A stretch of DNA of 64,000 nucleotides from an uncultured Pseudomonadota bacterium (GTDB lineage Bacteria; Pseudomonadota; Gammaproteobacteria; Burkholderiales; CAIKXV01): NCBI GenBank assembly GCA_903831455.1, contig CAIKXV010000197.1, positions 1 through 64,000 on the forward strand, written 5' to 3'. This document shows, one piece after another, positions 1-64,000 of this stretch (within the stretch, counting starts at the first letter, position 1; each line of letters begins with the position of its first letter). The notes beneath the pieces were generated by a model that did no database searches, had not been told where the DNA came from, and was given only the letters and a program-made list of their open reading frames with translations. A program made the position numbers and the translations under genes.

Positions 1-86
1 CGAGCGCCGAGGAGCGTCACGACAGGGCCGGCCCGCTGAGGTAGTCTCGCGCTCTTCGCCCGCCCGCACCCGCACCTCCACTCGTC

Positions 87-1625
87 ATGACAGACGCTCC
101 CGCCCCTCGTACCGTTCGCCACTGCGTCGACCACTGGGCCGAGGCCACGCCCGATGCGCCCTATCTCATCGCGCCCGAGACCGGCGCGGTGATGACCTAC
201 GCACAACTGCAGGGGCATTGCCGGGAGCTCGCGCGCGTGCTGCTGATGAACGGCATCGAGCCCGGCAGCAAGGTCTCGCTGATGATGCACAACGGCTACC
301 AGACCGCCCGGCTGCTGCTGGGCGCGATGTACGCCGGCATGGTGGTGCAGCCGATCAACCTGCTCGCCCAGCCCTCCCAGTTGCGCTACGTGCTGGAGCA
401 CTCCGACACCCGCGTCGTGTTCGCCGCGCACGAGTTCGTCGAGCGCCTGCGCGAACCCCTCGAAGCCCTCACGGCCGCGGGCACTCGCGACGTGGCGGTG
501 TTCCCGCTCAACCCCGACCAGATCGACCTCTTCGACGACCCGTACATCGCGCACATGCCGCTGCCGCCGGTGGCCGAGCCCGACGAGGCGCTGCTCATGT
601 ACACCTCGGGGACCACCGGCGTGCCCAAGGGCGTGGTGCAGACGCATCGCGCCGTGGTCTCCGGCGGGTGGTTCACCTCGCAGGCCCATGCACTCACGCC
701 CGCCGATCGGGTGCTCTGCGCGCTGCCGCTCTACCACATCAACGGCCAGATCGTGACCACGGTGGCGCCGCTGGTGCACGGCGGGTCGGTGGTGATGCCG
801 CATCGCTTCTCGGCCTCGAACTTCTGGTCGCTGGTCGCCGAGCACCAGTGCACCTGGATCAACGTGGTCCCCACCATCATCGCCTACCTGCTCAACGGAC
901 CCGACCCGCGCGAACTGGGCCTGGACATCTCCCGCGTGCGCTTCTGCCGCTCGGCCTCGGCGCCGCTGCCCCCGGAGCAGCACCTCGCCTTCGAGCGACG
1001 CTTCGGCATCGGCGTGATCGAGACGATGGGCCTGACCGAAACCAACGCGCCGGCGTTCACCAATCCGCTCGACCCGGCGCGGCGCAAGGTGGGAAGCCCC
1101 GGCCAGGCCTACGGCAACGAGGCGCGCATCGTCGATGCGCAGGGGAACGCGCTGCCCCCGGGCACCCCGGGCGAGATCATGCTGCGCGGGGACAACGTGA
1201 TGAAGGGCTACTACAAGGCGCCCGACCTCACCCGCGAGGCCTTCGATGCCGAGGGCTGGCTGCACACCGGCGATGTCGGCTACCTGGACGAGGACGGCTT
1301 CGTGTTCGTCACCGGCCGCATCAAGGAGCTGATCATCAAGGGCGGCGAGAACATCGCGCCGCGCGAGATCGACGAGGCACTGCTCCGCCACCCGGCGGTG
1401 CTGGAGGCGGCGGCCGTGGGCATTCCGGACACCAACTATGGCCAGGAGATCATGGCCTGCGTGATCCTCAAGCCCGGCGCGCAGGCGAGCGCCGACGACC
1501 TGCGGGAGTTCTGCCGGGGCGAACTGGGCCCCTACAAGACCCCGAAACTCATCCGGCTGGTCGATGACCTGCCCAAGGGACCCTCGGGCAAGGTCCAGCG
1601 ACTCAAGCTCGCCGAGCTCGCCTGA
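87..1625 (+). CDS. AMP-dependent acyl-CoA synthetase/ligase
   Basis: 512-residue class I adenylate-forming enzyme, predicted to activate a carboxylic acid as acyl-AMP and transfer it to CoA in the cytoplasm. The phosphate-binding loop (YTSGTTGVPKG) lies near residue 172, the A5 motif GLTETNAP near 314, the A7 motif (HTGDVGYL) near 390 and the hinge GRIKELIIKGGENI near 410. The C-terminal catalytic lysine sits in GPSGKVQR near 502, so both subdomains are complete. The substrate cannot be read from the sequence; oxalate, malonate, coumarate or medium-chain acids are all possible. It converges on a catabolic minus-strand gene series, so it may activate an acid made or imported by that pathway (inference). 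The upstream 86 bases show no complete gene. Confidence 0.9.
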   Translation: MTDAPAPRTVRHCVDHWAEATPDAPYLIAPETGAVMTYAQLQGHCRELARVLLMNGIEPGSKVSLMMHNGYQTARLLLGAMYAGMVVQPINLLAQPSQLRYVLEHSDTRVVFAAHEFVERLREPLEALTAAGTRDVAVFPLNPDQIDLFDDPYIAHMPLPPVAEPDEALLMYTSGTTGVPKGVVQTHRAVVSGGWFTSQAHALTPADRVLCALPLYHINGQIVTTVAPLVHGGSVVMPHRFSASNFWSLVAEHQCTWINVVPTIIAYLLNGPDPRELGLDISRVRFCRSASAPLPPEQHLAFERRFGIGVIETMGLTETNAPAFTNPLDPARRKVGSPGQAYGNEARIVDAQGNALPPGTPGEIMLRGDNVMKGYYKAPDLTREAFDAEGWLHTGDVGYLDEDGFVFVTGRIKELIIKGGENIAPREIDEALLRHPAVLEAAAVGIPDTNYGQEIMACVILKPGAQASADDLREFCRGELGPYKTPKLIRLVDDLPKGPSGKVQRLKLAELA

Positions 1626-1726
1626 CGCGGAGCCGGGCAAGCGCGCCCACCGGGGGGGCGTCCTGGCGCCGGGCGCAGGCGGTGCGCCCTCGCCCCGTCT
1701 CGCGGGCACGGATACCCGGCCATGAC

Positions 1727-1754
1727 GCCACCGGCCCCGGGCCGGGGCGGTGGC
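1727..1754. terminator. GC-rich hairpin between convergent genes
   Basis: GCCACCG pairs with CGGTGGC and an inner CCCCG pairs with CGGGG around a short loop, with one bulged G. It lies between the ends of the acyl-CoA ligase and the HIBADH-like gene, where a bidirectional terminator is expected. There is no T tract, so intrinsic termination is only likely. Confidence 0.5.
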
Positions 1755-1764
1755 GTTGCTCGCG

Positions 1765-2685
1765 TCAGCGCGCCTGTTCGCCCAGCCGATGGATCGCCTC
1801 GGCGAGGATCGCGTTGTCCTTGCCCGCCTCGCCGCGCTGCATGCAGCTGTCGAGCAGCTGCGCGTACACCTGCGCGAAGGGCAGCGGCTGCCCGCGGTCG
1901 GCGGCCTGCGCGATCATCAGCCTGAAGTCCTTCAGGCTCTGGTCGACCTTGCTCTGCGGGTCGTCGTACTGGCGGCGCGCCATCAGCGGCCCCTTGGTAT
2001 CCATCACCGCCGAGCAGGCCGCCGACCCACGCGCCACCTTCAGGAAGGCCTCGCGATCGAGCCCCAGTCGATCGGCGAACACGAGGCCCTCGGCCATCGC
2101 GGCACGATTGAGGCCGAGGATCAGGTTCACCGCCAGCTTCGCGCGCGAGCCATTGCCCAGCGCGCCGAGGTAGTGGCTCTGCGGGCAGATCGCGGCCAGC
2201 GGACCCGCCGCCGCCTCCATCAGCGCCCGGTCGCCGGCCACCAGCGCGACGCCATCGCCCTGCGCCACCTGCCGACTGGTGCCGGACACCGGCACCTCGA
2301 GCAGTCGCAGCCCGCGGGCCACGCCCCGCTCGCCCAGCGCGGCGATGCGCTCGGGATCGCAGGTGCTGGTGCACACCACGATCGGCATCGCCTCTCGGCG
2401 CCCCGAGGCCAGGATGCCCTCCTCGCCTTCCACGACCGACTCGACCTGATCCGTGTTGAACACCGCGAGCACGATCACCGGACACGCTCGGCTCATGGCC
2501 GCGATCGAGCCGGCGACCTCGGCCCCCCGCGCGCGCAGGGCCTCGCAGCGGGCCGGATCGATGTCGTGGACGCTCACGGCATAGCCCGCCTCCAGCAGTC
2601 GCCCGGCGACGGCCGAGCCCATCAGCCCCGCCCCGATCACGCCCACCGGTCCGCCGATCGAGGGCGCGGATGTCGTCGCATTCAT
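1765..2685 (-). CDS. NAD(P)-dependent 3-hydroxyisobutyrate dehydrogenase-family protein
   Basis: 306-residue beta-hydroxyacid dehydrogenase, predicted to oxidise a 3-hydroxy acid (or reduce a semialdehyde) with NAD(P). The dinucleotide motif VGVIGAGLMG is near residues 14-23, the substrate-binding segment PVSGTSRQVAQGDG is near 120, and the catalytic lysine sits in GNGSRAKLAVN near 181. The ORF track extends much further upstream, but the ATG at 2685 has AGGAG about nine bases before it and directly precedes the Rossmann fold, so I start there. It is the last gene of the minus-strand catabolic series, 172 bases after the TauD-like gene. The family also contains tartronate semialdehyde and succinic semialdehyde reductases, so the substrate is open. 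Confidence 0.88.
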   Translation of the reverse strand: MNATTSAPSIGGPVGVIGAGLMGSAVAGRLLEAGYAVSVHDIDPARCEALRARGAEVAGSIAAMSRACPVIVLAVFNTDQVESVVEGEEGILASGRREAMPIVVCTSTCDPERIAALGERGVARGLRLLEVPVSGTSRQVAQGDGVALVAGDRALMEAAAGPLAAICPQSHYLGALGNGSRAKLAVNLILGLNRAAMAEGLVFADRLGLDREAFLKVARGSAACSAVMDTKGPLMARRQYDDPQSKVDQSLKDFRLMIAQAADRGQPLPFAQVYAQLLDSCMQRGEAGKDNAILAEAIHRLGEQAR

Positions 2686-2857
2686 CTTTCGGTTCTCCTG
2701 TTTGCAGCAGCGCCCGCGTTCGGCCGGGCCTTCTCCGGTCGACCGTCGGGCAACCTGTCGTCCCCGGGGCCCCGCGACACGCAGGCGCCGTCGCCCGTGC
2801 GCCGGGGGTTCATGGCGTGCACCCGGCGCGGGACGAGGCCCGCGGACGAGCGCGGCC

Positions 2858-3814
2858 TCAGTGGAGACCGCCCCTGGGATGCACGGGTCGGGTGCGCGCG
2901 TCGACAGCCTCCACCGGCCGATGCCCGCGCACCTGGGTTGCGTGCAGTTCGCGTTCGGTCGTCGGGTCGAACGGCCCGCGCTGGTGCACGCTGCAGCGAT
3001 TGTCCCACAGCACCACGTCGCCTTCGCGCCACTGGTGCTCGACGACATTGCGCTCGTCGACCAGATACGACCACAGCTCGTCGAGCAGGGCCTCGGAGTC
3101 CGCCAGCGACAAGCCGTTCACGTAGTGACGGAACCGACGGCCGAGGAACAGCGCATTGCAGCCGGTGTCCGGATGGGTGGAGACGATCGGGTGATCGGGC
3201 CCCTTGCCCTCGCGCAGGTCTTCCACCGCCACGGCCCCGCGGCGCAGGTTGCGATTGGTGTCGAACGCCGCGTCGTGCTTGATGGTGCGTCCGTGCACGA
3301 GGGCCTTCAGCCGCTCCGGCAGGGCCCGGTAGGCGGCATAGCCGCTGGCAAAACGGGTGTTGCCGCCCGCCTCGGCCGGCGGCAGCATCACCGCGCGCAG
3401 CATGCGCATGCCGGCGATCACCTCGCGGAACGAGTAGTCGCTGTGCCAGATGACCTCGCCGTCGCCCAGTTCCCCGATCGGCACGCCGTTGACCTTGCGG
3501 TTGGACACGACCGTCACCTCGGGCGGCCCGTCGAAGTGCTGGTGCGAGGAGCGCTCGCTTGCGGCCGGGGGCGACTCCAGTGGGCCGAACCGGCGCGACA
3601 CCTCGACCTGCTGCACGTCGGTGATCGACTGGTCGCGCAGCAGCACCAGCACGTGGTCGAGGTATGCACGGCGCAGGAGCGCGAAGCCCTCGTCATCGAG
3701 CGCGGCGAGATCGAGTCCGCGTACCTCGGCCCCCATCGACCCTTGCATCGGGATCACCTCGATCCGCCCGAACCGCCCCGCGATCAGCTCGCCACCCGAT
3801 GTCGCCTGTCCCAT
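2858..3814 (-). CDS. TauD/TfdA-family Fe(II)/2-oxoglutarate dioxygenase
   Basis: 318-residue non-heme iron dioxygenase, predicted to hydroxylate a substrate using 2-oxoglutarate and O2. The proximal metal ligands are His and Asp in VIWHSDYSF near residue 122; the distal His is in CSVHQRGPFD near 275, followed by the 2-oxoglutarate-binding Arg in TERELHATQVRG. GGGAGGGAG precedes the ATG by about six bases. It starts 34 bases after the upstream enolase-superfamily gene, so the two are probably co-transcribed. Relatives act on taurine, 2,4-D, alkyl sulfates and carnitine-like compounds. Nothing here indicates sulfonate use, so the substrate is unknown. Confidence 0.9.
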   Translation of the reverse strand: MGQATSGGELIAGRFGRIEVIPMQGSMGAEVRGLDLAALDDEGFALLRRAYLDHVLVLLRDQSITDVQQVEVSRRFGPLESPPAASERSSHQHFDGPPEVTVVSNRKVNGVPIGELGDGEVIWHSDYSFREVIAGMRMLRAVMLPPAEAGGNTRFASGYAAYRALPERLKALVHGRTIKHDAAFDTNRNLRRGAVAVEDLREGKGPDHPIVSTHPDTGCNALFLGRRFRHYVNGLSLADSEALLDELWSYLVDERNVVEHQWREGDVVLWDNRCSVHQRGPFDPTTERELHATQVRGHRPVEAVDARTRPVHPRGGLH

Positions 3815-3848
3815 TCGATGCTCCCTCCCACGGCCGCCGATCGCGGCG

Positions 3849-4982
3849 TCAGTCCCTGACCCGGAAACGCTCGACCCTCGCCTCGCTCACCGTCACGCCA
3901 AGACCGGCCCCGTCGGGGCGACGCAGGTTGCCGCGAACGATCGGCACCGGCGTGTCGCAGACATCCTCGGCGAGGTAGTGCTGGGTGACGTTCAGTCCCC
4001 AGTCGAGATTGGGCGCGACGCTGCCCAGGTGCGCGACGGCCGCGGCTGCGATGCTGGACTCCGCCACCTTGCAGGCGAGATTGATGCTGAGTCCGAGCGA
4101 CTCGCAGGTAGTCATGGCGCGTGCGGCGGGCCCCACGCCGCCGAGCTTGATGGTCTTGACGTTCGCGCCCTGGATCGCGCCCATCCGGTGCAGCATCACC
4201 AGGTCGGCGATGCTCCCGATGGACTCGTCGCCGTTGAGCGGAACCGGGCACACCTTCGCCAGCGCGGCCATGCCGTCGAAGTCGTCGCCCGGCAACGGCT
4301 GCTCGATGAACATCAGACCCGCGGGTTCGGCGCGCTGGGCGAACAGTCGCGCATCGGCAAAGGTCATGCCGGTGTTGGCGTCCGCGCACAGGGCGACGTC
4401 CGGGCCGAGGCACCGACGCACCTCGATGGCCGCCTCCGCTTCCTCGCGCGGATCCTTGATGCCGATCTTGAGCTTGAAGAACCGCCACCCGGCGGCCAGC
4501 TCCCGCTGCGCCTCCGCGATGTCGTCCTCGATGCGCGGGTTGCCCAGCAGGTACATCGGCAGCAGGTCATCGCGCAGCGCGCCACCGAGCAGGTCGCACA
4601 GCGGCACGCCGAGCACCTGTCCGTGCAGGTCGGCGAGCGCCATGTCCACCGCGCACTTGGCCCCGGTGTTGCCCACCAGTGCGCGCTCGACCCGACGCGC
4701 CAGCGCGCCGCGAGCGGAGATCGGCTGCCCCACCAGCAGCGGCGCGAGCCACTCGCGCACCGCGCACACCATGCCCGGCAGCAGGTCGCCGGTCATCTGC
4801 GGCGCCACCGACGCCTCGCCCCAGCCGACCCGGCCGTCGTCGGCCTCGATGCGCACCAGCAGGTTGCGCGAGCACTCGATGCGCTCGCCGGCCATCACCA
4901 CCGCCTTCTTCAGCGGCAGCGCGACCGGAATCGCGTCGACCCGCCGGATGCGCACCCGGGCGCCCTGTCCGTCCTCGCTCAC
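3849..4982 (-). CDS. Enolase-superfamily enzyme, muconate lactonizing subgroup
   Basis: 377-residue member of the mandelate racemase/muconate lactonizing enzyme family, predicted to abstract a proton alpha to a carboxylate with Mg2+. The KxK motif (FFKLKIG) is near residue 170. The three metal ligands are in CADANTG (about 200), IEQPLPG (about 227) and NGDESIG (about 252), and the opposite-face lysine is in KTIKLGG (about 277). This K-K arrangement is typical of the MLE and dipeptide-epimerase subgroup. The ORF track starts at 5045, but GTG at 4982 with GGGAGGTGAGGG just upstream is better. It lies between a Bug receptor gene and the TauD-like gene. Confidence 0.88.
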   Translation of the reverse strand: MSEDGQGARVRIRRVDAIPVALPLKKAVVMAGERIECSRNLLVRIEADDGRVGWGEASVAPQMTGDLLPGMVCAVREWLAPLLVGQPISARGALARRVERALVGNTGAKCAVDMALADLHGQVLGVPLCDLLGGALRDDLLPMYLLGNPRIEDDIAEAQRELAAGWRFFKLKIGIKDPREEAEAAIEVRRCLGPDVALCADANTGMTFADARLFAQRAEPAGLMFIEQPLPGDDFDGMAALAKVCPVPLNGDESIGSIADLVMLHRMGAIQGANVKTIKLGGVGPAARAMTTCESLGLSINLACKVAESSIAAAAVAHLGSVAPNLDWGLNVTQHYLAEDVCDTPVPIVRGNLRRPDGAGLGVTVSEARVERFRVRD

Positions 4983-5114
4983 CCCCTCACCTCCCGTCCA
5001 TGCATTGCAGCGTGGTGTCCCGCACGCCCCGAGCACCGTCGGCACTCGACGACCCGGGCGACGCGCGCACGACCCTGCGGATCGACGATCCTGGCCGCGA
5101 ATGGCGCTCGCGCG

Positions 5115-6077
5115 TCATTCCGCCTTCACCGAGGCCTCGCGCGCGACCTTCGCCCACTTGGCCAGATCCTTCTCGAGCAGCGCACGGAACTCCGCCGGCG
5201 AATTGCCCACCGCCTCGGCGCCAAGCGCCGCGAACTGCTGTCGCATCGCCGGGTCCTGGAGCGCACGGATCATCTCGCCGTGCAACTGCCCGACCAGCGC
5301 CGGCCTCATGCCTGCCGGACCGAGGAACGCGTACCACGATCCCAGCTCGTAGCCCTGCAGCCCGGATTCGCCGATCGTGGGCACCTCGGGCATCAGGCTG
5401 GAGCGCTTGATCGACCCGATGCCCAGGGCGCGCACCTGCTGGGCGCGCACCGCGGGGCCGGCCGCCGAGATCGAGTTCCAGGTCACCGCGAGCTGGCCGG
5501 CGATGGTGTCGGACATCGCGATCGGCAGCCCCTTGTAGGGCACGTGCACGCCCTTGACCCCGGCCATCAGGTTGAACAGCTCGAAGCCCAGGTGCGCGGA
5601 GCTGCCGATGCCCGACGAGCCGTAGGTGTACTGGGTCGGGTGCGCGCGCGCCCAGGCGATGAACTCGGCCAGCGTGTTCACCGGCAGCTTCGGGTTGACC
5701 AGCAGCACGAACGGCGCGTCGGCGAGGATCGTGATCGGGGTGAAGTCGCGCAGCGGGTGGTACGAGAGCCTGGGGAAAATCGCCGGGTTGGTGGCGTGCG
5801 TGCCGGTGGTGCCCAGCAGCAGCGTGTGCCCGTCGGGTGCCGCGCGGGCCACCAGTTCGCTGCCGATGATCCCCGAGGCCCCGGCCCGGTTGTCGGCGAT
5901 GAACGACTGCCCGGTGTTCTCCTGGAGCTTGCGGCTGACCACGCGCGCGAAGATGTCCGCGCCGCCGCCAGACGGAAACGGCACGATCACCCTCACCGGA
6001 CGCGACGGCCAGTTCTGGGCGAGGGCTGCGGCCGGCACCAGCGCAGCCAGCAGCACCCCGAGCAGCATGCGGTTCAT
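5115..6077 (-). CDS. Bug-family tripartite tricarboxylate transporter substrate-binding protein
   Basis: 320-residue periplasmic receptor. A signal peptide of about 20 residues ends at ALAQ, followed by the family hallmark WPSRPVRVIVPFPSGGGAD. The body carries the usual ADNRAGASG, YGSSGIGSSAH and VPYKG segments. Bug proteins bind organic acids such as citrate, aspartate, glutamate or pyridine carboxylates and hand them to TctA/TctB, though many are orphans. No tctA/tctB gene is adjacent. AGGAGGAGAG precedes the ATG. Its place between two enolase-superfamily genes suggests it captures the acid they process (inference). Confidence 0.93.
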   Translation of the reverse strand: MNRMLLGVLLAALVPAAALAQNWPSRPVRVIVPFPSGGGADIFARVVSRKLQENTGQSFIADNRAGASGIIGSELVARAAPDGHTLLLGTTGTHATNPAIFPRLSYHPLRDFTPITILADAPFVLLVNPKLPVNTLAEFIAWARAHPTQYTYGSSGIGSSAHLGFELFNLMAGVKGVHVPYKGLPIAMSDTIAGQLAVTWNSISAAGPAVRAQQVRALGIGSIKRSSLMPEVPTIGESGLQGYELGSWYAFLGPAGMRPALVGQLHGEMIRALQDPAMRQQFAALGAEAVGNSPAEFRALLEKDLAKWAKVAREASVKAE

Positions 6078-6271
6078 CTCTCCTCCTTCGCGAATCGGCG
6101 CGAGGCCACGGGCCTGTCGGCGCGTGCACGCGTGCCGCGCGCCGCCAACGCCGCACGGCCGGGCGACATGCCCGCGGGCGCAGCCCTCGTCCGGCGGCTG
6201 TCACCCGATGTCAACGTTACGACCAGTCGACCGGACGCGCAATCCCGCGGCGCTTATCGGAGGCATCGGCC

Positions 6272-6298
6272 GCGCCGATCGGCGCCCCGCTGCGGGGC
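6272..6298 (-). terminator. Tandem palindromes downstream of the mandelate-racemase-like gene
   Basis: The perfect palindrome GCGCCGATCGGCGC overlaps a second hairpin, GCCCCGC-T-GCGGGGC. Both lie just downstream of the stop at 6307 on the minus strand and before the Bug gene promoter region. There is no T tract. They could end the upstream transcript or serve as an operator. Confidence 0.35.
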
Positions 6299-6306
6299 AG
6301 GCTCGC

Positions 6307-7392
6307 TCAACGCTGCTGGACGGCGGGGTCGAACTCCAGCCCCAGGCCCGGTTTCGTCGGGACCGTGATCACACCGTCGACCTGCACCGGAACCTCCCGG
6401 AACAGCGGGCAGGACCACGGCATGTACTCCACGGTCAGTCCGTTCGGGATGGCGGCGATCAGGTGCACGTGGACCTCGGGCAGCAGGTGGCTCACCACCG
6501 GCAGGTTGAAGGCCTGCGCCATGCCGGCAATCTTGAGCCATCCGGTGATGCCGCCCGCGCGAAGCACGTCGATCATCACCACGTCGACGGCGCGCGCCTC
6601 CAGCATGTGCCGGAAAGGGACCGATCCGTAGACGTATTCGCCCGCGGCCAGCGGGGTGGCGAGTGCGCGCGCCACCTCGGCCATGCCGTGCGGATCGTCG
6701 TGCGCGACGGCGTCCTCCAGCCAGAACAGGCCGACATCCTCGATCCGCCGGCCGATCGAGATCGCCTGGCGCACGTCCCAGCGCTGGTTGATGTCGCACA
6801 TGAGGTCGATGTCCGGACCGATCACCGCGCGGATCTCGCGCAGGCGCTCGATCTCGCGCGTGGGCGTGGTGGGCCCCGGCAGCGCCAGCTGCGTCTTCAT
6901 CTGCCGCCAGCCCCGCTCCACCAGTCGCCCGGCGGCGCGCACGCAGTCATCGAGGCTGAAGTGCCGCATCAGCGCGCCGCTGGCATACACGGGCACCCGC
7001 TCGCGGCAGCCGCCGGCCAGCACCGACACCGGCACGCCGAACGCCTTGCCCTTGATGTCCCAGAGCGCGATGTCGATGGCCGCCAGCGCCAGCGTGAACA
7101 TGCCGCCCGGCCCCATCGAGGCGCCCGCCGCAGCCCGCAGCTTCTCGCCGGCGGCCTCGATGCGCAGCGGATCGTCGCCCACCAGCATCTGCGCGAGCAG
7201 GTCGACCGTATGCCGCAGGGCCGGCGTCACCGGTCCGCCGAAATGCGTGAGGCCGATGCCGACCAGCCCCGGCTGGTCGGTCTCGATCTCCAGCGTGACG
7301 AAATCGCGCGTGCCCTTGACGGTCGGCCCGTCGGCCAGCGGCTCGTCGGCCGGCAGCTGCGCGATGGCGGTGCGAAACCCGGTGATCCTCAT
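6307..7392 (-). CDS. Enolase-superfamily enzyme, mandelate racemase-like subgroup
   Basis: 361-residue enzyme of the mandelate racemase/sugar-acid dehydratase branch. A catalytic-lysine segment (MKTQLALP) is near residue 165. Metal ligands are in MCDINQRW (about 200), WLEDAV (about 225) and AAGEYVY (about 250). The His-Asp dyad is visible as MIDVLRAGG (about 275) and VVSHLLPEVH (about 300), and a late acidic residue is in VEYMPW (about 323). The second lysine of KxK is Gln here, as in several acid-sugar dehydratases. It starts three bases after the CocE-like gene stops, so they are almost certainly one operon. It differs in subgroup from the enzyme at 3849, so they probably catalyse different steps. 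Substrate unknown. Confidence 0.9.
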   Translation of the reverse strand: MRITGFRTAIAQLPADEPLADGPTVKGTRDFVTLEIETDQPGLVGIGLTHFGGPVTPALRHTVDLLAQMLVGDDPLRIEAAGEKLRAAAGASMGPGGMFTLALAAIDIALWDIKGKAFGVPVSVLAGGCRERVPVYASGALMRHFSLDDCVRAAGRLVERGWRQMKTQLALPGPTTPTREIERLREIRAVIGPDIDLMCDINQRWDVRQAISIGRRIEDVGLFWLEDAVAHDDPHGMAEVARALATPLAAGEYVYGSVPFRHMLEARAVDVVMIDVLRAGGITGWLKIAGMAQAFNLPVVSHLLPEVHVHLIAAIPNGLTVEYMPWSCPLFREVPVQVDGVITVPTKPGLGLEFDPAVQQR

Positions 7393-7395
7393 GGC

Positions 7396-9156
7396 TCAGC
7401 CTTTCGCCGGGATGATCGGCAGCAGCAGGTGCGGCGCGCGCCCCTCGCCCGCATGCAGTCGCACGCGCCCGCCGAACACCGCGGCCGGGCGATCGGTCTC
7501 GTCATCGTGCTCGAACGGGCCGCAGCCGCGCATCGGGTTCTTCATGTTCGACAGCGTCGCCGCCGCGCCACCGTACTCGTAGTCGCGCCCGCGGATCGTC
7601 AGCGCGACCCGATGGCCGACCGGCACCACGATGCAGGTCGGGATGATCTCGATGTCGAGCTGCACCACCTCGCCCGGCACCAGCGGCTCGCTCCGATCAT
7701 GCGTGTGGTAGGGACGCCAGGGCGTCGAGCGCACCGGGTCGAGCCGCCGCTGGGAGGCCCGCAGCCAGCCCTGGCCCACCGGCGTATGCGGGTCGAGCGC
7801 GCCCTGGAACACGACCTCCTCGCCGTCGGGCGCGAACACCCGGAGCACCGCGAAGAGGTCGGCATCGGTCGTGCTGGAGGAGACGAACAGGCGCAGCGCC
7901 ACCGGGCCGGTGATCTCGGTCTCGCGCTCGAGCGGAGGCGTGCTGAAGGTGAGCCCGTCGCCCATCGCCTCGTACTCCACCGACACGGCCGGGCCCGTCG
8001 AGGCGTCGCGCGCCGGGTCCAGCGCGCCGCCGGACAGGTCGAGGTAGTAGGGCGTCCACTGCGTGCGCGCCAGCGGCCACTCGTTCTCGTGTCGGAGGTC
8101 GAACCGCTCGCCGGGGCGGCGCACGTTGAGCAGCACCGGCGGCTGGCGGTCCCAGCCGGTGTCCTCGCCCTTGAGGAAGTGGCCGAGGAATCGCTTCTGG
8201 AGCGTCACGCCGTAGTCGGTGTAGAACGGCGCCCAGTGCGATCCGCCGTGCACCTCCAGCCATTTCTGCGTGGAGGCCGACTGCGTGTAGCCCTCGAAGT
8301 TGCCGCGCGGGTGCAGTCCCTGCCCGCCCCAGTTGGCGGCCGAGAGCAGCGGCACGGTGACCTTCGACAGGTCGGCCGAGCGCTCGCGGAACCACTCGTC
8401 GTCGAGCGGGCGGCGCAGGTACTCGGCCCACATGTCCTCCCGGTTGGCGACGAGCTGCTCCTCCGACAGCGTCTCGGGTCCGCACACCAGGTCGCCGGTG
8501 ACGCGCGAACGCGCGCCGCGCTCGCCCACGCCGTGCTGCACCGTCTTGACCTGCATGTCCTGCCAGTTCTTGCGGAACGTACAGGCGATGCCGCCGTGGC
8601 GGGCCCCGTCGCGGTAGCAGTCGGCCCAGCCTTCCCACACGCAGATGGCCGCCAGGTGCGGCGGCTGCAGCGCGGCGACGCGCCACTGGTTGGACGCATA
8701 GTAGGAGATGCCGTTCAGGCCCACCTTGCCGCTGCACCAGGGCTGCGCGGCGATCCACTCGATGCAGTCGTGGAAGTCCTTCGTCTCGCGCGCGTTGTTG
8801 TGGGAGAGGTACCCGGGCGAGCGACCGGCCCCGCGCGAATCGACCCGCACGACCGCGTAACCATCGGGCACCCACTTCTCGGGATCGACCACCTCCCAGT
8901 TCTGGTAGGCGTTGGTCGAACCCGCCAGCGCATCCGGGTTCTCGCGCGCCATGATCTCCCACGCCGTGCGGTAGCCCTCCTGGAAGGCCAGCCCCTTGCC
9001 GTAGGGCCCGTAGGTCGCGATGGCGGGATAGCGCCCCTCGGCGATCGGACGGAACACGTCGGCTCGCAGGACGAGCCCGTCGTCCATCGCGATCGGCACG
9101 TCCCAGTCGATGCGCATGCCGTCTCGCACTTCGCTGCGGTAGCCCTGCTCTGCCAT
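7396..9156 (-). CDS. CocE/NonD-family serine hydrolase
   Basis: 586-residue X-Pro dipeptidyl-peptidase/cocaine-esterase-like hydrolase. The N-terminal half is an alpha/beta hydrolase with the nucleophile elbow LNGISYYAS (Ser near residue 152). The C-terminal third matches the jelly-roll domain of the family ([25 protein letters not shown]). The ORF track begins further upstream, but the ATG at 9156 has GAGGAGG about nine bases before it and starts the conserved part. There is no signal peptide, so it is cytoplasmic. It opens the minus-strand series and is three bases from the mandelate-racemase-like gene. A likely role is hydrolysis of an ester or amide that releases the acid used by the following enzymes (inference). 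Confidence 0.88.
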
Positions 9157-9325
9157 CACTGATCCTCCTCGCCGGTGGGCGGTGTGCGCCTGCGGCGCAT
9201 CGTGGACGAACGCAAGGACCCGGCTTCGGGGTCGGCCCTTGCGTGAGGCGGCGGGTCCGCGTCTTTGCTCTCCCGCCTGCCTGCGGCATGCTACCGCAAC
9301 CACTCCCGCGCTTCAGGACCCCGAC

Positions 9326-10126
9326 ATGACCCTGCCCGCCGCCACCGGCGCCCTCGTCCCGACCCCTGGCCCCGCCCCTGCCCCTCGCGAACTCGCCGGT
9401 CGGGTCGCGCTCGTCACCGGCGGCGCACGCAACATCGGGGCAGCCATCAGCCTTGAACTGGCCGCGGCGGGCGCGCAGGTGGCGATCAACACGCGGTCAT
9501 CGCGCGCCGAGGCCGACGCGCTCGCCGATCGCATCAGGGCGACCGGCGACCCGGCGGCCGTCTTCATGGGCGATGTCTCGCAGCCGGACGCGGTGCGCGA
9601 GATGACCGAAGCCATCGTGGCCTGCTACGGCGGCATCGACCTGCTGGTACTCAACGCCTCGCCCCGTCGTGAAACGCCCTTTCTCGACATCGGCTGGGAC
9701 GAATGGCGCTCCATCCTCTCCGGCACGCTGGACTCGGCCTTCCTCTGCACGCAGGCCTGCCTGCCCTCGATGCTCGCGCGCGGGGGCGGATCGATCGTGG
9801 CCCTCGGCGGCCTCAACTCGATGTACGGCGCGAACCGCCGCGCGCACGGCGCCGCGGCCAAGGGCGGCCTGCAGGCCTTCACCCGCGCGATCGCCCGCGA
9901 ATTCGCCGATCGCGGGGTGCGCGCGAACTGCGTCGTGCCGGGCCAGATCGAGACCGAACGCCCGGCGCATCGCGCCCCGCGCGCGGATCCCGCGAACTCG
10001 GTACCCATGGGACGCGCCGGGCTGCCGCAGGAAATCGCCACCACCGTGCGCTTCCTGTGCGGGCCCGGGGCGAGCTACATCACCGGCCAGACGCTGCATG
10101 TGGATGGCGGACGGCTGATGGCGTGA
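9326..10126 (+). CDS. SDR-family oxidoreductase with altered catalytic residues
   Basis: 266-residue short-chain dehydrogenase/reductase. The cofactor motif VTGGARNIG is near residues 30-38 and the C-terminal signature [13 protein letters not shown] is intact. The usual YxxxK is replaced by HGAAAK (His near 174, Lys near 178), and the catalytic-serine segment reads [10 protein letters not shown]. The protein may therefore use another acid, such as the nearby Tyr of SMYG, or may not be a standard reductase. The start is the ATG at 9326, not the track start 9182, because the fold begins about 30 residues later. It is divergent from the CocE gene across 169 bases and convergent with the alcohol dehydrogenase. 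Confidence 0.85.
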
Positions 10127-10139
10127 CCCGGGCGTACCG

Positions 10140-10153
10140 GGCCTGCGCAGGCC
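10140..10153. terminator. Inverted repeat between convergent SDR and ADH genes
   Basis: GGCCTGCGCAGGCC is a perfect inverted repeat in the 61-base gap between two converging genes. With no spacer it would open into a short stem, so it is a weak terminator candidate. Confidence 0.35.
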
Positions 10154-10187
10154 TCGCCACGGCGGCGGGCCTGCGCGACCGACCCGA

Positions 10188-11234
10188 TCAGTCGATGACC
10201 AGCGCCACCCGCCCGACCAGCTGGTTGTCGCGGATCAACTGGTGCACGTGCTCGGCCTGCTCGAGCGGGAAGGTGCGATCGACGATCGCGCGTACCCGCC
10301 GCTGGCGCAGCAGTTCGAGCGTCTGCGCGATCTCGGTGGCGGTCACGTAACGCGAACCGCGTACCTCGATGCCCTTGCGCACGACCACCGTCGCATCCAG
10401 CGTGAACTTCGAGGCATCGCCGAACACCGCCGGGGGCCGCACGCCGACGATCACCAGCCGCCCCGCCGGCGCGAGCGCGGTGACCGACGCCTCCAGCGTC
10501 TCGCGCGCGCCGACCACGTCGATCACCGACTCGACGCCGCGCCCACCGGTGAGCGCCAGCACCTGTCTGGCGATGTCGCCGCGGCCACCGTCGATCAGGT
10601 CGTCCGCACCGGCGGCCTGCGCGCCCGCGAGCTTGGTCTCGCCGATCTCCACGGCAATCACCCGCGCGCCGGCGGCCTTGGCCACCTGGACCACGTGGAT
10701 GCCGACGCCTCCACCCGCGCCGAACACCAGCACGTTGTCACCGGGCTGGATCTGCGCCTCCTTCGTGCACGCGTGGAACGGCGTGGCGATCGCATCGGCG
10801 GCCACCGCGGCGTCCACGTCGCTGACCTCGTCGGGGATCGGCACGAAGTTGCGGGCCGGCAGCACCATGTATTCCGCGTAACCGCCATCGCAGGCCATGC
10901 CCACGTATCCGCCGAAGGCGGTGCACAGGGTCTCGCGGCCGCCCCGGCAGTAGCGGCACTGGCCACAAGTCAGATAGAAGTGGTTGGTGACGCGCTGCCC
11001 GATGGTGAAGCCACGCACCTCGGAGCCCACCTCCACCACCTCGCCCGCCACCTCGTGGCCGGGGATGCGCGGCCAGGCGGTCACCTGCCCGGGGTTGGCG
11101 ATCATGTGGACCACGGTGAGCCCGACGCCCACCGCCTTCACGCGGATCTTCACGTCGTTGGGCCCGACCGTGGGCTCGGCCACGTTCTCGAGTACCAGGG
11201 GCTTGCCCAGCCCGTGCAGCACCATTGCCTTCAT
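10188..11234 (-). CDS. Zinc-binding alcohol dehydrogenase family protein (MDR)
   Basis: 348-residue medium-chain dehydrogenase/reductase. The GroES-like N-terminal domain has the catalytic-zone IPGHEVAGEVVEVG and a four-cysteine structural zinc lobe, TCGQCRYCRGGRETLC, near residues 88-104. The Rossmann motif FGAGGGVGIHV is near 170. The segment that normally carries the first catalytic-zinc cysteine (GxCxTD) reads GVGLTVVHM with no Cys, so the catalytic metal site is non-standard. Predicted reaction: NAD(P)-dependent oxidation or reduction of an alcohol/aldehyde or enone. It is followed on the same strand by nothing close, and the cupin gene lies 152 bases upstream. Confidence 0.88.
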   Translation of the reverse strand: MKAMVLHGLGKPLVLENVAEPTVGPNDVKIRVKAVGVGLTVVHMIANPGQVTAWPRIPGHEVAGEVVEVGSEVRGFTIGQRVTNHFYLTCGQCRYCRGGRETLCTAFGGYVGMACDGGYAEYMVLPARNFVPIPDEVSDVDAAVAADAIATPFHACTKEAQIQPGDNVLVFGAGGGVGIHVVQVAKAAGARVIAVEIGETKLAGAQAAGADDLIDGGRGDIARQVLALTGGRGVESVIDVVGARETLEASVTALAPAGRLVIVGVRPPAVFGDASKFTLDATVVVRKGIEVRGSRYVTATEIAQTLELLRQRRVRAIVDRTFPLEQAEHVHQLIRDNQLVGRVALVID

Positions 11235-11386
11235 TGCGTCGCCTCGCGGGTTCTGTCGTGGACGGCCGCGATTATCGGTCCTGCGCCCGATTCATGCGCG
11301 CACGGCCGACCGGCCATCGGACCCTCGGGCCCGGTCCGGCCGATCACCCGCCCCTGGCCTCACCGGCGCGCGGCCGGCGACGCGGT

Positions 11387-12238
11387 TCAGACGTCGGCCT
11401 GGCTCTTCTTGTCGGCCGAACTGTGCGAGGCGATCTGGCGCACCGGCGCATTGCCGGCGATGTCCTTGCCGGTGGCCACCCAGGTGCAGACCGAAGCCCC
11501 TGGCGCCCAGACGGTCTTGTATTCGCCGGGCGCGAAGAACTCGGCGAACACCATGTCCTCGCCCTTCTTGCCGTCGCTGATGAAGTAGTGCCGCTCGCGA
11601 TCGGCGAACCAGACCACGTCGCCGGCCTGCACGCGGAACGGCTCCTCGTTCGCGTGCGCGGTCCCGCTGCCGCTGATCAGGTACATGAAATGCTCGGCGC
11701 CCTCGTGGTGGTGGTTCGCCGCTTCGGTACCAGGCGGATAGATGATCATCTCGCCCTTGACCGCGGTCGTTCCGAACAGCTTCGGCGTGACGAGGTAGAT
11801 GCGTCGGCGCGCGTCGTGCTGGGAGTCCAGCACCGGTTCGCGCCGCCAGTCGATGATGCGCACGCCCAGCCCCGCGTCGCACAGCCCCGGGTCCATCTGG
11901 CTCGCCGAGGGCACCTCGGCGTAGAGGACATGCGCCTTGCCCGCGGCCGCGAGCGTGCCGCGGAAGCCCGGGGGCAGGAACACGACGTTCGAGTCGGTGA
12001 GGGCGTCGGAGCGCCCGTCGGCCGCGCGATCGAGGCGGAGCTCGCCGTCGAGCACCTGCAGCCACGCGACCCCGCCGCTGCCCACTTCCACCGGCGCCAC
12101 CGAATGCGCGGCAAACGACAGCCGGTCGAGCCGGATGCGCGAGTTCGGCACGCGCGCCTCGGTGAGCAGGCGCTGGCGGCCCACCCCCACCCCGATCGGC
12201 TCGGCGGTCACGGTGGATTCGTTGAAGGTGATCGCCAT
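11387..12238 (-). CDS. Cupin-domain protein
   Basis: 283-residue protein with two cupin-like halves. The second (residues about 150-240) carries the metal-binding signature: NHHHEGAEHFMYLI near 172, then a downstream GDVVWFADRERHYF segment with another His. The first half keeps the beta-barrel pattern (GSGGVAWLQVLDGELRL) without obvious histidines, so only one metal site is likely. GAGGAGAG precedes the ATG at 12238; the track start at 12307 is less likely. Bicupins of this type include dioxygenases, isomerases and ureidoglycine aminohydrolase-like enzymes. The exact activity is not recognisable. It is divergent from a Bug receptor gene across 265 bases. Confidence 0.8.
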   Translation of the reverse strand: MAITFNESTVTAEPIGVGVGRQRLLTEARVPNSRIRLDRLSFAAHSVAPVEVGSGGVAWLQVLDGELRLDRAADGRSDALTDSNVVFLPPGFRGTLAAAGKAHVLYAEVPSASQMDPGLCDAGLGVRIIDWRREPVLDSQHDARRRIYLVTPKLFGTTAVKGEMIIYPPGTEAANHHHEGAEHFMYLISGSGTAHANEEPFRVQAGDVVWFADRERHYFISDGKKGEDMVFAEFFAPGEYKTVWAPGASVCTWVATGKDIAGNAPVRQIASHSSADKKSQADV

Positions 12239-12503
12239 GACGCTCTCCTCTGGACGATGGCCTTGCGGTCTGCCGGCCACAGCGGCCGGTACCGACGGGC
12301 GGCTCAAGTGTCCAGCACTCTAGACGCGCCTCGCGTCAGGCGCAACCCCACCTGTCGGCCCTGGCAGATTCGCCCTAGAATGCGGCGTCGTTTCCGCCCC
12401 CTGTCCCCCGCGTCGCACGGGCAGGGCGGGCACGCCGCCCGACCGGGACCGCTGCGGCCTGCCGGAAGGCGGGCACGCCAGACCCTCCAGGAGATCCTTC
12501 CGC

Positions 12504-13523
12504 ATGAACGCCACGACTCGTCCGGCCGCCACGGCCACCCCGGGTACCGTCGCCGCCGCCCTCGTCGCCGGCTTCGCCGCCACCGGCCCGCTGCTGTCCA
12601 CGACCGTCGCCGCGCAGGCGCCGAACTATCCCACCCGTCCGGTTCGCCTCGTGGTCCCCTTTCCGCCAGGCAGCGCGAGCGACTTCCTCGCCCGCCAGCT
12701 CGGCCAGCTGATGACCGAGCGCTACCGCACCCAGGTCATCGCCGACAACCGGCCAGGGGCCGGTGGCCTGATCGGCAGCCAGATCATCATCGGCTCGGTA
12801 CCGGACGGACACACGCTGGGGCTGGTCGGTGCGCCGCATTTCGTCTCCGCGCTGATGCAGGAGAAGCTGCCCTACCGTCCGATCGAGGACGTGGCCATGC
12901 TCACGCAGGTCGCGACCATCCCCAACCTGGTGTCCGTCGCGCCCAACCTTCCGGCGAAGAACATCCAGGAACTCGTCGCCTACGCAAAGGCGCGTCCGGG
13001 CCAGCTCAACTACGGCTCGCTGGGCGTGGGCTCGTTCGCGCACACCGCGGGCGAGATCTTCCGCAGCGCCGCCGGCATCAACGTCGTGCACGTGCCGTTC
13101 AAGTCGATTGCCGACGTGAACACCGAACTGCAGGCCGGACGCATCCACTTCGTGATCTTCACTGCGCCGTCGAGCCAGTCGCTGATCGGCGAGGGGCGCG
13201 CCCGCGCGCTCGCCGTGACCACCGCGAAGCGCAACCCGGCCTTCCCCGACCTGCCGACCCTGGCCGAAGCCGGGCTGCCGGCGGCCACCAACGACGCCTG
13301 GTTCGGCATCATCGGGCCGGCCGCACTGCCCCGGCCGCTCGCATCGCGCATCTACGCCGACCTCAACGACGTCCTGAAGTCGCAGGAGACGCGCACGCGC
13401 TTCGCGCGGCAGGGAGCAGACCCCACGCCGGAATCCACCCAGGCGAGCTTCCTCGCGATGATGAAATCGGAGTACGCCCGCTACCAGCAACTGATCCGCG
13501 ACATCGGGGCGCGCGCAAACTGA
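12504..13523 (+). CDS. Bug-family tricarboxylate-type substrate-binding protein
   Basis: 339-residue periplasmic receptor with an unusually long, Ala/Thr-rich signal region (about 38 residues, cleaved near VAAQA). It is followed by YPTRPVRLVVPFPPGSASD and by ADNRPGAGG near residue 85. C-terminal family features (AKRNPAFPDLPTLAEAG) are present. AGGAG lies about nine bases upstream of the ATG. No permease partner is adjacent. It is divergent from the cupin gene and convergent with succinate-semialdehyde dehydrogenase. Confidence 0.92.
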   Translation: MNATTRPAATATPGTVAAALVAGFAATGPLLSTTVAAQAPNYPTRPVRLVVPFPPGSASDFLARQLGQLMTERYRTQVIADNRPGAGGLIGSQIIIGSVPDGHTLGLVGAPHFVSALMQEKLPYRPIEDVAMLTQVATIPNLVSVAPNLPAKNIQELVAYAKARPGQLNYGSLGVGSFAHTAGEIFRSAAGINVVHVPFKSIADVNTELQAGRIHFVIFTAPSSQSLIGEGRARALAVTTAKRNPAFPDLPTLAEAGLPAATNDAWFGIIGPAALPRPLASRIYADLNDVLKSQETRTRFARQGADPTPESTQASFLAMMKSEYARYQQLIRDIGARAN

Positions 13524-13643
13524 CCCGGCGAGGGCGGGCCACCCGGCCCGCCTTCGTTTCGATACCGGACGCGGCCGCCGGTGACGGGGCCCACCGGGAC
13601 GGCCGCGCGCGGTCGGCCGACCGGGCCGGTGCGGGTGACCGGT

Positions 13644-13673
13644 GCGGTCCACGCGCCGAGGCGCGCGGACCGC
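13644..13673. terminator. Strong hairpin between convergent genes
   Basis: GCGGTCC pairs with GGACCGC and, after one mismatch, CGCGCC pairs with GGCGCG around a tiny GA loop. It lies between the stops of the Bug receptor gene and the aldehyde dehydrogenase, six bases from the latter. It lacks a T tract but the stem is long, so a bidirectional terminator is likely. Confidence 0.6.
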
Positions 13674-13679
13674 CGGGGT

Positions 13680-15131
13680 TCAGACGCCGCCGAACAGCAG
13701 GTACTTGATCTCCATGAACTCGTCCAGGCCGTACTTCGAGCCCTCGCGGCCCAGGCCGGACTGCTTCACGCCGCCGAAGGGCGCGATCTCGTTGGAGATG
13801 ATGCCGGCGTTGATGCCGACCATGCCCGACTCCAGCGCCTCGCCGACCCGGAAACAGCGGCCCACGTCGCGGCTGTAGAAGTACGCGGCCAGCCCGAACT
13901 CGGTGGCGTTGGCGAGGCGGATCGCCTCCTCCTCGGTCCGGAACTTGAACAGCGGCGCGACCGGGCCGAAGGTCTCCTCGGTGGTGACCTTCATGTCGGT
14001 GGTGACATCGGTGAGGATGGTCGGCTCGTAGAACGTGCCGCCCAGCGCGTGGCGTCGGCCACCGGTGAGCAGCTTCGCGCCCTTGGCCAGCGCATCGGCG
14101 ACATGCTCCTCGACCTTCTCGAGGCCCGCCTGGTCGATCAGCGGCCCCTGGGTGACATCACCGAGTCCGTTGCCGACCTTGAGCTTCTCCACCTTCTCGC
14201 GCAGCTTCTGCGCGAAGGCGTCGTAGACGCCCTCCTGCACCAGGATGCGGTTCGCGCACACGCAGGTCTGGCCGGTGTTGCGGTACTTCGACGCGAGCGC
14301 GCCCTCGGCCGCCGCATCGAGATCCGCATCATCGAACACGATGAAGGGTGCGTTGCCGCCGAGTTCGAGCGAGAGCTTCTTGATCGTCGGGGCGCACTGC
14401 TCCATCAGCACGCGGCCGATCTCGGTCGAGCCCGTGAACGTGAGCTTGCGAACCGTCGGGTTCGCGCACATCTCGCCGCCGATGGCGCCGGCCGAGCCGG
14501 TGATCACGCTGAACACGCCCTTCGGGATGCCGGCGCGCTCGGCGAGCACGGCGAGCGCCAGCGCCGAGAACGGCGTCTGGCTGGCGGGCTTGAGCACCAT
14601 GGGGCAACCTGCCGCGAAGGCCGGACCCGCCTTGCGGGTGATCATCGCGTTGGGGAAGTTCCACGGGGTGATCGCCGCGCACACGCCGATCGGCTGCTTG
14701 ATGGTGACGATGCGCTTGTCCGCCTGGTGCTGGGGGATGGTGTCGCCGTAGGCGCGCTTGGCCTCCTCGGCGAACCACTCGATGAACGAGGCGCCATAGA
14801 TCACCTCGGTGCGCGACTCGGCCAGCGGCTTGCCCTGCTCGGAGGTCATCAGCACCGCGAGGTCGTCGATGTTCTCGATCATCAGGTCGAACCAGCGACG
14901 CAGGATCGCCGAGCGCTCCTTGGCGAGCTTCGAGCGCCAGGCCGGCCACGCCGCGTCGGCGGCGGCGATCGCCTCGCGCGTCTCCTCGGCACCCATCTTC
15001 GGCACGGTACCGATCACGGACCCGTCGGCCGGGTTGCGAACGGTGAGGGTTTCACCGGAGCGGGCATCGACCCATTCTCCGTTCAGGTAGCACTGCTGGC
15101 GCAGCAGCGAGGGGTCCTTGAGCTTGAGCAT
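13680..15131 (-). CDS. gabD: Succinate-semialdehyde dehydrogenase (NAD(P)+)
   Basis: 483-residue aldehyde dehydrogenase, the usual GabD length. It is predicted to oxidise succinate semialdehyde to succinate in the cytoplasm. Visible motifs are TPWNFPNAMITRK near 150, FTGSTEIGR near 230, the general base Glu in LELGGNAPF near 257 and the nucleophile Cys in NTGQTCVCANR near 290. The CVC pair matches the redox-active loop of GabD enzymes. The end segment PFGGVKQSGLGREGSKYG is typical. The start at 15131 (GAGGATCGCATC ahead) gives the family-standard N-terminus LKDPSLLRQQCYLNGEW, rather than the track start at 15302. It may finish oxidation of the upstream pathway products to a TCA intermediate (inference). 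Confidence 0.9.
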   Translation of the reverse strand: MLKLKDPSLLRQQCYLNGEWVDARSGETLTVRNPADGSVIGTVPKMGAEETREAIAAADAAWPAWRSKLAKERSAILRRWFDLMIENIDDLAVLMTSEQGKPLAESRTEVIYGASFIEWFAEEAKRAYGDTIPQHQADKRIVTIKQPIGVCAAITPWNFPNAMITRKAGPAFAAGCPMVLKPASQTPFSALALAVLAERAGIPKGVFSVITGSAGAIGGEMCANPTVRKLTFTGSTEIGRVLMEQCAPTIKKLSLELGGNAPFIVFDDADLDAAAEGALASKYRNTGQTCVCANRILVQEGVYDAFAQKLREKVEKLKVGNGLGDVTQGPLIDQAGLEKVEEHVADALAKGAKLLTGGRRHALGGTFYEPTILTDVTTDMKVTTEETFGPVAPLFKFRTEEEAIRLANATEFGLAAYFYSRDVGRCFRVGEALESGMVGINAGIISNEIAPFGGVKQSGLGREGSKYGLDEFMEIKYLLFGGV

Positions 15132-15456
15132 GATGCGATCCTCGAGGGGTGGCAGGCACCACGGATGAGCGCGGCACCGGGAAAACCGGCGGTCGACGCC
15201 GTTCGATCCGCAGGAACGGTCGAGCGGCGCCGAGGGAAGCGGAATGCGCGGGACGGCAGGATGGGTCCGTGCCGGGCGCGGACCCCGATCCGAGGCCGGC
15301 ACGGCGGATCACGCGCGACCGGTGGATTGTACGCCGTGCCCGCACCGGGCGATGCGCCCCCGCAGCCGGTGGGGTGCGGGGGCGCCATCGCGCGGGGGCC
15401 GGAGCGCAGGGATGCCGCGCCCCCCGGCCCCGGAACCCGCCCCGTCGCGCCCTCGG
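15132..15456. other. Intergenic region upstream of gabD (325 bases)
   Basis: Gap between the start of the aldehyde dehydrogenase and the stop of the SDR gene, both on the minus strand. Apart from the long hairpin at 15349-15391 I see no gene. ORFs crossing it on either strand are Arg/Pro-rich shadows. It must hold the gabD promoter, but I see no convincing -35/-10 pair. Confidence 0.6.
15349..15391 (-). terminator. Long GC hairpin downstream of the SDR gene
   Basis: GCGATG-CGCCCCCGCA pairs with TGCGGGGGCG-C-CATCGC: 16 base pairs with one bulged C around a ten-base loop. It sits 66 bases beyond the SDR stop on the minus strand. There is no T run after it, so it could be a terminator or an mRNA-stabilising stem. 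Confidence 0.55.
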
Positions 15457-16236
15457 TCAGTACGTGCCCGGGTAGGCGCCGCCATCCATCAGGAAGTTCT
15501 GGCCGGTGACGAACCCCATCTGCGCGCTGCACAGGAACGCGCAGGCATCTCCGAACTCCGCCGGATCGCCCAGCCGCCCCGACGGATTGTCGCGCTGGCG
15601 GGCTTCGCGCGCCTGCTCGAGCGAGACGCCCTTCGCCCGCGCCATGTGCTCGAGGTTGCTGCGCATGCGGTCGGTCTCGAACGGCCCGGGCAGCAGGTTG
15701 TTGATGGTCACGTTGTGGCGCACCGTCTTCCGGGCAAGACCGGCGACGAATCCGTGCAGGCCTGCCCGCGCCCCGTTGGACAGCCCCAGGATCTCGATCG
15801 GGGCCTTCACCGAACTCGAGGTGATGTTCACGATCCGGCCGAAGTTGCGCTTCATCATCCCGTCGACCGTGGCGCGGATCATCTCGATCGGCGTGAACAT
15901 GTTGGCTTCGACCGCCGCCATCCAGTGCTCGCGTCGCCAGTCGCGAAAGTCGCCGGGCGGCGGGCCACCCGCGTTGTTGACCAGGATATCCGGGTCGGGG
16001 CAGGCCGCCAGCACGGCCGCACGCCCCTCGTCGGTGGTGATGTCCGAGGCGACCACCCGCACCGACACGCCGGTCGCGGAGCGGATCTCCTCGGCCGTGG
16101 CCTCCAGCGGGCCGGGCGTGCGGGCGGTGATCACGAGTTCCACGCCCTCGCGGGCGAGCGACATCGCGCAGGCGCGCCCCAGGCCCTTGCTGGCAGCGCA
16201 GACGATGGCCTTGCGGCCGGCGATTCCGAGATCCAT
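15457..16236 (-). CDS. SDR-family protein lacking the YxxxK motif
   Basis: 259-residue short-chain dehydrogenase/reductase-like protein. The cofactor loop (AASKGLGRA) is near residue 12, NNAGGPPPGDF near 88 and the serine strand NITSSSVKAP near 137. At the catalytic Tyr-Lys position the sequence reads LSNGARAGLHG, with Ser and Arg replacing Tyr and Lys. The C-terminal segment (GFVTGQNFLMDGG) is normal. I recall 3-oxoacyl-ACP-reductase-like proteins from Burkholderiales with the same SNGxR variant, so this is probably a subfamily rather than a mutation. Start chosen at 16236 because GAGGAAC precedes it and the fold begins at once. It is divergent from mlaA across 229 bases. Confidence 0.85.
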   Translation of the reverse strand: MDLGIAGRKAIVCAASKGLGRACAMSLAREGVELVITARTPGPLEATAEEIRSATGVSVRVVASDITTDEGRAAVLAACPDPDILVNNAGGPPPGDFRDWRREHWMAAVEANMFTPIEMIRATVDGMMKRNFGRIVNITSSSVKAPIEILGLSNGARAGLHGFVAGLARKTVRHNVTINNLLPGPFETDRMRSNLEHMARAKGVSLEQAREARQRDNPSGRLGDPAEFGDACAFLCSAQMGFVTGQNFLMDGGAYPGTY

Positions 16237-16465
16237 CGAGACAGTTCCTCCGGTTCGCGCGCCGGGCGGCTGCGCCACCCTCGCTCAGCGGGCTAGTCTA
16301 CCCTCCCCCGGACCCTGCACCGTTGCCCCTGCCCGAGCGGAAGGGCCGTGGTCGCGGCGGACGCGCGTGTCGCCCGAGCCCGCGCTGCAGGGCCTTGCCA
16401 GCGTGGGGCGCCGCGGCCGGACCCGCGACGCTCGCTATACTGGCCCCCTGCCCGACGAGGTTCCC

Positions 16466-17410
16466 ATGCGCGTCCGCCCCCTGCCCGCCCCTCCCCAGTC
16501 TCCCGCACGGCCGTGTGCCGGTCGACGCACGCCGGTTGCGTCCCGACTGGCCGCCCTCGCGGCCGCCGCGCTGCTCGCCGGCGGTTGCGCCAGCGTCGAC
16601 GATCCCCGCGATCCGCTCGAGCCGATCAACCGCGCCGTCTTCGAGTTCAACGAAACCGTCGACCGGAACGTGCTCAAGCCGGTCGCGCAGGCCTACGCGG
16701 ACACGGTTCCGCAAACCGCCCGTACCGGCGTGTCGAACTTCTTCGGCAACCTCTACGACTTCTGGAACGCGGTCAACAACCTGCTGCAGGGCAAGGTGTC
16801 CACCGCGCTGTCGGACGTGGGCCGGATCGCGCTCAACACCACGGTCGGCCTGCTGGGCGTGGTGGACGTCGCCTCGCGAGTCGGCCTGGAGAAGAGCAAC
16901 GAGGACATCGGCCAGACGCTCGGCTGGTGGGGGCTCGGACCGGGTCCCTACATCGTGATCCCGTTCCTCGGACCGAGCAGCCTGCGCGACGGCGTGGGCG
17001 TGGTTACCGAGATCGTCTACGACCCGCTCACCCGCTGGACCGACGACGAGGCCGGCTGGCGCTGGTCGCTGTGGGGCCTTCGCATCGTGTCCTTCCGCGC
17101 ATCGTTGCTGGGCACCGAACGCATCCTCGATGTCGCGGCCACCGATCGCTACGCCTTCGTGCGCGACGCCTATTTCCAGCGCCGGCGCAACCTGATCTGG
17201 GACGGCCGGCCGCCTCGCGATCCGGACGAATCGCGCAGGCAGGTGCCCTCGCGCAGCGTGGTCAGCCTGGAGTCGCCATGGATCCGCCTCCCGGCCCATG
17301 AGCGCGCAGTCGTGCCGGCCGATCCGACCCTCGAAGCCCCGTCGGCGACGATCGACCGCTCGCCCGACATCGCGGACCCCGACGCCGGCCGGATCGCGCA
17401 GCGCTCCTGA
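16466..17410 (+). CDS. mlaA: MlaA-family outer-membrane lipoprotein (VacJ)
   Basis: 314-residue lipoprotein of the Mla phospholipid-transport system, which removes mislocalised phospholipids from the outer leaflet of the outer membrane. A basic N-terminus and hydrophobic stretch lead to the lipobox LLAGGCAS (Cys near 41). The MlaA core follows: DPLEPINRAVFEFNETVD, the amphipathic FFGNLYDFWNAVNNLLQGK and LGWWGLGPGPYIVIPFLGPS. The C-terminal 60 residues are a proline-rich tail. No mlaBCDEF genes are nearby. TATACT at 16436 could be a -10 element, giving a short leader. The start at 16466 is the last Met before the lipobox, with GAGG upstream. Confidence 0.93.
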   Translation: MRVRPLPAPPQSPARPCAGRRTPVASRLAALAAAALLAGGCASVDDPRDPLEPINRAVFEFNETVDRNVLKPVAQAYADTVPQTARTGVSNFFGNLYDFWNAVNNLLQGKVSTALSDVGRIALNTTVGLLGVVDVASRVGLEKSNEDIGQTLGWWGLGPGPYIVIPFLGPSSLRDGVGVVTEIVYDPLTRWTDDEAGWRWSLWGLRIVSFRASLLGTERILDVAATDRYAFVRDAYFQRRRNLIWDGRPPRDPDESRRQVPSRSVVSLESPWIRLPAHERAVVPADPTLEAPSATIDRSPDIADPDAGRIAQRS

Positions 17411-17441
17411 TTCGGCCCTGCCGGCCGGGGCACCATGAAAA

Positions 17442-17466
17442 ACGGCCGGGGATGACCCCCGGCCGT
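17442..17466 (-). terminator. Rho-independent terminator of htpX
   Basis: ACGGCCGGGG pairs with CCCCGGCCGT around a five-base loop. On the plus strand it is preceded by five A residues, so on the minus strand the stem is followed by TTTTT: a classic intrinsic terminator 30 bases past the htpX stop. It may also stop mlaA transcripts. Confidence 0.88.
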
Positions 17467-17495
17467 GCCGGTGCTACCCGTGCGGCCGATGCGGC

Positions 17496-18371
17496 TCAGG
17501 CCGCCCGGCGCAGCGCCTCGATGCGCTGCTCCAGCGGCGGGTGCGACAGGAACAGTTGCTTGAGCCCGCCACCCACCCCGCCCGAGATGCCCATGGCCGC
17601 CATCTGGGTCGGCAACTGGCTGGGCTCGTGGGCGCGCTGCAGCGCCTGCAGGGCCGCGATCATCTTGTTGCGCGAGGCCAGCGAGGCGGCGCCGGCGTCG
17701 GCGCGGAACTCGCGCTGGCGGCTGAACCACATCACGATGATGCTCGCGAGGATGCCCAGCACCATCTCGGCCACGAACACGGTGATGTAGTACCCCATGC
17801 CCTGCCCCGACTCGCTCTTGAAGACCACGCGGTCGATGAACTGGCCGATGATGCGGGCGAAGAAGAACACGAAGGTGTTGACCACGCCCTGGATCAGCGT
17901 GAGCGTGACCATGTCCCCGTTGGCGATGTGGCTCACCTCGTGCGCGAGCACGGCCTCGACCTCATCCTCGCTCATCTGGTAGAGCAGCCCGGTGCTGACC
18001 GCCACCAGCGAGCTGTTCCGGCTCATGCCCGTGGCGAAGGCGTTGATCTCCGGGGAGTCGTAGATCGCCACCTCGGGCATGCCGATGCCGGCGCGCTCGG
18101 CCTGGCGACGGACGGTGTCGACCAGCCAGAGCTCGCGCGAGCTGCTCGGCGAGTCGATCACCACCGCGCCGGTCATCCGCTTGGCCGACCACTTGGACAT
18201 CGCCAGCGAGATGAACGCACCGCCGAAGCCCATGATCGCGCAGAAGAACAGCAATCCGCCCATGCTGCCGCGCATGTCGATGCCCAGCGCATTGGCGATG
18301 ATGTTCGCCGTGACGCTGAGGACCAGCATCACCGCGAGGTTGGTCAGCAGGAAAAGGACGATCCGTTTCAT
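17496..18371 (-). CDS. htpX: Protease HtpX
   Basis: 291-residue M48 zinc metalloprotease of the inner membrane, involved in quality control of membrane proteins. Two N-terminal membrane segments ([16 protein letters not shown] and [19 protein letters not shown]) are followed by the zinc motif [11 protein letters not shown] near residues 143-153. Two more membrane segments come next, then the downstream glutamate region ([10 protein letters not shown]). The length equals that of E. coli HtpX. GGAGAG lies seven bases before the ATG. It converges on mlaA, and the pair suits an envelope-maintenance neighbourhood. The 221 bases upstream, before the paraslipin stop, contain no gene but should hold its promoter. 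Confidence 0.95.
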
Positions 18372-18592
18372 GGACAGCTCTCCGTCGGAAACCGTCGCCG
18401 GGGGCGGCGGGGTGCGGCGGCGCGACCGCGGGTCAGGCGCCGATTGCAGACGTTAGATCGGGATGCCGGCCCGGAGTTCAAGGGCGGGACGGCGGAACTG
18501 GATTAGGCCTGGATTATCCATCGGGTACCCGCGCCGCGATCGCACGGGCCGTGCTGCCGGTTGCGGGTTCGCGCTCGCGCGGGAGGCGAGCT

Positions 18593-19819
18593 TCAGGCGC
18601 CGGACGCGCGCGCCCCCGGCGCCGGGGATGTCGTGTCGCGGACTTTTCGGACCCCGTCGAGCACCGTCATCGCCGAGCCGACCAGCGAGGACATGTCGGC
18701 GAGGTTCGCCGGCACGATCAGGGTATTGCCCTCGCGCGCGAGGTTCCCGAAGGCCTGCACGTAGAGTTCCGCCACCTTCAGGTTCGCGGCGTCCATGCCG
18801 TTGGCCGTGCCGATCGCCTCGGCCACCGCGCGGGTGGCCTGGGCGGTGGCATCGGCGACGGCCACGATCGCCTGCGCCTCGCCCTGCGCCTTGTTGATCT
18901 GCGCCGCCCGCTCGCCCTCGGAGCGCAGGATCGCCGCCTGCTTCGCGCCCTCGGCGAGGTTGATCTCCTCCTGCTTCTGGCCTTCGGACTTGGCGATCAG
19001 CGCACGCTTCTCGCGCTCGGCGGTGATCTGCGCCTGCATCGCGCGCAGGATGGTCTCGGGCGGCGTGAGGTTCTTGATCTCGTAGCGCAGCACCTTCACG
19101 CCCCAGGTGCGGCCGGCCTCGTCCAGCACCGAGACGATCTGGCGATTGATCTCGTCGCGGGATTCGAACGTGCGATCGAGCTCCATCTTGCCGATCTCCG
19201 ATCGCAGCGTGGTCTGGGCCAGCTGGGTGATCGCGGTGATGTAGTCCGACGAGCCGTAGGAGGCGAGCCGCGGGTCGGTGACCTGGTAGTAGATGATCCC
19301 GTCGACCGACAGCTGGGTGTTGTCCCGGGTGATGCATACCTGCTCGGGTACGTCGAGCGGCACCTCTTTCAGCGAGTGCCGGTACTGCACCCGATCGACG
19401 AAGGGCACGATCACCCTCAGGCCGGGCTCGAGGATCGCGTGGAACCGGCCGAGGCGCTCGATCACCCACGCCTGCTGCTGCGGCACGACCCGCACCGACT
19501 CGACCACGACCACGATGGCGAACGCGATGAAGAAGAACCACGGCGCATAGGCCTTCAGTTCCTGGATGGACGCCAGGATCAGCGACACGACCGTGATCGC
19601 GATGAGCTTGGGCAACAAGGCGGCACCTCCGGTGCGGGGAGTGACGGGGGGAGTGGAAACGGTGGGCAACGCCTGCTTCGCGAGCCACCTGGCGACGGCG
19701 TCGGTGGGGCGGCCGCCGGGGCGGGACAACGACGGGAAGTCCTTCGACCGACGGTCGTCGTCGTCATCGTCATCGCCCCAGCGCGGGCGGTTGCGGTCGG
19801 GGCCGGGCACGAGGGACAC
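18593..19819 (-). CDS. SPFH/Band 7 family protein (paraslipin, QmcA-like)
   Basis: Up to 408 residues; a membrane-anchored stomatin-like scaffold. The core shows hydrophobic segments (PKLIAITVVSLILA and PWFFFIAFAIVVVVESV), then VVPQQQAWVIERLGRF. It continues into the SPFH domain and a long Ala/Glu-rich coiled coil (REKRALIAKSEGQKQEEINL). Two starts compete. GTG at 19819 lies three bases after nfeD stops and adds about 67 residues with a DDDDDDD run. TTG at 19618 has a perfect GGAGGT six bases upstream and gives 341 residues, nearer the usual paraslipin N-terminus. Coupling favours the first, the ribosome site the second. It pairs with the NfeD protein encoded just upstream, as is common for this family. 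Confidence 0.88.
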   Translation of the reverse strand: MSLVPGPDRNRPRWGDDDDDDDRRSKDFPSLSRPGGRPTDAVARWLAKQALPTVSTPPVTPRTGGAALLPKLIAITVVSLILASIQELKAYAPWFFFIAFAIVVVVESVRVVPQQQAWVIERLGRFHAILEPGLRVIVPFVDRVQYRHSLKEVPLDVPEQVCITRDNTQLSVDGIIYYQVTDPRLASYGSSDYITAITQLAQTTLRSEIGKMELDRTFESRDEINRQIVSVLDEAGRTWGVKVLRYEIKNLTPPETILRAMQAQITAEREKRALIAKSEGQKQEEINLAEGAKQAAILRSEGERAAQINKAQGEAQAIVAVADATAQATRAVAEAIGTANGMDAANLKVAELYVQAFGNLAREGNTLIVPANLADMSSLVGSAMTVLDGVRKVRDTTSPAPGARASGA

Positions 19820-19822
19820 GGT

Positions 19823-20251
19823 TCAGCCTGCGCGCGCCGAGGCCACCTCGAGCTCGCTGCCCGAGACGTTGTGGATGTAGAACACGGCCCCCGGCTCGCC
19901 GGTGGGTTCGCCCCGGACCGTGGCATCCCAGAGCGCATTGCGGTAGCGCACCCGGGCGCGCCCCGACCCGCGGTCGACCCAGGACTCGAGGACGACCGCC
20001 TGCCCCACGTCGAGCACGTTGGAGGAGACCGGCTCGACGTCGCGGGCGCGAAGCTTCCAGACGACGACCACGCCGGCCAGCGCCACCCCGCCGCCGACCG
20101 CGGCCTGTACCCAGAACGGCGCCCCCAGCCACGCCGAGAGCGCGCCGGCGAACGCGGCACTACCCAGCACCAGCAGGTAGAACGTGCCGGTGGTGAGTTC
20201 GATGATCAGCAGCAGGAATCCGAGCAGGATCCAGATCAGGTAGGCGCTCAT
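19823..20251 (-). CDS. NfeD-like membrane protein
   Basis: 142-residue NfeD family protein, partner of SPFH/paraslipin proteins. Membrane segments run through residues 5-25 (LIWILLGFLLLIIEL), 27-45 and 50-70. A C-terminal OB-fold domain follows (VGQAVVLESWVDRGSGRARVRYRN). Its stop lies three bases before the possible GTG start of the paraslipin gene, so the two form an operon. Such pairs are linked with membrane microdomains and proteostasis, but the role here is inferred only from the family. Confidence 0.9.
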   Translation of the reverse strand: MSAYLIWILLGFLLLIIELTTGTFYLLVLGSAAFAGALSAWLGAPFWVQAAVGGGVALAGVVVVWKLRARDVEPVSSNVLDVGQAVVLESWVDRGSGRARVRYRNALWDATVRGEPTGEPGAVFYIHNVSGSELEVASARAG

Positions 20252-20391
20252 CGGCAGGTTTCGCAGGTGTGCATGGGGGGGATCGCTCGCGCCCTCGATC
20301 CGTCGCGAATGTCAGGCCGCATCATACCGAATGCCGCATGACAACAGATCAGACGGGGGGCCGGTCAGGCCAGCCGGCCGATGGTGCGCGC

Positions 20392-21288
20392 TCAGTGCAG
20401 CCTCGCCACCTGCCGCTCGAGTTCGACCACGGCGGCTCGCGCGACCTCGGCCTGCTCGCCCTCGGGCGCCAGGCTGAGGTAGCGCCGGTAGTCCGCGAGG
20501 GCCGCGGCGTGGCACTCGAGCTGGCGGTAGCACGCTGCCCGGTCGGCGAGTTCGCCCGTGGCCATCGGCTGGAGCATCACCAGGCGCTCGATCGCGGCCA
20601 GCGCCTGGGCGTGCCGTCCGGCCAGCGTGTGCAGCATCTTGAGGTTTCGCAGCACGCGCGCCAGCGTCTCGCGGCGCGGTGCCGGGGTAAGCAGCGCCGC
20701 GACCTCGGCGCGCGAGGGCCGATGGCCGCCCCGTACCTCGCCCAGGCGGCGCGCCAGTGCGTCGAACGAGAGCGAACCGCCCCCGGCGAACGGGTCGAGG
20801 ACCGCGGCCCCCTCGGGCAGCGGACACCGCACCAGGTAGTGCTGCGGGAAGGACAATCCTTCCAGCGGCAACCCGATCCGCCGGCCGACCTCGATCTGCA
20901 CGATGGCGAGGGTGATCGGAATGCCCAGGCGGCGCTCGATCACTTCGTTGAGCAGGCTGTTGCGCGGATCGAGGTACTGGTCGCGGTTGCCCGCGTATCC
21001 CTTCTCCGCGAACAGGAACCGGTTGAGCGCGAGCAGCCGATCGCGCACGTCCGCCTCGGCCGGGATGCGCGCGGCGAGTTCCAGCCCCAGGCAGTCGAGC
21101 CTCGCGAGGTAGCGCTCGACATCCAGCCCGGGACATTCCTCGCGGGCGATCAGCAGTGCACCCTCGGCCAGGCTGCCCTGGTCGCCGCCCGCGCCCTCGA
21201 CGAGGCGGCGAAGCCGCTCCGCGGCCTGCGGGTCGCGAAGCGGTCCGGCAGCGGTCGTGGGTGTCGGCTCGTCGTGGGCAGCGGTCAT
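20392..21288 (-). CDS. SirB1-like transglutaminase/TPR protein
   Basis: 298-residue protein of the SirB1 family. The N-terminal transglutaminase-like region carries the hallmark YLDPRNSLLNEVIERRLGIPITLAI, followed by VGRRIGLPLEGLSFPQHYLVR. The C-terminal third (from about residue 200) is TPR-like (TLARVLRNLKMLHTLAGRHAQALAAIERL). The biochemical role of the family is unresolved. The start at 21288 avoids an unlikely leader in the track ORF. It is divergent from the efflux operon across 200 bases. Confidence 0.85.
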   Translation of the reverse strand: MTAAHDEPTPTTAAGPLRDPQAAERLRRLVEGAGGDQGSLAEGALLIAREECPGLDVERYLARLDCLGLELAARIPAEADVRDRLLALNRFLFAEKGYAGNRDQYLDPRNSLLNEVIERRLGIPITLAIVQIEVGRRIGLPLEGLSFPQHYLVRCPLPEGAAVLDPFAGGGSLSFDALARRLGEVRGGHRPSRAEVAALLTPAPRRETLARVLRNLKMLHTLAGRHAQALAAIERLVMLQPMATGELADRAACYRQLECHAAALADYRRYLSLAPEGEQAEVARAAVVELERQVARLH

Positions 21289-21488
21289 GAATGCGATTGT
21301 AGAAGCCTGCGCGGGTCCGGCGAAACTTGAACCCGGTGACAGCATTCTTCATGCCTGTTTCCCCGGGTCATCGTTTATAGTCAGGAAAGGAGCGATCGGG
21401 CGTCAAGGCGCGATCGCGGGGAATCGTGGATCGCCTATCCGCAACCGCAGCGACTGCGGCGGCTACGGCATGGCACGGGGCGAAGTCG

Positions 21489-22985
21489 ATGCGTTCGAAG
21501 ATCACGTCAGGCGCACTCCTCACGGCGCTGGGGCTGTCGTTGTCGGCAACGGCGGTCGGCGAATCGTGGTGGCGCGACCCGCGCAAGGTCGACTCGCTCG
21601 TGTCGCAGCATCCGGACACGCCGTGGGTATCCGAGCGCCTGCCACTCGCGCCGCCCCCGCCCTCGGAGATGCCCCACCCCGAACGTCCCTTGACCCTCGC
21701 CGAGCTGAGCGACCTCGCGCTGCGCAACCACCCGCAGACGCGCGCGGCGTGGCAGGCCGCCCGCGCCGCGGCCGCCACGGTGGGCATCGAACTGGCCGAC
21801 TACTCGTTGCAGGCCTCCGGCGCCCTCTCCTACCTGCGTGCGCGCCAGATCAGCCAGGTCGGCTCGCTGCAGCCGCTGATCGAGCGCTTCACGCCCTCGC
21901 TCTCCCTCACCTATACCCTCTACGACTTCGGCGCCCGGGCGAGCCAGCTGGAAGCCGCCCGCTTCAACCTGCTGGCGGCCAACCTCAACCAGAACCGCAC
22001 CCTGCAGTCGGTGGTGTTCAACGTCGAGCAGGCCTACTACGCGCTGCTGGGCGCCCAGGGGCTGGTGCGATCGGGCGAGATCTCGCTGCGAAACGCCGAG
22101 ACCACGCTGGAGGCCACCGAGCGTCGCCGCCAGAGCGGGCTCGCCACGATCGGCGACGTGTTCCGGGCGGAGACCGCGGTCGCGCAGGCGAAACTCTCCC
22201 TGCAGCAGTCGCAGGGGCTGGTCTCGCAGGCGCGTGGGCGCCTGGCCGCAAGTGCCGGCATCCCGGTGACGGCGCGCTACACGCTCGCGCCGGTGCCCGA
22301 GGTCGTTCCCACCGGCGCCCTGACCGAATCGGTGTCCGCGCTGATCGAGCGCGCGAAGGCCGGGCGCCCGGACCTCATCGCGGCCGAGGCCACGGCTCGG
22401 GCGCTCGATGCCACGCAGCGCGCGACGGTGGCGGCCGGACGGCCGTCGATCGGCGCGACCGCCAGCTACGCCGACAACTACTTCGTGTCCCGCCCCGACA
22501 CCACCAACTGGGCGATGGGCCTCACGATGACCATCCCGCTGTTCACCGGATTCCGGGACACCTACAACGTGCGGCTGGCCGAGGCCAACGCGCAACGCCA
22601 GCGCGCGCTCCGCGACCAGTTGTCCAACCAGGTCGAACTGGATGTCTGGCAGGGCTATTTCAACCTGCAGACCGCGGCGGCCGCGATCACCAGCTCGGAG
22701 TCGCTGGTGCGCACCGCCGCCAACTCGCTGCAGGTGGCCGAGGCGCGCTACCGCGGCGGCATCGGAAACCTGCTCGACGTGATCACGGCGCAGGCCGACG
22801 ACGTCAACGCGCGAGTGCAGCGGATCAACGCGTACTTCAACTGGTACACGGCCTTCTCGCAGCTGAATTTCGCCCTCGGCTCGCTGCCACTGGTGAACAA
22901 CGCGGCCGTGGCCCAGGGCGGCGCCGCGCCGGCCCAGCCGGCCGCGCCCCGCGAGCAGCCCGCCCTCCCCGTCCAGAAGCCCTGA
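21489..22985 (+). CDS. TolC-family outer-membrane channel of an RND efflux system
   Basis: 498-residue outer-membrane efflux protein, predicted to form the trimeric exit duct. The signal peptide MRSKITSGALLTALGLSLSA begins at the ATG at 21489; the track start (GTG, 21426) would put about 21 residues before it. Two OEP repeats with long alpha-helical hairpins follow, for example LSDLALRNHPQTRAAWQAA near 75 and a second at LIERAKAGRPDLIAAEATA. The C-terminus is an Ala/Pro-rich tail of about 25 residues. The adaptor gene starts 13 bases after the stop, so the three genes form one operon. A TTTATAGT sequence near 21374-21381 is a possible -10 region, without a clear -35. Confidence 0.9.
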   Translation: MRSKITSGALLTALGLSLSATAVGESWWRDPRKVDSLVSQHPDTPWVSERLPLAPPPPSEMPHPERPLTLAELSDLALRNHPQTRAAWQAARAAAATVGIELADYSLQASGALSYLRARQISQVGSLQPLIERFTPSLSLTYTLYDFGARASQLEAARFNLLAANLNQNRTLQSVVFNVEQAYYALLGAQGLVRSGEISLRNAETTLEATERRRQSGLATIGDVFRAETAVAQAKLSLQQSQGLVSQARGRLAASAGIPVTARYTLAPVPEVVPTGALTESVSALIERAKAGRPDLIAAEATARALDATQRATVAAGRPSIGATASYADNYFVSRPDTTNWAMGLTMTIPLFTGFRDTYNVRLAEANAQRQRALRDQLSNQVELDVWQGYFNLQTAAAAITSSESLVRTAANSLQVAEARYRGGIGNLLDVITAQADDVNARVQRINAYFNWYTAFSQLNFALGSLPLVNNAAVAQGGAAPAQPAAPREQPALPVQKP

Positions 22986-22998
22986 AGCGGAACCCGCC

Positions 22999-24414
22999 AT
23001 GAAGCGTCTCCTCATCCTCATCGTCGGTCTCGCGATCATTGCCGCAGCGCTCGCGCTGGGTGCCTGGCAGACCGGCCGCTGGAATCCATTCGCCGAAGAG
23101 GCCAAGGGCAAGGGCGAAGCGGTGAAGGGCGCCGCCAAGAAGGACGGCAAGGGGGGCCGCCCCCCGATCACCGTGCGCACCGCGCCGGTCGAAGTCGGCC
23201 CCATGCCGGTGGTGATCGACGTGGTCGGAACCATCGAGTCCGAGCACGTGGTGGCGGTTCGCCCGCAGGTGTCCGGCCTGCTCAACGAGGTGCTGGTGCG
23301 CGAGGGCGACCGGGTCAAGGCGGGGCAGGTGCTGTTCCGGATCGACTCCCGGCAGTTCGACGCGTCGGTGAACCAGGCGAAGGCGGCGATGGCCCGCGAC
23401 CAGGCGAACCTCGAACTCGCGCGCGCGAACGAGAAGCGGCTGCGCCCGCTGCTCGAGCGCGACTTCATCACCCGCGCCGAATACGACACCGCCGTCGCCA
23501 ACGTGGCGGCCCTGCAGGCGCAGGTGGAAGCCAACCGGGCACTGCTCGAGCAGGCGAGCGTCCAGGCCGACTACACGGTGATCCGCGCCACGATCGACGG
23601 GCGCCTGGGCGCGCTCACGGTGCGGGCAGGCAACCTCCTCACCTCCGGCCCGGGCAGCACCCCGCTCGTCACCATCAACCGCACCAACCCGCTGCTCGCC
23701 AGTTTCAGCGTGCCCCAGGAAGTCCTGCCGGCCGTGCGCAAGCACCAGGCCTCGGGGGAACTGACCGTGCAGGTGATGCGCGAGCAGGGTTCGGACGTGC
23801 TGGGCAGCGGCAAGCTCGTGTTCATCGACAACACGGTCAACGCCCAGACCGGCACCATCGTGATGAAGGCGCGCATGCCCAACGACCGCGACCTCCTCTG
23901 GCCGGGCCAGTTCGTGGCCGTGCGGGTCGTGCTCACCACCGAGCCCTCGGCGGTCATCCTGCCGGAGGCGGCCGTGCAGCCGGGCCAGCAGGGACCCTTC
24001 GTCTACGTGTTCCAGCCGGGCGAGGAGGAAGGCAGCGGGCGCGCGCGGGTCCAGCAGATCCAGATCGACCGCCAGCTCGGCGACAAGGTCGTCGTGGCCT
24101 CGGGCCTGAAGGGCGGCGAGCGGGTCATCACCGAGGTGCCCCCGGGCCTGTCTCCGAACGCGCCCGTCCGTCTGCCCGGCAAGGGTGACGGCAAGGGGGG
24201 CCGCAAGGGCGGCAAGGGTGGAGACGGTGCCAAGGGTGAGGCGGCCAAGGGTGCTCCCGACGCGGCGAAGGGCGAGGCTGCCCGAGGCGAAGGCAGCCCC
24301 GGCGAGTCCGCGAAGGGCGGCGGCGCGCGCGGAGAGGCCGGCAAGGCCGCTTCGGGCGACTCGTCGTCGCGCCGCGAACCCGCCAAGGGCGACGCGGCCC
24401 CGCGCCAGCCCTGA
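22999..24414 (+). CDS. RND efflux periplasmic adaptor (membrane fusion protein) with Lys/Gly-rich tail
   Basis: 471-residue adaptor linking the permease and the TolC-like channel. One N-terminal membrane anchor (LLILIVGLAIIAAALALGAW) is followed by a biotinyl-lipoyl domain (VRPQVSGLLNEVLVREGDRV), a helical hairpin, a second lipoyl half (TVIRATIDGRLGALTVRAGN) and the beta-barrel region. MdtA/AcrA-type proteins usually end near residue 390. Here about 80 more residues form a low-complexity tail of repeated AKGE/GKGG units, and a shorter similar patch follows the anchor. The tail DNA is in frame and GC3-rich, so it is probably real. The role of the tail is unknown. The permease gene follows after 56 bases. 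Confidence 0.92.
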   Translation: MKRLLILIVGLAIIAAALALGAWQTGRWNPFAEEAKGKGEAVKGAAKKDGKGGRPPITVRTAPVEVGPMPVVIDVVGTIESEHVVAVRPQVSGLLNEVLVREGDRVKAGQVLFRIDSRQFDASVNQAKAAMARDQANLELARANEKRLRPLLERDFITRAEYDTAVANVAALQAQVEANRALLEQASVQADYTVIRATIDGRLGALTVRAGNLLTSGPGSTPLVTINRTNPLLASFSVPQEVLPAVRKHQASGELTVQVMREQGSDVLGSGKLVFIDNTVNAQTGTIVMKARMPNDRDLLWPGQFVAVRVVLTTEPSAVILPEAAVQPGQQGPFVYVFQPGEEEGSGRARVQQIQIDRQLGDKVVVASGLKGGERVITEVPPGLSPNAPVRLPGKGDGKGGRKGGKGGDGAKGEAAKGAPDAAKGEAARGEGSPGESAKGGGARGEAGKAASGDSSSRREPAKGDAAPRQP

Positions 24415-24470
24415 TCGCGCCCCTCCCCCGCGAACGGAATCCGGACACGACGGCAGACGCAGGAGTTGAC

Positions 24471-27400
24471 ATGAGCAACGCATCGATCTCCCGCCTCTTC
24501 ATCGAGCGGCCCGTCGCGACGGCCACGCTGATGATCGCGCTCGTGTTCTTCGGCCTGATGGGCTTCAAGAAGCTGCCGGTCAACGAGCTGCCCAACGTCG
24601 ACTTCCCCACCATCCTGGTGACCGCCCAGCTGCCCGGCGCCAACCCGGAGAACATGGCCACCACCGTGGCCACGGTCCTCGAACGCCAGTTCAGCACCAT
24701 CGCCGGGCTCGACACCATGAGTTCGGTGTCCTACGACGGCTCGGTCCGCATCACGCTGCAGTTCGACCTCGAGCGCGACATCGACGCCGCCGCCCAGGAC
24801 GTGCAGTCGGCGATCTCCACGGCGCTGAGGCGCCTGCCCGATGGCATGGAGCCGCCGTCCATGCGCAAGGTCAACCCGGCCGACTCGCCGATCCTGTTCC
24901 TGGCGTTCACCGGGGAGAACATCGCGCTGTCGAAGTTGAACGAGTTCGCCGAGACGCGCATCGCGCAGCGCCTGTCGATGATCTCGGGCGTCGCGCAGGT
25001 TCAGGTCTATGGAGCGCAGAAGTACGCGCTGCGCCTGTTCGTCGACCCCTCCAAGCTCGCGCGCCGCAACCTCGGCCTCGAGCAGGTGGTCAATGCGGTC
25101 CAGCAGGGCAACAGCAACCTGCCCTCGGGTTCGCTCGACGGCCGGGCACGCCAGTACTCGGTGAAGGTGGACGGATCGATCGACACCGCGGCGCAGTTCC
25201 GCAACGTGGTGGTGGCCTACCGCGACGGGGCGCCGGTGCGCTTCGGCGACATCGGCCGGGTCGAGGAAGGCGTGGCCAACGACCGCTCGTGGACCTGGTT
25301 CAACAACCAGCGGGCCATCGTGCTGGGCGTCCAGCGCCAGCCCGGCTCGAACACCATCGAGGTGGTGCGCAAGATCAACGAGCTGCTTCCCGAACTGACC
25401 CCCGCGCTGCCCGCCGGCGCGAAGATGGACGTGGTGTTCGATCGGTCCGAGTTCATCAAGGCGTCGATCAACCAGGTCTACGTGAAGCTCCTGACCGCCA
25501 CCACCTTCGTGGTGCTGGTGATCCTGGTGTTCCTGCGCAACGCCCGGGCCACGCTGATCACCGCGCTGGTGCTGCCCACCTCGATGATGGGCACCTTCGG
25601 GATCATGTACCTGCTGGGCTACTCGATCAACAACCTGTCGCTGATCGCCATCATCCTGGCGGTGGGCTTCGTGGTCGACGACGCGATCGTCGTGCTGGAG
25701 AACATCGCCCGGCACATGGAGATGGGCAAGACCCGCCTCCAGGCCGCCTTCGACGGCTCGAAGGAGATCGGTTTCACCATCCTGTCGATGACCGTGTCGC
25801 TGGTCGCGGTGTTCCTGCCCATCCTGTTCATGGGCGGACTGCTCGGCCGGCTGTTCACCGAGTTCGCCGTCACGGTGGGCATCGCGGTGGCGCTGTCGGG
25901 CATCATCTCGCTGTCGCTCACGCCGATGCTGTGCAGCCGCTACCTCACCACCTCGCACAGCCACTTCTTCCTGTTCGACTGGTTCGAGGCGCTGTTCGAG
26001 GCGAGCAAGCGCGGCTACGAGCGGTCGTTGCGCTGGTGCATGCGCCATCGCTGGACGATGCTGCTGCTCTCGGTCGTGGTGCTGTGGGGCACCTGGCAGC
26101 TGTTCCAGATCGTGCCCAAGGGGTTCATTCCGCGCCAGGACACCGGGGTGATCAACGTCACCACCCGCGGCCCCGAGGGCCTGCCGTTCGAGGAGATGGC
26201 CCGCCGGCAGCAGGTGGTCACCTCCACGGTGATGGCCAACCCGAACGTCGCCGGCGTGCGCTCGAGCGCGGGCCAGGGCTTCGGCGGCGTGCTGCAGACC
26301 AACGTGGGATCGATGACGGTGCGCCTCAAGCCGCGCAGCGAGCGCGAGGACCGCGCCGACGCGGTCATCGAGCAGCTGCGCGAGGCGTTCCGCGGCCCCG
26401 CCAGCCAGGGCCTGAGGCTGTTCTTCTCCAACCCGCCTGCGGTGAACCTGGGGGGCGGCATCTCCAGCGCCGACTACCAGCTGGTGATCGCCAGCTCCGA
26501 CCTGCGGGCGCTCTACGGCCCGGCCGAGGACCTCGAGCGGGCCCTGCGCGACGTGCGCACGGTGCGCGACGTGAACACCTCACTGGAGCTGCGCAACCCG
26601 GAACTGAGGGTGCACATCCTGCGCGACCGGGCGGCCGTGCTGGGCATCACCCCCCAGCAGATCGAGGCGGCCCTCTACAACGCGTTCGGCGGGCGGCAGA
26701 TCAGCACGCTCTACAGCGACACCGACCAGTACGACGTGATGATCGAGGTGGACAAGCCCTTCCAGACCGACATCAACGCGCTGTCGAAGATCTACATCCA
26801 GAGCCCCTCGGGCGTCACGGTGCCGCTGTCGACGGTGGCCCGCATCGGGCGCGGAGTCGGTCCGAAGAGCGTGCAGCACTTCGGCCAGCTCGCCGCGGTC
26901 ACGCTGTCGTTCAACACCGCCGTGGGCGCCTCGGTGGGCGATGCCGTGCAGGATGCGCTTCGCGTGGCCCGGGACACGCTGCCGCCGGAGATCTCCATCA
27001 ACCTGACCGGCAGCGCGAAGTTCTTCCAGCAGTCGACGCAGTCGCTACCGATCCTGCTGCTGGTCACGATCGTCGTCATCTACGGCGTGCTGGCGATCCT
27101 CTACGAGCACTTCGGGCATCCGATCACCATCCTCACGGCGCTACCGCTGGCCGGATTCGGGGCGGTGCTCACCCTGATCGCGTTCGGCCAGGAACTCAAC
27201 ATTTTCAGTTTCGTGGGGATCATCCTGCTGGTCGGACTGGTGAAGAAGAACGGCATCATGATGGTCGACTTCGCGCTGCAGTTGCAGCGCGAGCGCCGCC
27301 TCAACCCGATCGATGCGATCGTCGAGGCCTCGGTGGTCCGCTTCCGGCCGATCATGATGACCAGCTTCGCGGCCATCTTCGCCACCCTGCCGATCGCCAC

Positions 27401-27626
27401 CGCCACCGGCGAGGGGGCCGAATCGCGGGCGCCGATCGGGCTTGCGGTGGTCGGCGGACTGCTGTTCTCGCAGTTGCTGACCCTCTACATCACCCCCACC
27501 TTCTTCGTGAGCCTCGACCGGGTGACCCGCTGGATGCGCGGCGACCGGCGCCGTCCCGAGGACGCGCCCTACGAGCCGCCGCCCGAGCGCGGCGGCACGC
27601 CGGCCCTGGAGACCGCCACGCGCTGA
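24471..27626 (+). CDS. RND efflux permease (HAE1/MdtBC-like)
   Basis: 1051-residue inner-membrane proton-driven drug exporter of the AcrB/MdtB/MdtC class. The N-terminal helix follows the ISRLFIERPVATATLMIA hallmark. TM4 carries the proton-relay pair in GFVVDDAIVVLENIAR near residue 403, and TM10 carries the conserved lysine in GLVKKNGIMMVDF near 921. Two large periplasmic loops are in the expected places (about 35-330 and 560-860). AGGAG lies about seven bases before the ATG. It is the last gene of the tolC-like/adaptor/permease operon. The substrate is not predictable. No TetR or two-component regulator gene is adjacent, which is unusual for such operons. Confidence 0.95.
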   Translation: MSNASISRLFIERPVATATLMIALVFFGLMGFKKLPVNELPNVDFPTILVTAQLPGANPENMATTVATVLERQFSTIAGLDTMSSVSYDGSVRITLQFDLERDIDAAAQDVQSAISTALRRLPDGMEPPSMRKVNPADSPILFLAFTGENIALSKLNEFAETRIAQRLSMISGVAQVQVYGAQKYALRLFVDPSKLARRNLGLEQVVNAVQQGNSNLPSGSLDGRARQYSVKVDGSIDTAAQFRNVVVAYRDGAPVRFGDIGRVEEGVANDRSWTWFNNQRAIVLGVQRQPGSNTIEVVRKINELLPELTPALPAGAKMDVVFDRSEFIKASINQVYVKLLTATTFVVLVILVFLRNARATLITALVLPTSMMGTFGIMYLLGYSINNLSLIAIILAVGFVVDDAIVVLENIARHMEMGKTRLQAAFDGSKEIGFTILSMTVSLVAVFLPILFMGGLLGRLFTEFAVTVGIAVALSGIISLSLTPMLCSRYLTTSHSHFFLFDWFEALFEASKRGYERSLRWCMRHRWTMLLLSVVVLWGTWQLFQIVPKGFIPRQDTGVINVTTRGPEGLPFEEMARRQQVVTSTVMANPNVAGVRSSAGQGFGGVLQTNVGSMTVRLKPRSEREDRADAVIEQLREAFRGPASQGLRLFFSNPPAVNLGGGISSADYQLVIASSDLRALYGPAEDLERALRDVRTVRDVNTSLELRNPELRVHILRDRAAVLGITPQQIEAALYNAFGGRQISTLYSDTDQYDVMIEVDKPFQTDINALSKIYIQSPSGVTVPLSTVARIGRGVGPKSVQHFGQLAAVTLSFNTAVGASVGDAVQDALRVARDTLPPEISINLTGSAKFFQQSTQSLPILLLVTIVVIYGVLAILYEHFGHPITILTALPLAGFGAVLTLIAFGQELNIFSFVGIILLVGLVKKNGIMMVDFALQLQRERRLNPIDAIVEASVVRFRPIMMTSFAAIFATLPIATATGEGAESRAPIGLAVVGGLLFSQLLTLYITPTFFVSLDRVTRWMRGDRRRPEDAPYEPPPERGGTPALETATR

Positions 27627-28064
27627 CGGGCAGCGCGGCCGCGACGCGGCGGGCCTCGCCCGATCCGCGTCCCCGGCGGACGGACGACCGGGGAGGGGCA
27701 CGCCCTTCCCCTCGCAGGCCGGGAGCCGTCGCCGGCGGCGGGCTGCCACCCGGGCGCCGCGCCTTCGCCGCGGAGATCGAGCCCGCGGATGGGGGACCGC
27801 CGTCCCGCTCGGGGAGCCGCTCGCGCCGCGGATCGGGGCCCGGGCTCCCCGGGGGCGACCCGCGGCACCCGACGAGGAGCAGGCCGACTCGCGAAGGAGC
27901 GACATTTCCCTAAAGCCGCCTCCCCCGGGGCCGATAACAGGACCGTGGACCACGCCGCGCGCGGCTGGCGGCCCCTCCTCCCCACCGATGCGCCCGGCCC
28001 CCTCCTGCCGGACGGTCGGCGCCCGGCGCGGCCCACATTTTCCCTGCGACCGGAGCCCCTGCCA
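27627..28064. other. Intergenic region with sigma-28 promoter (438 bases)
   Basis: Gap between the efflux permease and the HDOD gene. The first 280 bases are GC-rich with small hairpins (for example CCCCGG/CCGGGG near 27673) that could end the efflux transcript. ORFs in all frames are Arg/Pro/Gly-rich shadows. The single striking element is the sigma-28 promoter at 27911-27937, followed by a leader of about 120 bases. Confidence 0.6.
27911..27937 (+). promoter_or_regulatory. Sigma-28 (FliA) type promoter upstream of the HDOD gene
   Basis: TAAAG followed by three bases, then exactly 11 bases, then GCCGATAA. This matches the flagellar sigma consensus TAAAGTTT-N11-GCCGATAA in the -35 core and in all eight bases of the -10. 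Such a match with correct spacing is improbable in sequence this GC-rich. It points at the HDOD gene about 127 bases downstream and places it in the motility/chemotaxis regulon. Confidence 0.8.
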
Positions 28065-29042
28065 GTGACCGATTCCCTCGATTTCACCACCCCGGCCGCA
28101 CCGCCGCCCCCGACGGCCCGTCCTGCCACGGCACCCGCGTCGGCCTCGCCGCTCGCCCGCCTGCAGGCGAAGCTCGCCACGCTGGACCTGTCGAGCATGC
28201 CGCGGGTGTCACCGGTGGCGAGTCGACTCGCCGCGATGGGTCCGGATGATCTCGAGTCTTCCAAGGAATTCTGCGCGCTGATCGAACAGGAGCCGATCTG
28301 CGTGGCCCGCCTGATCGGGCTAGCCAACTCGGTGGCCTACGGTGCGCCGGGCAAGAAGTTCAACAACCTCGAGCAGGCGGTGCTGCGCATCGGCCTGGAG
28401 CGCGCCGCGCAGATCGCCTTCGGCATGCTCTGCGGCCAGGCGATCAACAAGGGGCTGTCGCCGCAATGGCGAGAGTTCCTCTGGCTGCACGCCATCGCGG
28501 TCGCGCACGGCGCGAGCCTGCTCGCCAACAAGGTCAACCCGCAGGAACGCGCCAACGCCTACCTCGCGGGGATGATCTACGACATCGGCACCCTGGTCAT
28601 CGAGTGCCTGCAGCCCGGCACGCTCGACCTGCTGCTGCAGACGGCCGAGAACCGCGGACTCAAGCTCGGTCGGGTCGAGAACGCGATGCTGGGCAAGGCC
28701 CGCAAGGCCGTCACGCACGCGCTGCTCGATCGCTGGTCGCTGCCGACGGACATCGTCGTCGGCATCGCCGAACGCGACCCGGGTGCCATCGACATGAACT
28801 CGCTGTCGGCCATCCTCGCGCTGGCCGACGAAATGGCGCGCTCGGGCACGGTGCTGGGCTCGGTGTATGCCGACACGCCCGCGCCGTTCGTGCTCGACTC
28901 GATCGTGGTCGAGGACTTCAGCCCGCAGCTCACCGCGCTGGTCAGTTGCGGCGATGCGGACCTGGAGAAGATCACCGAGCGTCTGGCCGACCAGGTGCAG
29001 GTGCTGCGCTCGACTGCCCAGAGCTTCTCGGACGTGGCCTGA
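28065..29042 (+). CDS. HDOD-domain protein
   Basis: 325-residue protein. After a Pro/Ala-rich N-terminus (about residues 1-40), an HDOD domain runs from about 45 to 250: MPRVSPVASRLAAM, EQEPICVARLIGLANSVAYG, the helix NNLEQAVLRIGLERA and LAGMIYDIGTLVIECLQP. HDOD domains are HD-fold relatives lacking full metal ligands and act in signalling, often in motility or c-di-GMP circuits. The start is uncertain: GTG at 28065 has GGAG ten bases upstream and gives a compact protein, while an in-frame GTG at 27945 would be leaderless relative to the sigma-28 promoter. Regulation by FliA is the clear inference. Confidence 0.85.
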   Translation: MTDSLDFTTPAAPPPPTARPATAPASASPLARLQAKLATLDLSSMPRVSPVASRLAAMGPDDLESSKEFCALIEQEPICVARLIGLANSVAYGAPGKKFNNLEQAVLRIGLERAAQIAFGMLCGQAINKGLSPQWREFLWLHAIAVAHGASLLANKVNPQERANAYLAGMIYDIGTLVIECLQPGTLDLLLQTAENRGLKLGRVENAMLGKARKAVTHALLDRWSLPTDIVVGIAERDPGAIDMNSLSAILALADEMARSGTVLGSVYADTPAPFVLDSIVVEDFSPQLTALVSCGDADLEKITERLADQVQVLRSTAQSFSDVA

Positions 29043-29147
29043 CGCCGCAGGCCCGTAGCGCGCCCGCTCGAACCGGGCGCACGACAGCGCATGGACGGGG
29101 CGCGAGGCGCGTCACGCGTCGCGGGCCTGCACTAGGCTGCGGGCACC

Positions 29148-30452
29148 ATGCTCCCGCGTCCTCTCCCCGCAGGCCTGCCGCGACACGACCCGTCCCCTTC
29201 GATCCGCCGTCGGCCGGCCCGGCCGCGGCGGTCGAACGCGCTACTCGCCGCGGGGCTGATGGCCAGCACGCTGGCCGCCGCGAACCCGGGCACGGTGCCG
29301 AAACCCACGGCCGAGGCGTCCCCGCGCGGCGCTGCCGCGAGCGCCGCACCCGCACCGGCCTGTACGCTGCCGCCGCGGGGCTGGTTCATGCCGGGGCGTC
29401 CCGCAGCCGCGGCCCCATGGAGCGACGCGCTCGGCCATTCCATCGTGCTGCTCGGCGAGCGCCACGACAGTGCGGATCACCACCGCTGGCAGTTGCAGGT
29501 GCTGGCGGCACTGCACGCGCAGCGCCCCGACCTCGTCATCGGGCTGGAGATGTTTCCGCGCCGGGTGCAGCCCGCGCTGGATCGGTGGATCGCCGGTGAG
29601 CTGACCGAAGCCGACTTCCTGCGCCAGTCGGACTGGGCGCGGGCGTGGGGCTTCGACGCCGCGCTCTACCTGCCGATCCTGCACTTCGCGCGGATGAATC
29701 GCATCCCCCTCATTGCGCTCAACGTCGAGCGTTCGCTGGTGCGGGCGGTGGCGAACAGTGGCTGGGATGCGGTGCCCGTCGAGCAACGCGAGGGCGTCTC
29801 GCGCCCTGCGCCTGCGCCCGAGCGGCAACTCGCGAGCCTGCGCGAGATCCACCAGGCGCATCCCGCGCCCGCCGGTTCCAGCGCCACGCCCGACGCACTG
29901 CGCTTTCGCCGCTTCGTCGAGGCCCAGCTCGTCTGGGACCGCGCGATGGCCGAGGCACTCGCCAACCGACTGCGAGCGCGTCCCGGCGGCCTGCTGGTGG
30001 GCCTGGTCGGCACCGAGCACGCCCGCCGCGACCAGGGCGTGGCCCACCAGTTGATGGCGATGGGCCAGCCGACCCCCTACGTGATGCTGCCGCTCGATCG
30101 CGAACCCGGAGCCGCGTGTCCGGCGGCGAGTGCGGACCTCGCGCAGGCGTGGTTCGTGATCCCGTCCGCCGCACCCTCGGCCACACGCGAACGACCGAGG
30201 CTGGGGGTGTCGCTGGATACGCGCGATCGCGCCGTGGTGATCACGGCGGTCTCGCCCGGAAGCCTTGCCGCCCGCAGCGGCCTGCGCGCGGGCGATCGCG
30301 TCGTCTCGGTGGCGGGCCGGCCCGCGGAGGACGCATCGGTGGTCATCACCGCCGTGCGCGAGCAGCCCGCGGGCACGCTGTTGCCGATCACCGTCGCTCG
30401 CGAGGGGCGCGAGACCGAGGTGCTGGTGCGGTTTCCCGCAACGACCCCGTGA
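29148..30452 (+). CDS. ChaN-family (Tiki-like) protein fused to a C-terminal PDZ domain
   Basis: 434 residues. A long basic N-terminus and hydrophobic stretch (ALLAAGLMASTLAAAN) act as signal peptide; there is no lipobox cysteine, unlike classical ChaN lipoproteins. The ChaN domain (about 95-310) shows VLLGERHDSADHH, LVIGLEMFPRRVQPALD and WGFDAALYLPILHFARMN. ChaN proteins bind heme and share the EreA/Tiki fold. From about 347 a PDZ domain follows (LGVSLDTRDRAVVITAVSPG, SGLRAGDRVVSVAGRP). It is expected in the periplasm. The M1-type peptidase gene starts 50 bases later, so the two may be co-transcribed and may cooperate in peptide or heme handling (inference). Confidence 0.87.
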   Translation: MLPRPLPAGLPRHDPSPSIRRRPARPRRSNALLAAGLMASTLAAANPGTVPKPTAEASPRGAAASAAPAPACTLPPRGWFMPGRPAAAAPWSDALGHSIVLLGERHDSADHHRWQLQVLAALHAQRPDLVIGLEMFPRRVQPALDRWIAGELTEADFLRQSDWARAWGFDAALYLPILHFARMNRIPLIALNVERSLVRAVANSGWDAVPVEQREGVSRPAPAPERQLASLREIHQAHPAPAGSSATPDALRFRRFVEAQLVWDRAMAEALANRLRARPGGLLVGLVGTEHARRDQGVAHQLMAMGQPTPYVMLPLDREPGAACPAASADLAQAWFVIPSAAPSATRERPRLGVSLDTRDRAVVITAVSPGSLAARSGLRAGDRVVSVAGRPAEDASVVITAVREQPAGTLLPITVAREGRETEVLVRFPATTP

Positions 30453-30502
30453 GCGCACGGCGCTCGCGCGGCTCGGGCCACACGCGTCCCTTCGGGGAAC
30501 GG

Positions 30503-32635
30503 ATGTCGCGCCCGCGCCGGCGTGCGATGCTCGGGGCCGGTGCGCTGCTGGCAACGGCGCCGCTGCTGCGCACGCAAGCCGCCCCTGCGCCCGCGTCCGC
30601 GGCCTCACCCTCGCGCGCATCACCGCCAGCGCCCCGCTCTCCTGCCGCTCCGGCTGCCCCATCGAACGGGTCGGGGCTGTCTGGCTCCACGACGCCCTTC
30701 GCTCACGCCGACTTCGACCTCAGGCTGGAACCCGCAGCCCGAAGGCTGATCGGGCGAGTCGACTGGCGACTTCCCGTCGGCGGGCCGCTGTCGCTCGTGC
30801 TCGACCGCGCGCTGCGCATCGACGAACTGCTGCCCGGCGACGGACTCGCCGCCCCACCGATCGACCACGACGAGCGCGGTCGCTGGCGACTGCGCGTCGC
30901 CGCCCGCTCGCGCGCGGCGACGCTGCGCGTGAGATGGTCGGGCACGCTCGCCCCGATCGATCCGTCGATCGATCATCGACGCGTGCTGGGCGCGTTGCCC
31001 GCGATGCTCTCCGCGGAGGGCGGGTGGCTGCCGGCCGGCAGCGCCTGGTATCCGGAGCCGGGCGTGCCGTTCACCTATCGCGTTGCGGTCGAGGGTGGCG
31101 CGCAGCACCGCGCGCTGGTACCCGGGCGGATCACGGGCGCACTGCAAGGGACCGCGAACACCCGCGCCACGTTCGAGTCCCATGCACCCGAGGAGGGACT
31201 CACGCTGATGAGCGGCCCTTGGGTCGTGACGGTTCGCGAGCCGGCCACACCCGAGTCCCCGCGCCTGCTGACCTGGTTCACGCCGGCCACGCAGTCGCTG
31301 GCCGACACCTATCTTGATGCCGCGGGCGGCTTCATCGCACGCTTCGCCAAGCGCATGGGGCCCTATCCGTTCGATGCGTTCTCGATCGTGGCCGCGCCGC
31401 TGCCCGCCGGCTTCGCGCTGCCCGGCCTCACCTGGGTGGGCGAACGCCTGCTGCCCCTGCCTTTCATGCGCGGACAGTCGCTCGCGCACGAGATCGCGCA
31501 CAACTGGTGGGGCAACGGCGTGCGGGTCGACACCCGCACCGGCAACTGGAGCGAAGGGCTGGCGACCTGGCTCGCCGACCATGCGCTGCGCGCCGAGCAG
31601 TCCTCGCAGGCGGCGCGACGCATGCGCTGGGGCTGGCTGCGCGAGCAGGCGACGCTGGACCCGAAGCAGGACATGCCGCTGTCGAGGTTCCTGATGCGCA
31701 CGCAGGGGGCCTCGGCCACGGTCGGCTACGGGCGCGCGGCGATGCTCTTCCACATGGTCGCAGCCGACATCGGCGAGCCCGCCTTCGATCGCGCGCTGCG
31801 CGCGCTGATGGGCTCGCACCTGGGGCGCCGCGCGGGCTGGCGCGACCTTCAGGCCGCCTTCGAGCGGGCGTCCGGCCGTTCGCTGGAGACGCTGCTGCCG
31901 CCGATGACCGGACTCGTCGGCGCACCCACCCTGGGCCCGGTCAGCGCACGGTGGACCCCGGACACGCGCACCCTGATGTTGCGACTCGCGCAGCGCACGC
32001 CCTACGGCACCGCCGCGCGGGTGCGGGTGCGCACCGCCCAGGGCACGCAGGACGTGCAGGCGAGCCTCATCGCCGGGGCCGATCAGGTCCGGCTCGCGCT
32101 GTCCTCCGGGCTGGAGCCGCAGTCGATCCAGTTCGATCCGCAGTACGACCTGTGGCGGGCGCTGGCTCGGAGCGAGCAACCGGCGCTGCTGCGCGACGTG
32201 CAACAGGCCCCGCGGGTGCAATGGATGGCGCTGGCGCCGAAGGCGGACTGGGAGCCGATGGCGCGCGAACTGGCCACCCGCCTGCTCGAGTCCGCCCCGT
32301 CCGCCGCGCCAAGCGGCAGCGGCCGCATCGACGATGCGGTGCCGCTGCTCATCGCGGGCACGCCTGCGGCGGTGGCCGCGCTGGCGGCACGCGAGCCCGC
32401 GCTCGCGCGACCCGCGGATCTGGGCGAGCCCGGCGAAGTCGAACTGTGGGCCGCGCGCAGCGCGAGCGGCACCCCTCGCCTGATCGTGGCGGCCGAGACG
32501 ACCGCCACGCTGCAGCGCCTGCTGCCACGCCTCGCGCACTACGGGGGCGAGGGTTACGTGTCCTTTCGTGCCGGCCGCGTGGCGGCGCAGGGCGTCGGCG
32601 CGTTCGAGCCGCCGACGGTGGCGGTCTCGCGCTGA
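30503..32635 (+). CDS. M1-family (gluzincin) metallopeptidase-like protein, exported
   Basis: 710 residues. A twin-arginine-like leader (RPRRRAMLGAGALLATAP) is followed by an Ala/Pro/Ser linker and a beta-rich N-terminal domain. The zinc site is complete: HEIAHNWWGN near residue 328, with the third ligand Glu 18 residues later in NWSEGLATW. The downstream TVGYGRAAMLFHM supplies the likely catalytic tyrosine. The GxMEN exopeptidase motif is not evident; the region reads LPGLTWVGERLL, so aminopeptidase specificity is doubtful. The track ORF starts far upstream inside the ChaN gene; ATG at 30503 follows CGGGGAA and begins the leader. Confidence 0.85.
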   Translation: MSRPRRRAMLGAGALLATAPLLRTQAAPAPASAASPSRASPPAPRSPAAPAAPSNGSGLSGSTTPFAHADFDLRLEPAARRLIGRVDWRLPVGGPLSLVLDRALRIDELLPGDGLAAPPIDHDERGRWRLRVAARSRAATLRVRWSGTLAPIDPSIDHRRVLGALPAMLSAEGGWLPAGSAWYPEPGVPFTYRVAVEGGAQHRALVPGRITGALQGTANTRATFESHAPEEGLTLMSGPWVVTVREPATPESPRLLTWFTPATQSLADTYLDAAGGFIARFAKRMGPYPFDAFSIVAAPLPAGFALPGLTWVGERLLPLPFMRGQSLAHEIAHNWWGNGVRVDTRTGNWSEGLATWLADHALRAEQSSQAARRMRWGWLREQATLDPKQDMPLSRFLMRTQGASATVGYGRAAMLFHMVAADIGEPAFDRALRALMGSHLGRRAGWRDLQAAFERASGRSLETLLPPMTGLVGAPTLGPVSARWTPDTRTLMLRLAQRTPYGTAARVRVRTAQGTQDVQASLIAGADQVRLALSSGLEPQSIQFDPQYDLWRALARSEQPALLRDVQQAPRVQWMALAPKADWEPMARELATRLLESAPSAAPSGSGRIDDAVPLLIAGTPAAVAALAAREPALARPADLGEPGEVELWAARSASGTPRLIVAAETTATLQRLLPRLAHYGGEGYVSFRAGRVAAQGVGAFEPPTVAVSR

Positions 32636-32751
32636 ACCGGCGATCCGCGCCCCCGGCCGGGTCACCCCGGCACCGGACTCCAGTCCCGGCTGCCCCCTGA
32701 AGTTCGGGTCATGTCGGCCGGATCACGGCCGCGGGTTAGAATCGCGGGCGC

Positions 32752-32827
32752 GCCCCGGTAGCTCAGTGGATAGAGCAGCCCCCTCCTAAGGGGCAGGTCG
32801 GACGTTCGATTCGTCTTCGGGGCGCCA
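32752..32827 (+). tRNA. tRNA-Arg (anticodon CCT)
   Basis: A 76-base cloverleaf. Acceptor GCCCCGG pairs with TCGGGGC (one G-T pair). The D arm is GCTC...GAGC, the anticodon stem GCCCC/GGGGC encloses CTCCTAA (anticodon CCT, decoding AGG), the T arm is GGACG-TTCGATT-CGTCT, the discriminator is G and the 3' CCA is encoded. TAGAAT at 32737 is a plausible -10 element ten bases upstream. AGG is rare in such a genome, so this is probably the sole reader of that codon. Confidence 0.97.
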
Positions 32828-33197
32828 GAACTCTCCAGGCCTTGCGTCATCTCCCGAGGGCTTCGGAACATCGCCTGCCCACGTCGTCCCCCGAATGCCG
32901 AGGGTGGCGACGGGTCCCGCGCAGCGGAGCGTGTCGCGGCGTTCCGTTTGGCCGAGGTGCCTCCGCCCCTGAACGCCCGTCCCCGGCACGCGTTTGGTGT
33001 CCCTGCCTCACCGACGTTCCGCGGGCGGCTCGGTGGTGACGGGATCCGGCACCCGGGCCAATGCCGGCACGCGCACTCCCGTTCGCCGCGGGCCACCGCG
33101 AGGCGGCTGGGTCCCGGCGCAGGTCGCCGAGGGAATCGGGGCTGGTCGACCGGTATACTGGAGCACGAGCCGCAGCATCGCGGACAGGAGGGCGTTC
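32828..33197. other. Intergenic region between tRNA-Arg and flavoprotein gene (370 bases)
   Basis: No gene is evident; ORFs on both strands are Arg-rich shadows. I looked for a second copy of the tRNA 3' end that would mark an integrated element and found none. A TATACT at about 33154 is a possible -10 for the following gene, with a poor -35. Confidence 0.5.
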
Positions 33198-34778
33198 ATG
33201 GGCTTCGACGAGACATGGGACGTCATCGTGGTCGGCTTCGGCCACGCGGGCGGGATATCGGCGATCAACGCCGCCGACCAGGGCGCGCGCACGCTGGTGG
33301 TGGAGAAGTCGCCCGTGCCCGGGGGCCTGTCGATCTGCTCCTACGGCGCGGTGCGCAGCGCGCGCGACCGCGAGGGCGCGTACGACTACCTCACCGCCAC
33401 CTGCGCCGGTCGCACGCCGGCTGCCGTGTTGCGTACGCTGGCCGATGGCATGTGCGAACTGGAGGCCTACGTCCGCGAACTCGCACGCGTGAACGGCGCG
33501 GTGATCGAGACCTCGATCGAACAGAACGCGAAGGCCGAGGCGGCGACTGACCCGTACCGGCGGCGCATCAGCGCCAACTACCCGCTGCCCGGCACCGAGT
33601 CGTTCTATCACACGTCGGTCATCGACGTGCCCGGCTTCGACGCCCGCGCGGAATACCCGTGGGCGAATGGCGCACCGAACGGGCCGAAACTGTTCAAGGT
33701 CGTGCACGACAACGTGGCCAGGCGCGGGATCGAGGTGCGGCTCGCCACGCCCGCGCAGCGGCTGGTCACCGACCCCGCGACCCGCGAGGTGCTGGGCATC
33801 GAGGTCGGGGCACCCGGCGCCACGCGGAGGCTCCGCGCGCGGCGCGGCGTGGTGCTCGCCTGCGGTGGCTTCGAGGCGAACGGGGCGATGAAGCAGCAGT
33901 TCTTCGAGGGCCAGCCCGTGCTGAACGCCGCTGCGCGCTGCAACGAGGGCGATGGCATCCGGATGGCGCAGGCGCTCGGCGCGGGCCTCTGGCACATGTG
34001 GCACGTGCACGGCGCCTACGGCTTCCGCCATACCGACCCGTCCTACCCGTACGGCATCCGGGCGAAGCGCTTCCCCGACTGGTTCCCCGGCGAGTCCGAT
34101 CGCCCTCGCCTCCCGATGGCGTGGATCCTGCTGGACCGCTTCGGGCGTCGGTTCATGTCCGAGTACCAACCCTACTCCCAGGACACCTGCATCCGGCCGC
34201 TGATGCAGCTCGACCCGGTGACCCAATCGTTTCCCCGCAACCCCGCGTTCCTGGTCTGCGACGAGGCTGGCCGGCGGCTGTATCCGCTGGGCAAGCCGAC
34301 CTCCAATGACCCCGGCATCCGCTACGAGTGGAGCGAGGACAACCTGCGCGAAGTGGACAACGGCATCCTCACCCGGGCAGCGACGCTGGAGGAACTGTTC
34401 GAGCGGCTCGGCCTCGACGCCGATGCCGTACGCGCAGGCGTCGCCAGCATCGCGCGCTGGAACACGCTGTGTGCAGCCGGGCGTGACGAGGACTTCGGCC
34501 GCCCGCCGGGTTCGATGCGGCCGATCATCGAGCCGCCCTTCATCGGCGCGCCGGTGCACGCGACCCTGTCCAACACGCAAGGGGGCCCGGTGCACGACGA
34601 GCACAGCCGCATCCTCGACGTGTGGGGCGAGCCGATCCCGCGCCTGTACGCAGCCGGCGAGATGGGCAGTGCATTCGGCCACCTCTACTTCTCCGGCGCC
34701 AATATCGCCGAGTGCTTCGTCACCGGCCGGGTCGCCGGGTCCGCGGTCGCGCGGGAAGCGGCCGGCGCCTGGGCCTGA
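33198..34778 (+). CDS. FAD-dependent oxidoreductase (fumarate reductase/ketosteroid dehydrogenase flavoprotein family)
   Basis: 526-residue FAD_binding_2 enzyme, predicted cytoplasmic, reducing or desaturating an organic substrate. The FAD Rossmann motif VIVVGFGHAGGISAI is near residue 10, with the ribose-binding acidic residue in TLVVEKSPVPGG near 35. A second FAD segment (VVLACGGFEAN) is near 217 and the C-terminal FAD motif (RLYAAGEMGSAFGHLYFSG) near 485. AGGAGGG lies seven bases before ATG 33198; the track start at 32994 adds a spurious leader. No electron-transfer partner or transporter is adjacent. Family members include 3-ketosteroid dehydrogenases, fumarate reductase-like proteins and urocanate reductases, and I cannot tell which. 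Confidence 0.88.
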   Translation: MGFDETWDVIVVGFGHAGGISAINAADQGARTLVVEKSPVPGGLSICSYGAVRSARDREGAYDYLTATCAGRTPAAVLRTLADGMCELEAYVRELARVNGAVIETSIEQNAKAEAATDPYRRRISANYPLPGTESFYHTSVIDVPGFDARAEYPWANGAPNGPKLFKVVHDNVARRGIEVRLATPAQRLVTDPATREVLGIEVGAPGATRRLRARRGVVLACGGFEANGAMKQQFFEGQPVLNAAARCNEGDGIRMAQALGAGLWHMWHVHGAYGFRHTDPSYPYGIRAKRFPDWFPGESDRPRLPMAWILLDRFGRRFMSEYQPYSQDTCIRPLMQLDPVTQSFPRNPAFLVCDEAGRRLYPLGKPTSNDPGIRYEWSEDNLREVDNGILTRAATLEELFERLGLDADAVRAGVASIARWNTLCAAGRDEDFGRPPGSMRPIIEPPFIGAPVHATLSNTQGGPVHDEHSRILDVWGEPIPRLYAAGEMGSAFGHLYFSGANIAECFVTGRVAGSAVAREAAGAWA

Positions 34779-34964
34779 ACGCGCAACCACGGTGCCAAGG
34801 AAGCCACGGGCTGCTTCAATTGCCGATCCGCGGATGCCGGCTGATCGGCGTTGGCGCCATCCGCGACGACACCCTCTCGGGAGGCGACTGCATGGACGCT
34901 TGAGGCCGTGGGATCGGCCGCGTAGACTCGATCTCGCAGGATCCACGCCCCACGAGTCTCCCCG

Positions 34965-36170
34965 ATGACCGACCGCACCCGCCCGAATCGGGAACCAGGC
35001 GCGCATTCGCGCCACAAGGACACGATCGTCGGCCATGCGGCGCGCGACCCGCAGCGCTTCTCGGGCATGGTGAATCCGCCGGTGTTCCGCGGATCGACCG
35101 TGCTGTTCGAGAACACCGCCACCTACGAGGGGCGGGACCCGGACGACTACAAGGTGATGCGCTACGGCGTGCACGGCACGCCGACCACCTTCGCCCTCGA
35201 AGCGGCGGTGGCGGAGCTCGAGGGCGGGCATGCCGCCGTCGCGGTGCCGTCGGGGCTGGCTGCGATCACCGCGGCGTTACTGGCCTACGCGCGGCAAGGC
35301 AGCCACCTGCTGGTGACCGACACCGCCTACGGTCCCACGCGCACCTTCTGCGACCGTCGGCTCACCGCCCTGGGCGTGGACGTCGAATACTACGACCCGG
35401 CGATCGGCGCGGACATTGCCGCACTGATCCGCCCGCATACCTGCGCGGTGTACTGCGAGGCGCCGGGCTCGATGACCTTCGAGATGCAGGACATCCCGGC
35501 GATCGCCGCCGCCGCGCATGCGAAAGGCGTGCCGGTGCTGGCCGACAACACTTGGGGTACGCCCTACTTCTTCCGCGCCTTCGACCACGGCGTCGACGTG
35601 TCGATCCATGCGGGAACCAAATACATCGCCGGCCACTCGGACACGCTGATCGGCGTGATCGTCACCAACCCGGCGAACTGGCTGACCGTCCGGCGCAGCG
35701 TCGCCGACCTGGGCATGTGCGTGAGTCCGGACGACTGCTGGCTCGCGCTACGCGGCCTGCGAACCATCGGCGTTCGCATGCGTCACCAGATGCAGAGTGC
35801 GCTGGCCGTCGCCCGCTTCCTCGAGGCGCATCCCCGGGTCTCGCGCGTGCTGTACCCGGCACTGGAAAGCGACCCCGGCCATGCCGTCTGGAAGCGCGAC
35901 TTCGACGGTGCCGCCTCGCTGTTCGGCGTGGTGCTGAAGCCTTCGACCGACGCGTCGGTGGTGGCGATGATCGATTCGCTCGAACTGTTCGGCATCGGGT
36001 CGAGCTGGGGTGGGTACGAGAGCCTGGCGATCCGGGCGAAGATGATCACGCGCACGGCGACGCCGTGGAACCCGGAGGGGCCGCTGGTCCGTCTCCACGT
36101 CGGCCTCGAACATCCCCAGGACCTGATCGATGACCTCGCGCACGGGCTGTCGTTGCTCACGACGCAGTAG
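34965..36170 (+). CDS. metC: Cystathionine beta-lyase (PLP-dependent)
   Basis: 401-residue Cys/Met-metabolism PLP enzyme, predicted to cleave cystathionine to homocysteine, pyruvate and ammonia. The PLP-phosphate loop AVPSGLAAI is near 90, the stacking aromatic is in TDTAYGPTR near 123, and the Asp contacting the pyridine nitrogen is in LADNTWGTPYF near 190. The Schiff-base lysine sits in HAGTKYIAGHSD near 219. The C-terminal Arg region (SWGGYESLA) is typical of beta-lyases. No clear Shine-Dalgarno precedes the ATG. Related gamma-lyases are possible, but the length and the WGGYESL motif favour MetC. Its neighbours give no pathway hint. Confidence 0.88.
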   Translation: MTDRTRPNREPGAHSRHKDTIVGHAARDPQRFSGMVNPPVFRGSTVLFENTATYEGRDPDDYKVMRYGVHGTPTTFALEAAVAELEGGHAAVAVPSGLAAITAALLAYARQGSHLLVTDTAYGPTRTFCDRRLTALGVDVEYYDPAIGADIAALIRPHTCAVYCEAPGSMTFEMQDIPAIAAAAHAKGVPVLADNTWGTPYFFRAFDHGVDVSIHAGTKYIAGHSDTLIGVIVTNPANWLTVRRSVADLGMCVSPDDCWLALRGLRTIGVRMRHQMQSALAVARFLEAHPRVSRVLYPALESDPGHAVWKRDFDGAASLFGVVLKPSTDASVVAMIDSLELFGIGSSWGGYESLAIRAKMITRTATPWNPEGPLVRLHVGLEHPQDLIDDLAHGLSLLTTQ

Positions 36171-36413
36171 ACCCACGGGAAACGCCGATGGCCTGCGTGT
36201 GCGGTGCGTCGCGTGTGCCTGCCGGGGCTGACGGTCGAGGGTCCACGGCTGATCGACAGCCCGCCAACCTCTTTCGCGCGGGGGGCCGACGCTGATCCAT
36301 TCCCCGGTCACCGCCATCGGGTCGCTCGGCTAGAATCCAGGCGTTGAAACCGCCTGCGGTTGGATACGACGTCGGCATGCATCGACGCGGCCGATGGCGA
36401 TCCTGGAGGATGC

Positions 36414-39161
36414 ATGGCCCGATCCCTTTCCCGGGCGGACGCCGCGAGCGTGCGTCGCGTGCTTCGCGTCGGCGACGCCGAGCACGACTACTTCAGCCTG
36501 GCCGAGGCGGCTGGGATCGGCCTGTCCGGGATCGAACGCCTGCCCTACACGATCAAGGTGATGGCGGAGAACCTGATCCGCCAGCGTGCGCTCGGCCAGT
36601 CCGGCCCGGAAGACCTCAACGGCTTCGTGCGGTGGCTCGCGCAGCGCGACGACCCTCGCGCCTCCGATCGCATGGAATGCGAGATCGGGTTTCGCCCGAC
36701 GCGCATGATGATGCCCGACTCCTCCGGTATCACCCTGCTCGGCGACCTCGCCGCGATGCGCGACGCGATGGTCGAGCTGGGCGGCGACCCGTCACGGATC
36801 AACCCGCAGATTCCGCTCGACTTCATCGTCGATCATTCGGTGATGGTCGAAGCGCAGGGACGCGCGGATGCACTGGCCTTCAACATGCAGCGCGAGTTCG
36901 AGCAGAACCGCGAGCGCTACGAGTTCCTGCGCTGGGGCAGCCGGGCGTTCGACAACCTGCGCGTGTTCCCGCCGGGCTCGGGCATCCTGCACCAGATCAA
37001 TCTCGAGTACCTCGCCCGCGTGGTGTCCACCGCCCAGACGGGAGGCCGCAGTCTCGCCTTTCCGGACTCGCTGATCGCGATGGACAGCCACACCGCGATG
37101 ACCAACGCGCTGGGCATCGTCGGCTGGGGCGTCGGCGGGCTGGAAGGCGGCACGGTGGCGCTCGGCGAGCCGATCTCGATCCTCGTCCCCGAGGTCGTGG
37201 GCTGCCGACTGGTCGGTCGGCTGCCCGCGGGCGCGACGGCCACAGATCTGGCGCTCACCCTCACGCAGGCGATGCGCCACCACGGCGTGATCGCGAAGGT
37301 GGTCGAGTTCTTCGGCCCGGGCGTGGACACGCTCACGCTGCCCGAGCGGGCGACGCTATCCAACATGTCGCCGGAGTACGGGGCGAACATGGGCTTCTTC
37401 CCGGTCGATGCCGAGACGCTCGCCTATCTGTCGCTGACGGGCCGCGCGCCCGGGCAGGTGGCGCTGGTGGAGGCCTACTGCCGGGCACAGGGACTCTGGC
37501 GCGACGACACGCAGCCACTGCCCGACTATGCACAGGTGGTGGAGATCGACCTCGCGTCGATCGAGCCCTGCATGGCCGGTCCGGGTCGGCCGGACGCGCG
37601 CGTACCGCTCGCACAGGTGCCGGCGGCGTTCGCCTCGTCGATCGCGCCAACCGCGCCCGACGCGTCCGCCCGGATGCGCATGCCGCTTCCCCGCATCGCC
37701 GACACGCTCGGCGACGGCGATGTGGCGATTGCGGCGATCACCAGTTGCACCAACACCTCGAACCCGATGGTGATGATCGCCGCCGGCCTGCTCGCCCGCA
37801 ACGCTCGGCGCCGCGGGTTGAAGCCACCACCACGGGTGAAGACCTCGCTCTCCCCCGGCTCTCGCGTGGTGGCCGACTACCTCGAGCGCAGCGGCCTGCA
37901 GGCCGACCTCGACGCGCTGGGCTTCCAGGTGACCGGCTTCGGCTGCATGACCTGCATGGGCAATTCCGGTCCGCTGGCCGAGGACGTGCACGCAGCGATC
38001 GATGCGGCGCAGCTCGCGACCGTGGCGGTGCTCTCGGGCAACCGGAACTTCGATGCCCGCATCCACCCGAGCGTACGCGCGAACTTCCTCGGCTCGCCCC
38101 CGCTGGTGGTCGCCTGCGCGATCGCCGGCTCCGTCATGCGGGACCTCACCTGCGAGCCGCTCGGCCATGATCCGCACGGCCATCCGGTCTACCTGCGCGA
38201 GATATGGCCGGATGCACGCGAGGTCCGCGAGGTGCTGCAGACGACGCTCGACGCGAGCCTGTTCAGCGAACGCTATCGCACCCTGCTCGACGGCACGCCG
38301 CAATGGCAAGCGCTGCAGGCGCCCGACACCGCGCTCCACGAGTGGCGCCCCGACAGCCACTTCATCATCCGCCCGCCGTTCTTCGAGGGGATACCCGCCG
38401 CGCCGCCGCCGGTACCGCCGCTGCAGGGGGCCCGCATGCTGCTGATGCTGGGCGACATGGTGACCACGGATCACATCTCGCCGATCGGCGCGATTCCGGC
38501 CGATGGACCGGCGGGTCGCTACCTGCAGTCGCTCGGCGTCGCGCCGAAGGACTTCGTGAACTACGCGGCCCGGCGCCTGAACCACGAGGTGATGGTGCGG
38601 GGCACTTTCGCCAACCTGCGCCTGCGCAACGAGCTGACGCCCGGCGTGGAGGGCTCGTCGACGCGCCACCTGCCCTCGGGCGAGGCAATGTCGGTACACG
38701 AGGCCTCGGAGCGTTACCGCTCCGAGGGCGTGCCGCTCGTCGTGGTGGCCGGGCGGGAGTACGGCGCCGGATCCTCGCGCGACTGGGCTGCCAAGGGCAC
38801 GCGCCTGCTCGGCGTGCGCGCGGTGATCGCCGAGTCGTTCGAACGCATCCACCGGTCCAACCTCGTCGGCATGGGCGTGCTGCCGCTGCAGTGGCCTGCC
38901 GGCACGACGAGAAAGACACTCGGCCTGGTCGGCGACGAGACCTTCGATATCGACGCGCCCGCCGCCGCACTGGATCCGCGCGTACAGGTACCCTGCACCC
39001 TCCACCGACCGGACGGCAGCCGCGTCGAGCTCCTGCTGACCTCCCGCCTCGATACCCGCCTCGAGGTCGGGTATTACCGCAACGGTGGCATCGTCCAGTA
39101 CGTGCTGCGCAAGTTCCTGCGCAGCGCTTCCACGACCCGGTCCGAGGAGGCCCTCTCATGA
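36414..39161 (+). CDS. acnA: Aconitate hydratase (AcnA type)
   Basis: 915-residue aconitase/IRP-family enzyme interconverting citrate and isocitrate. The [4Fe-4S] cysteines are in AAITSCTNTSNP (near 443) and GFGCMTCMGNSGPL (near 509). Substrate-binding segments include DSHTAMTNALG near 223 and GAGSSRDWAAKG near 785. Four bases separate GGAGG from ATG 36414; the track start 36360 lacks a ribosome site. AcnA proteins average about 890-900 residues, so the length fits. The TGA stop overlaps the ATG of a Bug receptor gene (ATGA), implying coupled translation. This raises the possibility that it serves a dedicated tricarboxylate or methylaconitate-like uptake route rather than only the TCA cycle. 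TAGAAT at 36332 is a possible -10. Confidence 0.92.
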   Translation: MARSLSRADAASVRRVLRVGDAEHDYFSLAEAAGIGLSGIERLPYTIKVMAENLIRQRALGQSGPEDLNGFVRWLAQRDDPRASDRMECEIGFRPTRMMMPDSSGITLLGDLAAMRDAMVELGGDPSRINPQIPLDFIVDHSVMVEAQGRADALAFNMQREFEQNRERYEFLRWGSRAFDNLRVFPPGSGILHQINLEYLARVVSTAQTGGRSLAFPDSLIAMDSHTAMTNALGIVGWGVGGLEGGTVALGEPISILVPEVVGCRLVGRLPAGATATDLALTLTQAMRHHGVIAKVVEFFGPGVDTLTLPERATLSNMSPEYGANMGFFPVDAETLAYLSLTGRAPGQVALVEAYCRAQGLWRDDTQPLPDYAQVVEIDLASIEPCMAGPGRPDARVPLAQVPAAFASSIAPTAPDASARMRMPLPRIADTLGDGDVAIAAITSCTNTSNPMVMIAAGLLARNARRRGLKPPPRVKTSLSPGSRVVADYLERSGLQADLDALGFQVTGFGCMTCMGNSGPLAEDVHAAIDAAQLATVAVLSGNRNFDARIHPSVRANFLGSPPLVVACAIAGSVMRDLTCEPLGHDPHGHPVYLREIWPDAREVREVLQTTLDASLFSERYRTLLDGTPQWQALQAPDTALHEWRPDSHFIIRPPFFEGIPAAPPPVPPLQGARMLLMLGDMVTTDHISPIGAIPADGPAGRYLQSLGVAPKDFVNYAARRLNHEVMVRGTFANLRLRNELTPGVEGSSTRHLPSGEAMSVHEASERYRSEGVPLVVVAGREYGAGSSRDWAAKGTRLLGVRAVIAESFERIHRSNLVGMGVLPLQWPAGTTRKTLGLVGDETFDIDAPAAALDPRVQVPCTLHRPDGSRVELLLTSRLDTRLEVGYYRNGGIVQYVLRKFLRSASTTRSEEALS

Positions 39162-40150
39162 CATCCACCCCAGCCGGCATCCCTGCCCTCGCTGCGGCCT
39201 GCTGCCTGCTGCCGCTCGCAACGGGGGCCCATGCGCAACCGGCGCAGCCGGACTACCCGACGAAATCCATCCTGTTCATGGTGCCGCAAGCGGCCGGCGG
39301 GTCCACCGACACGCTCGCGCGCCTGATCGGCCAGCGACTGGGCGATGCGCTCGGCGTGACGATCACGGTGGAGAACCGTCCCGGCGCCAACGGCATCATC
39401 GGCACCGAAGCGGCGCTCAAGGCCGCGCCCAACGGCGGCACGCTGGTGGTGAGCGGCACCGGCATCATGGCGATCAACCCGTCGCTGTATCCGAAGTTGT
39501 CCTACGACCCGGTGCGCAACTTCGCCCCGGTGGCCAACTTCGGCTACTCGACCAGCGTGCTGGTCGCGCACCCGTCGCTGCCGGTGAAGACCATCGCCGA
39601 GGTGATCGCGCTGGCGAAGAAGAAGCCGGGCGCGATCAAGTTCGCCTCGGCGGGCGTGGGCAGCACGCCGCACCTGTCGGCCGCGCTGTTCCAGCACATG
39701 TCCGGCGTGGATATCCTGCACGTGCCGTACAAGGGCAGCACGCCGGGCGTGAGCGCCACCCTCACCGGCGAGACCGAGATCATGTTCACCGGGGTGGCCT
39801 CGGCGCTGTCGTTCATCAAGGCCGGACGCCTGCGCGCGATCTCCATCAACGGCCCCCGGCGCAGCCCCGCGCTGCCCACCGTGCCCACGGCGGGCGAGTC
39901 CGGCCTGCCCGGATTCGAGGCCGACTTCTGGATCGGCCTGTTCGCCCCGGCCGGTGTGCCCCGCCCCCTGATCACGCGCCTCAACGCCGAGGTGAACCGC
40001 ATCCTCACCGCCGAGGGCATGCGCGAGCGGCTCGGTGAACTGGGCGTGGATGCGGTGCCGGGCACGCCGGAGCAGTTCGGTGAACTGCTCGTGCGCGACA
40101 TCGATCGCTGGGCGAAGGCGGTGCGCGCGGCGGGCCTGAAGGGGGAGTGA
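39158..40150 (+). CDS. Bug-family receptor, translationally coupled to aconitase
   Basis: 330-residue periplasmic substrate-binding protein. The signal peptide ends near GAHAQP and is followed by YPTKSILFMVPQAAGGSTDT, VENRPGANG and LHVPYKGSTPG. Start ATG 39158 overlaps the aconitase stop by four bases (ATGA) and is preceded by GAGGAGG inside acnA, so the two proteins are made from one transcript. The usual PFPxGG loop is MVPQAAGG here. Given the coupling, citrate, isocitrate, aconitate or a related tricarboxylate is a plausible ligand (inference). No tctAB genes are visible. Confidence 0.93.
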   Translation: MTSTPAGIPALAAACCLLPLATGAHAQPAQPDYPTKSILFMVPQAAGGSTDTLARLIGQRLGDALGVTITVENRPGANGIIGTEAALKAAPNGGTLVVSGTGIMAINPSLYPKLSYDPVRNFAPVANFGYSTSVLVAHPSLPVKTIAEVIALAKKKPGAIKFASAGVGSTPHLSAALFQHMSGVDILHVPYKGSTPGVSATLTGETEIMFTGVASALSFIKAGRLRAISINGPRRSPALPTVPTAGESGLPGFEADFWIGLFAPAGVPRPLITRLNAEVNRILTAEGMRERLGELGVDAVPGTPEQFGELLVRDIDRWAKAVRAAGLKGE

Positions 40151-40160
40151 TCGGGCGTAT

Positions 40161-40187
40161 CGCCAGCCCCTCGCAGGGGGGCTGGCG
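40161..40187 (+). terminator. Terminator after the acnA-Bug operon
   Basis: CGCCAGCCCC pairs with GGGGCTGGCG, ten base pairs around a short loop, beginning ten bases past the Bug stop. There is no T tract, but position and stem strength support a terminator. Confidence 0.65.
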
Positions 40188-40249
40188 CGCCCGTACGCGA
40201 TCGGGTCCCAGGTGGTTGCCGGCGCAATGCCCCGAGGCGCACTGCGGCG

Positions 40250-40278
40250 GCGAGCGTGCAAGGGGAAAGCACGCTCGC
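40250..40278 (-). terminator. Terminator after the hypothetical gene
   Basis: GCGAGCGTGC pairs with GCACGCTCGC, a perfect ten-base stem with a nine-base purine loop, 26 bases downstream of the stop of the minus-strand gene at 40304. With the hairpin at 40161 it insulates two converging genes. Confidence 0.65.
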
Positions 40279-40303
40279 GCAACGGCCGCCCTGCCCGGCG
40301 GCT

Positions 40304-40831
40304 TCATCGGTAGCGCTTCAGCCCGGGGGACGCACGTGCAACGGTCTGATCGCGTTGCCGTTTCCGCTCCTGGCGGTCCTGGTGCCGCAGTTGCAGCTGA
40401 CGGAGTCGCTCGTTGCGCCGCGCTTCGACGGCCTGCGGCGCGTCGTACTCGGCCCGCCGTCGCCCTTCGGCCAACACCGCTCGATGGTGCATCTGCATGC
40501 GGCGGAACATCTCGCCACCCCAGCTGTCACCCAGGATCCGAGCCGTCTCCGGCTCGCCGATGGCCTTGGCCGCGTGGTACAGGATGCAGCGGATGTATCC
40601 GTCGAAATACCCACGCTCCCATCGCTCGATCTCCACGTCGGCAAGGCCATGGAGGATGCGGCGCTGGACATCGGCTTCGTCCGCGGGCACGCCCAGGTGC
40701 CGGGTGGCTCGCATGAGCGCGCGCTGCAATCCCTCGCGAAACTCCGTTGCCCTGCAAAAGCAGAAGACACGCGTGCACAGGTTTCGACGTTCGGTCTCGA
40801 ACAGATAGTCGAGCAGCCAAGGGTCGGACAT
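40304..40831 (-). CDS. Hypothetical protein (175 aa)
   Basis: I do not recognise this protein. It is soluble, starts MSDPWLLDYLFETERRN, has cysteines in RVFCFCRATEF near 25 and helical, charged central parts (DVQRRILHGLADVEIERWERG). It ends in a strongly basic Arg/Gln-rich tail (RLRQLQLRHQDRQERKRQRD). The residue mix, with Tyr, Phe, Trp, Ile and Lys, is unlike the Arg/Pro/Ala shadows, and a strong hairpin follows it, so I take it as real. GGGAGTGA precedes the ATG. Codon use seems less GC3-biased than its neighbours, which hints at acquisition. The antisense track ORF at 40256-40984 is rejected. Confidence 0.6.
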   Translation of the reverse strand: MSDPWLLDYLFETERRNLCTRVFCFCRATEFREGLQRALMRATRHLGVPADEADVQRRILHGLADVEIERWERGYFDGYIRCILYHAAKAIGEPETARILGDSWGGEMFRRMQMHHRAVLAEGRRRAEYDAPQAVEARRNERLRQLQLRHQDRQERKRQRDQTVARASPGLKRYR

Positions 40832-41512
40832 GATCGGTCACTCCCGGAGGGGCCGGTGGGATCCGATCCGGATCGATCATCGTGGCCGCCGAATCCCGCG
40901 CATCTGCGCCTCACGCAGCAGGAGGATGTCCGGAATGGCCCGGCGGACGAGGATACCCACGGCCCAGTTGAACTTCGCCGCTGATTCGGCCGGATACCGC
41001 TCGAGCCGGGTCAGGACGATCTGGAACCTTCACGCGACCGCGCGTGATATCTCGCCGAACTCGATCCGCCGATGCAGCGAGGGGTGCCGCCTGCCGGGGG
41101 TTGGTGCGCCCAGGCAGCCACGGCCGGCCGCAACGACCGGCGCCCCGATCGAAGACGCGCGGGATGCCCCGCCGTCTCCTGCGGACATGCGGGACGTCGC
41201 CGGACGGTCCGATGCGGGACACGCTCGCGGCCTGACGGCGGCACGGTGCCGCCATGCAGGGCGATCCTGCGTTCCCTTCGCCTCCGGTGCGACCTGGCCT
41301 GCCATCACGGACTCTCCGTGGGTCTGCTCGGCTTGCAGGTGGGCATCATGGCTGCCGGGCGACCCGCGGATACGCTACTCTAATTCCGGCAATCGAACCA
41401 GTCGGGTCGTACTGCCGGCCGCAAGGGCGCGCTCGATCGACCGGCTGCTCGCGTCCACGCTGCTGCCTCGTCCGCGCCCCGGCGCCATCGGCTTCCCCGG
41501 AGACCCGTCGCC
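40832..41512. other. Accessory intergenic region without a clear intact gene (681 bases)
   Basis: Between the hypothetical gene and the RDD gene. The track lists several ORFs on both strands, but all are Arg/Pro-rich except one minus-strand stretch, annotated separately at 40877-41077. A TCTAAT near 41379-41384 is a possible -10 for the RDD gene, leaving a leader of about 120 bases. Confidence 0.5.
40877..41077 (-). pseudogene. Possible interrupted small ORF
   Basis: In one minus-strand frame the translation looks protein-like on both sides of a single TGA at 41030-41032: LHRRIEFGEISRAVA, stop, RFQIVLTRLERYPAESAAKF and onwards to a stop at 40877. No ATG, GTG or TTG stands at a sensible place before the second half. 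It lies 45 bases upstream of the hypothetical gene on the same strand, so it may be a decayed operon partner. A TGG-to-TGA change would explain it. Confidence is low because the stretch is only about 65 codons. Confidence 0.25.
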
Positions 41513-42670
41513 ATTCGCACGCCCGCCCAACCACCACCCGACTACGCCGGCTTCCGGGTACGCGCCGTCGCAGCACTGATCGACCTGCTGCTGCTCGTCA
41601 CCGTGTCCGCCGTGCTGCTCACCTACGTGTACGGGTGGACATACTGGACCCGGCCTTCGGGCGCGCTCACCGGCATCGGCGAGCTCCTGATCGTGGGGCT
41701 GGTGCCGCTGGCGATCGCCATCGGACTGTGGTGCTTCAGGCAGGGCACCCCGGGGCAGATCGCCCTCTCCCTGGGCGTGGTCGACGAGCACACCGGCGAG
41801 CCGATCTCCGCAGGCCAGGGGCTCATCCGGGCCGTGGCCGGCGTGCTGTCGGCGATCCCCCTCGGGCTGGGCCTGCTGTGGATCGCGTTCGATCCGAAGA
41901 AGCAGGGCTGGCACGACAAGCTTGCAGGCACGGTAGTCCTCACCGGCGTGGAGATGCCGATGCGCGGGCGAGACCAGGGCCGGGTGATGCGGCGAGATCG
42001 CCGTCCCCTGCCCCGGGACACCGACGAAGACACGGTCCTGCCGCTGCCCGACGCCGACCTCGAGTGGACCTCGGCCGTGGCGCTCGCGCGCAGCGACGGG
42101 TTCGGGCAGATCGTCGCCGCCCTGCTGCTGGCCCTCGCGGGCATCGGCGCCCTCGTCTATGCCGGGCCGCTGCGTGAAGTCGGCCCGTGGGCGATCGCCA
42201 TCGCGGCGGTGGTGTTTCTCGCGCATGCGGCGGGGCTGGTCATGGGATGGCGCAGCTCGCTGTCCTTCGGCCTCGCCCTCTTCGCGCTGCTGGGGCTGGG
42301 CTCCCTCGGCGCGGGCGCGTGGTTCTTCACGCGCCTGCCTGGAACAGCCGGTTGGGAGTTCGTTGGCTACCTCTTCCTGGGGATCGTCACCTGGGTCATC
42401 GGGGCGGCGTCCTGCGCGGTCGGCGTGGCGTTATGGCAAAGCCGGAGTTCCTTCAGGGGCGACGGACGCGGTACCCGCGGCGCCCTCTTCGGGACCGTGG
42501 TGTCGCTGGTCGCGCTGGCGTGGGCGAGCCATGCCCTCTTCCAGTTCTACCGCACGTGCGAGAAGGCCAGGCCCGGGGCGAGACCGCCGGCCTGTGCCGT
42601 GCTGGGCGCCGCCTCGGGACCCGTTCACCCACCGACGACGGCCTTTCCGCCGCCCTCGCCGCGCACCTGA
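41513..42670 (+). CDS. RDD-family membrane protein, probable ATT start
   Basis: About 385 residues. The N-terminal RDD domain reads PDYAGFRVRAVAALIDLLLL, then a second helix and GWHDKLAGTVVL, followed by a charged linker (about 155-185) and five further membrane segments. The track begins at an internal GTG (41603), which would delete the conserved first helix. The frame is open back to a TAA at 41381 but contains no ATG, GTG or TTG before the domain. ATT at 41513, with CGGAG about ten bases upstream, gives IRTPAQPPPDYAGF, the place where RDD proteins normally start. Alternatives are a mutated start codon or a frameshift. RDD proteins are linked to transport and ion homeostasis; the function here is unknown. 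Confidence 0.75.
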   Translation: MRTPAQPPPDYAGFRVRAVAALIDLLLLVTVSAVLLTYVYGWTYWTRPSGALTGIGELLIVGLVPLAIAIGLWCFRQGTPGQIALSLGVVDEHTGEPISAGQGLIRAVAGVLSAIPLGLGLLWIAFDPKKQGWHDKLAGTVVLTGVEMPMRGRDQGRVMRRDRRPLPRDTDEDTVLPLPDADLEWTSAVALARSDGFGQIVAALLLALAGIGALVYAGPLREVGPWAIAIAAVVFLAHAAGLVMGWRSSLSFGLALFALLGLGSLGAGAWFFTRLPGTAGWEFVGYLFLGIVTWVIGAASCAVGVALWQSRSSFRGDGRGTRGALFGTVVSLVALAWASHALFQFYRTCEKARPGARPPACAVLGAASGPVHPPTTAFPPPSPRT

Positions 42671-42694
42671 GTTCGCTGGCGCGGATCGAGCCGA

Positions 42695-44941
42695 TCACCC
42701 CTGTCGCGTCTTCAACCCTTGCAGCACCCGCGACGGCGTGAGCGGCAACCGCCGGAACCGCACTCCGGTGGCATCGAACACCGCGTTGGCGAGCGCGGCG
42801 CCGGTAGGCCCCTGCGACGCCTCGCCGGTACCGAGGAAGGGCGCGCCCGGGCGGTTGATCAGCACGACGTCCACCGGCGGCACCTCGGAGAAGGTGAGGA
42901 TCGGATAACTCGCCCAGTCCTCGGAGAGGATGCGGGTGTCGTCCATCTGCACCTCTTCCTTGAGCGTCCAGGAGAGCGACTGCACCAGCCCGCCCTCGAT
43001 CTGGTTGCTCACTCCGTCGGGGCTGACGATATGCCCGCTGTCGGCGCTGGCCACCGCGCGCAGTACGCGGATGCTGCCGCTGCGCGCATCGACCTCCACC
43101 TCCAGCGCCACCGCGCAGTAACCCGCGGTGTTCTTGTAGCGGGCGAACGCGATGCCCCGCCCGCGGCCGGACGCCCGCTTCCACGAGCTCCATCCGAAGC
43201 GCTCGGCGGCCGCGCGGATCGCGTCGCGGGCGCGTTCGTCCTTCAGGTGGCGCAACCGGTACTCGACCGGATCGGCGCCGGTCGCGCGCGCGAGTTCGTC
43301 CATGAACGACTCGATCGCGAACACGTTGCCGTATGCGCCCAGCCCGCGATGCGAGGACACCCGTACCGGCATCTCGGTGATGAAGTGCGTGAGCACGTTC
43401 TGGCCAGGAAAATCGTAGAGCGCGATGGCGTTGCGATCCGCCGCGTAGTTCGGCGGACCGTTGTTCACCGGCACGGGCTGCGGGATCGGCTTGGCGAGAT
43501 GGCCCGCCGGCAGCAGGTTGCCCGCCTGGTTGCCCGGTCGCGTGGTGTGCGGCGTCGACCAGAGCTCGAAGTCCCAGTCGAGAACGCTGCCCTTCGCATC
43601 CAGCGCCGCGCGGGTGCGGATCAGCATGGCGGAGCCATAGGGCTCCCAGCGGTGCTCCTGCTCGCGCGTGTACTGCAGGCGCACCGGGCGCCCGGGCACC
43701 TGCACCGCGAGCAGCGCGGCATCGGCGGCGGCGTCATCGGCGAGGTTGTGGCCGTAGCAGCCCGCGCCCTGCACGTGCTGCAGCCGAACGCGCTCGCGCG
43801 GCAATCCCAGCAGGCCCGCGATCGCGGTGGCGGTCTCGAACACCGACTGGCTGTGGGTCTGCACCACGAGGGTGCCATCGGTGCCCATCGTCGCCACCGC
43901 AGCGGACGTGCCGATCGAGGCGTGCATCTGGTAGGGACGGAAGTAGGTCGCCTCCACCGTTCGCGCGACTTCGCCGGGCGTGGTGCGGGGCTGGCGCCGG
44001 GTGGGGATGTCGCGCGCGATGGGGGCCGAGCGCAGCCACGCCTCCACGCCGTCGGTGCGCGGCAGCACCGCCGGCGTGTCCCAGCGGCAACTCTTCGCAA
44101 GCGCATCGGCGGCGGCATTTGCCTGCGATTCGCGCTGCGCGATCACGCCCAGGAAGCTGCCGTCGCGCACCACCTTCACCACGCCGGGCATGCGCTCGAC
44201 CGCGGCGGTGTCCGCCGACAGCAGCCGGGCGCGATAGGTCGAGGGGCGCACCACCCGCCCGAACAGCAGCCCCTCGGGGCGCAGTTCCTGGACGAACATC
44301 GACTGGCCGAGGATCTTCGGGGTGAGGTCGACCCTGGGAACCGAGGTGCCGATGTAGCGATGCCCCGAAGCTTTGAGCGCGACCTTGCCGGTGGCCTCGC
44401 GCCGCAGCTCCTCGCCGGCGGGGAGATCCCAGTAGCTCGTCCGTGCACCGGACGCGGCGACGATCGCCGCATCCTCCACCCGCAGGCTCGTCGCGGGCAC
44501 GCCCAGGCGCGTCGCCGCCAGTTCGAGCAGCGCGGCGCGCACCTCGGCCGCCGCGTGGCGCACCGCGGTGGCGCAATCGGGCATCGAGAACGAGCCCGCG
44601 GTCGTCCCCTCGTTGGGCACCAGCGCGGTGTCGCCCGAGACGATGCGCACGCGCTCGAGGTTCACGTCCAGCTCGTCCGCGCACACCTGCGCCACCGCGG
44701 TGAGGATGCCCTGCCCCAGTTCGACCTTGCCCACCATCAGCAGGATCGACCGATCGGCCGGCTGCACGCGGATCCAGGCGTCGAGCCGCCGGTGGCGCTG
44801 GAGGTTACCCGGCAGCCTCGGCGGTGACGCCGTTGCCGGGACCTGCGCGAGGCCCGCCTCCAGGGGAATGGCGAAGGCGAGCGTGAAGCCACCCGTCTGC
44901 CGCAGGAATCGCCTGCGGTCGCTGCGTTCGAGTCCGTCCAT
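42695..44941 (-). CDS. Molybdopterin-binding subunit of a xanthine dehydrogenase-family hydroxylase (IorB-like)
   Basis: 748-residue large subunit of a two-component molybdenum hydroxylase. The Tat signal SDRRRFLRQTGGFTLAFA at the N-terminus predicts export of the folded complex. MoCo-binding segments include KVELGQGILTAVAQ near 75, and the catalytic Glu lies in GTGEASQGPTGAALANAVFD near 704. Length and order match isoquinoline 1-oxidoreductase beta and aldehyde dehydrogenase relatives. Its ATG is one base after the stop of the (2Fe-2S) subunit gene, so the two are translationally coupled. No cytochrome c electron acceptor is adjacent. Substrate unknown: aromatic N-heterocycle or aldehyde. 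Confidence 0.92.
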   Translation of the reverse strand: MDGLERSDRRRFLRQTGGFTLAFAIPLEAGLAQVPATASPPRLPGNLQRHRRLDAWIRVQPADRSILLMVGKVELGQGILTAVAQVCADELDVNLERVRIVSGDTALVPNEGTTAGSFSMPDCATAVRHAAAEVRAALLELAATRLGVPATSLRVEDAAIVAASGARTSYWDLPAGEELRREATGKVALKASGHRYIGTSVPRVDLTPKILGQSMFVQELRPEGLLFGRVVRPSTYRARLLSADTAAVERMPGVVKVVRDGSFLGVIAQRESQANAAADALAKSCRWDTPAVLPRTDGVEAWLRSAPIARDIPTRRQPRTTPGEVARTVEATYFRPYQMHASIGTSAAVATMGTDGTLVVQTHSQSVFETATAIAGLLGLPRERVRLQHVQGAGCYGHNLADDAAADAALLAVQVPGRPVRLQYTREQEHRWEPYGSAMLIRTRAALDAKGSVLDWDFELWSTPHTTRPGNQAGNLLPAGHLAKPIPQPVPVNNGPPNYAADRNAIALYDFPGQNVLTHFITEMPVRVSSHRGLGAYGNVFAIESFMDELARATGADPVEYRLRHLKDERARDAIRAAAERFGWSSWKRASGRGRGIAFARYKNTAGYCAVALEVEVDARSGSIRVLRAVASADSGHIVSPDGVSNQIEGGLVQSLSWTLKEEVQMDDTRILSEDWASYPILTFSEVPPVDVVLINRPGAPFLGTGEASQGPTGAALANAVFDATGVRFRRLPLTPSRVLQGLKTRQG

Positions 44942-44942
44942 C

Positions 44943-45398
44943 TCAGCCTCCCCGCGCCGCGCGCAGCACCGCGCGCACGATCCGGTTGTGCGCCCCGCAT
45001 CGGCACAGGTTGCCATCGAGCGCGGAGCGTACCTGCGCATCGCTGGGCTTCGGGTTGCGCTGGAGCAGCGCCTGCGCCTGGAGGATGATCCCGGAGGTGC
45101 AGTAGCCGCACTGCGCGGCCTGCTCGTCGATGAATGCCTGCTGCAGCCGGCCCGGGCGTCCGCCTTCGGTGAGGCCCGCGAGGGTCGTCACCGTGCGTCC
45201 ATCGGCCGCCGAGAGCGGCAGCACGCAACTGCGCACCGGGTTGCCGTCCATGAGTACCGTGCACGAACCGCACTGCGCCTTGCCACAGCCGTACTTCGGC
45301 CCGTCGGCCCCGAGGTCGTTGGCGAGCACCTGCAGGAGCGGCTCGCTCGCGGGCAAGTCCACCTGCACGGCGCGCCCGTTCAGCGTGAAGCGGGTCAT
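44943..45398 (-). CDS. (2Fe-2S)-binding subunit of the molybdenum hydroxylase (IorA-like)
   Basis: 151-residue electron-transfer subunit carrying two [2Fe-2S] clusters. The plant-ferredoxin-type cluster is formed by YGCGKAQCGSCTVLMDG plus VRSCVL (residues about 40-62). The second cluster is formed by QCGYCTSGIIL (about 100) and the CRCG motif near residue 137. It passes electrons from the MoCo site of its partner to an external acceptor. AAGGAGG lies five bases before ATG 45398, an ideal ribosome site; the track start at 45542 is wrong. It is first in the two-gene operon and divergent from the exchanger gene across 122 bases. Confidence 0.93.
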   Translation of the reverse strand: MTRFTLNGRAVQVDLPASEPLLQVLANDLGADGPKYGCGKAQCGSCTVLMDGNPVRSCVLPLSAADGRTVTTLAGLTEGGRPGRLQQAFIDEQAAQCGYCTSGIILQAQALLQRNPKPSDAQVRSALDGNLCRCGAHNRIVRAVLRAARGG

Positions 45399-45520
45399 GG
45401 GTTCCTCCTTCGGTGGCCGGCTCGCGGGGACGCAGCGGCGGGCTTGTACTGTTCTGGCCGACATTCTATCGTCTGCGCGCGGCGGGGCAACCGCTCCGCC
45501 CCGCCTACCGGAGTCCGCTC

Positions 45521-47218
45521 GTGGAGACCCTCGCCTCGGCACTGCGTGCCCATCCGGAGATCGCCGTGTTCCTCGCGATCGGACTGGGTTACTGGATCGG
45601 ACGCTTCAGCATCCGCGGGGTGGGCTTCGGTCCCGTGACCGGCTCCCTGATCGCCGGCCTGCTGGTCGGGTCCGTGGTCGCCGTGCCTGTCGCCGATACC
45701 GCGAAGCAGTTGCTCTTCCTGCTCTTCATGTTCGGCATCGGCTATTCGGCGGGCCCGGGCTTCGTGCGTGGCCTGCGGGACGCGGGCTGGCGCTGGGCCG
45801 TCCTGGGCACCGTCGTGCCGGTCGCAGGCCTGCTGACGGCGTGGGCGATGGCGCGGCTGCTCGACCTCGAACTGGGCTATGCGGCCGGGATGATGTCCGG
45901 GGGCCTGACCGAGTCGCCGGTGATCGGCACCGCCAGCGAGGCGATCCGCGCGCTGCCCCTTCCCCCGGAGGAGAAGTCGCGGCTGATCGCGCAGATCCCG
46001 GTAGCCGATGCGCTCACCTATCTCTTCGGCACCGTCGGCGTCATCCTGTTCTGCGGCTACATCGGCCCCTGGCTGCTGCGGGTCGATCTCAAGGCCGATG
46101 GCCGCCGCCTGGAGACCGCGATGGGCTTCACCCGGGAGGACGACGGCATCGACTCCGGATGGCGCATGTTCGCGATGCGCGCCTACCGGCTGGAGGCCCA
46201 CCACCGAGTCGTCGGCCTCACCGTCGCCTCGGCCGAGCGCAGCGTCGCACCGGCGCGCCTGTTCGTCGAGCGCATCCGTCGCGGCGGCGAGATCATCGAT
46301 GCCCAACCCGACACCGTGCTGCGTGCGGGCGACGTGGTCGCCGTCATCGGCTCGCGCGAAACCCTGGTGCAACTGCTCGCGGGCAGCGCCGCGGAGATGC
46401 ACGACCGCGAACTGCTCGAGGTGCCGCTCGCCACCCGCGACGTGGTGCTGACCAACCCCTCGGTGATCGGCCGCTCGGTCGCGGAGCTGCGCGAGGAGAC
46501 GGTCGCGTTTCGCGGCGTGTTCCTGCAATCGATCCGAAGGGCGGGGCATGCGCTGCCGATCGAGCCCGCCCGGCGCCTGGAGGCGGGCGACATCCTGACC
46601 CTGCACGGACTCGCGCCGGCGGTCGATCGGATCGCGGGACTCGCCGGAGAGCCGGTCCGCTCGTCGCGCGGGGCCAACTTCGTCGCCCTCGGATTCGCGA
46701 TCGCCGCGGGGGCGCTGGCCGGACTGCTGCTGGCCATCCCGGTGGGGGGCCTGCACATCGCGCTGGGCAGCAGCGTGGCCGTGCTTCTGGTGGGCATCGC
46801 GCTGGGCTGGCGCAATGCCCGGCACCCGGGCTTCGCGCACATCCCCGCGCCCGCGATCGAGTTCATGAAGTCGCTCGGCCTGTCGGCCTTCGTCGCGATG
46901 ATCGGGCTGAAGGCGGGCCCGGTCTTCATCGACGCCATCCGCGAAGTCGGCCTCGCGGTGTTCTTCGGCGGCATCGTGGTCACGCTGGTACCGCAGTTCG
47001 TGGGCCTGCTGGTGGGGCGCTACCTGCTGCGCATCGAGCCACTGCTGCTGCTGGGCGCGCTGGCCGGGGCGCAGACGATGACCGCGGCGCTGGCCGCCGT
47101 GCAGGATCGCTCCGAGAGTCCGGTGGCGGTGATCGGCTATTCGAGCACGGTGGCGTTCGGACACATCCTGATCTCCATCGGCGGCACGGCGCTGGTCTGG
47201 ATGCTGCACGCCGGCTGA
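45521..47218 (+). CDS. Aspartate:alanine exchanger-family transporter (AspT/YidE-like)
   Basis: 565-residue inner-membrane carrier of the AAE family. Two five-to-six-helix membrane halves (from IAVFLAIGLGYWIG and from LGFAIAAGALAGLLLA) flank two cytoplasmic RCK_C (TrkA-C) domains (VVGLTVASAERSVAP and LTNPSVIGRSVAELRE). The conserved helix MIGLKAGPVFIDAI is present. The start is GTG 45521 after CGGAG; the track start adds 36 implausible residues. The gene for alanine dehydrogenase follows after 165 bases. In AspT systems aspartate enters as alanine leaves, which would fit a pool managed by alanine dehydrogenase (inference). Confidence 0.88.
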   Translation: METLASALRAHPEIAVFLAIGLGYWIGRFSIRGVGFGPVTGSLIAGLLVGSVVAVPVADTAKQLLFLLFMFGIGYSAGPGFVRGLRDAGWRWAVLGTVVPVAGLLTAWAMARLLDLELGYAAGMMSGGLTESPVIGTASEAIRALPLPPEEKSRLIAQIPVADALTYLFGTVGVILFCGYIGPWLLRVDLKADGRRLETAMGFTREDDGIDSGWRMFAMRAYRLEAHHRVVGLTVASAERSVAPARLFVERIRRGGEIIDAQPDTVLRAGDVVAVIGSRETLVQLLAGSAAEMHDRELLEVPLATRDVVLTNPSVIGRSVAELREETVAFRGVFLQSIRRAGHALPIEPARRLEAGDILTLHGLAPAVDRIAGLAGEPVRSSRGANFVALGFAIAAGALAGLLLAIPVGGLHIALGSSVAVLLVGIALGWRNARHPGFAHIPAPAIEFMKSLGLSAFVAMIGLKAGPVFIDAIREVGLAVFFGGIVVTLVPQFVGLLVGRYLLRIEPLLLLGALAGAQTMTAALAAVQDRSESPVAVIGYSSTVAFGHILISIGGTALVWMLHAG

Positions 47219-47383
47219 GTTCCTCTCTCGTCGGCGCACCACGGGATCGCGGCCGACACCGGGCCGACGGCTGGCGGGACCCTCGCTTGACCTGCATCAA
47301 GGCCACCGGTCGCGGCTGCGTCGAGCATGCCGGGAAACCGACTTCGCCCCGCAGCCCGCGGGCATGGACCGACAGGAGATCGC

Positions 47384-48493
47384 ATGATCATCGGTGTTCC
47401 CGCAGAGACCAAGGTGCACGAGTACCGGACCGCGCTCACCCCCGACGGTGCGCGCACGCTGCGTGCCGACGGCCACGAAGTCCGCGTGCAGCACGGGGCG
47501 GGGCGACGCGCCGGCCACGCGGACGCAGCCTATGCCGCCGCCGGGGCTGTGCTGGTCGATGCCCCCGAGGCCTGGGCCGCGGACATCGTGGTCAAGGTGA
47601 AGGAGCCGCAGCCGCCGGAATACGCCCACCTGCGGGCGGGCCAGGTCCTCTACGGCTACCTGCACCTGGCGGCGGCACCCGACCTGGCGGCCGAACTGGT
47701 CGCCCGGGGAGTCACCGGCATCGCCTACGAGACGGTCACGGGCCCGCGCGGCGACACGCCGCTGCTCGCGCCGATGTCGCGCATCGCCGGGCGCCTGGCG
47801 ATCCAGTCCGGGATGCACGCGCTCGAGGCACCGCAGGGAGGGTCGGGTGTCCTGCTGCCCGGGGCGCCGGGCGTGGAACCGGGACACGTGCTGGTGATCG
47901 GCGGCGGCATGGTCGGCAGCAACGCAGCACGCATCGCGCTGGGTATCGGCGCGCGGGTCACCCTGCTCGACGTATCCCCCGAACGCCTCGCGCAACTCGA
48001 CGAACAGTGGGGCGGACGCGTGCAGACCCGCCTGTCCGATGAAGCGGGTCTGGCCGAGTGCGTCGCGCGAGCCGATCTGGTCGTGGGCGCGGTGTACGTG
48101 CAGGGCCGCCGTGCCCCGGTGCTGCTGCACCGGGACCACCTGCGCGCGATGCGCCCGGGCAGCGTGCTGGTGGATGTGGCCATCGACCAGGGCGGGATCG
48201 CCGAGACTTCGAGACCGACCACGCACGCAGCCCCCACCTATGTCGAGGAAGGCGTGGTGCACCACTGCGTGGCCAACATGCCCTCGGCCGTCGCGCTGAC
48301 CTCCACGTCCGCGCTGGCTGCGGTCACGCTGCCCGGTCTGCGCTCGCTCGCCCGGCAGGGCGTGCGCGCCGCACTGGAGTCCGACGCGGGGCTGGCCAGC
48401 GGCCTCAACGTCGCCTCGGGCGAAATCGTGCACCCGGGGCTCGCCCGCGACCTCGGTCGCGCGGCACGCGACTGGCGTACGCTCGCCTTCTGA
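47384..48493 (+). CDS. ald: Alanine dehydrogenase
   Basis: 369-residue NAD-dependent alanine dehydrogenase converting L-alanine to pyruvate and ammonia. The N-terminal MIIGVPAETKVHEYRTALTP motif includes the substrate Arg (RTALTP), with Lys in KVKEPQPPEY near 72 and the catalytic His in YGYLHLAAAP near 95. The NAD motif VIGGGMVGSNAA is near 172 and the catalytic Asp lies in VDVAIDQGG near 269. CAGGAG precedes ATG 47384. Its position after the exchanger gene suggests joint control of alanine. Length and motifs are fully standard. Confidence 0.94.
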   Translation: MIIGVPAETKVHEYRTALTPDGARTLRADGHEVRVQHGAGRRAGHADAAYAAAGAVLVDAPEAWAADIVVKVKEPQPPEYAHLRAGQVLYGYLHLAAAPDLAAELVARGVTGIAYETVTGPRGDTPLLAPMSRIAGRLAIQSGMHALEAPQGGSGVLLPGAPGVEPGHVLVIGGGMVGSNAARIALGIGARVTLLDVSPERLAQLDEQWGGRVQTRLSDEAGLAECVARADLVVGAVYVQGRRAPVLLHRDHLRAMRPGSVLVDVAIDQGGIAETSRPTTHAAPTYVEEGVVHHCVANMPSAVALTSTSALAAVTLPGLRSLARQGVRAALESDAGLASGLNVASGEIVHPGLARDLGRAARDWRTLAF

Positions 48494-48572
48494 GGTCCAT
48501 GCCCCGCCCGACGAGCACGCCCGGCGGGCTGCGCAGGCCCGGCTCCCGCGGACCGTCAATGCGTCGGGTCGA

Positions 48573-49991
48573 TCAACCCGGCGCGACCGCCGGCTCGGCG
48601 CGCAGGCCGGACAGCGTGCCCCGCGCCACCTCGATGTGCTGCCTCAGCAGGTAGAGCTGGTCGGCGTAGGCGATCGGGATCGGCCGCGTGCAGGCCTCGA
48701 TGTCGAGTGCGTCGAGCCGCGACTCGAACTCGTGGGCGCGATCCGGTCGCCAGTCGGTGCGAAGGTCCTGTTCGATCATCCGCAACTGCGCGTACAGCCT
48801 CAGGATACGACGCCGGATCCGCCAGTGGTACAGCGGCGGCAGGATGCGCGCCAACGGCAGCGCGACCGCCACCACCGGCAGCAGCATCACCCACAGGCGC
48901 TCGACCAGGATCGCAAGCCACAACGGCAGCACGCGCTGCAGGAACGGCAAGCCACCCTCGTAGAAGCGTCGCGCCTCGCTGCTCAACTCGATCTCCAGCC
49001 CACGCGCGGTCGGGAACTCCCCGGCGTGGTGGAAGAGACCGCTGCCCCCATGCACCTGCGCGGCGGCCTGCAGCAGCAGGGTCTGCAGCGTCGGGTGCAG
49101 CGACTCGCGCGCGATCAGCTGCACGGTGGGTGCGACCAGCGCGGTGTCGCGCCGGGGAAGATCCCGCACCAGGTCGATCGCGCCACGGGGCAGCACCACC
49201 CGCGACAGGAACAGGAAGCGACGCGTGTAGGCGTCGGCCTGCACGAAGCTCATCACGCGTACTGCGGGATCGCGCAGCAGCGGCGCGATGTAGGCCGCCT
49301 CCGGGGCCGCGACCATGATCGCCGCGTCGATCTCCCCCGCCATCAGCGCGCGCGCCGCCGCCTCCCCGCCGATCGCGCGCAGCACGACATCGCGTGCACC
49401 CAGTTCGTTGGCCTCGAGCAGCCGAAGCGCCAGCACCCGCGTGCCGCTGCCTTCCCCGCCGATGGCCACGCGCCGGCCGCGCAGCTCGGTGAGACGACCC
49501 GCGCGAACGTCGCCGCGATGGAACACCCAGATCGGCTCGTGGTACAGGCCGCCGAGGGACACCAGCGCATCGTCCTTGGCCTGTCCGGCATCGAGCAACC
49601 CGCCCTGGACCAGCGCGACATCGACTCCGGAGGACTCGTCGCGCAGCAGTTCCAGGTTTCGGGCCGAGCCGGCGGTGGGGCGCAGGTTCAGCGTGAACCC
49701 CTTCTTCGCGAGGATCTCCCGATAGCGCATCGCGTACAGGTGGTATGCGCCATCCTCCGGCCCCGAGGCCATCGTCAGCGCATCGGGCGGTGCCGGCTGG
49801 ATGAACCGCGACGCGGTCCAGAAGGCCGCGCCCAGCACCAGCAGCGCCGGCAGCCCCAGCACGAGGAGATCGCGCAGCGACAGCGTGCGCAGGCGCCTCC
49901 ACGCGGCGGCAGAACCGGCCGATGCGGCGCCCACGGCCCCTCCCGACCGGGCGGGTGTCGTGGGCGGCGGCGGGGCGGGCTCCGGAGGCAT
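48573..49991 (-). CDS. TAXI-family solute-binding protein with C-terminal membrane segment
   Basis: 472 residues. One N-terminal membrane anchor (LLVLGLPALLVLGAAFWTAS, about residues 42-61) replaces a cleavable signal. The TAXI receptor domain runs from about 70 to 330 (LTMASGPEDGAYHLYAMRYRE, VDVALVQGGLLD, VAIGGEGSGTRVLAL). Hydrophobic segments (LWLAILVERLWVMLLPVVAVALPLA, split near 345-370) and a cytoplasmic helical tail follow. TAXI proteins usually feed fused TRAP permeases, but none is adjacent. The membrane-tethered form could be a sensor or an assembly subunit rather than a free receptor. The start is ATG 49991 with a weak ribosome site; the 926-residue track ORF continues into antisense of the next gene. 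Confidence 0.82.
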   Translation of the reverse strand: MPPEPAPPPPTTPARSGGAVGAASAGSAAAWRRLRTLSLRDLLVLGLPALLVLGAAFWTASRFIQPAPPDALTMASGPEDGAYHLYAMRYREILAKKGFTLNLRPTAGSARNLELLRDESSGVDVALVQGGLLDAGQAKDDALVSLGGLYHEPIWVFHRGDVRAGRLTELRGRRVAIGGEGSGTRVLALRLLEANELGARDVVLRAIGGEAAARALMAGEIDAAIMVAAPEAAYIAPLLRDPAVRVMSFVQADAYTRRFLFLSRVVLPRGAIDLVRDLPRRDTALVAPTVQLIARESLHPTLQTLLLQAAAQVHGGSGLFHHAGEFPTARGLEIELSSEARRFYEGGLPFLQRVLPLWLAILVERLWVMLLPVVAVALPLARILPPLYHWRIRRRILRLYAQLRMIEQDLRTDWRPDRAHEFESRLDALDIEACTRPIPIAYADQLYLLRQHIEVARGTLSGLRAEPAVAPG

Positions 49992-50308
49992 GGTGCGGCA
50001 GCTTAGCAAATCCCCGTGATCCAGCCGTGCAGGCCGACTCGCCCGGATCGGTGATCGGGGCTCGGCTGCCGGAGCCGGCGTGCCTGCCGCCGGGTGCGGC
50101 CGACGCGGCCGACCCGCCTGCCTGCGCGGCGCCGATGCCTGTCGCCCGCTCGCGCCGCCCGAAGGCCGATGCGCGTCCGGCGAGGCGTACGCGTGGTCGG
50201 GCGCCTTCGCGGACGCCGCGGCGCCTGCCCCGGCAATCGCCGCCGGCCGCCCAGCGGCTGGCCTATGCAGCCCGCGGCGAGTCGCCCCCGGCCGGCGAAC
50301 GTGGTGAC
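49992..50308. other. Intergenic region upstream of the TAXI gene (317 bases)
   Basis: Between the start of the TAXI gene and the stop of the MFS gene, both minus strand. Extremely GC-rich with many short inverted repeats. No protein-like ORF and no recognisable promoter is visible. Confidence 0.5.
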
Positions 50309-51556
50309 TCAGGGCAGGCGCGCCCCCACGCGCGCCACCAGCGGACGCAGTTCCTCCCGCACTTGGGCGCGCCATCGCAGCAGCACCAGCGCCAGCAGCG
50401 CGCACAGCGTACCGTTGCAGGCCAGTGCGAGTCGCGGCCCCAGCGCCTCGGCCAGCGCACCGGCCGCCAGGTTGCCCAGCGGCCCTACACCCATGAACAG
50501 CATGGTGGTCAGGCTCATCACGCGACTGCGCTTGTCGTCGTCGACCACCGTCTGCAGGATCAGGTTCACCGGTAGCGTGGTCATCAGCACCGCCAGACCC
50601 ACCACCGCCACCAGTGCCGCCGACAGCCAGACCTGCCCGCTCGCCGCGAAGGCGGCCAGCGCCAGGCCGGCAACGCCCATCGCGAGGTTGAGCAGCGTGT
50701 ACAGCCCGCCCACGTGCGGGCGCGCCGCGAGGAACAGGCTGCCGCAGAGCGCCCCCATGCCCGAGAGCGCCAGCAGCCAGCCCAGCAGCCGCGGATCGCC
50801 GGCGTAGGCCTGCGCGACGAACGCGGGCATCAGCGTCTGGTAGGGCGTGATGAGCACGCTCACGAGTGCGAGTGCGATCAGCAGGATGCGGATCGGCAGG
50901 ATGCGCCACGCATAGCCGAAGCCCTCGGCCAGCCCTGCGAGCAGCGGGGCCCGCGCCGCTCGACCCCCGCGCCGCTCGACCCGGATGGCGAGGATGCTCG
51001 CCACCACCGCGATATAGGTGACCGCATTGAGCGCGAAGCAGCCCGCCGCCCCCACGACGACGAGCAGCGAGCCGGCGATCGCCGGACCCGCAAGGCGTCC
51101 GGCCTGTCCCATGGTGGCGGTGAGCGAGATCGCGCTGGGCAGGTCGTCGCGATCGTCGATCAGGTCGAGCAGATAACTCTGGCGTACCGCCAGTTCGAGC
51201 GCGATCAGCGCACCCAGGATCGACCCCAGGACGAACAGATGCCAGGGCTGGATCAGGCCGGTGGCGCTGAGGATCAGCAGTGCCAGCGCCTGCACGCCCT
51301 GCAATGCCTGGGAGGCCAGCATCAGTCGATGACGATCCGCGTGATCCGCCCACCAGCCGGCCAGGGGGGAGAGCAGCAGCACCGGCAGGTTGGAGACGAA
51401 CGCGAGCATTCCCAGGGAGAACGCCGAGCGGGTGAGTTCGTACATCAGCCAGCCGGCCGCCACCTGCTGGACCCAGTAGCCCACCATCGACAGGCTCTGG
51501 CCGGCGAAGAAGAGCGCGTAGTTGCGGTGACGCAGCGCGCGGAAGGCCCCCTTCAC
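50309..51556 (-). CDS. MFS transporter (MFS_3/EntS-like)
   Basis: 415-residue major facilitator with about 12 membrane helices. It starts FRALRHRNYALFFAGQSLSM, typical of the enterobactin-exporter/macrolide-efflux (MFS_3) branch. The loop 2-3 motif is WWADHADRHRLML and the TM5 region GRLAGPAIAGSLLVVVG. Predicted to export a small molecule by proton antiport. The start is GTG at 51556 without a clear ribosome site. It lies 52 bases after the end of a Bug receptor gene transcribed the same way, so they could share a transcript. Confidence 0.87.
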   Translation of the reverse strand: MKGAFRALRHRNYALFFAGQSLSMVGYWVQQVAAGWLMYELTRSAFSLGMLAFVSNLPVLLLSPLAGWWADHADRHRLMLASQALQGVQALALLILSATGLIQPWHLFVLGSILGALIALELAVRQSYLLDLIDDRDDLPSAISLTATMGQAGRLAGPAIAGSLLVVVGAAGCFALNAVTYIAVVASILAIRVERRGGRAARAPLLAGLAEGFGYAWRILPIRILLIALALVSVLITPYQTLMPAFVAQAYAGDPRLLGWLLALSGMGALCGSLFLAARPHVGGLYTLLNLAMGVAGLALAAFAASGQVWLSAALVAVVGLAVLMTTLPVNLILQTVVDDDKRSRVMSLTTMLFMGVGPLGNLAAGALAEALGPRLALACNGTLCALLALVLLRWRAQVREELRPLVARVGARLP

Positions 51557-51608
51557 CGCCGGGCGGCGCGCATTGCGGAAGACCCGCGGCGGCGCTCCTC
51601 GGCTCGAC

Positions 51609-52607
51609 TCACTCGGCGCGCACCTTCGCCGCCTTCGCCACCTTGCTCCAGCGCGCGATCTCCGCGGCGATGAACGCCCCGAACTCCTCGCTGGTATTGC
51701 CCACCGGCGTGCCCCCCTGCTGGGCGATGCGTTCGCGCCCCTCGGGCGAGCGGATGAAGCGGGCGAGTTCCGCGTTCATGCGGTTGACGATGTCGCGCGG
51801 CGTCGAGGCGGGAGCAACCACCCCCTGCCAGGAGCTTCCGTCGAAGCCGGGAACGGTGTCGCCGACCGGAGGCAGGTCAGGCAAGGCGGCGTAGCGGTCC
51901 GAGGTGGACACCGCGATCGCCCGCAGCTTGCCCGAGCGCGCCGCCTCCAGCGAGGGACCGATACCGGTCGTGAACCCCATCTCGACGAGTCCGGCGAACT
52001 GGTCGATCAGCGCCGGGCCGGCGCCCTTGTACGGGATGTGCACGGCCTTCACGCCAGCCATCATCAGGAACATCTCCATCAGCATGTGCGGCGAAGTGCC
52101 CGGACCCGTGGAGGCGTAGTTGAGGGCGCCCGGATTGCGGCGCATCAGCGCAAGCAGTTCCTTCACGTTGCGCACCGGCAGCGACGGGTGCACCAGCAGG
52201 ATGCTGGGCAGTTTCGCGATGAGGGTGATCGGGACGAAATCGCGTACCGGGTCGTAGTCCAGCTTCGGGAACACCGATGGCGCGATGCTCTGCGCGACCG
52301 TGAACATCGCGATGTTGTAGCCATCGCCCGGAGCCTTCGCGGCAATCGCCAGCCCGATGTTGCCGCCTGCGCCGCCCCGGTTCTCGATGACCACCGGCAC
52401 GCCCAGCTGGCGCGACAGCGCGTCGCCCGCCAGCCGTCCGAAGATATCGGTGGAACCGGCCGGCGGAAACGGCACGATCATCCGGATCGGTTTCGCGGGC
52501 CACGCCTGTGCATGGGCCACCATCGGCGTCGTCATGGCACCCAGCGCCGCGGCGGCGGCCGACACGGCCAGAAGCGTGCGATGCGAGGATCTGCTGGGGG
52601 GGGTCAT
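51609..52607 (-). CDS. Bug-family tricarboxylate-type substrate-binding protein
   Basis: 332-residue periplasmic receptor. The signal peptide (to VAHAQA, about 34 residues) is followed by WPAKPIRMIVPFPPAGSTDI, IENRGGAGGNIG and HIPYKGAGPALIDQ. AGGAGGAG lies about six bases before ATG 52607; the track start at 53087 is spurious. It is divergent from cytochrome b561 across 157 bases and upstream of the MFS gene. No tctAB partner is visible. Confidence 0.92.
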   Translation of the reverse strand: MTPPSRSSHRTLLAVSAAAAALGAMTTPMVAHAQAWPAKPIRMIVPFPPAGSTDIFGRLAGDALSRQLGVPVVIENRGGAGGNIGLAIAAKAPGDGYNIAMFTVAQSIAPSVFPKLDYDPVRDFVPITLIAKLPSILLVHPSLPVRNVKELLALMRRNPGALNYASTGPGTSPHMLMEMFLMMAGVKAVHIPYKGAGPALIDQFAGLVEMGFTTGIGPSLEAARSGKLRAIAVSTSDRYAALPDLPPVGDTVPGFDGSSWQGVVAPASTPRDIVNRMNAELARFIRSPEGRERIAQQGGTPVGNTSEEFGAFIAAEIARWSKVAKAAKVRAE

Positions 52608-52764
52608 GCGATCTCCTCCTTCGTGTCGGCTGCAGCCATGGGCGCTGCCGCTGCCGAGTGCCCGGGTTCGGGCTTGCTTCCGCCCGCGGGCCGACCGGCT
52701 TGCGCGCGAGCGACGCCGGCGCGAGACTCCCTGCGCGGCACTTCGATTGTCCCGGAGATTCTCG

Positions 52765-53475
52765 ATGAAGTCATCGGCGCCCACCTTCCCCGACGACGGC
52801 GCGCAGTCGCCTGCCGCCGCGTCCGTGCCCCTGCCCGTCTGGGACCTGCCGGTACGGCTGTTCCACTGGGTGCTCGTGCTGCTGCTGGCGGTGTCATGGA
52901 TGACCGGACGGGACGGCGGCATCGACGCGATGACCTGGCACCTGCGCGCCGGGCTGGCGGTGCTCGCCCTGCTGCTCGCCCGGATCGCCTGGGGCGTGAT
53001 CGGCTCCCAGACCGCGCGCTTCCGCGAGTTCGTGCGCGGCCCGCGGGCCGCGTGGGCGGATGCCCGCGCCTTGCTGCGACGCACCACGCCCCCGCACGCC
53101 GGTCATCCGCCGCTGGGCGGCTGGATGGTCGTGGCGCTGCTGATCGCGCTGCTGGTCCAGTGCGCGACCGGATTGTTCGCCAACGACGCGGTGATGACCG
53201 AGGGTCCGCTGGCCGGTCGGGTATCGCCCGCGCTCGGTGAGTGGCTCAGCACGATCCATCGCTGGAACGTGAACGTGCTGCTGGCACTCGCGGCCGTCCA
53301 CGTTGCCGCGGTGGTCTATCACATCGTTGCAATGCGCAGCGATCTGCTGCTCGGGATGATCACAGGGCGACGTCGGCTGCCGGCACTCGCGCAGCCCCCG
53401 CGCATGCGCAGCGCGTGGCTCGCACTCGCCCTGCTGATCACAGCCGCCGCGCTGCTCTGGCCGCTGTACGGCTGA
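52765..53475 (+). CDS. Cytochrome b561-family membrane protein
   Basis: 236-residue di-heme cytochrome b of the prokaryotic b561/Ni-Fe hydrogenase b-subunit type. Four or five membrane helices carry candidate heme ligands: His in RLFHWVLVLLLAVSW (near 37), His in MTWHLRAGLAVLA (near 57), His in LSTIHRWNVN (near 160) and His in LAAVHVAAVVYHIV (near 175-184). It moves electrons between quinol and periplasmic c-type cytochromes. CGGAGAT precedes ATG 52765. It converges on the cytochrome c' gene. The two are commonly neighbours in proteobacteria, which suggests b561 donates to c'. Confidence 0.9.
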   Translation: MKSSAPTFPDDGAQSPAAASVPLPVWDLPVRLFHWVLVLLLAVSWMTGRDGGIDAMTWHLRAGLAVLALLLARIAWGVIGSQTARFREFVRGPRAAWADARALLRRTTPPHAGHPPLGGWMVVALLIALLVQCATGLFANDAVMTEGPLAGRVSPALGEWLSTIHRWNVNVLLALAAVHVAAVVYHIVAMRSDLLLGMITGRRRLPALAQPPRMRSAWLALALLITAAALLWPLYG

Positions 53476-53486
53476 GGGCATGCGCG

Positions 53487-53516
53487 GTTCGGCGGCGGCC
53501 CGGACCGCCGCCGAAC
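53487..53516. terminator. Bidirectional hairpin between cytochrome genes
   Basis: GTTCGGCGGCGG pairs perfectly with CCGCCGCCGAAC, 12 base pairs around a six-base loop, centred in the 50-base gap between cytochrome b561 and the cytochrome c' gene. It serves both orientations. No T run. Confidence 0.7.
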
Positions 53517-53525
53517 ACCGGACGG

Positions 53526-53996
53526 CTACTTCGCGCGGAAATTGTCGTGGCAGCTGCCGCAGTGGCGCGCGACCTCGGCGATCTGCGCGCGGGTCGCCTT
53601 CTCGTCGCCCGACCTGGCAACGGCCACAAGCTTCGCGGCATCGCCCGTGAAGCGGTCCGCGGCCGCCTTGAATCCGGCCGCGTCCTTCCAGATGGCCGGC
53701 AACGCGCGGGTGTTGCCGGCGTCGCTGCCCGGCGTGAAGCCCTCGACCACCATCCGTCCGGTCGACTCGAGCACGGCCGCGTTGCGCGCGACCAGCGCGG
53801 CGTCGAACGGCCGCGCGTTCTTCACCATCTGCACCAGCGGCCCGAAGTGCCAGGCCTGCACCTGCATCACGCCCTTGCGGTAGTTGATCGCCTGTTCGGC
53901 GGTCTGCGCCTGCACCGCGCCCGCAGCGCCGAGGACAAGCACCGCGGACGCAAGGCCTGCGCGAAGACCCCGAACGCTCATGAGGCTGTGATCCAT
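53526..53996 (-). CDS. Cytochrome c'
   Basis: 156-residue periplasmic cytochrome c' (four-helix bundle). The signal peptide runs to AVQAQ (about residue 31). The body shows INYRKGVMQVQAWHFGPLVQM near 37, and the heme c site CGSCH near residue 150, placed at the extreme C-terminus as the family requires. Cytochromes c' bind NO and CO and protect against nitrosative stress. The start at 53996 follows GGGAGGGG; a second Met 15 bases later is possible. Transcribed away from the Crp/Fnr gene, which makes that regulator a candidate controller. Confidence 0.92.
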   Translation of the reverse strand: MDHSLMSVRGLRAGLASAVLVLGAAGAVQAQTAEQAINYRKGVMQVQAWHFGPLVQMVKNARPFDAALVARNAAVLESTGRMVVEGFTPGSDAGNTRALPAIWKDAAGFKAAADRFTGDAAKLVAVARSGDEKATRAQIAEVARHCGSCHDNFRAK

Positions 53997-54339
53997 GTTC
54001 CCCCTCCCTGTTCTCACTGGTTTAAAACGACGACAACGGATAGATTACGGGTTAGCGTACCGTGAACCGCGTGCATGCGTCATCCGCACCACGCCGCGGA
54101 TCCCGACCAGGGCGCATTGCGCGAACCCGGCGGCGACTGCGACCCGGTCACGGATCCTGCCAGCATATCTGTCAGATACATATCATTACAACGGAAATGC
54201 CCGGAACCGCGGCGTGTCAGGGTGGTCATAATCACTGCTGAAGACGTCACGGTTGCCGCATCGCACGATGGAATCGGTTGGGTGTGCCGGCAGCGCCGTC
54301 ACCAGTGCTCTGGCCCCGTTGTTAGCCCAGGAGTTGCTC
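53997..54339. other. Divergent regulatory region between cytochrome c' and Crp/Fnr genes (343 bases)
   Basis: A promoter region with locally low GC (54160-54240). It holds the inverted repeat at 54166-54178 and a CATAAT at 54227-54232 that could be the -10 of the regulator gene. I see no canonical Fnr box (TTGAT-N4-ATCAA). No gene is visible in it; the longer Crp ORF of the track begins here at 54253. Confidence 0.6.
54166..54178. promoter_or_regulatory. Candidate operator, palindrome TATCTG-T-CAGATA
   Basis: A perfect 6-1-6 inverted repeat in the AT-rich part of the divergent cytochrome c'/Crp intergenic region. It lies about 60 bases upstream of the putative -10 CATAAT of the regulator gene. 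Odd spacing and sequence differ from the Fnr/Crp half-site pattern, so the binding protein is unknown. Confidence 0.4.
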
Positions 54340-55005
54340 GTGTCCACGCCGCCCCTTGCCCCCAAGCCCTTCCTCGACCTGCTCTCCCCCGAGGACAGGT
54401 CGGCGCTGATCGAGCGCTGCGGTCGCCGCACCCTCGGTCGCCGTCAACTGCTGTTCGTGACCGGCGAGCCGCGCGGGTCGGTCTACCTGCTCCGCACCGG
54501 CCGCGTGAAACTGGTACGCCGTACCGATGCGGGCGGAGAGGTGATCGTCGGGCTGTGCGGACCGGGTGACATCGTCGGCTACAGTGGCCTGTCCACCCTG
54601 CCGCCGCGCAGGCTGACGGCCCAGGTCATCGAGGCCGGGGAGGCGCACACCATCGACGAACCGGATTTCCGCAGTTTCCTGACCGCGCGACCGGTGGCCG
54701 CGCTCGCGGTGATCGAGGCGGTTCGCCGTCGGCTGGAAACCCTTCGTGATTCGATGGTCGACGTGGTTTCGGAAGACGTTCCCCATCGCATCCTGCGCCT
54801 GCTGCGGCGCCTCGCGATCGCCCAGGGGCAGCGACCGGACGACCCCAAGGGCGAGCTGTCGCTGGACCTGCGGCTGACCCACCAGGAGGTCGCGAACATG
54901 ATCGGCGCACGCCGGCAGACCGTCACCACCGCGATCAACGACATGCACCGCAACGGCGAGTTGCGGCGCGACCAGCATCGGATCGTGATCGGCAACCCGC
55001 GCTAG
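54340..55005 (+). CDS. Crp/Fnr-family transcriptional regulator
   Basis: 221-residue regulator. A cyclic-nucleotide-binding-like beta-roll (RRQLLFVTGEPRGSVYLLRTGRVKLV, GLCGPGDIVGYSGL) occupies residues 20-120. A dimerisation helix and a C-terminal winged helix-turn-helix (LTHQEVANMIGARRQTVTTAINDM, about 180-203) follow. There is no N-terminal cysteine cluster for an Fnr [4Fe-4S] centre, and the cAMP-contact Arg-Ser pair is not obvious, so the signal is unknown; a heme- or NO-sensing Dnr/Nnr-like role is possible. GTG 54340 with AGGAG seven bases upstream is preferred to the track start 54253. Its last four bases overlap the end of the nucleotidyltransferase gene. Confidence 0.9.
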   Translation: MSTPPLAPKPFLDLLSPEDRSALIERCGRRTLGRRQLLFVTGEPRGSVYLLRTGRVKLVRRTDAGGEVIVGLCGPGDIVGYSGLSTLPPRRLTAQVIEAGEAHTIDEPDFRSFLTARPVAALAVIEAVRRRLETLRDSMVDVVSEDVPHRILRLLRRLAIAQGQRPDDPKGELSLDLRLTHQEVANMIGARRQTVTTAINDMHRNGELRRDQHRIVIGNPR

Positions 55006-55703
55006 GTCACCGACGACGCGTCCAGGTCGGCGGGCCTGTCGATGTCGGCAAGGATGCCGATGTCGTCCACGTCCAGCATCCGCACCTCGTGCGAGAGGGA
55101 CGCGACGACCGCACGCGCGCCCTCATCCCCGGTCAGCGCCGCGAGGCGACCGGCCAGCCGTCCGTGCAGGCCCACCGGATGCCCCCGCCGACCCTGACAG
55201 ACCGGCAGGACCACCGTCGCCCCGTCCTGGATGGCCTGGGCGACCCTCCGGACCGTCCCACTGCTGACGTGGGGCATGTCGCCCAGCATCACCACCCAGC
55301 CGCCGGCGTCGGGTGTTGCCCGGACCCCGGCCGCGAGACTGTGCCCCATTCCGTCCACCGCCTCGGGGCACTCGATGACCCGTACGCCAGCCTCCGCGGC
55401 GAGTTCCGCCATCCGCGTGCCGGGACGCACCACGCAGGCCACCTGCGGCCAGCCCGCCCGCGCCACCTGGAGCGTGGCCGCTCCGACCTCCCGGCCATCC
55501 GGCAGGCGTGCCGCGAGCTTGTCGCCGCCGAAGCGCCGCGACAGTCCCGCGCCGAGGACCAGCACCACCGGACACCGGGCGGAGGGCTCATCGGCCACCT
55601 TCGCAGGCGACGCCTGCGCCCGCGGGTCGGTGCCCGCGGTTCCGGCGGTGTCGCTCAAGCCCGGCCGTCGCTGGCCGTTATCGGATTGTCCCTTGATGGA
55701 CAC
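55002..55703 (-). CDS. MobA/MocA-like nucleotidyltransferase
   Basis: 233-residue NTP-transferase fold protein of the molybdenum-cofactor guanylyl/cytidylyltransferase type. The nucleotide-binding motif is VVLVLGAGLSRRFGGDKLAA near residue 46 (the family usually has AAG; Gly replaces the first Ala). The metal/base segment is WVVMLGDMPHVSSGTVRRV near 138 and GRRGHPVGLHGRL follows near 172. About 45 residues of low-complexity N-terminus precede the fold. MocA enzymes make MCD cofactor for xanthine dehydrogenase-family hydroxylases, which would suit the Mo hydroxylase at 42.7-45.4 kb (inference). GTG start with AAGGGGGG upstream. It converges on and overlaps the Crp gene by four bases. Confidence 0.85.
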   Translation of the reverse strand: MSIKGQSDNGQRRPGLSDTAGTAGTDPRAQASPAKVADEPSARCPVVLVLGAGLSRRFGGDKLAARLPDGREVGAATLQVARAGWPQVACVVRPGTRMAELAAEAGVRVIECPEAVDGMGHSLAAGVRATPDAGGWVVMLGDMPHVSSGTVRRVAQAIQDGATVVLPVCQGRRGHPVGLHGRLAGRLAALTGDEGARAVVASLSHEVRMLDVDDIGILADIDRPADLDASSVT

Positions 55704-55830
55704 TATCCCCCCTTCGTCACTCCGAATCGCCGCACTGAGGGATGCGGCCCGCTCGACAGGCCACCCCGCGGCCGCGATAGTCTAGCGAGGCCGTCGGCTC
55801 CATGCCCGGCGATCTGCACTGGCCTGCTCG

Positions 55831-56226
55831 ATGTCACAGACCCGCCTCAAGTTCCTCGTCGTCGACGACTTCTCACCGATGCGCAAGATCATCCGCAACC
55901 TGCTGAAGGACCGCGGCTACGACGACGTCGAGGAGGCGGACAACGGCGAGGCCGCGCTCGAACGCCTGCGCAACGGCCGATTCGACTTCGTGATCTCGGA
56001 CTGGAGCATGCCGACCATGAGCGGCATCGACCTGCTGCGCGCCATCCGCGCCGATCCCCGGCTGCGTGGACTGCCGGTGCTGCTGGTCACCGCCGAGGCC
56101 AAGCGCGAGAACATCATCGAGGCTGCGCAGGCGCGGGCCTCCGGCTACATCCTCAAGCCGTTCACCGGCGCCACCCTCGAGGCGAAGCTCGACGCGATCC
56201 TCAAGGGCGGCGCGCGCATCGCCTGA
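55831..56226 (+). CDS. cheY: Chemotaxis response regulator CheY
   Basis: 131-residue single-domain receiver. The acidic pair D12-D13 ([10 protein letters not shown]), phospho-acceptor D57 (ISDWSMP), the Thr of LLVTAEAK near 87 and K109 (LKPFTG) are all in place. The [13 protein letters not shown] stretch is CheY-like. There is no output domain, so it acts by binding a partner such as FliM. It lies 13 bases upstream of cheA, on the same transcript. No methyl-accepting receptor, cheW, cheR, cheB or cheZ is nearby. I see no sigma-28 sequence in the 127 bases upstream. Confidence 0.93.
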
Positions 56227-56239
56227 TCGCCCCGCCGAC

Positions 56240-57991
56240 ATGTCCGACCTCTCCGCCGATCGCGAGCTGATGCAGGACTTCGCTGCCGAGTGCGGCGAGC
56301 TGCTGGCCGAGCTCGACACGCGGCTGGTCGAACTCGAGCGCAGCCGCGGCGATATCGGGCTGCTGGATGCCGCGTTCCGCGGCTTCCACACCATCAAGGG
56401 AAGCGCCGGGTTCCTCGGCCTCGATTCGCTGGTCGACCTCTGCGACCGCAGCGAAAGCGTGCTCGATCGGGTCAGGCGCGGCGCGCTCACCCTCGATGCC
56501 GGCGTGATGGACGTCATCCTCGAGGCCACCGCGAGCGTACGTGGCATGGTCGACGCGATCCGCCAGGGCGCTCCCTCGATCGAAGCCCCCGACGACCTGC
56601 TCGCGCGGCTGGCCTCGGTGCTGCTGCGCGCGCGCGCGGCGCCTGACACCCGCGGCACCCAGGCGGACCTCGAGGCGCTGTTCGACGCCTTCGTCGCGGG
56701 CGCACCCGACGAGGAGGCGCCCGCGGCCGCGGAGGCCGCCCATCCGCCGTGGGGACGGCGTGCGTCCGATCAGCCCGGAACCCGCAGTCGTCGTTCCGGC
56801 CGCCGCGAGGTCGACCCGGAGCTCGCTCGCGAGAACACGCTTCGGGTGGACACCCACCGGCTGGAGGAACTCCACGAACTCGCGCGCCAGATCGCCCACT
56901 CGCAGCGCGCACTGACCCGCCTGCGCGCCGAGCTCGCCCCGAGCGGATCGGTGACGGGCGCCTTCGACGAGGCGCTCGGCCGACTCGAGGGGCTGGTGGG
57001 AGACCTCCAGGCGGCGGTGATGCGCACCCGCCAGCAGCCCGCGGCGCGCCTCTTCCAGCGCTATCCGCGCCTGGTCCGAGACCTGGGTCGCCAGCTCGGC
57101 CGCGAGGTCGCGCTGGAGCTCGCAGGCGAACAGACGGAACTGGACCAGACGGTGATCGAGGAGCTCAACGCCCCGCTGATGCACCTGGTCCGCAACGCGA
57201 TCGACCACGGCATCGAGCCGCCAGCGGAGCGCGAAGCGGCCGGCAAGGCGAGGCGCGGAACCTTGCGCCTCGAGGCCCGGATAGGCGGCGAGCAGGTGGT
57301 GATCGAGATCATCGACGACGGCCGCGGGATGGATCCAGCGCGCCTGCGCACGAGCGCCGTGGCCCGCGGACTGGTGTCCGCCGAGCAGGCCGCCGCGCTC
57401 GACGACGCGGCCGCCCTCCGGCTCGCCCTGCTGCCCGGACTGTCCACGCGCGACCAGGTGTCCTCGATCTCCGGCCGCGGCGTGGGCATGGACGTGGTCC
57501 GGCGCAACATCGAACGGCTCAACGGACGCATCGAGCTCGACTCCGTCCCGGGCGAGGGCACCTGCATCGCGATCACCCTGCCGCGGACGCTGCCGGTGCT
57601 ACCGGTCCAGATCGTGCACGCCGGTCCGCTGGCCCTGGCCGTGCCGCTCTCCGACCTGCGCGAGATCGTCCCGATCCCCACCCGCGCCCGCAAGGCCGCG
57701 ACCCTGCCCGCGGAGATCGTCGTGGCCGGCGAGACGCTGCCGATGGCCAGCCTCGCCCGGGCGCTGGGCACCGAAGCGGAGCGCGGCGCCGCCCGGTACG
57801 GGATCGTTACCGCGGTCGGCGGCGCCGTGCGTGTGCTCGCGGTCGATCGGCTGGGAGCGCGCGAGAACGTCGTTCTCCAGCCGCCTGCGGGCGCCGCCCG
57901 GGCCGGCGTGTCGGGGCGCGCCCTGGCCGCCGACGGATCGACCCTGCTGGTGCTCGAACTCGACACCCTGCCGGCAGCCGCGCCCGGCTGA
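56240..57991 (+). CDS. cheA: Chemotaxis histidine kinase CheA
   Basis: 583-residue CheA-type kinase. The P1 Hpt domain (residues about 1-110) has its phosphorylated His in FHTIKGSAG (His50). A linker of about 80 residues with no obvious P2 CheY-binding domain follows, then P3 dimerisation helices (ELHELARQIAHSQRALTRL). The P4 ATPase has an N box (MHLVRNAIDHG near 315), G1 (DDGRGMD near 359) and G2 (GRGVGMDVV near 412). A C-terminal CheW-like P5 domain starts near 450. ATG 56240 follows cheY by 13 bases. The short linker may mean CheY is phosphorylated without a docking domain. Confidence 0.93.
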   Translation: MSDLSADRELMQDFAAECGELLAELDTRLVELERSRGDIGLLDAAFRGFHTIKGSAGFLGLDSLVDLCDRSESVLDRVRRGALTLDAGVMDVILEATASVRGMVDAIRQGAPSIEAPDDLLARLASVLLRARAAPDTRGTQADLEALFDAFVAGAPDEEAPAAAEAAHPPWGRRASDQPGTRSRRSGRREVDPELARENTLRVDTHRLEELHELARQIAHSQRALTRLRAELAPSGSVTGAFDEALGRLEGLVGDLQAAVMRTRQQPAARLFQRYPRLVRDLGRQLGREVALELAGEQTELDQTVIEELNAPLMHLVRNAIDHGIEPPAEREAAGKARRGTLRLEARIGGEQVVIEIIDDGRGMDPARLRTSAVARGLVSAEQAAALDDAAALRLALLPGLSTRDQVSSISGRGVGMDVVRRNIERLNGRIELDSVPGEGTCIAITLPRTLPVLPVQIVHAGPLALAVPLSDLREIVPIPTRARKAATLPAEIVVAGETLPMASLARALGTEAERGAARYGIVTAVGGAVRVLAVDRLGARENVVLQPPAGAARAGVSGRALAADGSTLLVLELDTLPAAAPG

Positions 57992-58398
57992 GCGCCCCGC
58001 AGCGACTCCGGGGCAGGCCTGGCGCCCGCCTCGCCACGGCCCGTCGCCAGGCACCGACCGCCCGTTCGTCGCGTCCCGGCAGGGCCTGCCGCGATGCGTT
58101 GCCACGACCCGCTCGGCATCTGGCCAGGTGGGTCCGTGCCCGCGGGCAGGCGCCGGGATGATCGGTGACGATCTCGCCGGAGAATATGACCTTTTAGAAC
58201 GCTATATCAACTGTTTATGGAGGTTTATTTATGTCGTTACTGAGGTCATCTCGCGGCTGGGAGCGCGGAAGAAGGTCACCATCCGGTCGCCAGGGGGACA
58301 GCGAGAGCCACGTGCTAAACTTCAATCGCCGCCCGTCATGACGTGACCGCGAGCCGCCTTCGGTGGCACCGCCCTCCCCCGAACCCATCCCGCGCCCG
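57992..58398. other. Intergenic region with AT-rich patch and leader ORF (407 bases)
   Basis: Between cheA and the MFS gene. A weak hairpin (GCCCCG/CGGGGC at 57994-58014) may end the che transcript. From about 58180 to 58240 the sequence turns strikingly AT-rich compared with the rest of the window and contains the small ORF annotated at 58231. The patch probably contains the MFS promoter. Confidence 0.6.
58231..58341 (+). CDS. Small ORF (36 codons) with strong ribosome site, possible leader peptide
   Basis: Too short for the ORF track. TATGGAGG lies seven bases before an ATG in the AT-rich patch upstream of the MFS gene. The ORF reads MSLLRSSRGWERGRRSPSG onward and stops at TGA 58339-58341, 57 bases before the MFS start. 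The peptide is basic and not membrane-spanning. The initiation signal is among the best in the window, yet the codons resemble random GC-rich sequence, so it may be a regulatory upstream ORF rather than a functional protein. I do not recognise it. Confidence 0.4.
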   Translation: MSLLRSSRGWERGRRSPSGRQGDSESHVLNFNRRPS

Positions 58399-59658
58399 AT
58401 GTCCGGCTCAGCCACCCTCAACCCGGACTCCCTGGCCAGCGTGCTCCGTGTCCGGGAGGTGTGGCTGATCTCGATCGGTCACGGCATGACGCACTGGTAC
58501 ACGGCCACGTTCTACCTGCTCCTGCCGCTCATCGGCAGCGAGCTCGGCCTCTCCTACGTGCAGATCGGTTTCATCATGACCGTGCAGCACGTGGTGGGGG
58601 CCGCGTCGAACCTGCCCGCCGGCCTGCTGGTCGACCGCTACAGCCGCAAGGGGCTGATGATGGCCGCCTCCCTGTTCTGGGTCGGCTTCCCCTACCTTTT
58701 GATGGGGTTCACCACGACCTACTGGGTGCTGCTCGCCTGCGTGACGCTGGTCTCGGTGGGCAACAACATCTGGCACCCGACGGCGATCTCGACGCTGGCA
58801 GATCGCTACCCCGCCAGTCGCGGACTCACGCTCTCCATCCACGGCATGGGAGGTAATGTCGGCGAGGCCCTGGCGCCCCTGGTCGTCGGAGCGCTGCTCG
58901 CGTTCTTCACCTGGCGCGAAGTGGTGATGATCAACGTCGTGCCCGGCATCTTCGCCTCCCTGCTGATCCTCGCCATGCTCGGCGCGCTGCCCGCCCCGGG
59001 AAGCCGCCGCGACGAGACCGCAACCACGCGGGGCACCGCCGCACGCTCGTGGGCGGACCAGTGGTCCGGCATGGTCGCGCTGCTGCGCAACCGCGCGATG
59101 GTCCTCGTGTGCACCAGCGCCGCCTTTCGCACGATGACGCAGGCCGCTCTGCTCACCTTCCTGCCGCTGTACCTGACCCGCGACCTCGGCTATTCGCTCG
59201 CGTTCACCGGAGCCTGCCTGTTCGCGCTCCAGGCCGCCGGTTTCGCCGCCTCGCCGGTCGCAGGCTGGATGTCCGATCGCATGGGAAGGGCACGCATCGT
59301 CGCCGGCTCGATGCTCGCCAGCGCGCTGGTCATCGCCCTGATGCTCGCCGTGCCCGGCAGCGCGCTGTTCGTGGTGTGCATCGCGCTGCTGGGCTTCTTC
59401 CTCTACGCGGTGCGCGCCGTCCTGCAGGCCTGGATGCTGGACAGCACGCCCCGGCGCGACGCCGGTGCCGCGGTGGGCATCATGTTCAGCACGCAGGCCA
59501 TCGGCGCCGGCATCGCCCCTCTGCTGGCCGGGTGGGTGGCCGACACCTGGGGCCTGTTCGCCGTCTTCCACTTCCTCGCCGGCACCATCGTGCTGGCGAA
59601 TCTCTTCGTGTTCCTGATGCCGCGCGACATGTTCGCCCGGCCGGCGGGTCGCCCCTGA
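58399..59658 (+). CDS. MFS transporter (Fsr-like)
   Basis: 419-residue major facilitator with 12 predicted helices. TM1 reads EVWLISIGHGMTHWYTATFY and the loop 2-3 motif is GLLVDRYSRKGLMMA. The fold resembles the fosmidomycin-resistance and sugar-phosphate branches. It was probably selected for uptake or export of a small anion; the substrate is unknown. Neither candidate start (GTG 58363, ATG 58399) has a good ribosome site; I prefer the ATG because it directly precedes MSGSATLNPDSLAS. The hydrolase gene starts 59 bases after the stop, so the two likely form an operon. Confidence 0.87.
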   Translation: MSGSATLNPDSLASVLRVREVWLISIGHGMTHWYTATFYLLLPLIGSELGLSYVQIGFIMTVQHVVGAASNLPAGLLVDRYSRKGLMMAASLFWVGFPYLLMGFTTTYWVLLACVTLVSVGNNIWHPTAISTLADRYPASRGLTLSIHGMGGNVGEALAPLVVGALLAFFTWREVVMINVVPGIFASLLILAMLGALPAPGSRRDETATTRGTAARSWADQWSGMVALLRNRAMVLVCTSAAFRTMTQAALLTFLPLYLTRDLGYSLAFTGACLFALQAAGFAASPVAGWMSDRMGRARIVAGSMLASALVIALMLAVPGSALFVVCIALLGFFLYAVRAVLQAWMLDSTPRRDAGAAVGIMFSTQAIGAGIAPLLAGWVADTWGLFAVFHFLAGTIVLANLFVFLMPRDMFARPAGRP

Positions 59659-59717
59659 CGGGTGGCGGCGGGAACGCGGTCGTCCAACCCGCGGACCACG
59701 GGTCCGAAGGAGAACGC

Positions 59718-60632
59718 ATGAGTACGCAGGTCAGCATCACCGGGCAGGAGCACTGGACGAACAAGGGCGACGTGCGCCTCTACCTCTGGGAGAAGAAGGC
59801 TGCGCCGGGCACGGCCCATCGCGGCACCATCCTGTGGGTCCACGGCTCGTCGATGGCCTCGACCCCGACCTTCGACCTGGTGGTGCCGGGGCGTCCGGAC
59901 TCGTCCGTGATGGACTGGTTCGCCCAGCGTGGCTACGACAACTGGTGCGTCGACATGGAGGGCTACGGCCGATCCGACAAGTCGCGCGACATCTACTTCG
60001 ACATCGCCAACGGGGCCGACGACCTGAAGGCGGCGACCGACTACATCATGGGCCTGCGCGGCGCGCAGCGCTTCCATGTGTACGGGATTTCATCCGGCGC
60101 GCTGCGTGCCGCGCTGTTCGCGCAACGCAACCCCGAGCGCGTCGCCCGCCTGGCGCTCGACGCGTTCGTGTGGACCGGCGAAGGCGCGCCGACCCTGGCC
60201 GAGCGGCGCAAGAAGCTGCCCGACTTCATCGCCCGCAAGAAGCGCCCGATCGACCGCGCCTTCGTCCACTCGATCTTCAATCGCGACCACCCCGGTTGCG
60301 CCGAGGAGCGGGTCATCGAGGCCTTCGCCGATGCGATCCTCGCGCTCGACCACGAGATGCCGACCGGCACCTACGTGGACATGTGCTCGAAGCTGCCGGT
60401 GGTCGATCCGGAGAAGATCCCGGTGCCGACGATCCTGATGCGCGGCGAGTTCGACGGCATCGCGGCCTTCGACGACCTGGTCGAGTTCTTCAAGCGGCTA
60501 CCCAACCCGGACAAGCAGTTCTCGGTGATGGCCGGCATCTCGCACGCGAGCTTCCAGCAGAAGAACTACCTGATGGTCTACCACATCCTCCACGGCTTCT
60601 TCAGCCAGCCGGAGCCGGAGTATCGCGGCTGA
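59718..60632 (+). CDS. Alpha/beta-fold hydrolase
   Basis: 304-residue cytoplasmic hydrolase. The oxyanion region is ILWVHGSSMAS near residue 38, followed by GYGRSDKSRD near 85. The nucleophile elbow is VYGISSGALR (Ser near 126), the acid is in MRGEFDGIAAFDD near 236 and the His in GISHASFQQ near 276, so the triad is complete. AAGGAG lies about eight bases before ATG 59718. Relatives hydrolyse esters, lactones or C-C bonds; the substrate is not known. Co-directional with the MFS transporter, which may import its substrate (inference). Confidence 0.87.
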   Translation: MSTQVSITGQEHWTNKGDVRLYLWEKKAAPGTAHRGTILWVHGSSMASTPTFDLVVPGRPDSSVMDWFAQRGYDNWCVDMEGYGRSDKSRDIYFDIANGADDLKAATDYIMGLRGAQRFHVYGISSGALRAALFAQRNPERVARLALDAFVWTGEGAPTLAERRKKLPDFIARKKRPIDRAFVHSIFNRDHPGCAEERVIEAFADAILALDHEMPTGTYVDMCSKLPVVDPEKIPVPTILMRGEFDGIAAFDDLVEFFKRLPNPDKQFSVMAGISHASFQQKNYLMVYHILHGFFSQPEPEYRG

Positions 60633-60739
60633 TCGACGCTCCGGCGAGGGAGTACGCCCGCCACGGCGTCTGCCTCGCCGACCTCCGGGTTCCGCGTCCG
60701 GATGGCGGTCGAGGCCCGCCCTCGACCTCGACCGTGCGA

Positions 60740-60761
60740 GGCCGTGCAGTCCCGCACGGCC
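60740..60761. terminator. Hairpin between converging hydrolase and Bug genes
   Basis: GGCCGTGC pairs with GCACGGCC around a six-base loop within the 232-base gap. The position suits a shared terminator. No T tract is present, and the rest of the gap shows no gene. Confidence 0.45.
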
Positions 60762-60864
60762 GCCCCCTCGCGCGACCCGCCGCGACCGGCGATCGTGCCG
60801 CCCGGTCGACCCATGCCCGCCTGCGCCGGATCGGCCGATCGTGCGATGGCGGTTGCGTCGACGA

Positions 60865-61839
60865 TCAGTCGATCTTCGCGCCGACGCTCTTGACCGCCTG
60901 CGCCCACTTGACCAGTTCGGACGCATACAGCCTGGCGAACTCCTCGGGCGTGCCCGCCACGATGGTGTTGCCCGCCTCCTCGAGCGTGCGGCGGATCTCC
61001 GGCACCCGCAGCACCCGCCCGATCTCGCCGTTCATGCGACCGACGAGATCCCTCGGCGTCGATGCCGGCGCCAGCAGGCCCAGCCAAAGCGTCGCGTCGT
61101 AACCGGGCACCGTCTCGCCGATCGCCGGCACGTCGGGCATCGCCGGATTGCGCTTGGGCGTGGTGACGCCCAGTGCGCGCAGCCGCCCGGCCTTGATCGA
61201 CGGCAACACCGCGCTCATGCCGGTGAAGGACATCGAGACCTCGCCGCCCAGCAGCGCGGCGATCGCAGGCCCGCTGCCCTTGAAGGGCACGTGCTCCATG
61301 TCGACCTTGGCCATCGACTCGAACATCGCGGCGAACAGGTGCTGGGAACTACCGTTGCCCGACGACGCATAGAAGATCTGCTTCGGGCGCTTGCGCGCGA
61401 CCTGGATCAGTTCGGCGACGTTGCGTGCCGGAAAAGAGGGGTGCACGACCAGCACGTTCGGCGTGGAGGCGATGTGCATGACCGCCGTGAAATCCCGCGC
61501 CGGATCGTAGGGCAGCTTGACGTACAGCGCCGCGTTGATCGCGTTGGTGTTGGACACCACGAGCCAGGTGTAACCATCGCCGGGGGCTCGGGCCACCGCT
61601 TCGGTACCCAGCGTGCCACCGGCCCCGGGACGGTTCTCGATCACCACCTGCTGGCCGATCGTCTCCGACAGGCGCTGGCCGATGACGCGGGCCGGGATGT
61701 CGGCCACGCCGCCAGCCGAAAACGGCACGATCCAGCGCACGGGCTTCACGGGCCAGGCCTGGGCACAGGCAGGCAACGCGCAGGCGAGCGCCGCGGCGAA
61801 CACGCCGGCACGGGCGCGAGGGATCGACAGACGGATCAT
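60865..61839 (-). CDS. Bug-family tricarboxylate-type substrate-binding protein
   Basis: 324-residue periplasmic receptor with a signal peptide of about 27 residues (to PACAQA). WPVKPVRWIVPFSAGGVADI, IENRPGAGGTLG, YASSGNGSSQHLF and HVPFKGSGPAIAAL follow. ATG 61839 begins the signal peptide; the 1010-residue track ORF runs into antisense of the next gene. It is divergent from the ThDP-enzyme gene across 201 bases, so the two may share regulation. No membrane components are adjacent. Confidence 0.93.
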   Translation of the reverse strand: MIRLSIPRARAGVFAAALACALPACAQAWPVKPVRWIVPFSAGGVADIPARVIGQRLSETIGQQVVIENRPGAGGTLGTEAVARAPGDGYTWLVVSNTNAINAALYVKLPYDPARDFTAVMHIASTPNVLVVHPSFPARNVAELIQVARKRPKQIFYASSGNGSSQHLFAAMFESMAKVDMEHVPFKGSGPAIAALLGGEVSMSFTGMSAVLPSIKAGRLRALGVTTPKRNPAMPDVPAIGETVPGYDATLWLGLLAPASTPRDLVGRMNGEIGRVLRVPEIRRTLEEAGNTIVAGTPEEFARLYASELVKWAQAVKSVGAKID

Positions 61840-62040
61840 GGCGACGGGTCCTTCTCGGGTCGTGGGGTGCAGGCCTGCGGCGGCGGCACCCCACGGGGTA
61901 CCCCGGTCGCGCGCGGCCGCGATGCTAACATCGACGCGCAGCCCCGCCGCGCAGGGCACCGGCGTCCGGTAGGGACCGGAGAACCTGCCGTCCGCCCCGC
62001 GACGCCCTGCGCCGAGCCGACCCCCACAGAGACCGATGCG

Positions 62041-63747
62041 ATGACCCAGATGACCGGCGCCGAAGCCATGGTGCGCATGCTCGAGGCGCACGGCGTCAGG
62101 CACCTGTTCGGGCTGTGCGGGGACACCAGCCTGCCCTTCTACGACGCGCTCGCCCGGCTCGATCACGGCATCGAGCACGTGCTCACCCGCGACGAGCGGC
62201 ATGCAGCCTACATGGCCGATGGCTACGCCCGGGTGACCGGCAAGGTCGGCGTCTGCGAGGGCCCCAGCGGGGGCGGCGCCACCTACATCCTGCCGGGGGT
62301 GGTCGAGGCGAACGAGTCGTCGATTCCCGTGCTGGCGATCAACTCGGACATCTCCGCGGCGAGCCGTGGCCGCTACACGCTCACCGAACTGGACCAGGAG
62401 GCGCTGTTCCGGCCGCTCACCGGCTGGAATGGCGTGATCCGCAGCGCGACCCGGCTGCCGCAGATGGTGCGCGAGGCCTTCGCCCACATGACCTCCGGTC
62501 GCCCCTGCGCCGCGCACCTCGCGCTGCCGTTCGACGTGCAGCGACAGCCGGTCGAGGTGGCGGACGTCTGGGCGGACGCGAGCCTGGGTCGGTATCCGTC
62601 GCGGCCACAGGGTGCCGATCCAGCCGCGGTCCTCGCGGCTGCGCGGCAGCTCGCCTCGGCGACGCGTCCGCTGATCGTGTGCGGCGGCGGGCCGGTCATC
62701 GCCGGAGCCTTCGACGAAGTCCGTCGGCTCGCCGAGCGACTGGGCGCACCGGTCGCCACCAGCGTGAGCGGCCGCGGCATCCTCGAGGACGCCCATCCGC
62801 TCGCGCTCGGCGTCGTGGGCAGCAACGGCGGGACCCTGCCCACGCGGGAAGTCGTGGCCGACTCCGACCTCGTGTTCTTCATCGGTTGCCGTGCCGGTTC
62901 GGTCACCACCGAAAAATGGCGGCATCCCGCGCGCGATCGCCAGCGCATCGTCCAGCTGGACGCGGATCCGGCGACGCTGGGCGCGAACTATCCGCTCGAT
63001 GCCGGCATCGCCGGCGACGCGCGGCTCGCGCTGGCGCAGCTGCTCGACGCGCTCGACGCCGAGGCCACTTCCGCCCACGCATCGACCCCGCGCGGGGACT
63101 GGGGCTCGGCTCGCGTTCAGGCGGCCCGTGCAGCGAAGTTCGCGCCCTTCGCCGAACTGGCTGCATCGACGGATACCCCCCTTCGGCCGGAACGGCTGGT
63201 CTCCACGCTGGACGAGGTGCTCGATCCGCGATCGATCGTCGTGGCCGATCCCGGTACCCCCTGCCCGTATCTCTCCGCGTATCACCGGATCGAACGGCGC
63301 GGTCGTCACTACTGGTCCAATCGGGCACACGGCGCGCTGGGCTATTCGCTCGCCGCAGCCATCGGCGCGGCGGTCGGCAGCCCGGGCACGCGCGTGGTGG
63401 CCATGATGGGCGACGGCAGCTTCGGCATGTGCTGCGGCGAACTCGAGACGCTGGCCCGCCTTGGGCTGCCGGTGACCGCGATCGTGGTCTCGAATGCCAC
63501 TTACGGGTGGATCAAGGCCGGGCAGCGCTCCGGATTCGAGCAGCGCTATTTTTCGGTCGACTTCGGCCGCACCGACCACGCCCGCGTCGCCGAGGCATTC
63601 GGGGTGCGCGCGTGGCGCGTCACCGAACCCGCAGACTTGCGCGGTGCGCTGGCGGCCGCACTGGAGGCCGCAGGTCCGAACGTGGTGGATGTCTGCTGCC
63701 AGCCGCTGCACGAGGCCCGTGCGCCCGTCTCGGAGTGGGTGGCGTGA
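62041..63747 (+). CDS. Thiamine diphosphate-dependent enzyme (acetolactate synthase large-subunit-like)
   Basis: 568-residue enzyme with the usual Pyr, central and PP domains. The cofactor-activating Glu lies in LTRDERHAAYMADG near 52. The central domain begins near 190 (RPLIVCGGGPVIAGAFDEV). The ThDP motif starts GDGSFGMCCGELETLA near 457 and ends at the Asn of VVSNATYGW near 485. It is shorter than or distinct from IlvB (no small-subunit gene nearby). Members include acetolactate synthases, benzoylformate and oxalyl-CoA decarboxylases and sulfoacetaldehyde acetyltransferase. With a divergent Bug receptor gene, a decarboxylase or ligase for an imported 2-oxo acid is plausible (inference). 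Confidence 0.9.
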   Translation: MTQMTGAEAMVRMLEAHGVRHLFGLCGDTSLPFYDALARLDHGIEHVLTRDERHAAYMADGYARVTGKVGVCEGPSGGGATYILPGVVEANESSIPVLAINSDISAASRGRYTLTELDQEALFRPLTGWNGVIRSATRLPQMVREAFAHMTSGRPCAAHLALPFDVQRQPVEVADVWADASLGRYPSRPQGADPAAVLAAARQLASATRPLIVCGGGPVIAGAFDEVRRLAERLGAPVATSVSGRGILEDAHPLALGVVGSNGGTLPTREVVADSDLVFFIGCRAGSVTTEKWRHPARDRQRIVQLDADPATLGANYPLDAGIAGDARLALAQLLDALDAEATSAHASTPRGDWGSARVQAARAAKFAPFAELAASTDTPLRPERLVSTLDEVLDPRSIVVADPGTPCPYLSAYHRIERRGRHYWSNRAHGALGYSLAAAIGAAVGSPGTRVVAMMGDGSFGMCCGELETLARLGLPVTAIVVSNATYGWIKAGQRSGFEQRYFSVDFGRTDHARVAEAFGVRAWRVTEPADLRGALAAALEAAGPNVVDVCCQPLHEARAPVSEWVA

Positions 63748-63841
63748 CGGACGATCGCGTGCACCGCCCGCAGGCGTCGGCATGCATGGCGGTCCGATAT
63801 GGATGCGACCGCGGGCTGCGCGGGACCCTGGAGGCTGCGGC

Positions 63842-64000
63842 ATGAAGCGTCGACTTTCCGATCTGCTCGCCGGCAGCACGGGGCGGGTCGTGGGCAACCG
63901 GGTGCGCGACCTCGGACGTTCGCTCGGCGATGCCGCGACCCGATCGGCACAGGCGGTGGCCTCGCGCGCGCCGGACGCGCAGACCCTGCGGCGGGGCGTC
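63842..64000 (+). CDS. Start of an unidentified gene (partial, runs off the window)
   Basis: 53 codons are visible from ATG 63842 with GGAGG eight bases upstream. The sequence MKRRLSDLLAGSTGRVVGNR continues as a basic, amphipathic segment with Arg and Ala repeats (SLGDAATRSAQAVASRAP). No stop occurs before the window ends. There is no clear signal peptide or membrane segment. I do not recognise the family from this fragment. It begins 94 bases after the ThDP-enzyme stop on the same strand and may be in its operon. Confidence 0.6.
   Translation, partial: MKRRLSDLLAGSTGRVVGNRVRDLGRSLGDAATRSAQAVASRAPDAQTLRRGV

Follow-up and report, generated by a model that had tools for sequence, protein, structure and literature searches.

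The locus lies in a 64,000-nt stretch of DNA (the window) on contig C197 of a 306-contig draft betaproteobacterial bin of 4.1 Mb and 98% completeness. On the plus strand at 28065..29042, a gene encodes an HDOD signalling protein of 325 aa and begins with a GTG that has a ribosome site, GGAG (28052-28055), 9 nt upstream. The N-terminus, M-x-DSLDFT, is conserved in eight relatives, which supports the choice of this start codon. Upstream, also on the plus strand, is a FliA-type site, TAAAG-N14-GCCGATAA, at 27911-27937, with the GTG 127 nt downstream. It consists of the -35 octamer TAAAGCCG (27911..27918), whose TAAAG core is invariant in nine genomes, an 11-nt spacer CCTCCCCCGGG (27919-27929), and the -10 octamer GCCGATAA (27930..27937), 11 nt 3' of the -35 octamer. 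Based on distance from the -10 box, transcription is predicted to start at 27942..27945, which would leave a leader of about 120 nt. The letters of the TAAAG core, the -10 box and the 11-base spacing after an 8-base -35 box are as the initial annotation had given them, but its description of the site as a textbook sigma-28 promoter was slightly too strong: measured against the published E. coli consensus, TAAAGTTT-n11-GCCGATAA (PMC2859248), all 13 of 13 core bases (TAAAG and the -10 box) are identical, but positions 6-8 of the -35 octamer, a less strong part of that consensus, read CCG instead of TTT. The missing TTT is not disqualifying, since the same positions also vary at flagellin and chemoreceptor sites of the genus; at the HDOD sites of relatives, the octamer ends in GTC or ATC. 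No Rfam match was found in the stretch.

HDOD proteins are widespread, and to our knowledge no settled mechanism has been established for them. HDOD was the only Pfam domain found in the window protein (PF08668; E=5e-32, 111.4 bits against a curated cut-off of 22.9), with no YbaK-like or receiver domain. The domain occupies residues 45-236 and is followed by a helical C-terminus. The structure model had a mean pLDDT of 78, with values below 50 in the N-terminal tail (residues 1-26), and it displayed the all-helical HDOD fold, with Foldseek matches to other HDOD proteins (3hc1, 9qzk, 3i7a and 3mem). The HD pair, its column assigned by motif and not by structure superposition, reads Tyr-Asp (YDIG) in 15 of 15 aligned sequences, and the catalytic histidine is lost. 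Tyrosine at this aligned position argues against hydrolase activity.

The genome encodes FliA (277 bits, well above the curated cut-off) as well as flagellin-type genes. The perfect TAAAG-N14-GCCGATAA sequence occurs a single time in the 4.1 Mb, at the HDOD gene. A looser form, TMAAG-N14-GCCGWTAW, was matched exactly twice in the window, compared with 0 times in 100 dinucleotide shuffles, and five times in the whole genome: at flgM and flgK (both on C59), fliD (C123), the HDOD gene and cheY-cheA. Known motility genes therefore stand behind four of the five sites, and the fifth belongs to the HDOD gene. Relaxing the pattern weakened this signal. With up to three mismatches allowed, the window had five matches where two were expected, so loose matches carry little meaning, and sites with two mismatches numbered 25 genome-wide against 16 for a reversed control pattern.

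The initial annotation had proposed a scan of the genome with a FliA matrix. A near-equivalent of that scan used a box-only matrix whose training sites came from other genomes and included no HDOD site; the HDOD site scored 24.6, above fliD (23.3), flgM (20.1) and flgK (18.1), while the cheYA site scored 18.4. Scores of 21.1 and 20.8 went to two sites with one mismatch and no known motility target. The HDOD site was top-scoring both among the seven sites of this genome (G000) that were compared and within the window. An earlier 27-column matrix that included the spacer had placed it about fifth of 34; this matrix was replaced because its spacer columns derived from redundant orthologous sites, a choice made after the first result was known. 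A site at C112:11843 with a good 27-column score was set aside because it falls where a reading frame on the opposite strand ends and has no clear target.

Eight further members of the genus carry HDOD orthologues with 64-70% identity. Counting the window genome, 9 of 9 genomes with an assembled locus have a FliA-type site ahead of the HDOD gene or of a tandem HDOD pair; since these genomes are mutually related, the nine sites do not count as independent events. In the eight relatives, TAAAG is intact and GCCGWTAW carries at most one mismatch, and across all nine genomes the -10 box fits GCCG[AT]TA[AT] in seven and has one mismatch in the remaining two. Identity among the nine was 90% in the boxes and 48% in the spacer. 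Boxes that are kept while the spacer diverges point to selection on the promoter, the expected footprint of a working one. Two further genomes were uninformative, as the locus was apparently unassembled: in G004 the efflux gene runs to the edge of its contig, and no close match to that gene was found in G006, so the missing HDOD gene is probably an assembly matter in both. One match in one genome could be a chance consensus match in a GC-rich intergenic stretch, and two-mismatch sites are common, but chance is highly improbable as an explanation here and appears largely refuted by conservation of the site in nine genomes around a diverged spacer, alongside the absence of the looser exact form from shuffled windows and the 46 exact TAAAG-N14-GCCGWTAW sites in 11 genus genomes, where the reversed pattern occurs 5 times.

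Most members of the genus carry a tandem HDOD pair, the two proteins about 39% identical to each other, behind one site. The orthologue of the window gene is the second gene of the pair in L035, L036, L038, L039, L040 and L041. The window genome and G003 have a single HDOD gene, the first paralog being missing, and a search of the window from the efflux gene to the HDOD start codon found no relic of it. A leader like GTCACCGTTCGGTTCCTGGA between promoter and start codon is common to L037-L041 and others and is absent from the window genome.

We inspected the genes downstream of 30 of the 46 exact sites, using Pfam on representatives and assigning the remainder by motif or start-sequence similarity. 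These comprised 3 flagellin genes, 12 chemoreceptors (seven of one TarH/4HB type, four PAS-type and one other), 1 fliD, 7 HDOD genes, 3 Host_attach/baeRF12 genes and 4 others. The Host_attach / baeRF family 12 protein, found behind exact sites in three genus members (L085, L101, L105), is a candidate for an unexpected member of the flagellar regulon. At L081:616-1470, on the minus strand, the gene behind a FliA-type site encodes a 285-aa protein that matched nothing in Pfam; sites whose spacers resemble this one occur in five genomes (G001, G005, G006, G007 and G010), one downstream gene having been read. Sites seen in single genomes before genes for a DUF945 protein, a solute-binding-like protein and an unassigned protein (L107, L096 and L090, respectively) may be chance matches.

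The window also contains a second FliA-type site, TCAAG-N14-GCCGTTAT (in full, TCAAG-CCCGGCCGTCGCTG-GCCGTTAT), on the plus strand at 55655..55681, 149 nt before cheY (55831..56226, plus strand), which is followed by cheA (56240..57991, plus strand). This site was the second-best match in the window with the box-only matrix, and the earlier view of cheY-cheA as being without such a promoter is probably wrong. On the opposite strand, the beginning of a long mocA-like frame overlaps with the site. Since the family match in this frame does not begin until residue 47, the site may nevertheless lie between genes. Directly upstream of cheY, an exact FliA-type site was absent in nine relatives, with a weak one in L139. 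In G003, G005 and G007, the strand that carries cheY also has, about 3.7 kb further upstream, a chemoreceptor gene preceded by a FliA-type site of its own, which makes FliA control of the che locus plausible. The surroundings of the pair also vary: in the window, cheY-cheA adjoins the mocA-like gene and a Crp-type regulator, while in relatives cheY follows another coding frame and the cheY-cheA gap, at about 0.8 kb, is larger than in the window.

Outside the genus, a FliA-type site was absent from most of the other Burkholderiales HDOD genes inspected, suggesting that FliA control belongs to certain HDOD lineages and not to the whole family. An HDOD gene of family f16, whose product is 30% identical to the window protein, has a perfect TAAAG-N14-GCCGATAA site 57 nt before its ATG. 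In family f29, the orthologue (47% identical) is preceded, at a distance of about 160 nt, by TCAAG-N14-GCCGTAAA, which departs from the looser form at one position.

The HDOD gene sits in an efflux-ChaN neighbourhood, away from the flagellar clusters, and its surroundings keep the same gene order across the genus: outer-membrane efflux protein, HlyD, AcrB, the HDOD genes and a ChaN-like/PDZ gene. The AcrB-HDOD arrangement was also seen in a bin titled Bordetella parapertussis (L069, CAMDXD010000402.1), with 67-82% protein identity to the genus, and this title is probably wrong. In the window, the ChaN-like/PDZ gene (29148..30452) is the next gene, on the same strand and 105 nt downstream of the HDOD gene, and no terminator-like site was found between the two, so that co-transcription is possible. 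The promoter could then serve chiefly the ChaN-like/PDZ gene, whose place in the order is kept in the genus, with the HDOD gene as a passenger. We consider this very unlikely: HDOD genes are always promoter-proximal, tandem pairs included, and no ChaN-like gene adjoins the perfect-site HDOD gene of family f16. A second arrangement, in which the FliA-dependent promoter is minor and the HDOD gene is expressed mainly from another promoter or by read-through, draws on the same-strand efflux operon, whose end is about 440 nt upstream, with no intrinsic terminator found between it and the HDOD gene. However, a scan of 27500-29400 for the sigma-70 consensus, the only one used, found no sigma-70-like promoter, and the FliA boxes appear to be selected in all members of the genus, leaving a minor role for the FliA promoter unlikely.

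Together, these data suggest, with a probability of roughly 85%, that a FliA (class III) promoter drives a stand-alone HDOD gene of the flagellar/chemotaxis regulon. The link to the motility regulon drawn in the initial annotation is borne out insofar as FliA and flagellin are present, the site ranks with those of flgM, flgK and fliD, and it is conserved in every genome with the locus assembled. The site has the TAAAG core, the 11-nt spacing and GCCGATAA in common with FliA (sigma-28) class III promoters, and the company it keeps (flagellin, fliD, flgK, flgM and chemoreceptor sites) matches theirs; it differs in the CCG at -35 positions 6-8 and in its target, an HDOD gene located outside the flagellar clusters. 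Under FliA control, export of the anti-sigma factor FlgM would release FliA, which would then transcribe the HDOD gene along with flagellin, fliD, flgK, flgM and the chemoreceptor/che genes. The HDOD protein would be made when the motor is nearly complete, its timing presumably set by FlgM export. The protein itself is most likely a non-enzymatic adaptor, which would bind a partner protein or a nucleotide signal and thereby tune swimming or chemotaxis.

HDOD proteins have been linked to swimming in several genera (PMC6543031, PMC11004494, PMC11813219, PMC9040570). GsmR, Cj0248, PFL_0554 and PFL_5871 are reported to affect swimming (PMC11004494), and I2285 is an HDOD protein with an effect on motility in a Burkholderia (PMC9040570). 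GsmR of Xanthomonas campestris is an HDOD protein reported to affect flagellar gene expression; it is described in a title as a response regulator under positive Clp control (PMC6543031), whereas the window protein has no receiver domain. Cj0248 of Campylobacter jejuni (PDB 1vqr) has the HDOD fold in common with the window protein and has a motility phenotype, as cited in PMC11004494, but it is a weak structural match (E=0.012) and distant in sequence. Another parallel is PSPTO_4229 of Pseudomonas syringae DC3000, a stand-alone HDOD protein like the window protein. Passages of PMC11813219 describe it as che-like in a swimming selection, with swimming nearly abolished upon overexpression and Congo red staining unaltered, and FliA control is not mentioned in those passages; che-like fitness there finds its counterpart here in a promoter type shared with che genes.

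A FliA-controlled HDOD protein could instead act on attachment or c-di-GMP output and not on swimming, which would be compatible with the promoter assignment. According to PMC6543031, the HDOD proteins SadB and HdpA take part in surface attachment; c-di-GMP binding by SadB was examined there in a section headed 'SadB binds c-di-GMP'. SadB (PDB 9qzk) has the HDOD fold in common with the window protein and is its second-best structural match. However, SadB carries an N-terminal YbaK-like domain that is missing from the window protein, which is HDOD only, and PSPTO_4229, itself a stand-alone HDOD protein, resembles che genes in swimming selections and leaves Congo red staining unaltered. SadB of Pseudomonas is also a negative regulator of motility (PMC6543031). 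On balance, action on attachment or c-di-GMP output seems somewhat unlikely, and we lean toward a direct role of the HDOD protein in motility or chemotaxis. A rather doubtful extension of the FliA reading is that stand-alone HDOD proteins, tandem in most of the genus, might constitute an undescribed class III flagellar checkpoint, one that would be made only once the hook is complete and would set swimming behaviour by binding the chemotaxis or motor machinery.

FliA promoters and links between HDOD proteins and motility were both already known. In the open-access literature that we searched, a body of work that leaves subscription papers mostly outside, no report of a FliA-controlled HDOD gene came to light. 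The link is solid yet fairly ordinary, and the regulatory assignment is useful and testable. The conserved FliA promoter puts one HDOD family in the late flagellar regulon, and this placement indicates the probable timing of synthesis of the HDOD protein as well as its likely partner proteins.
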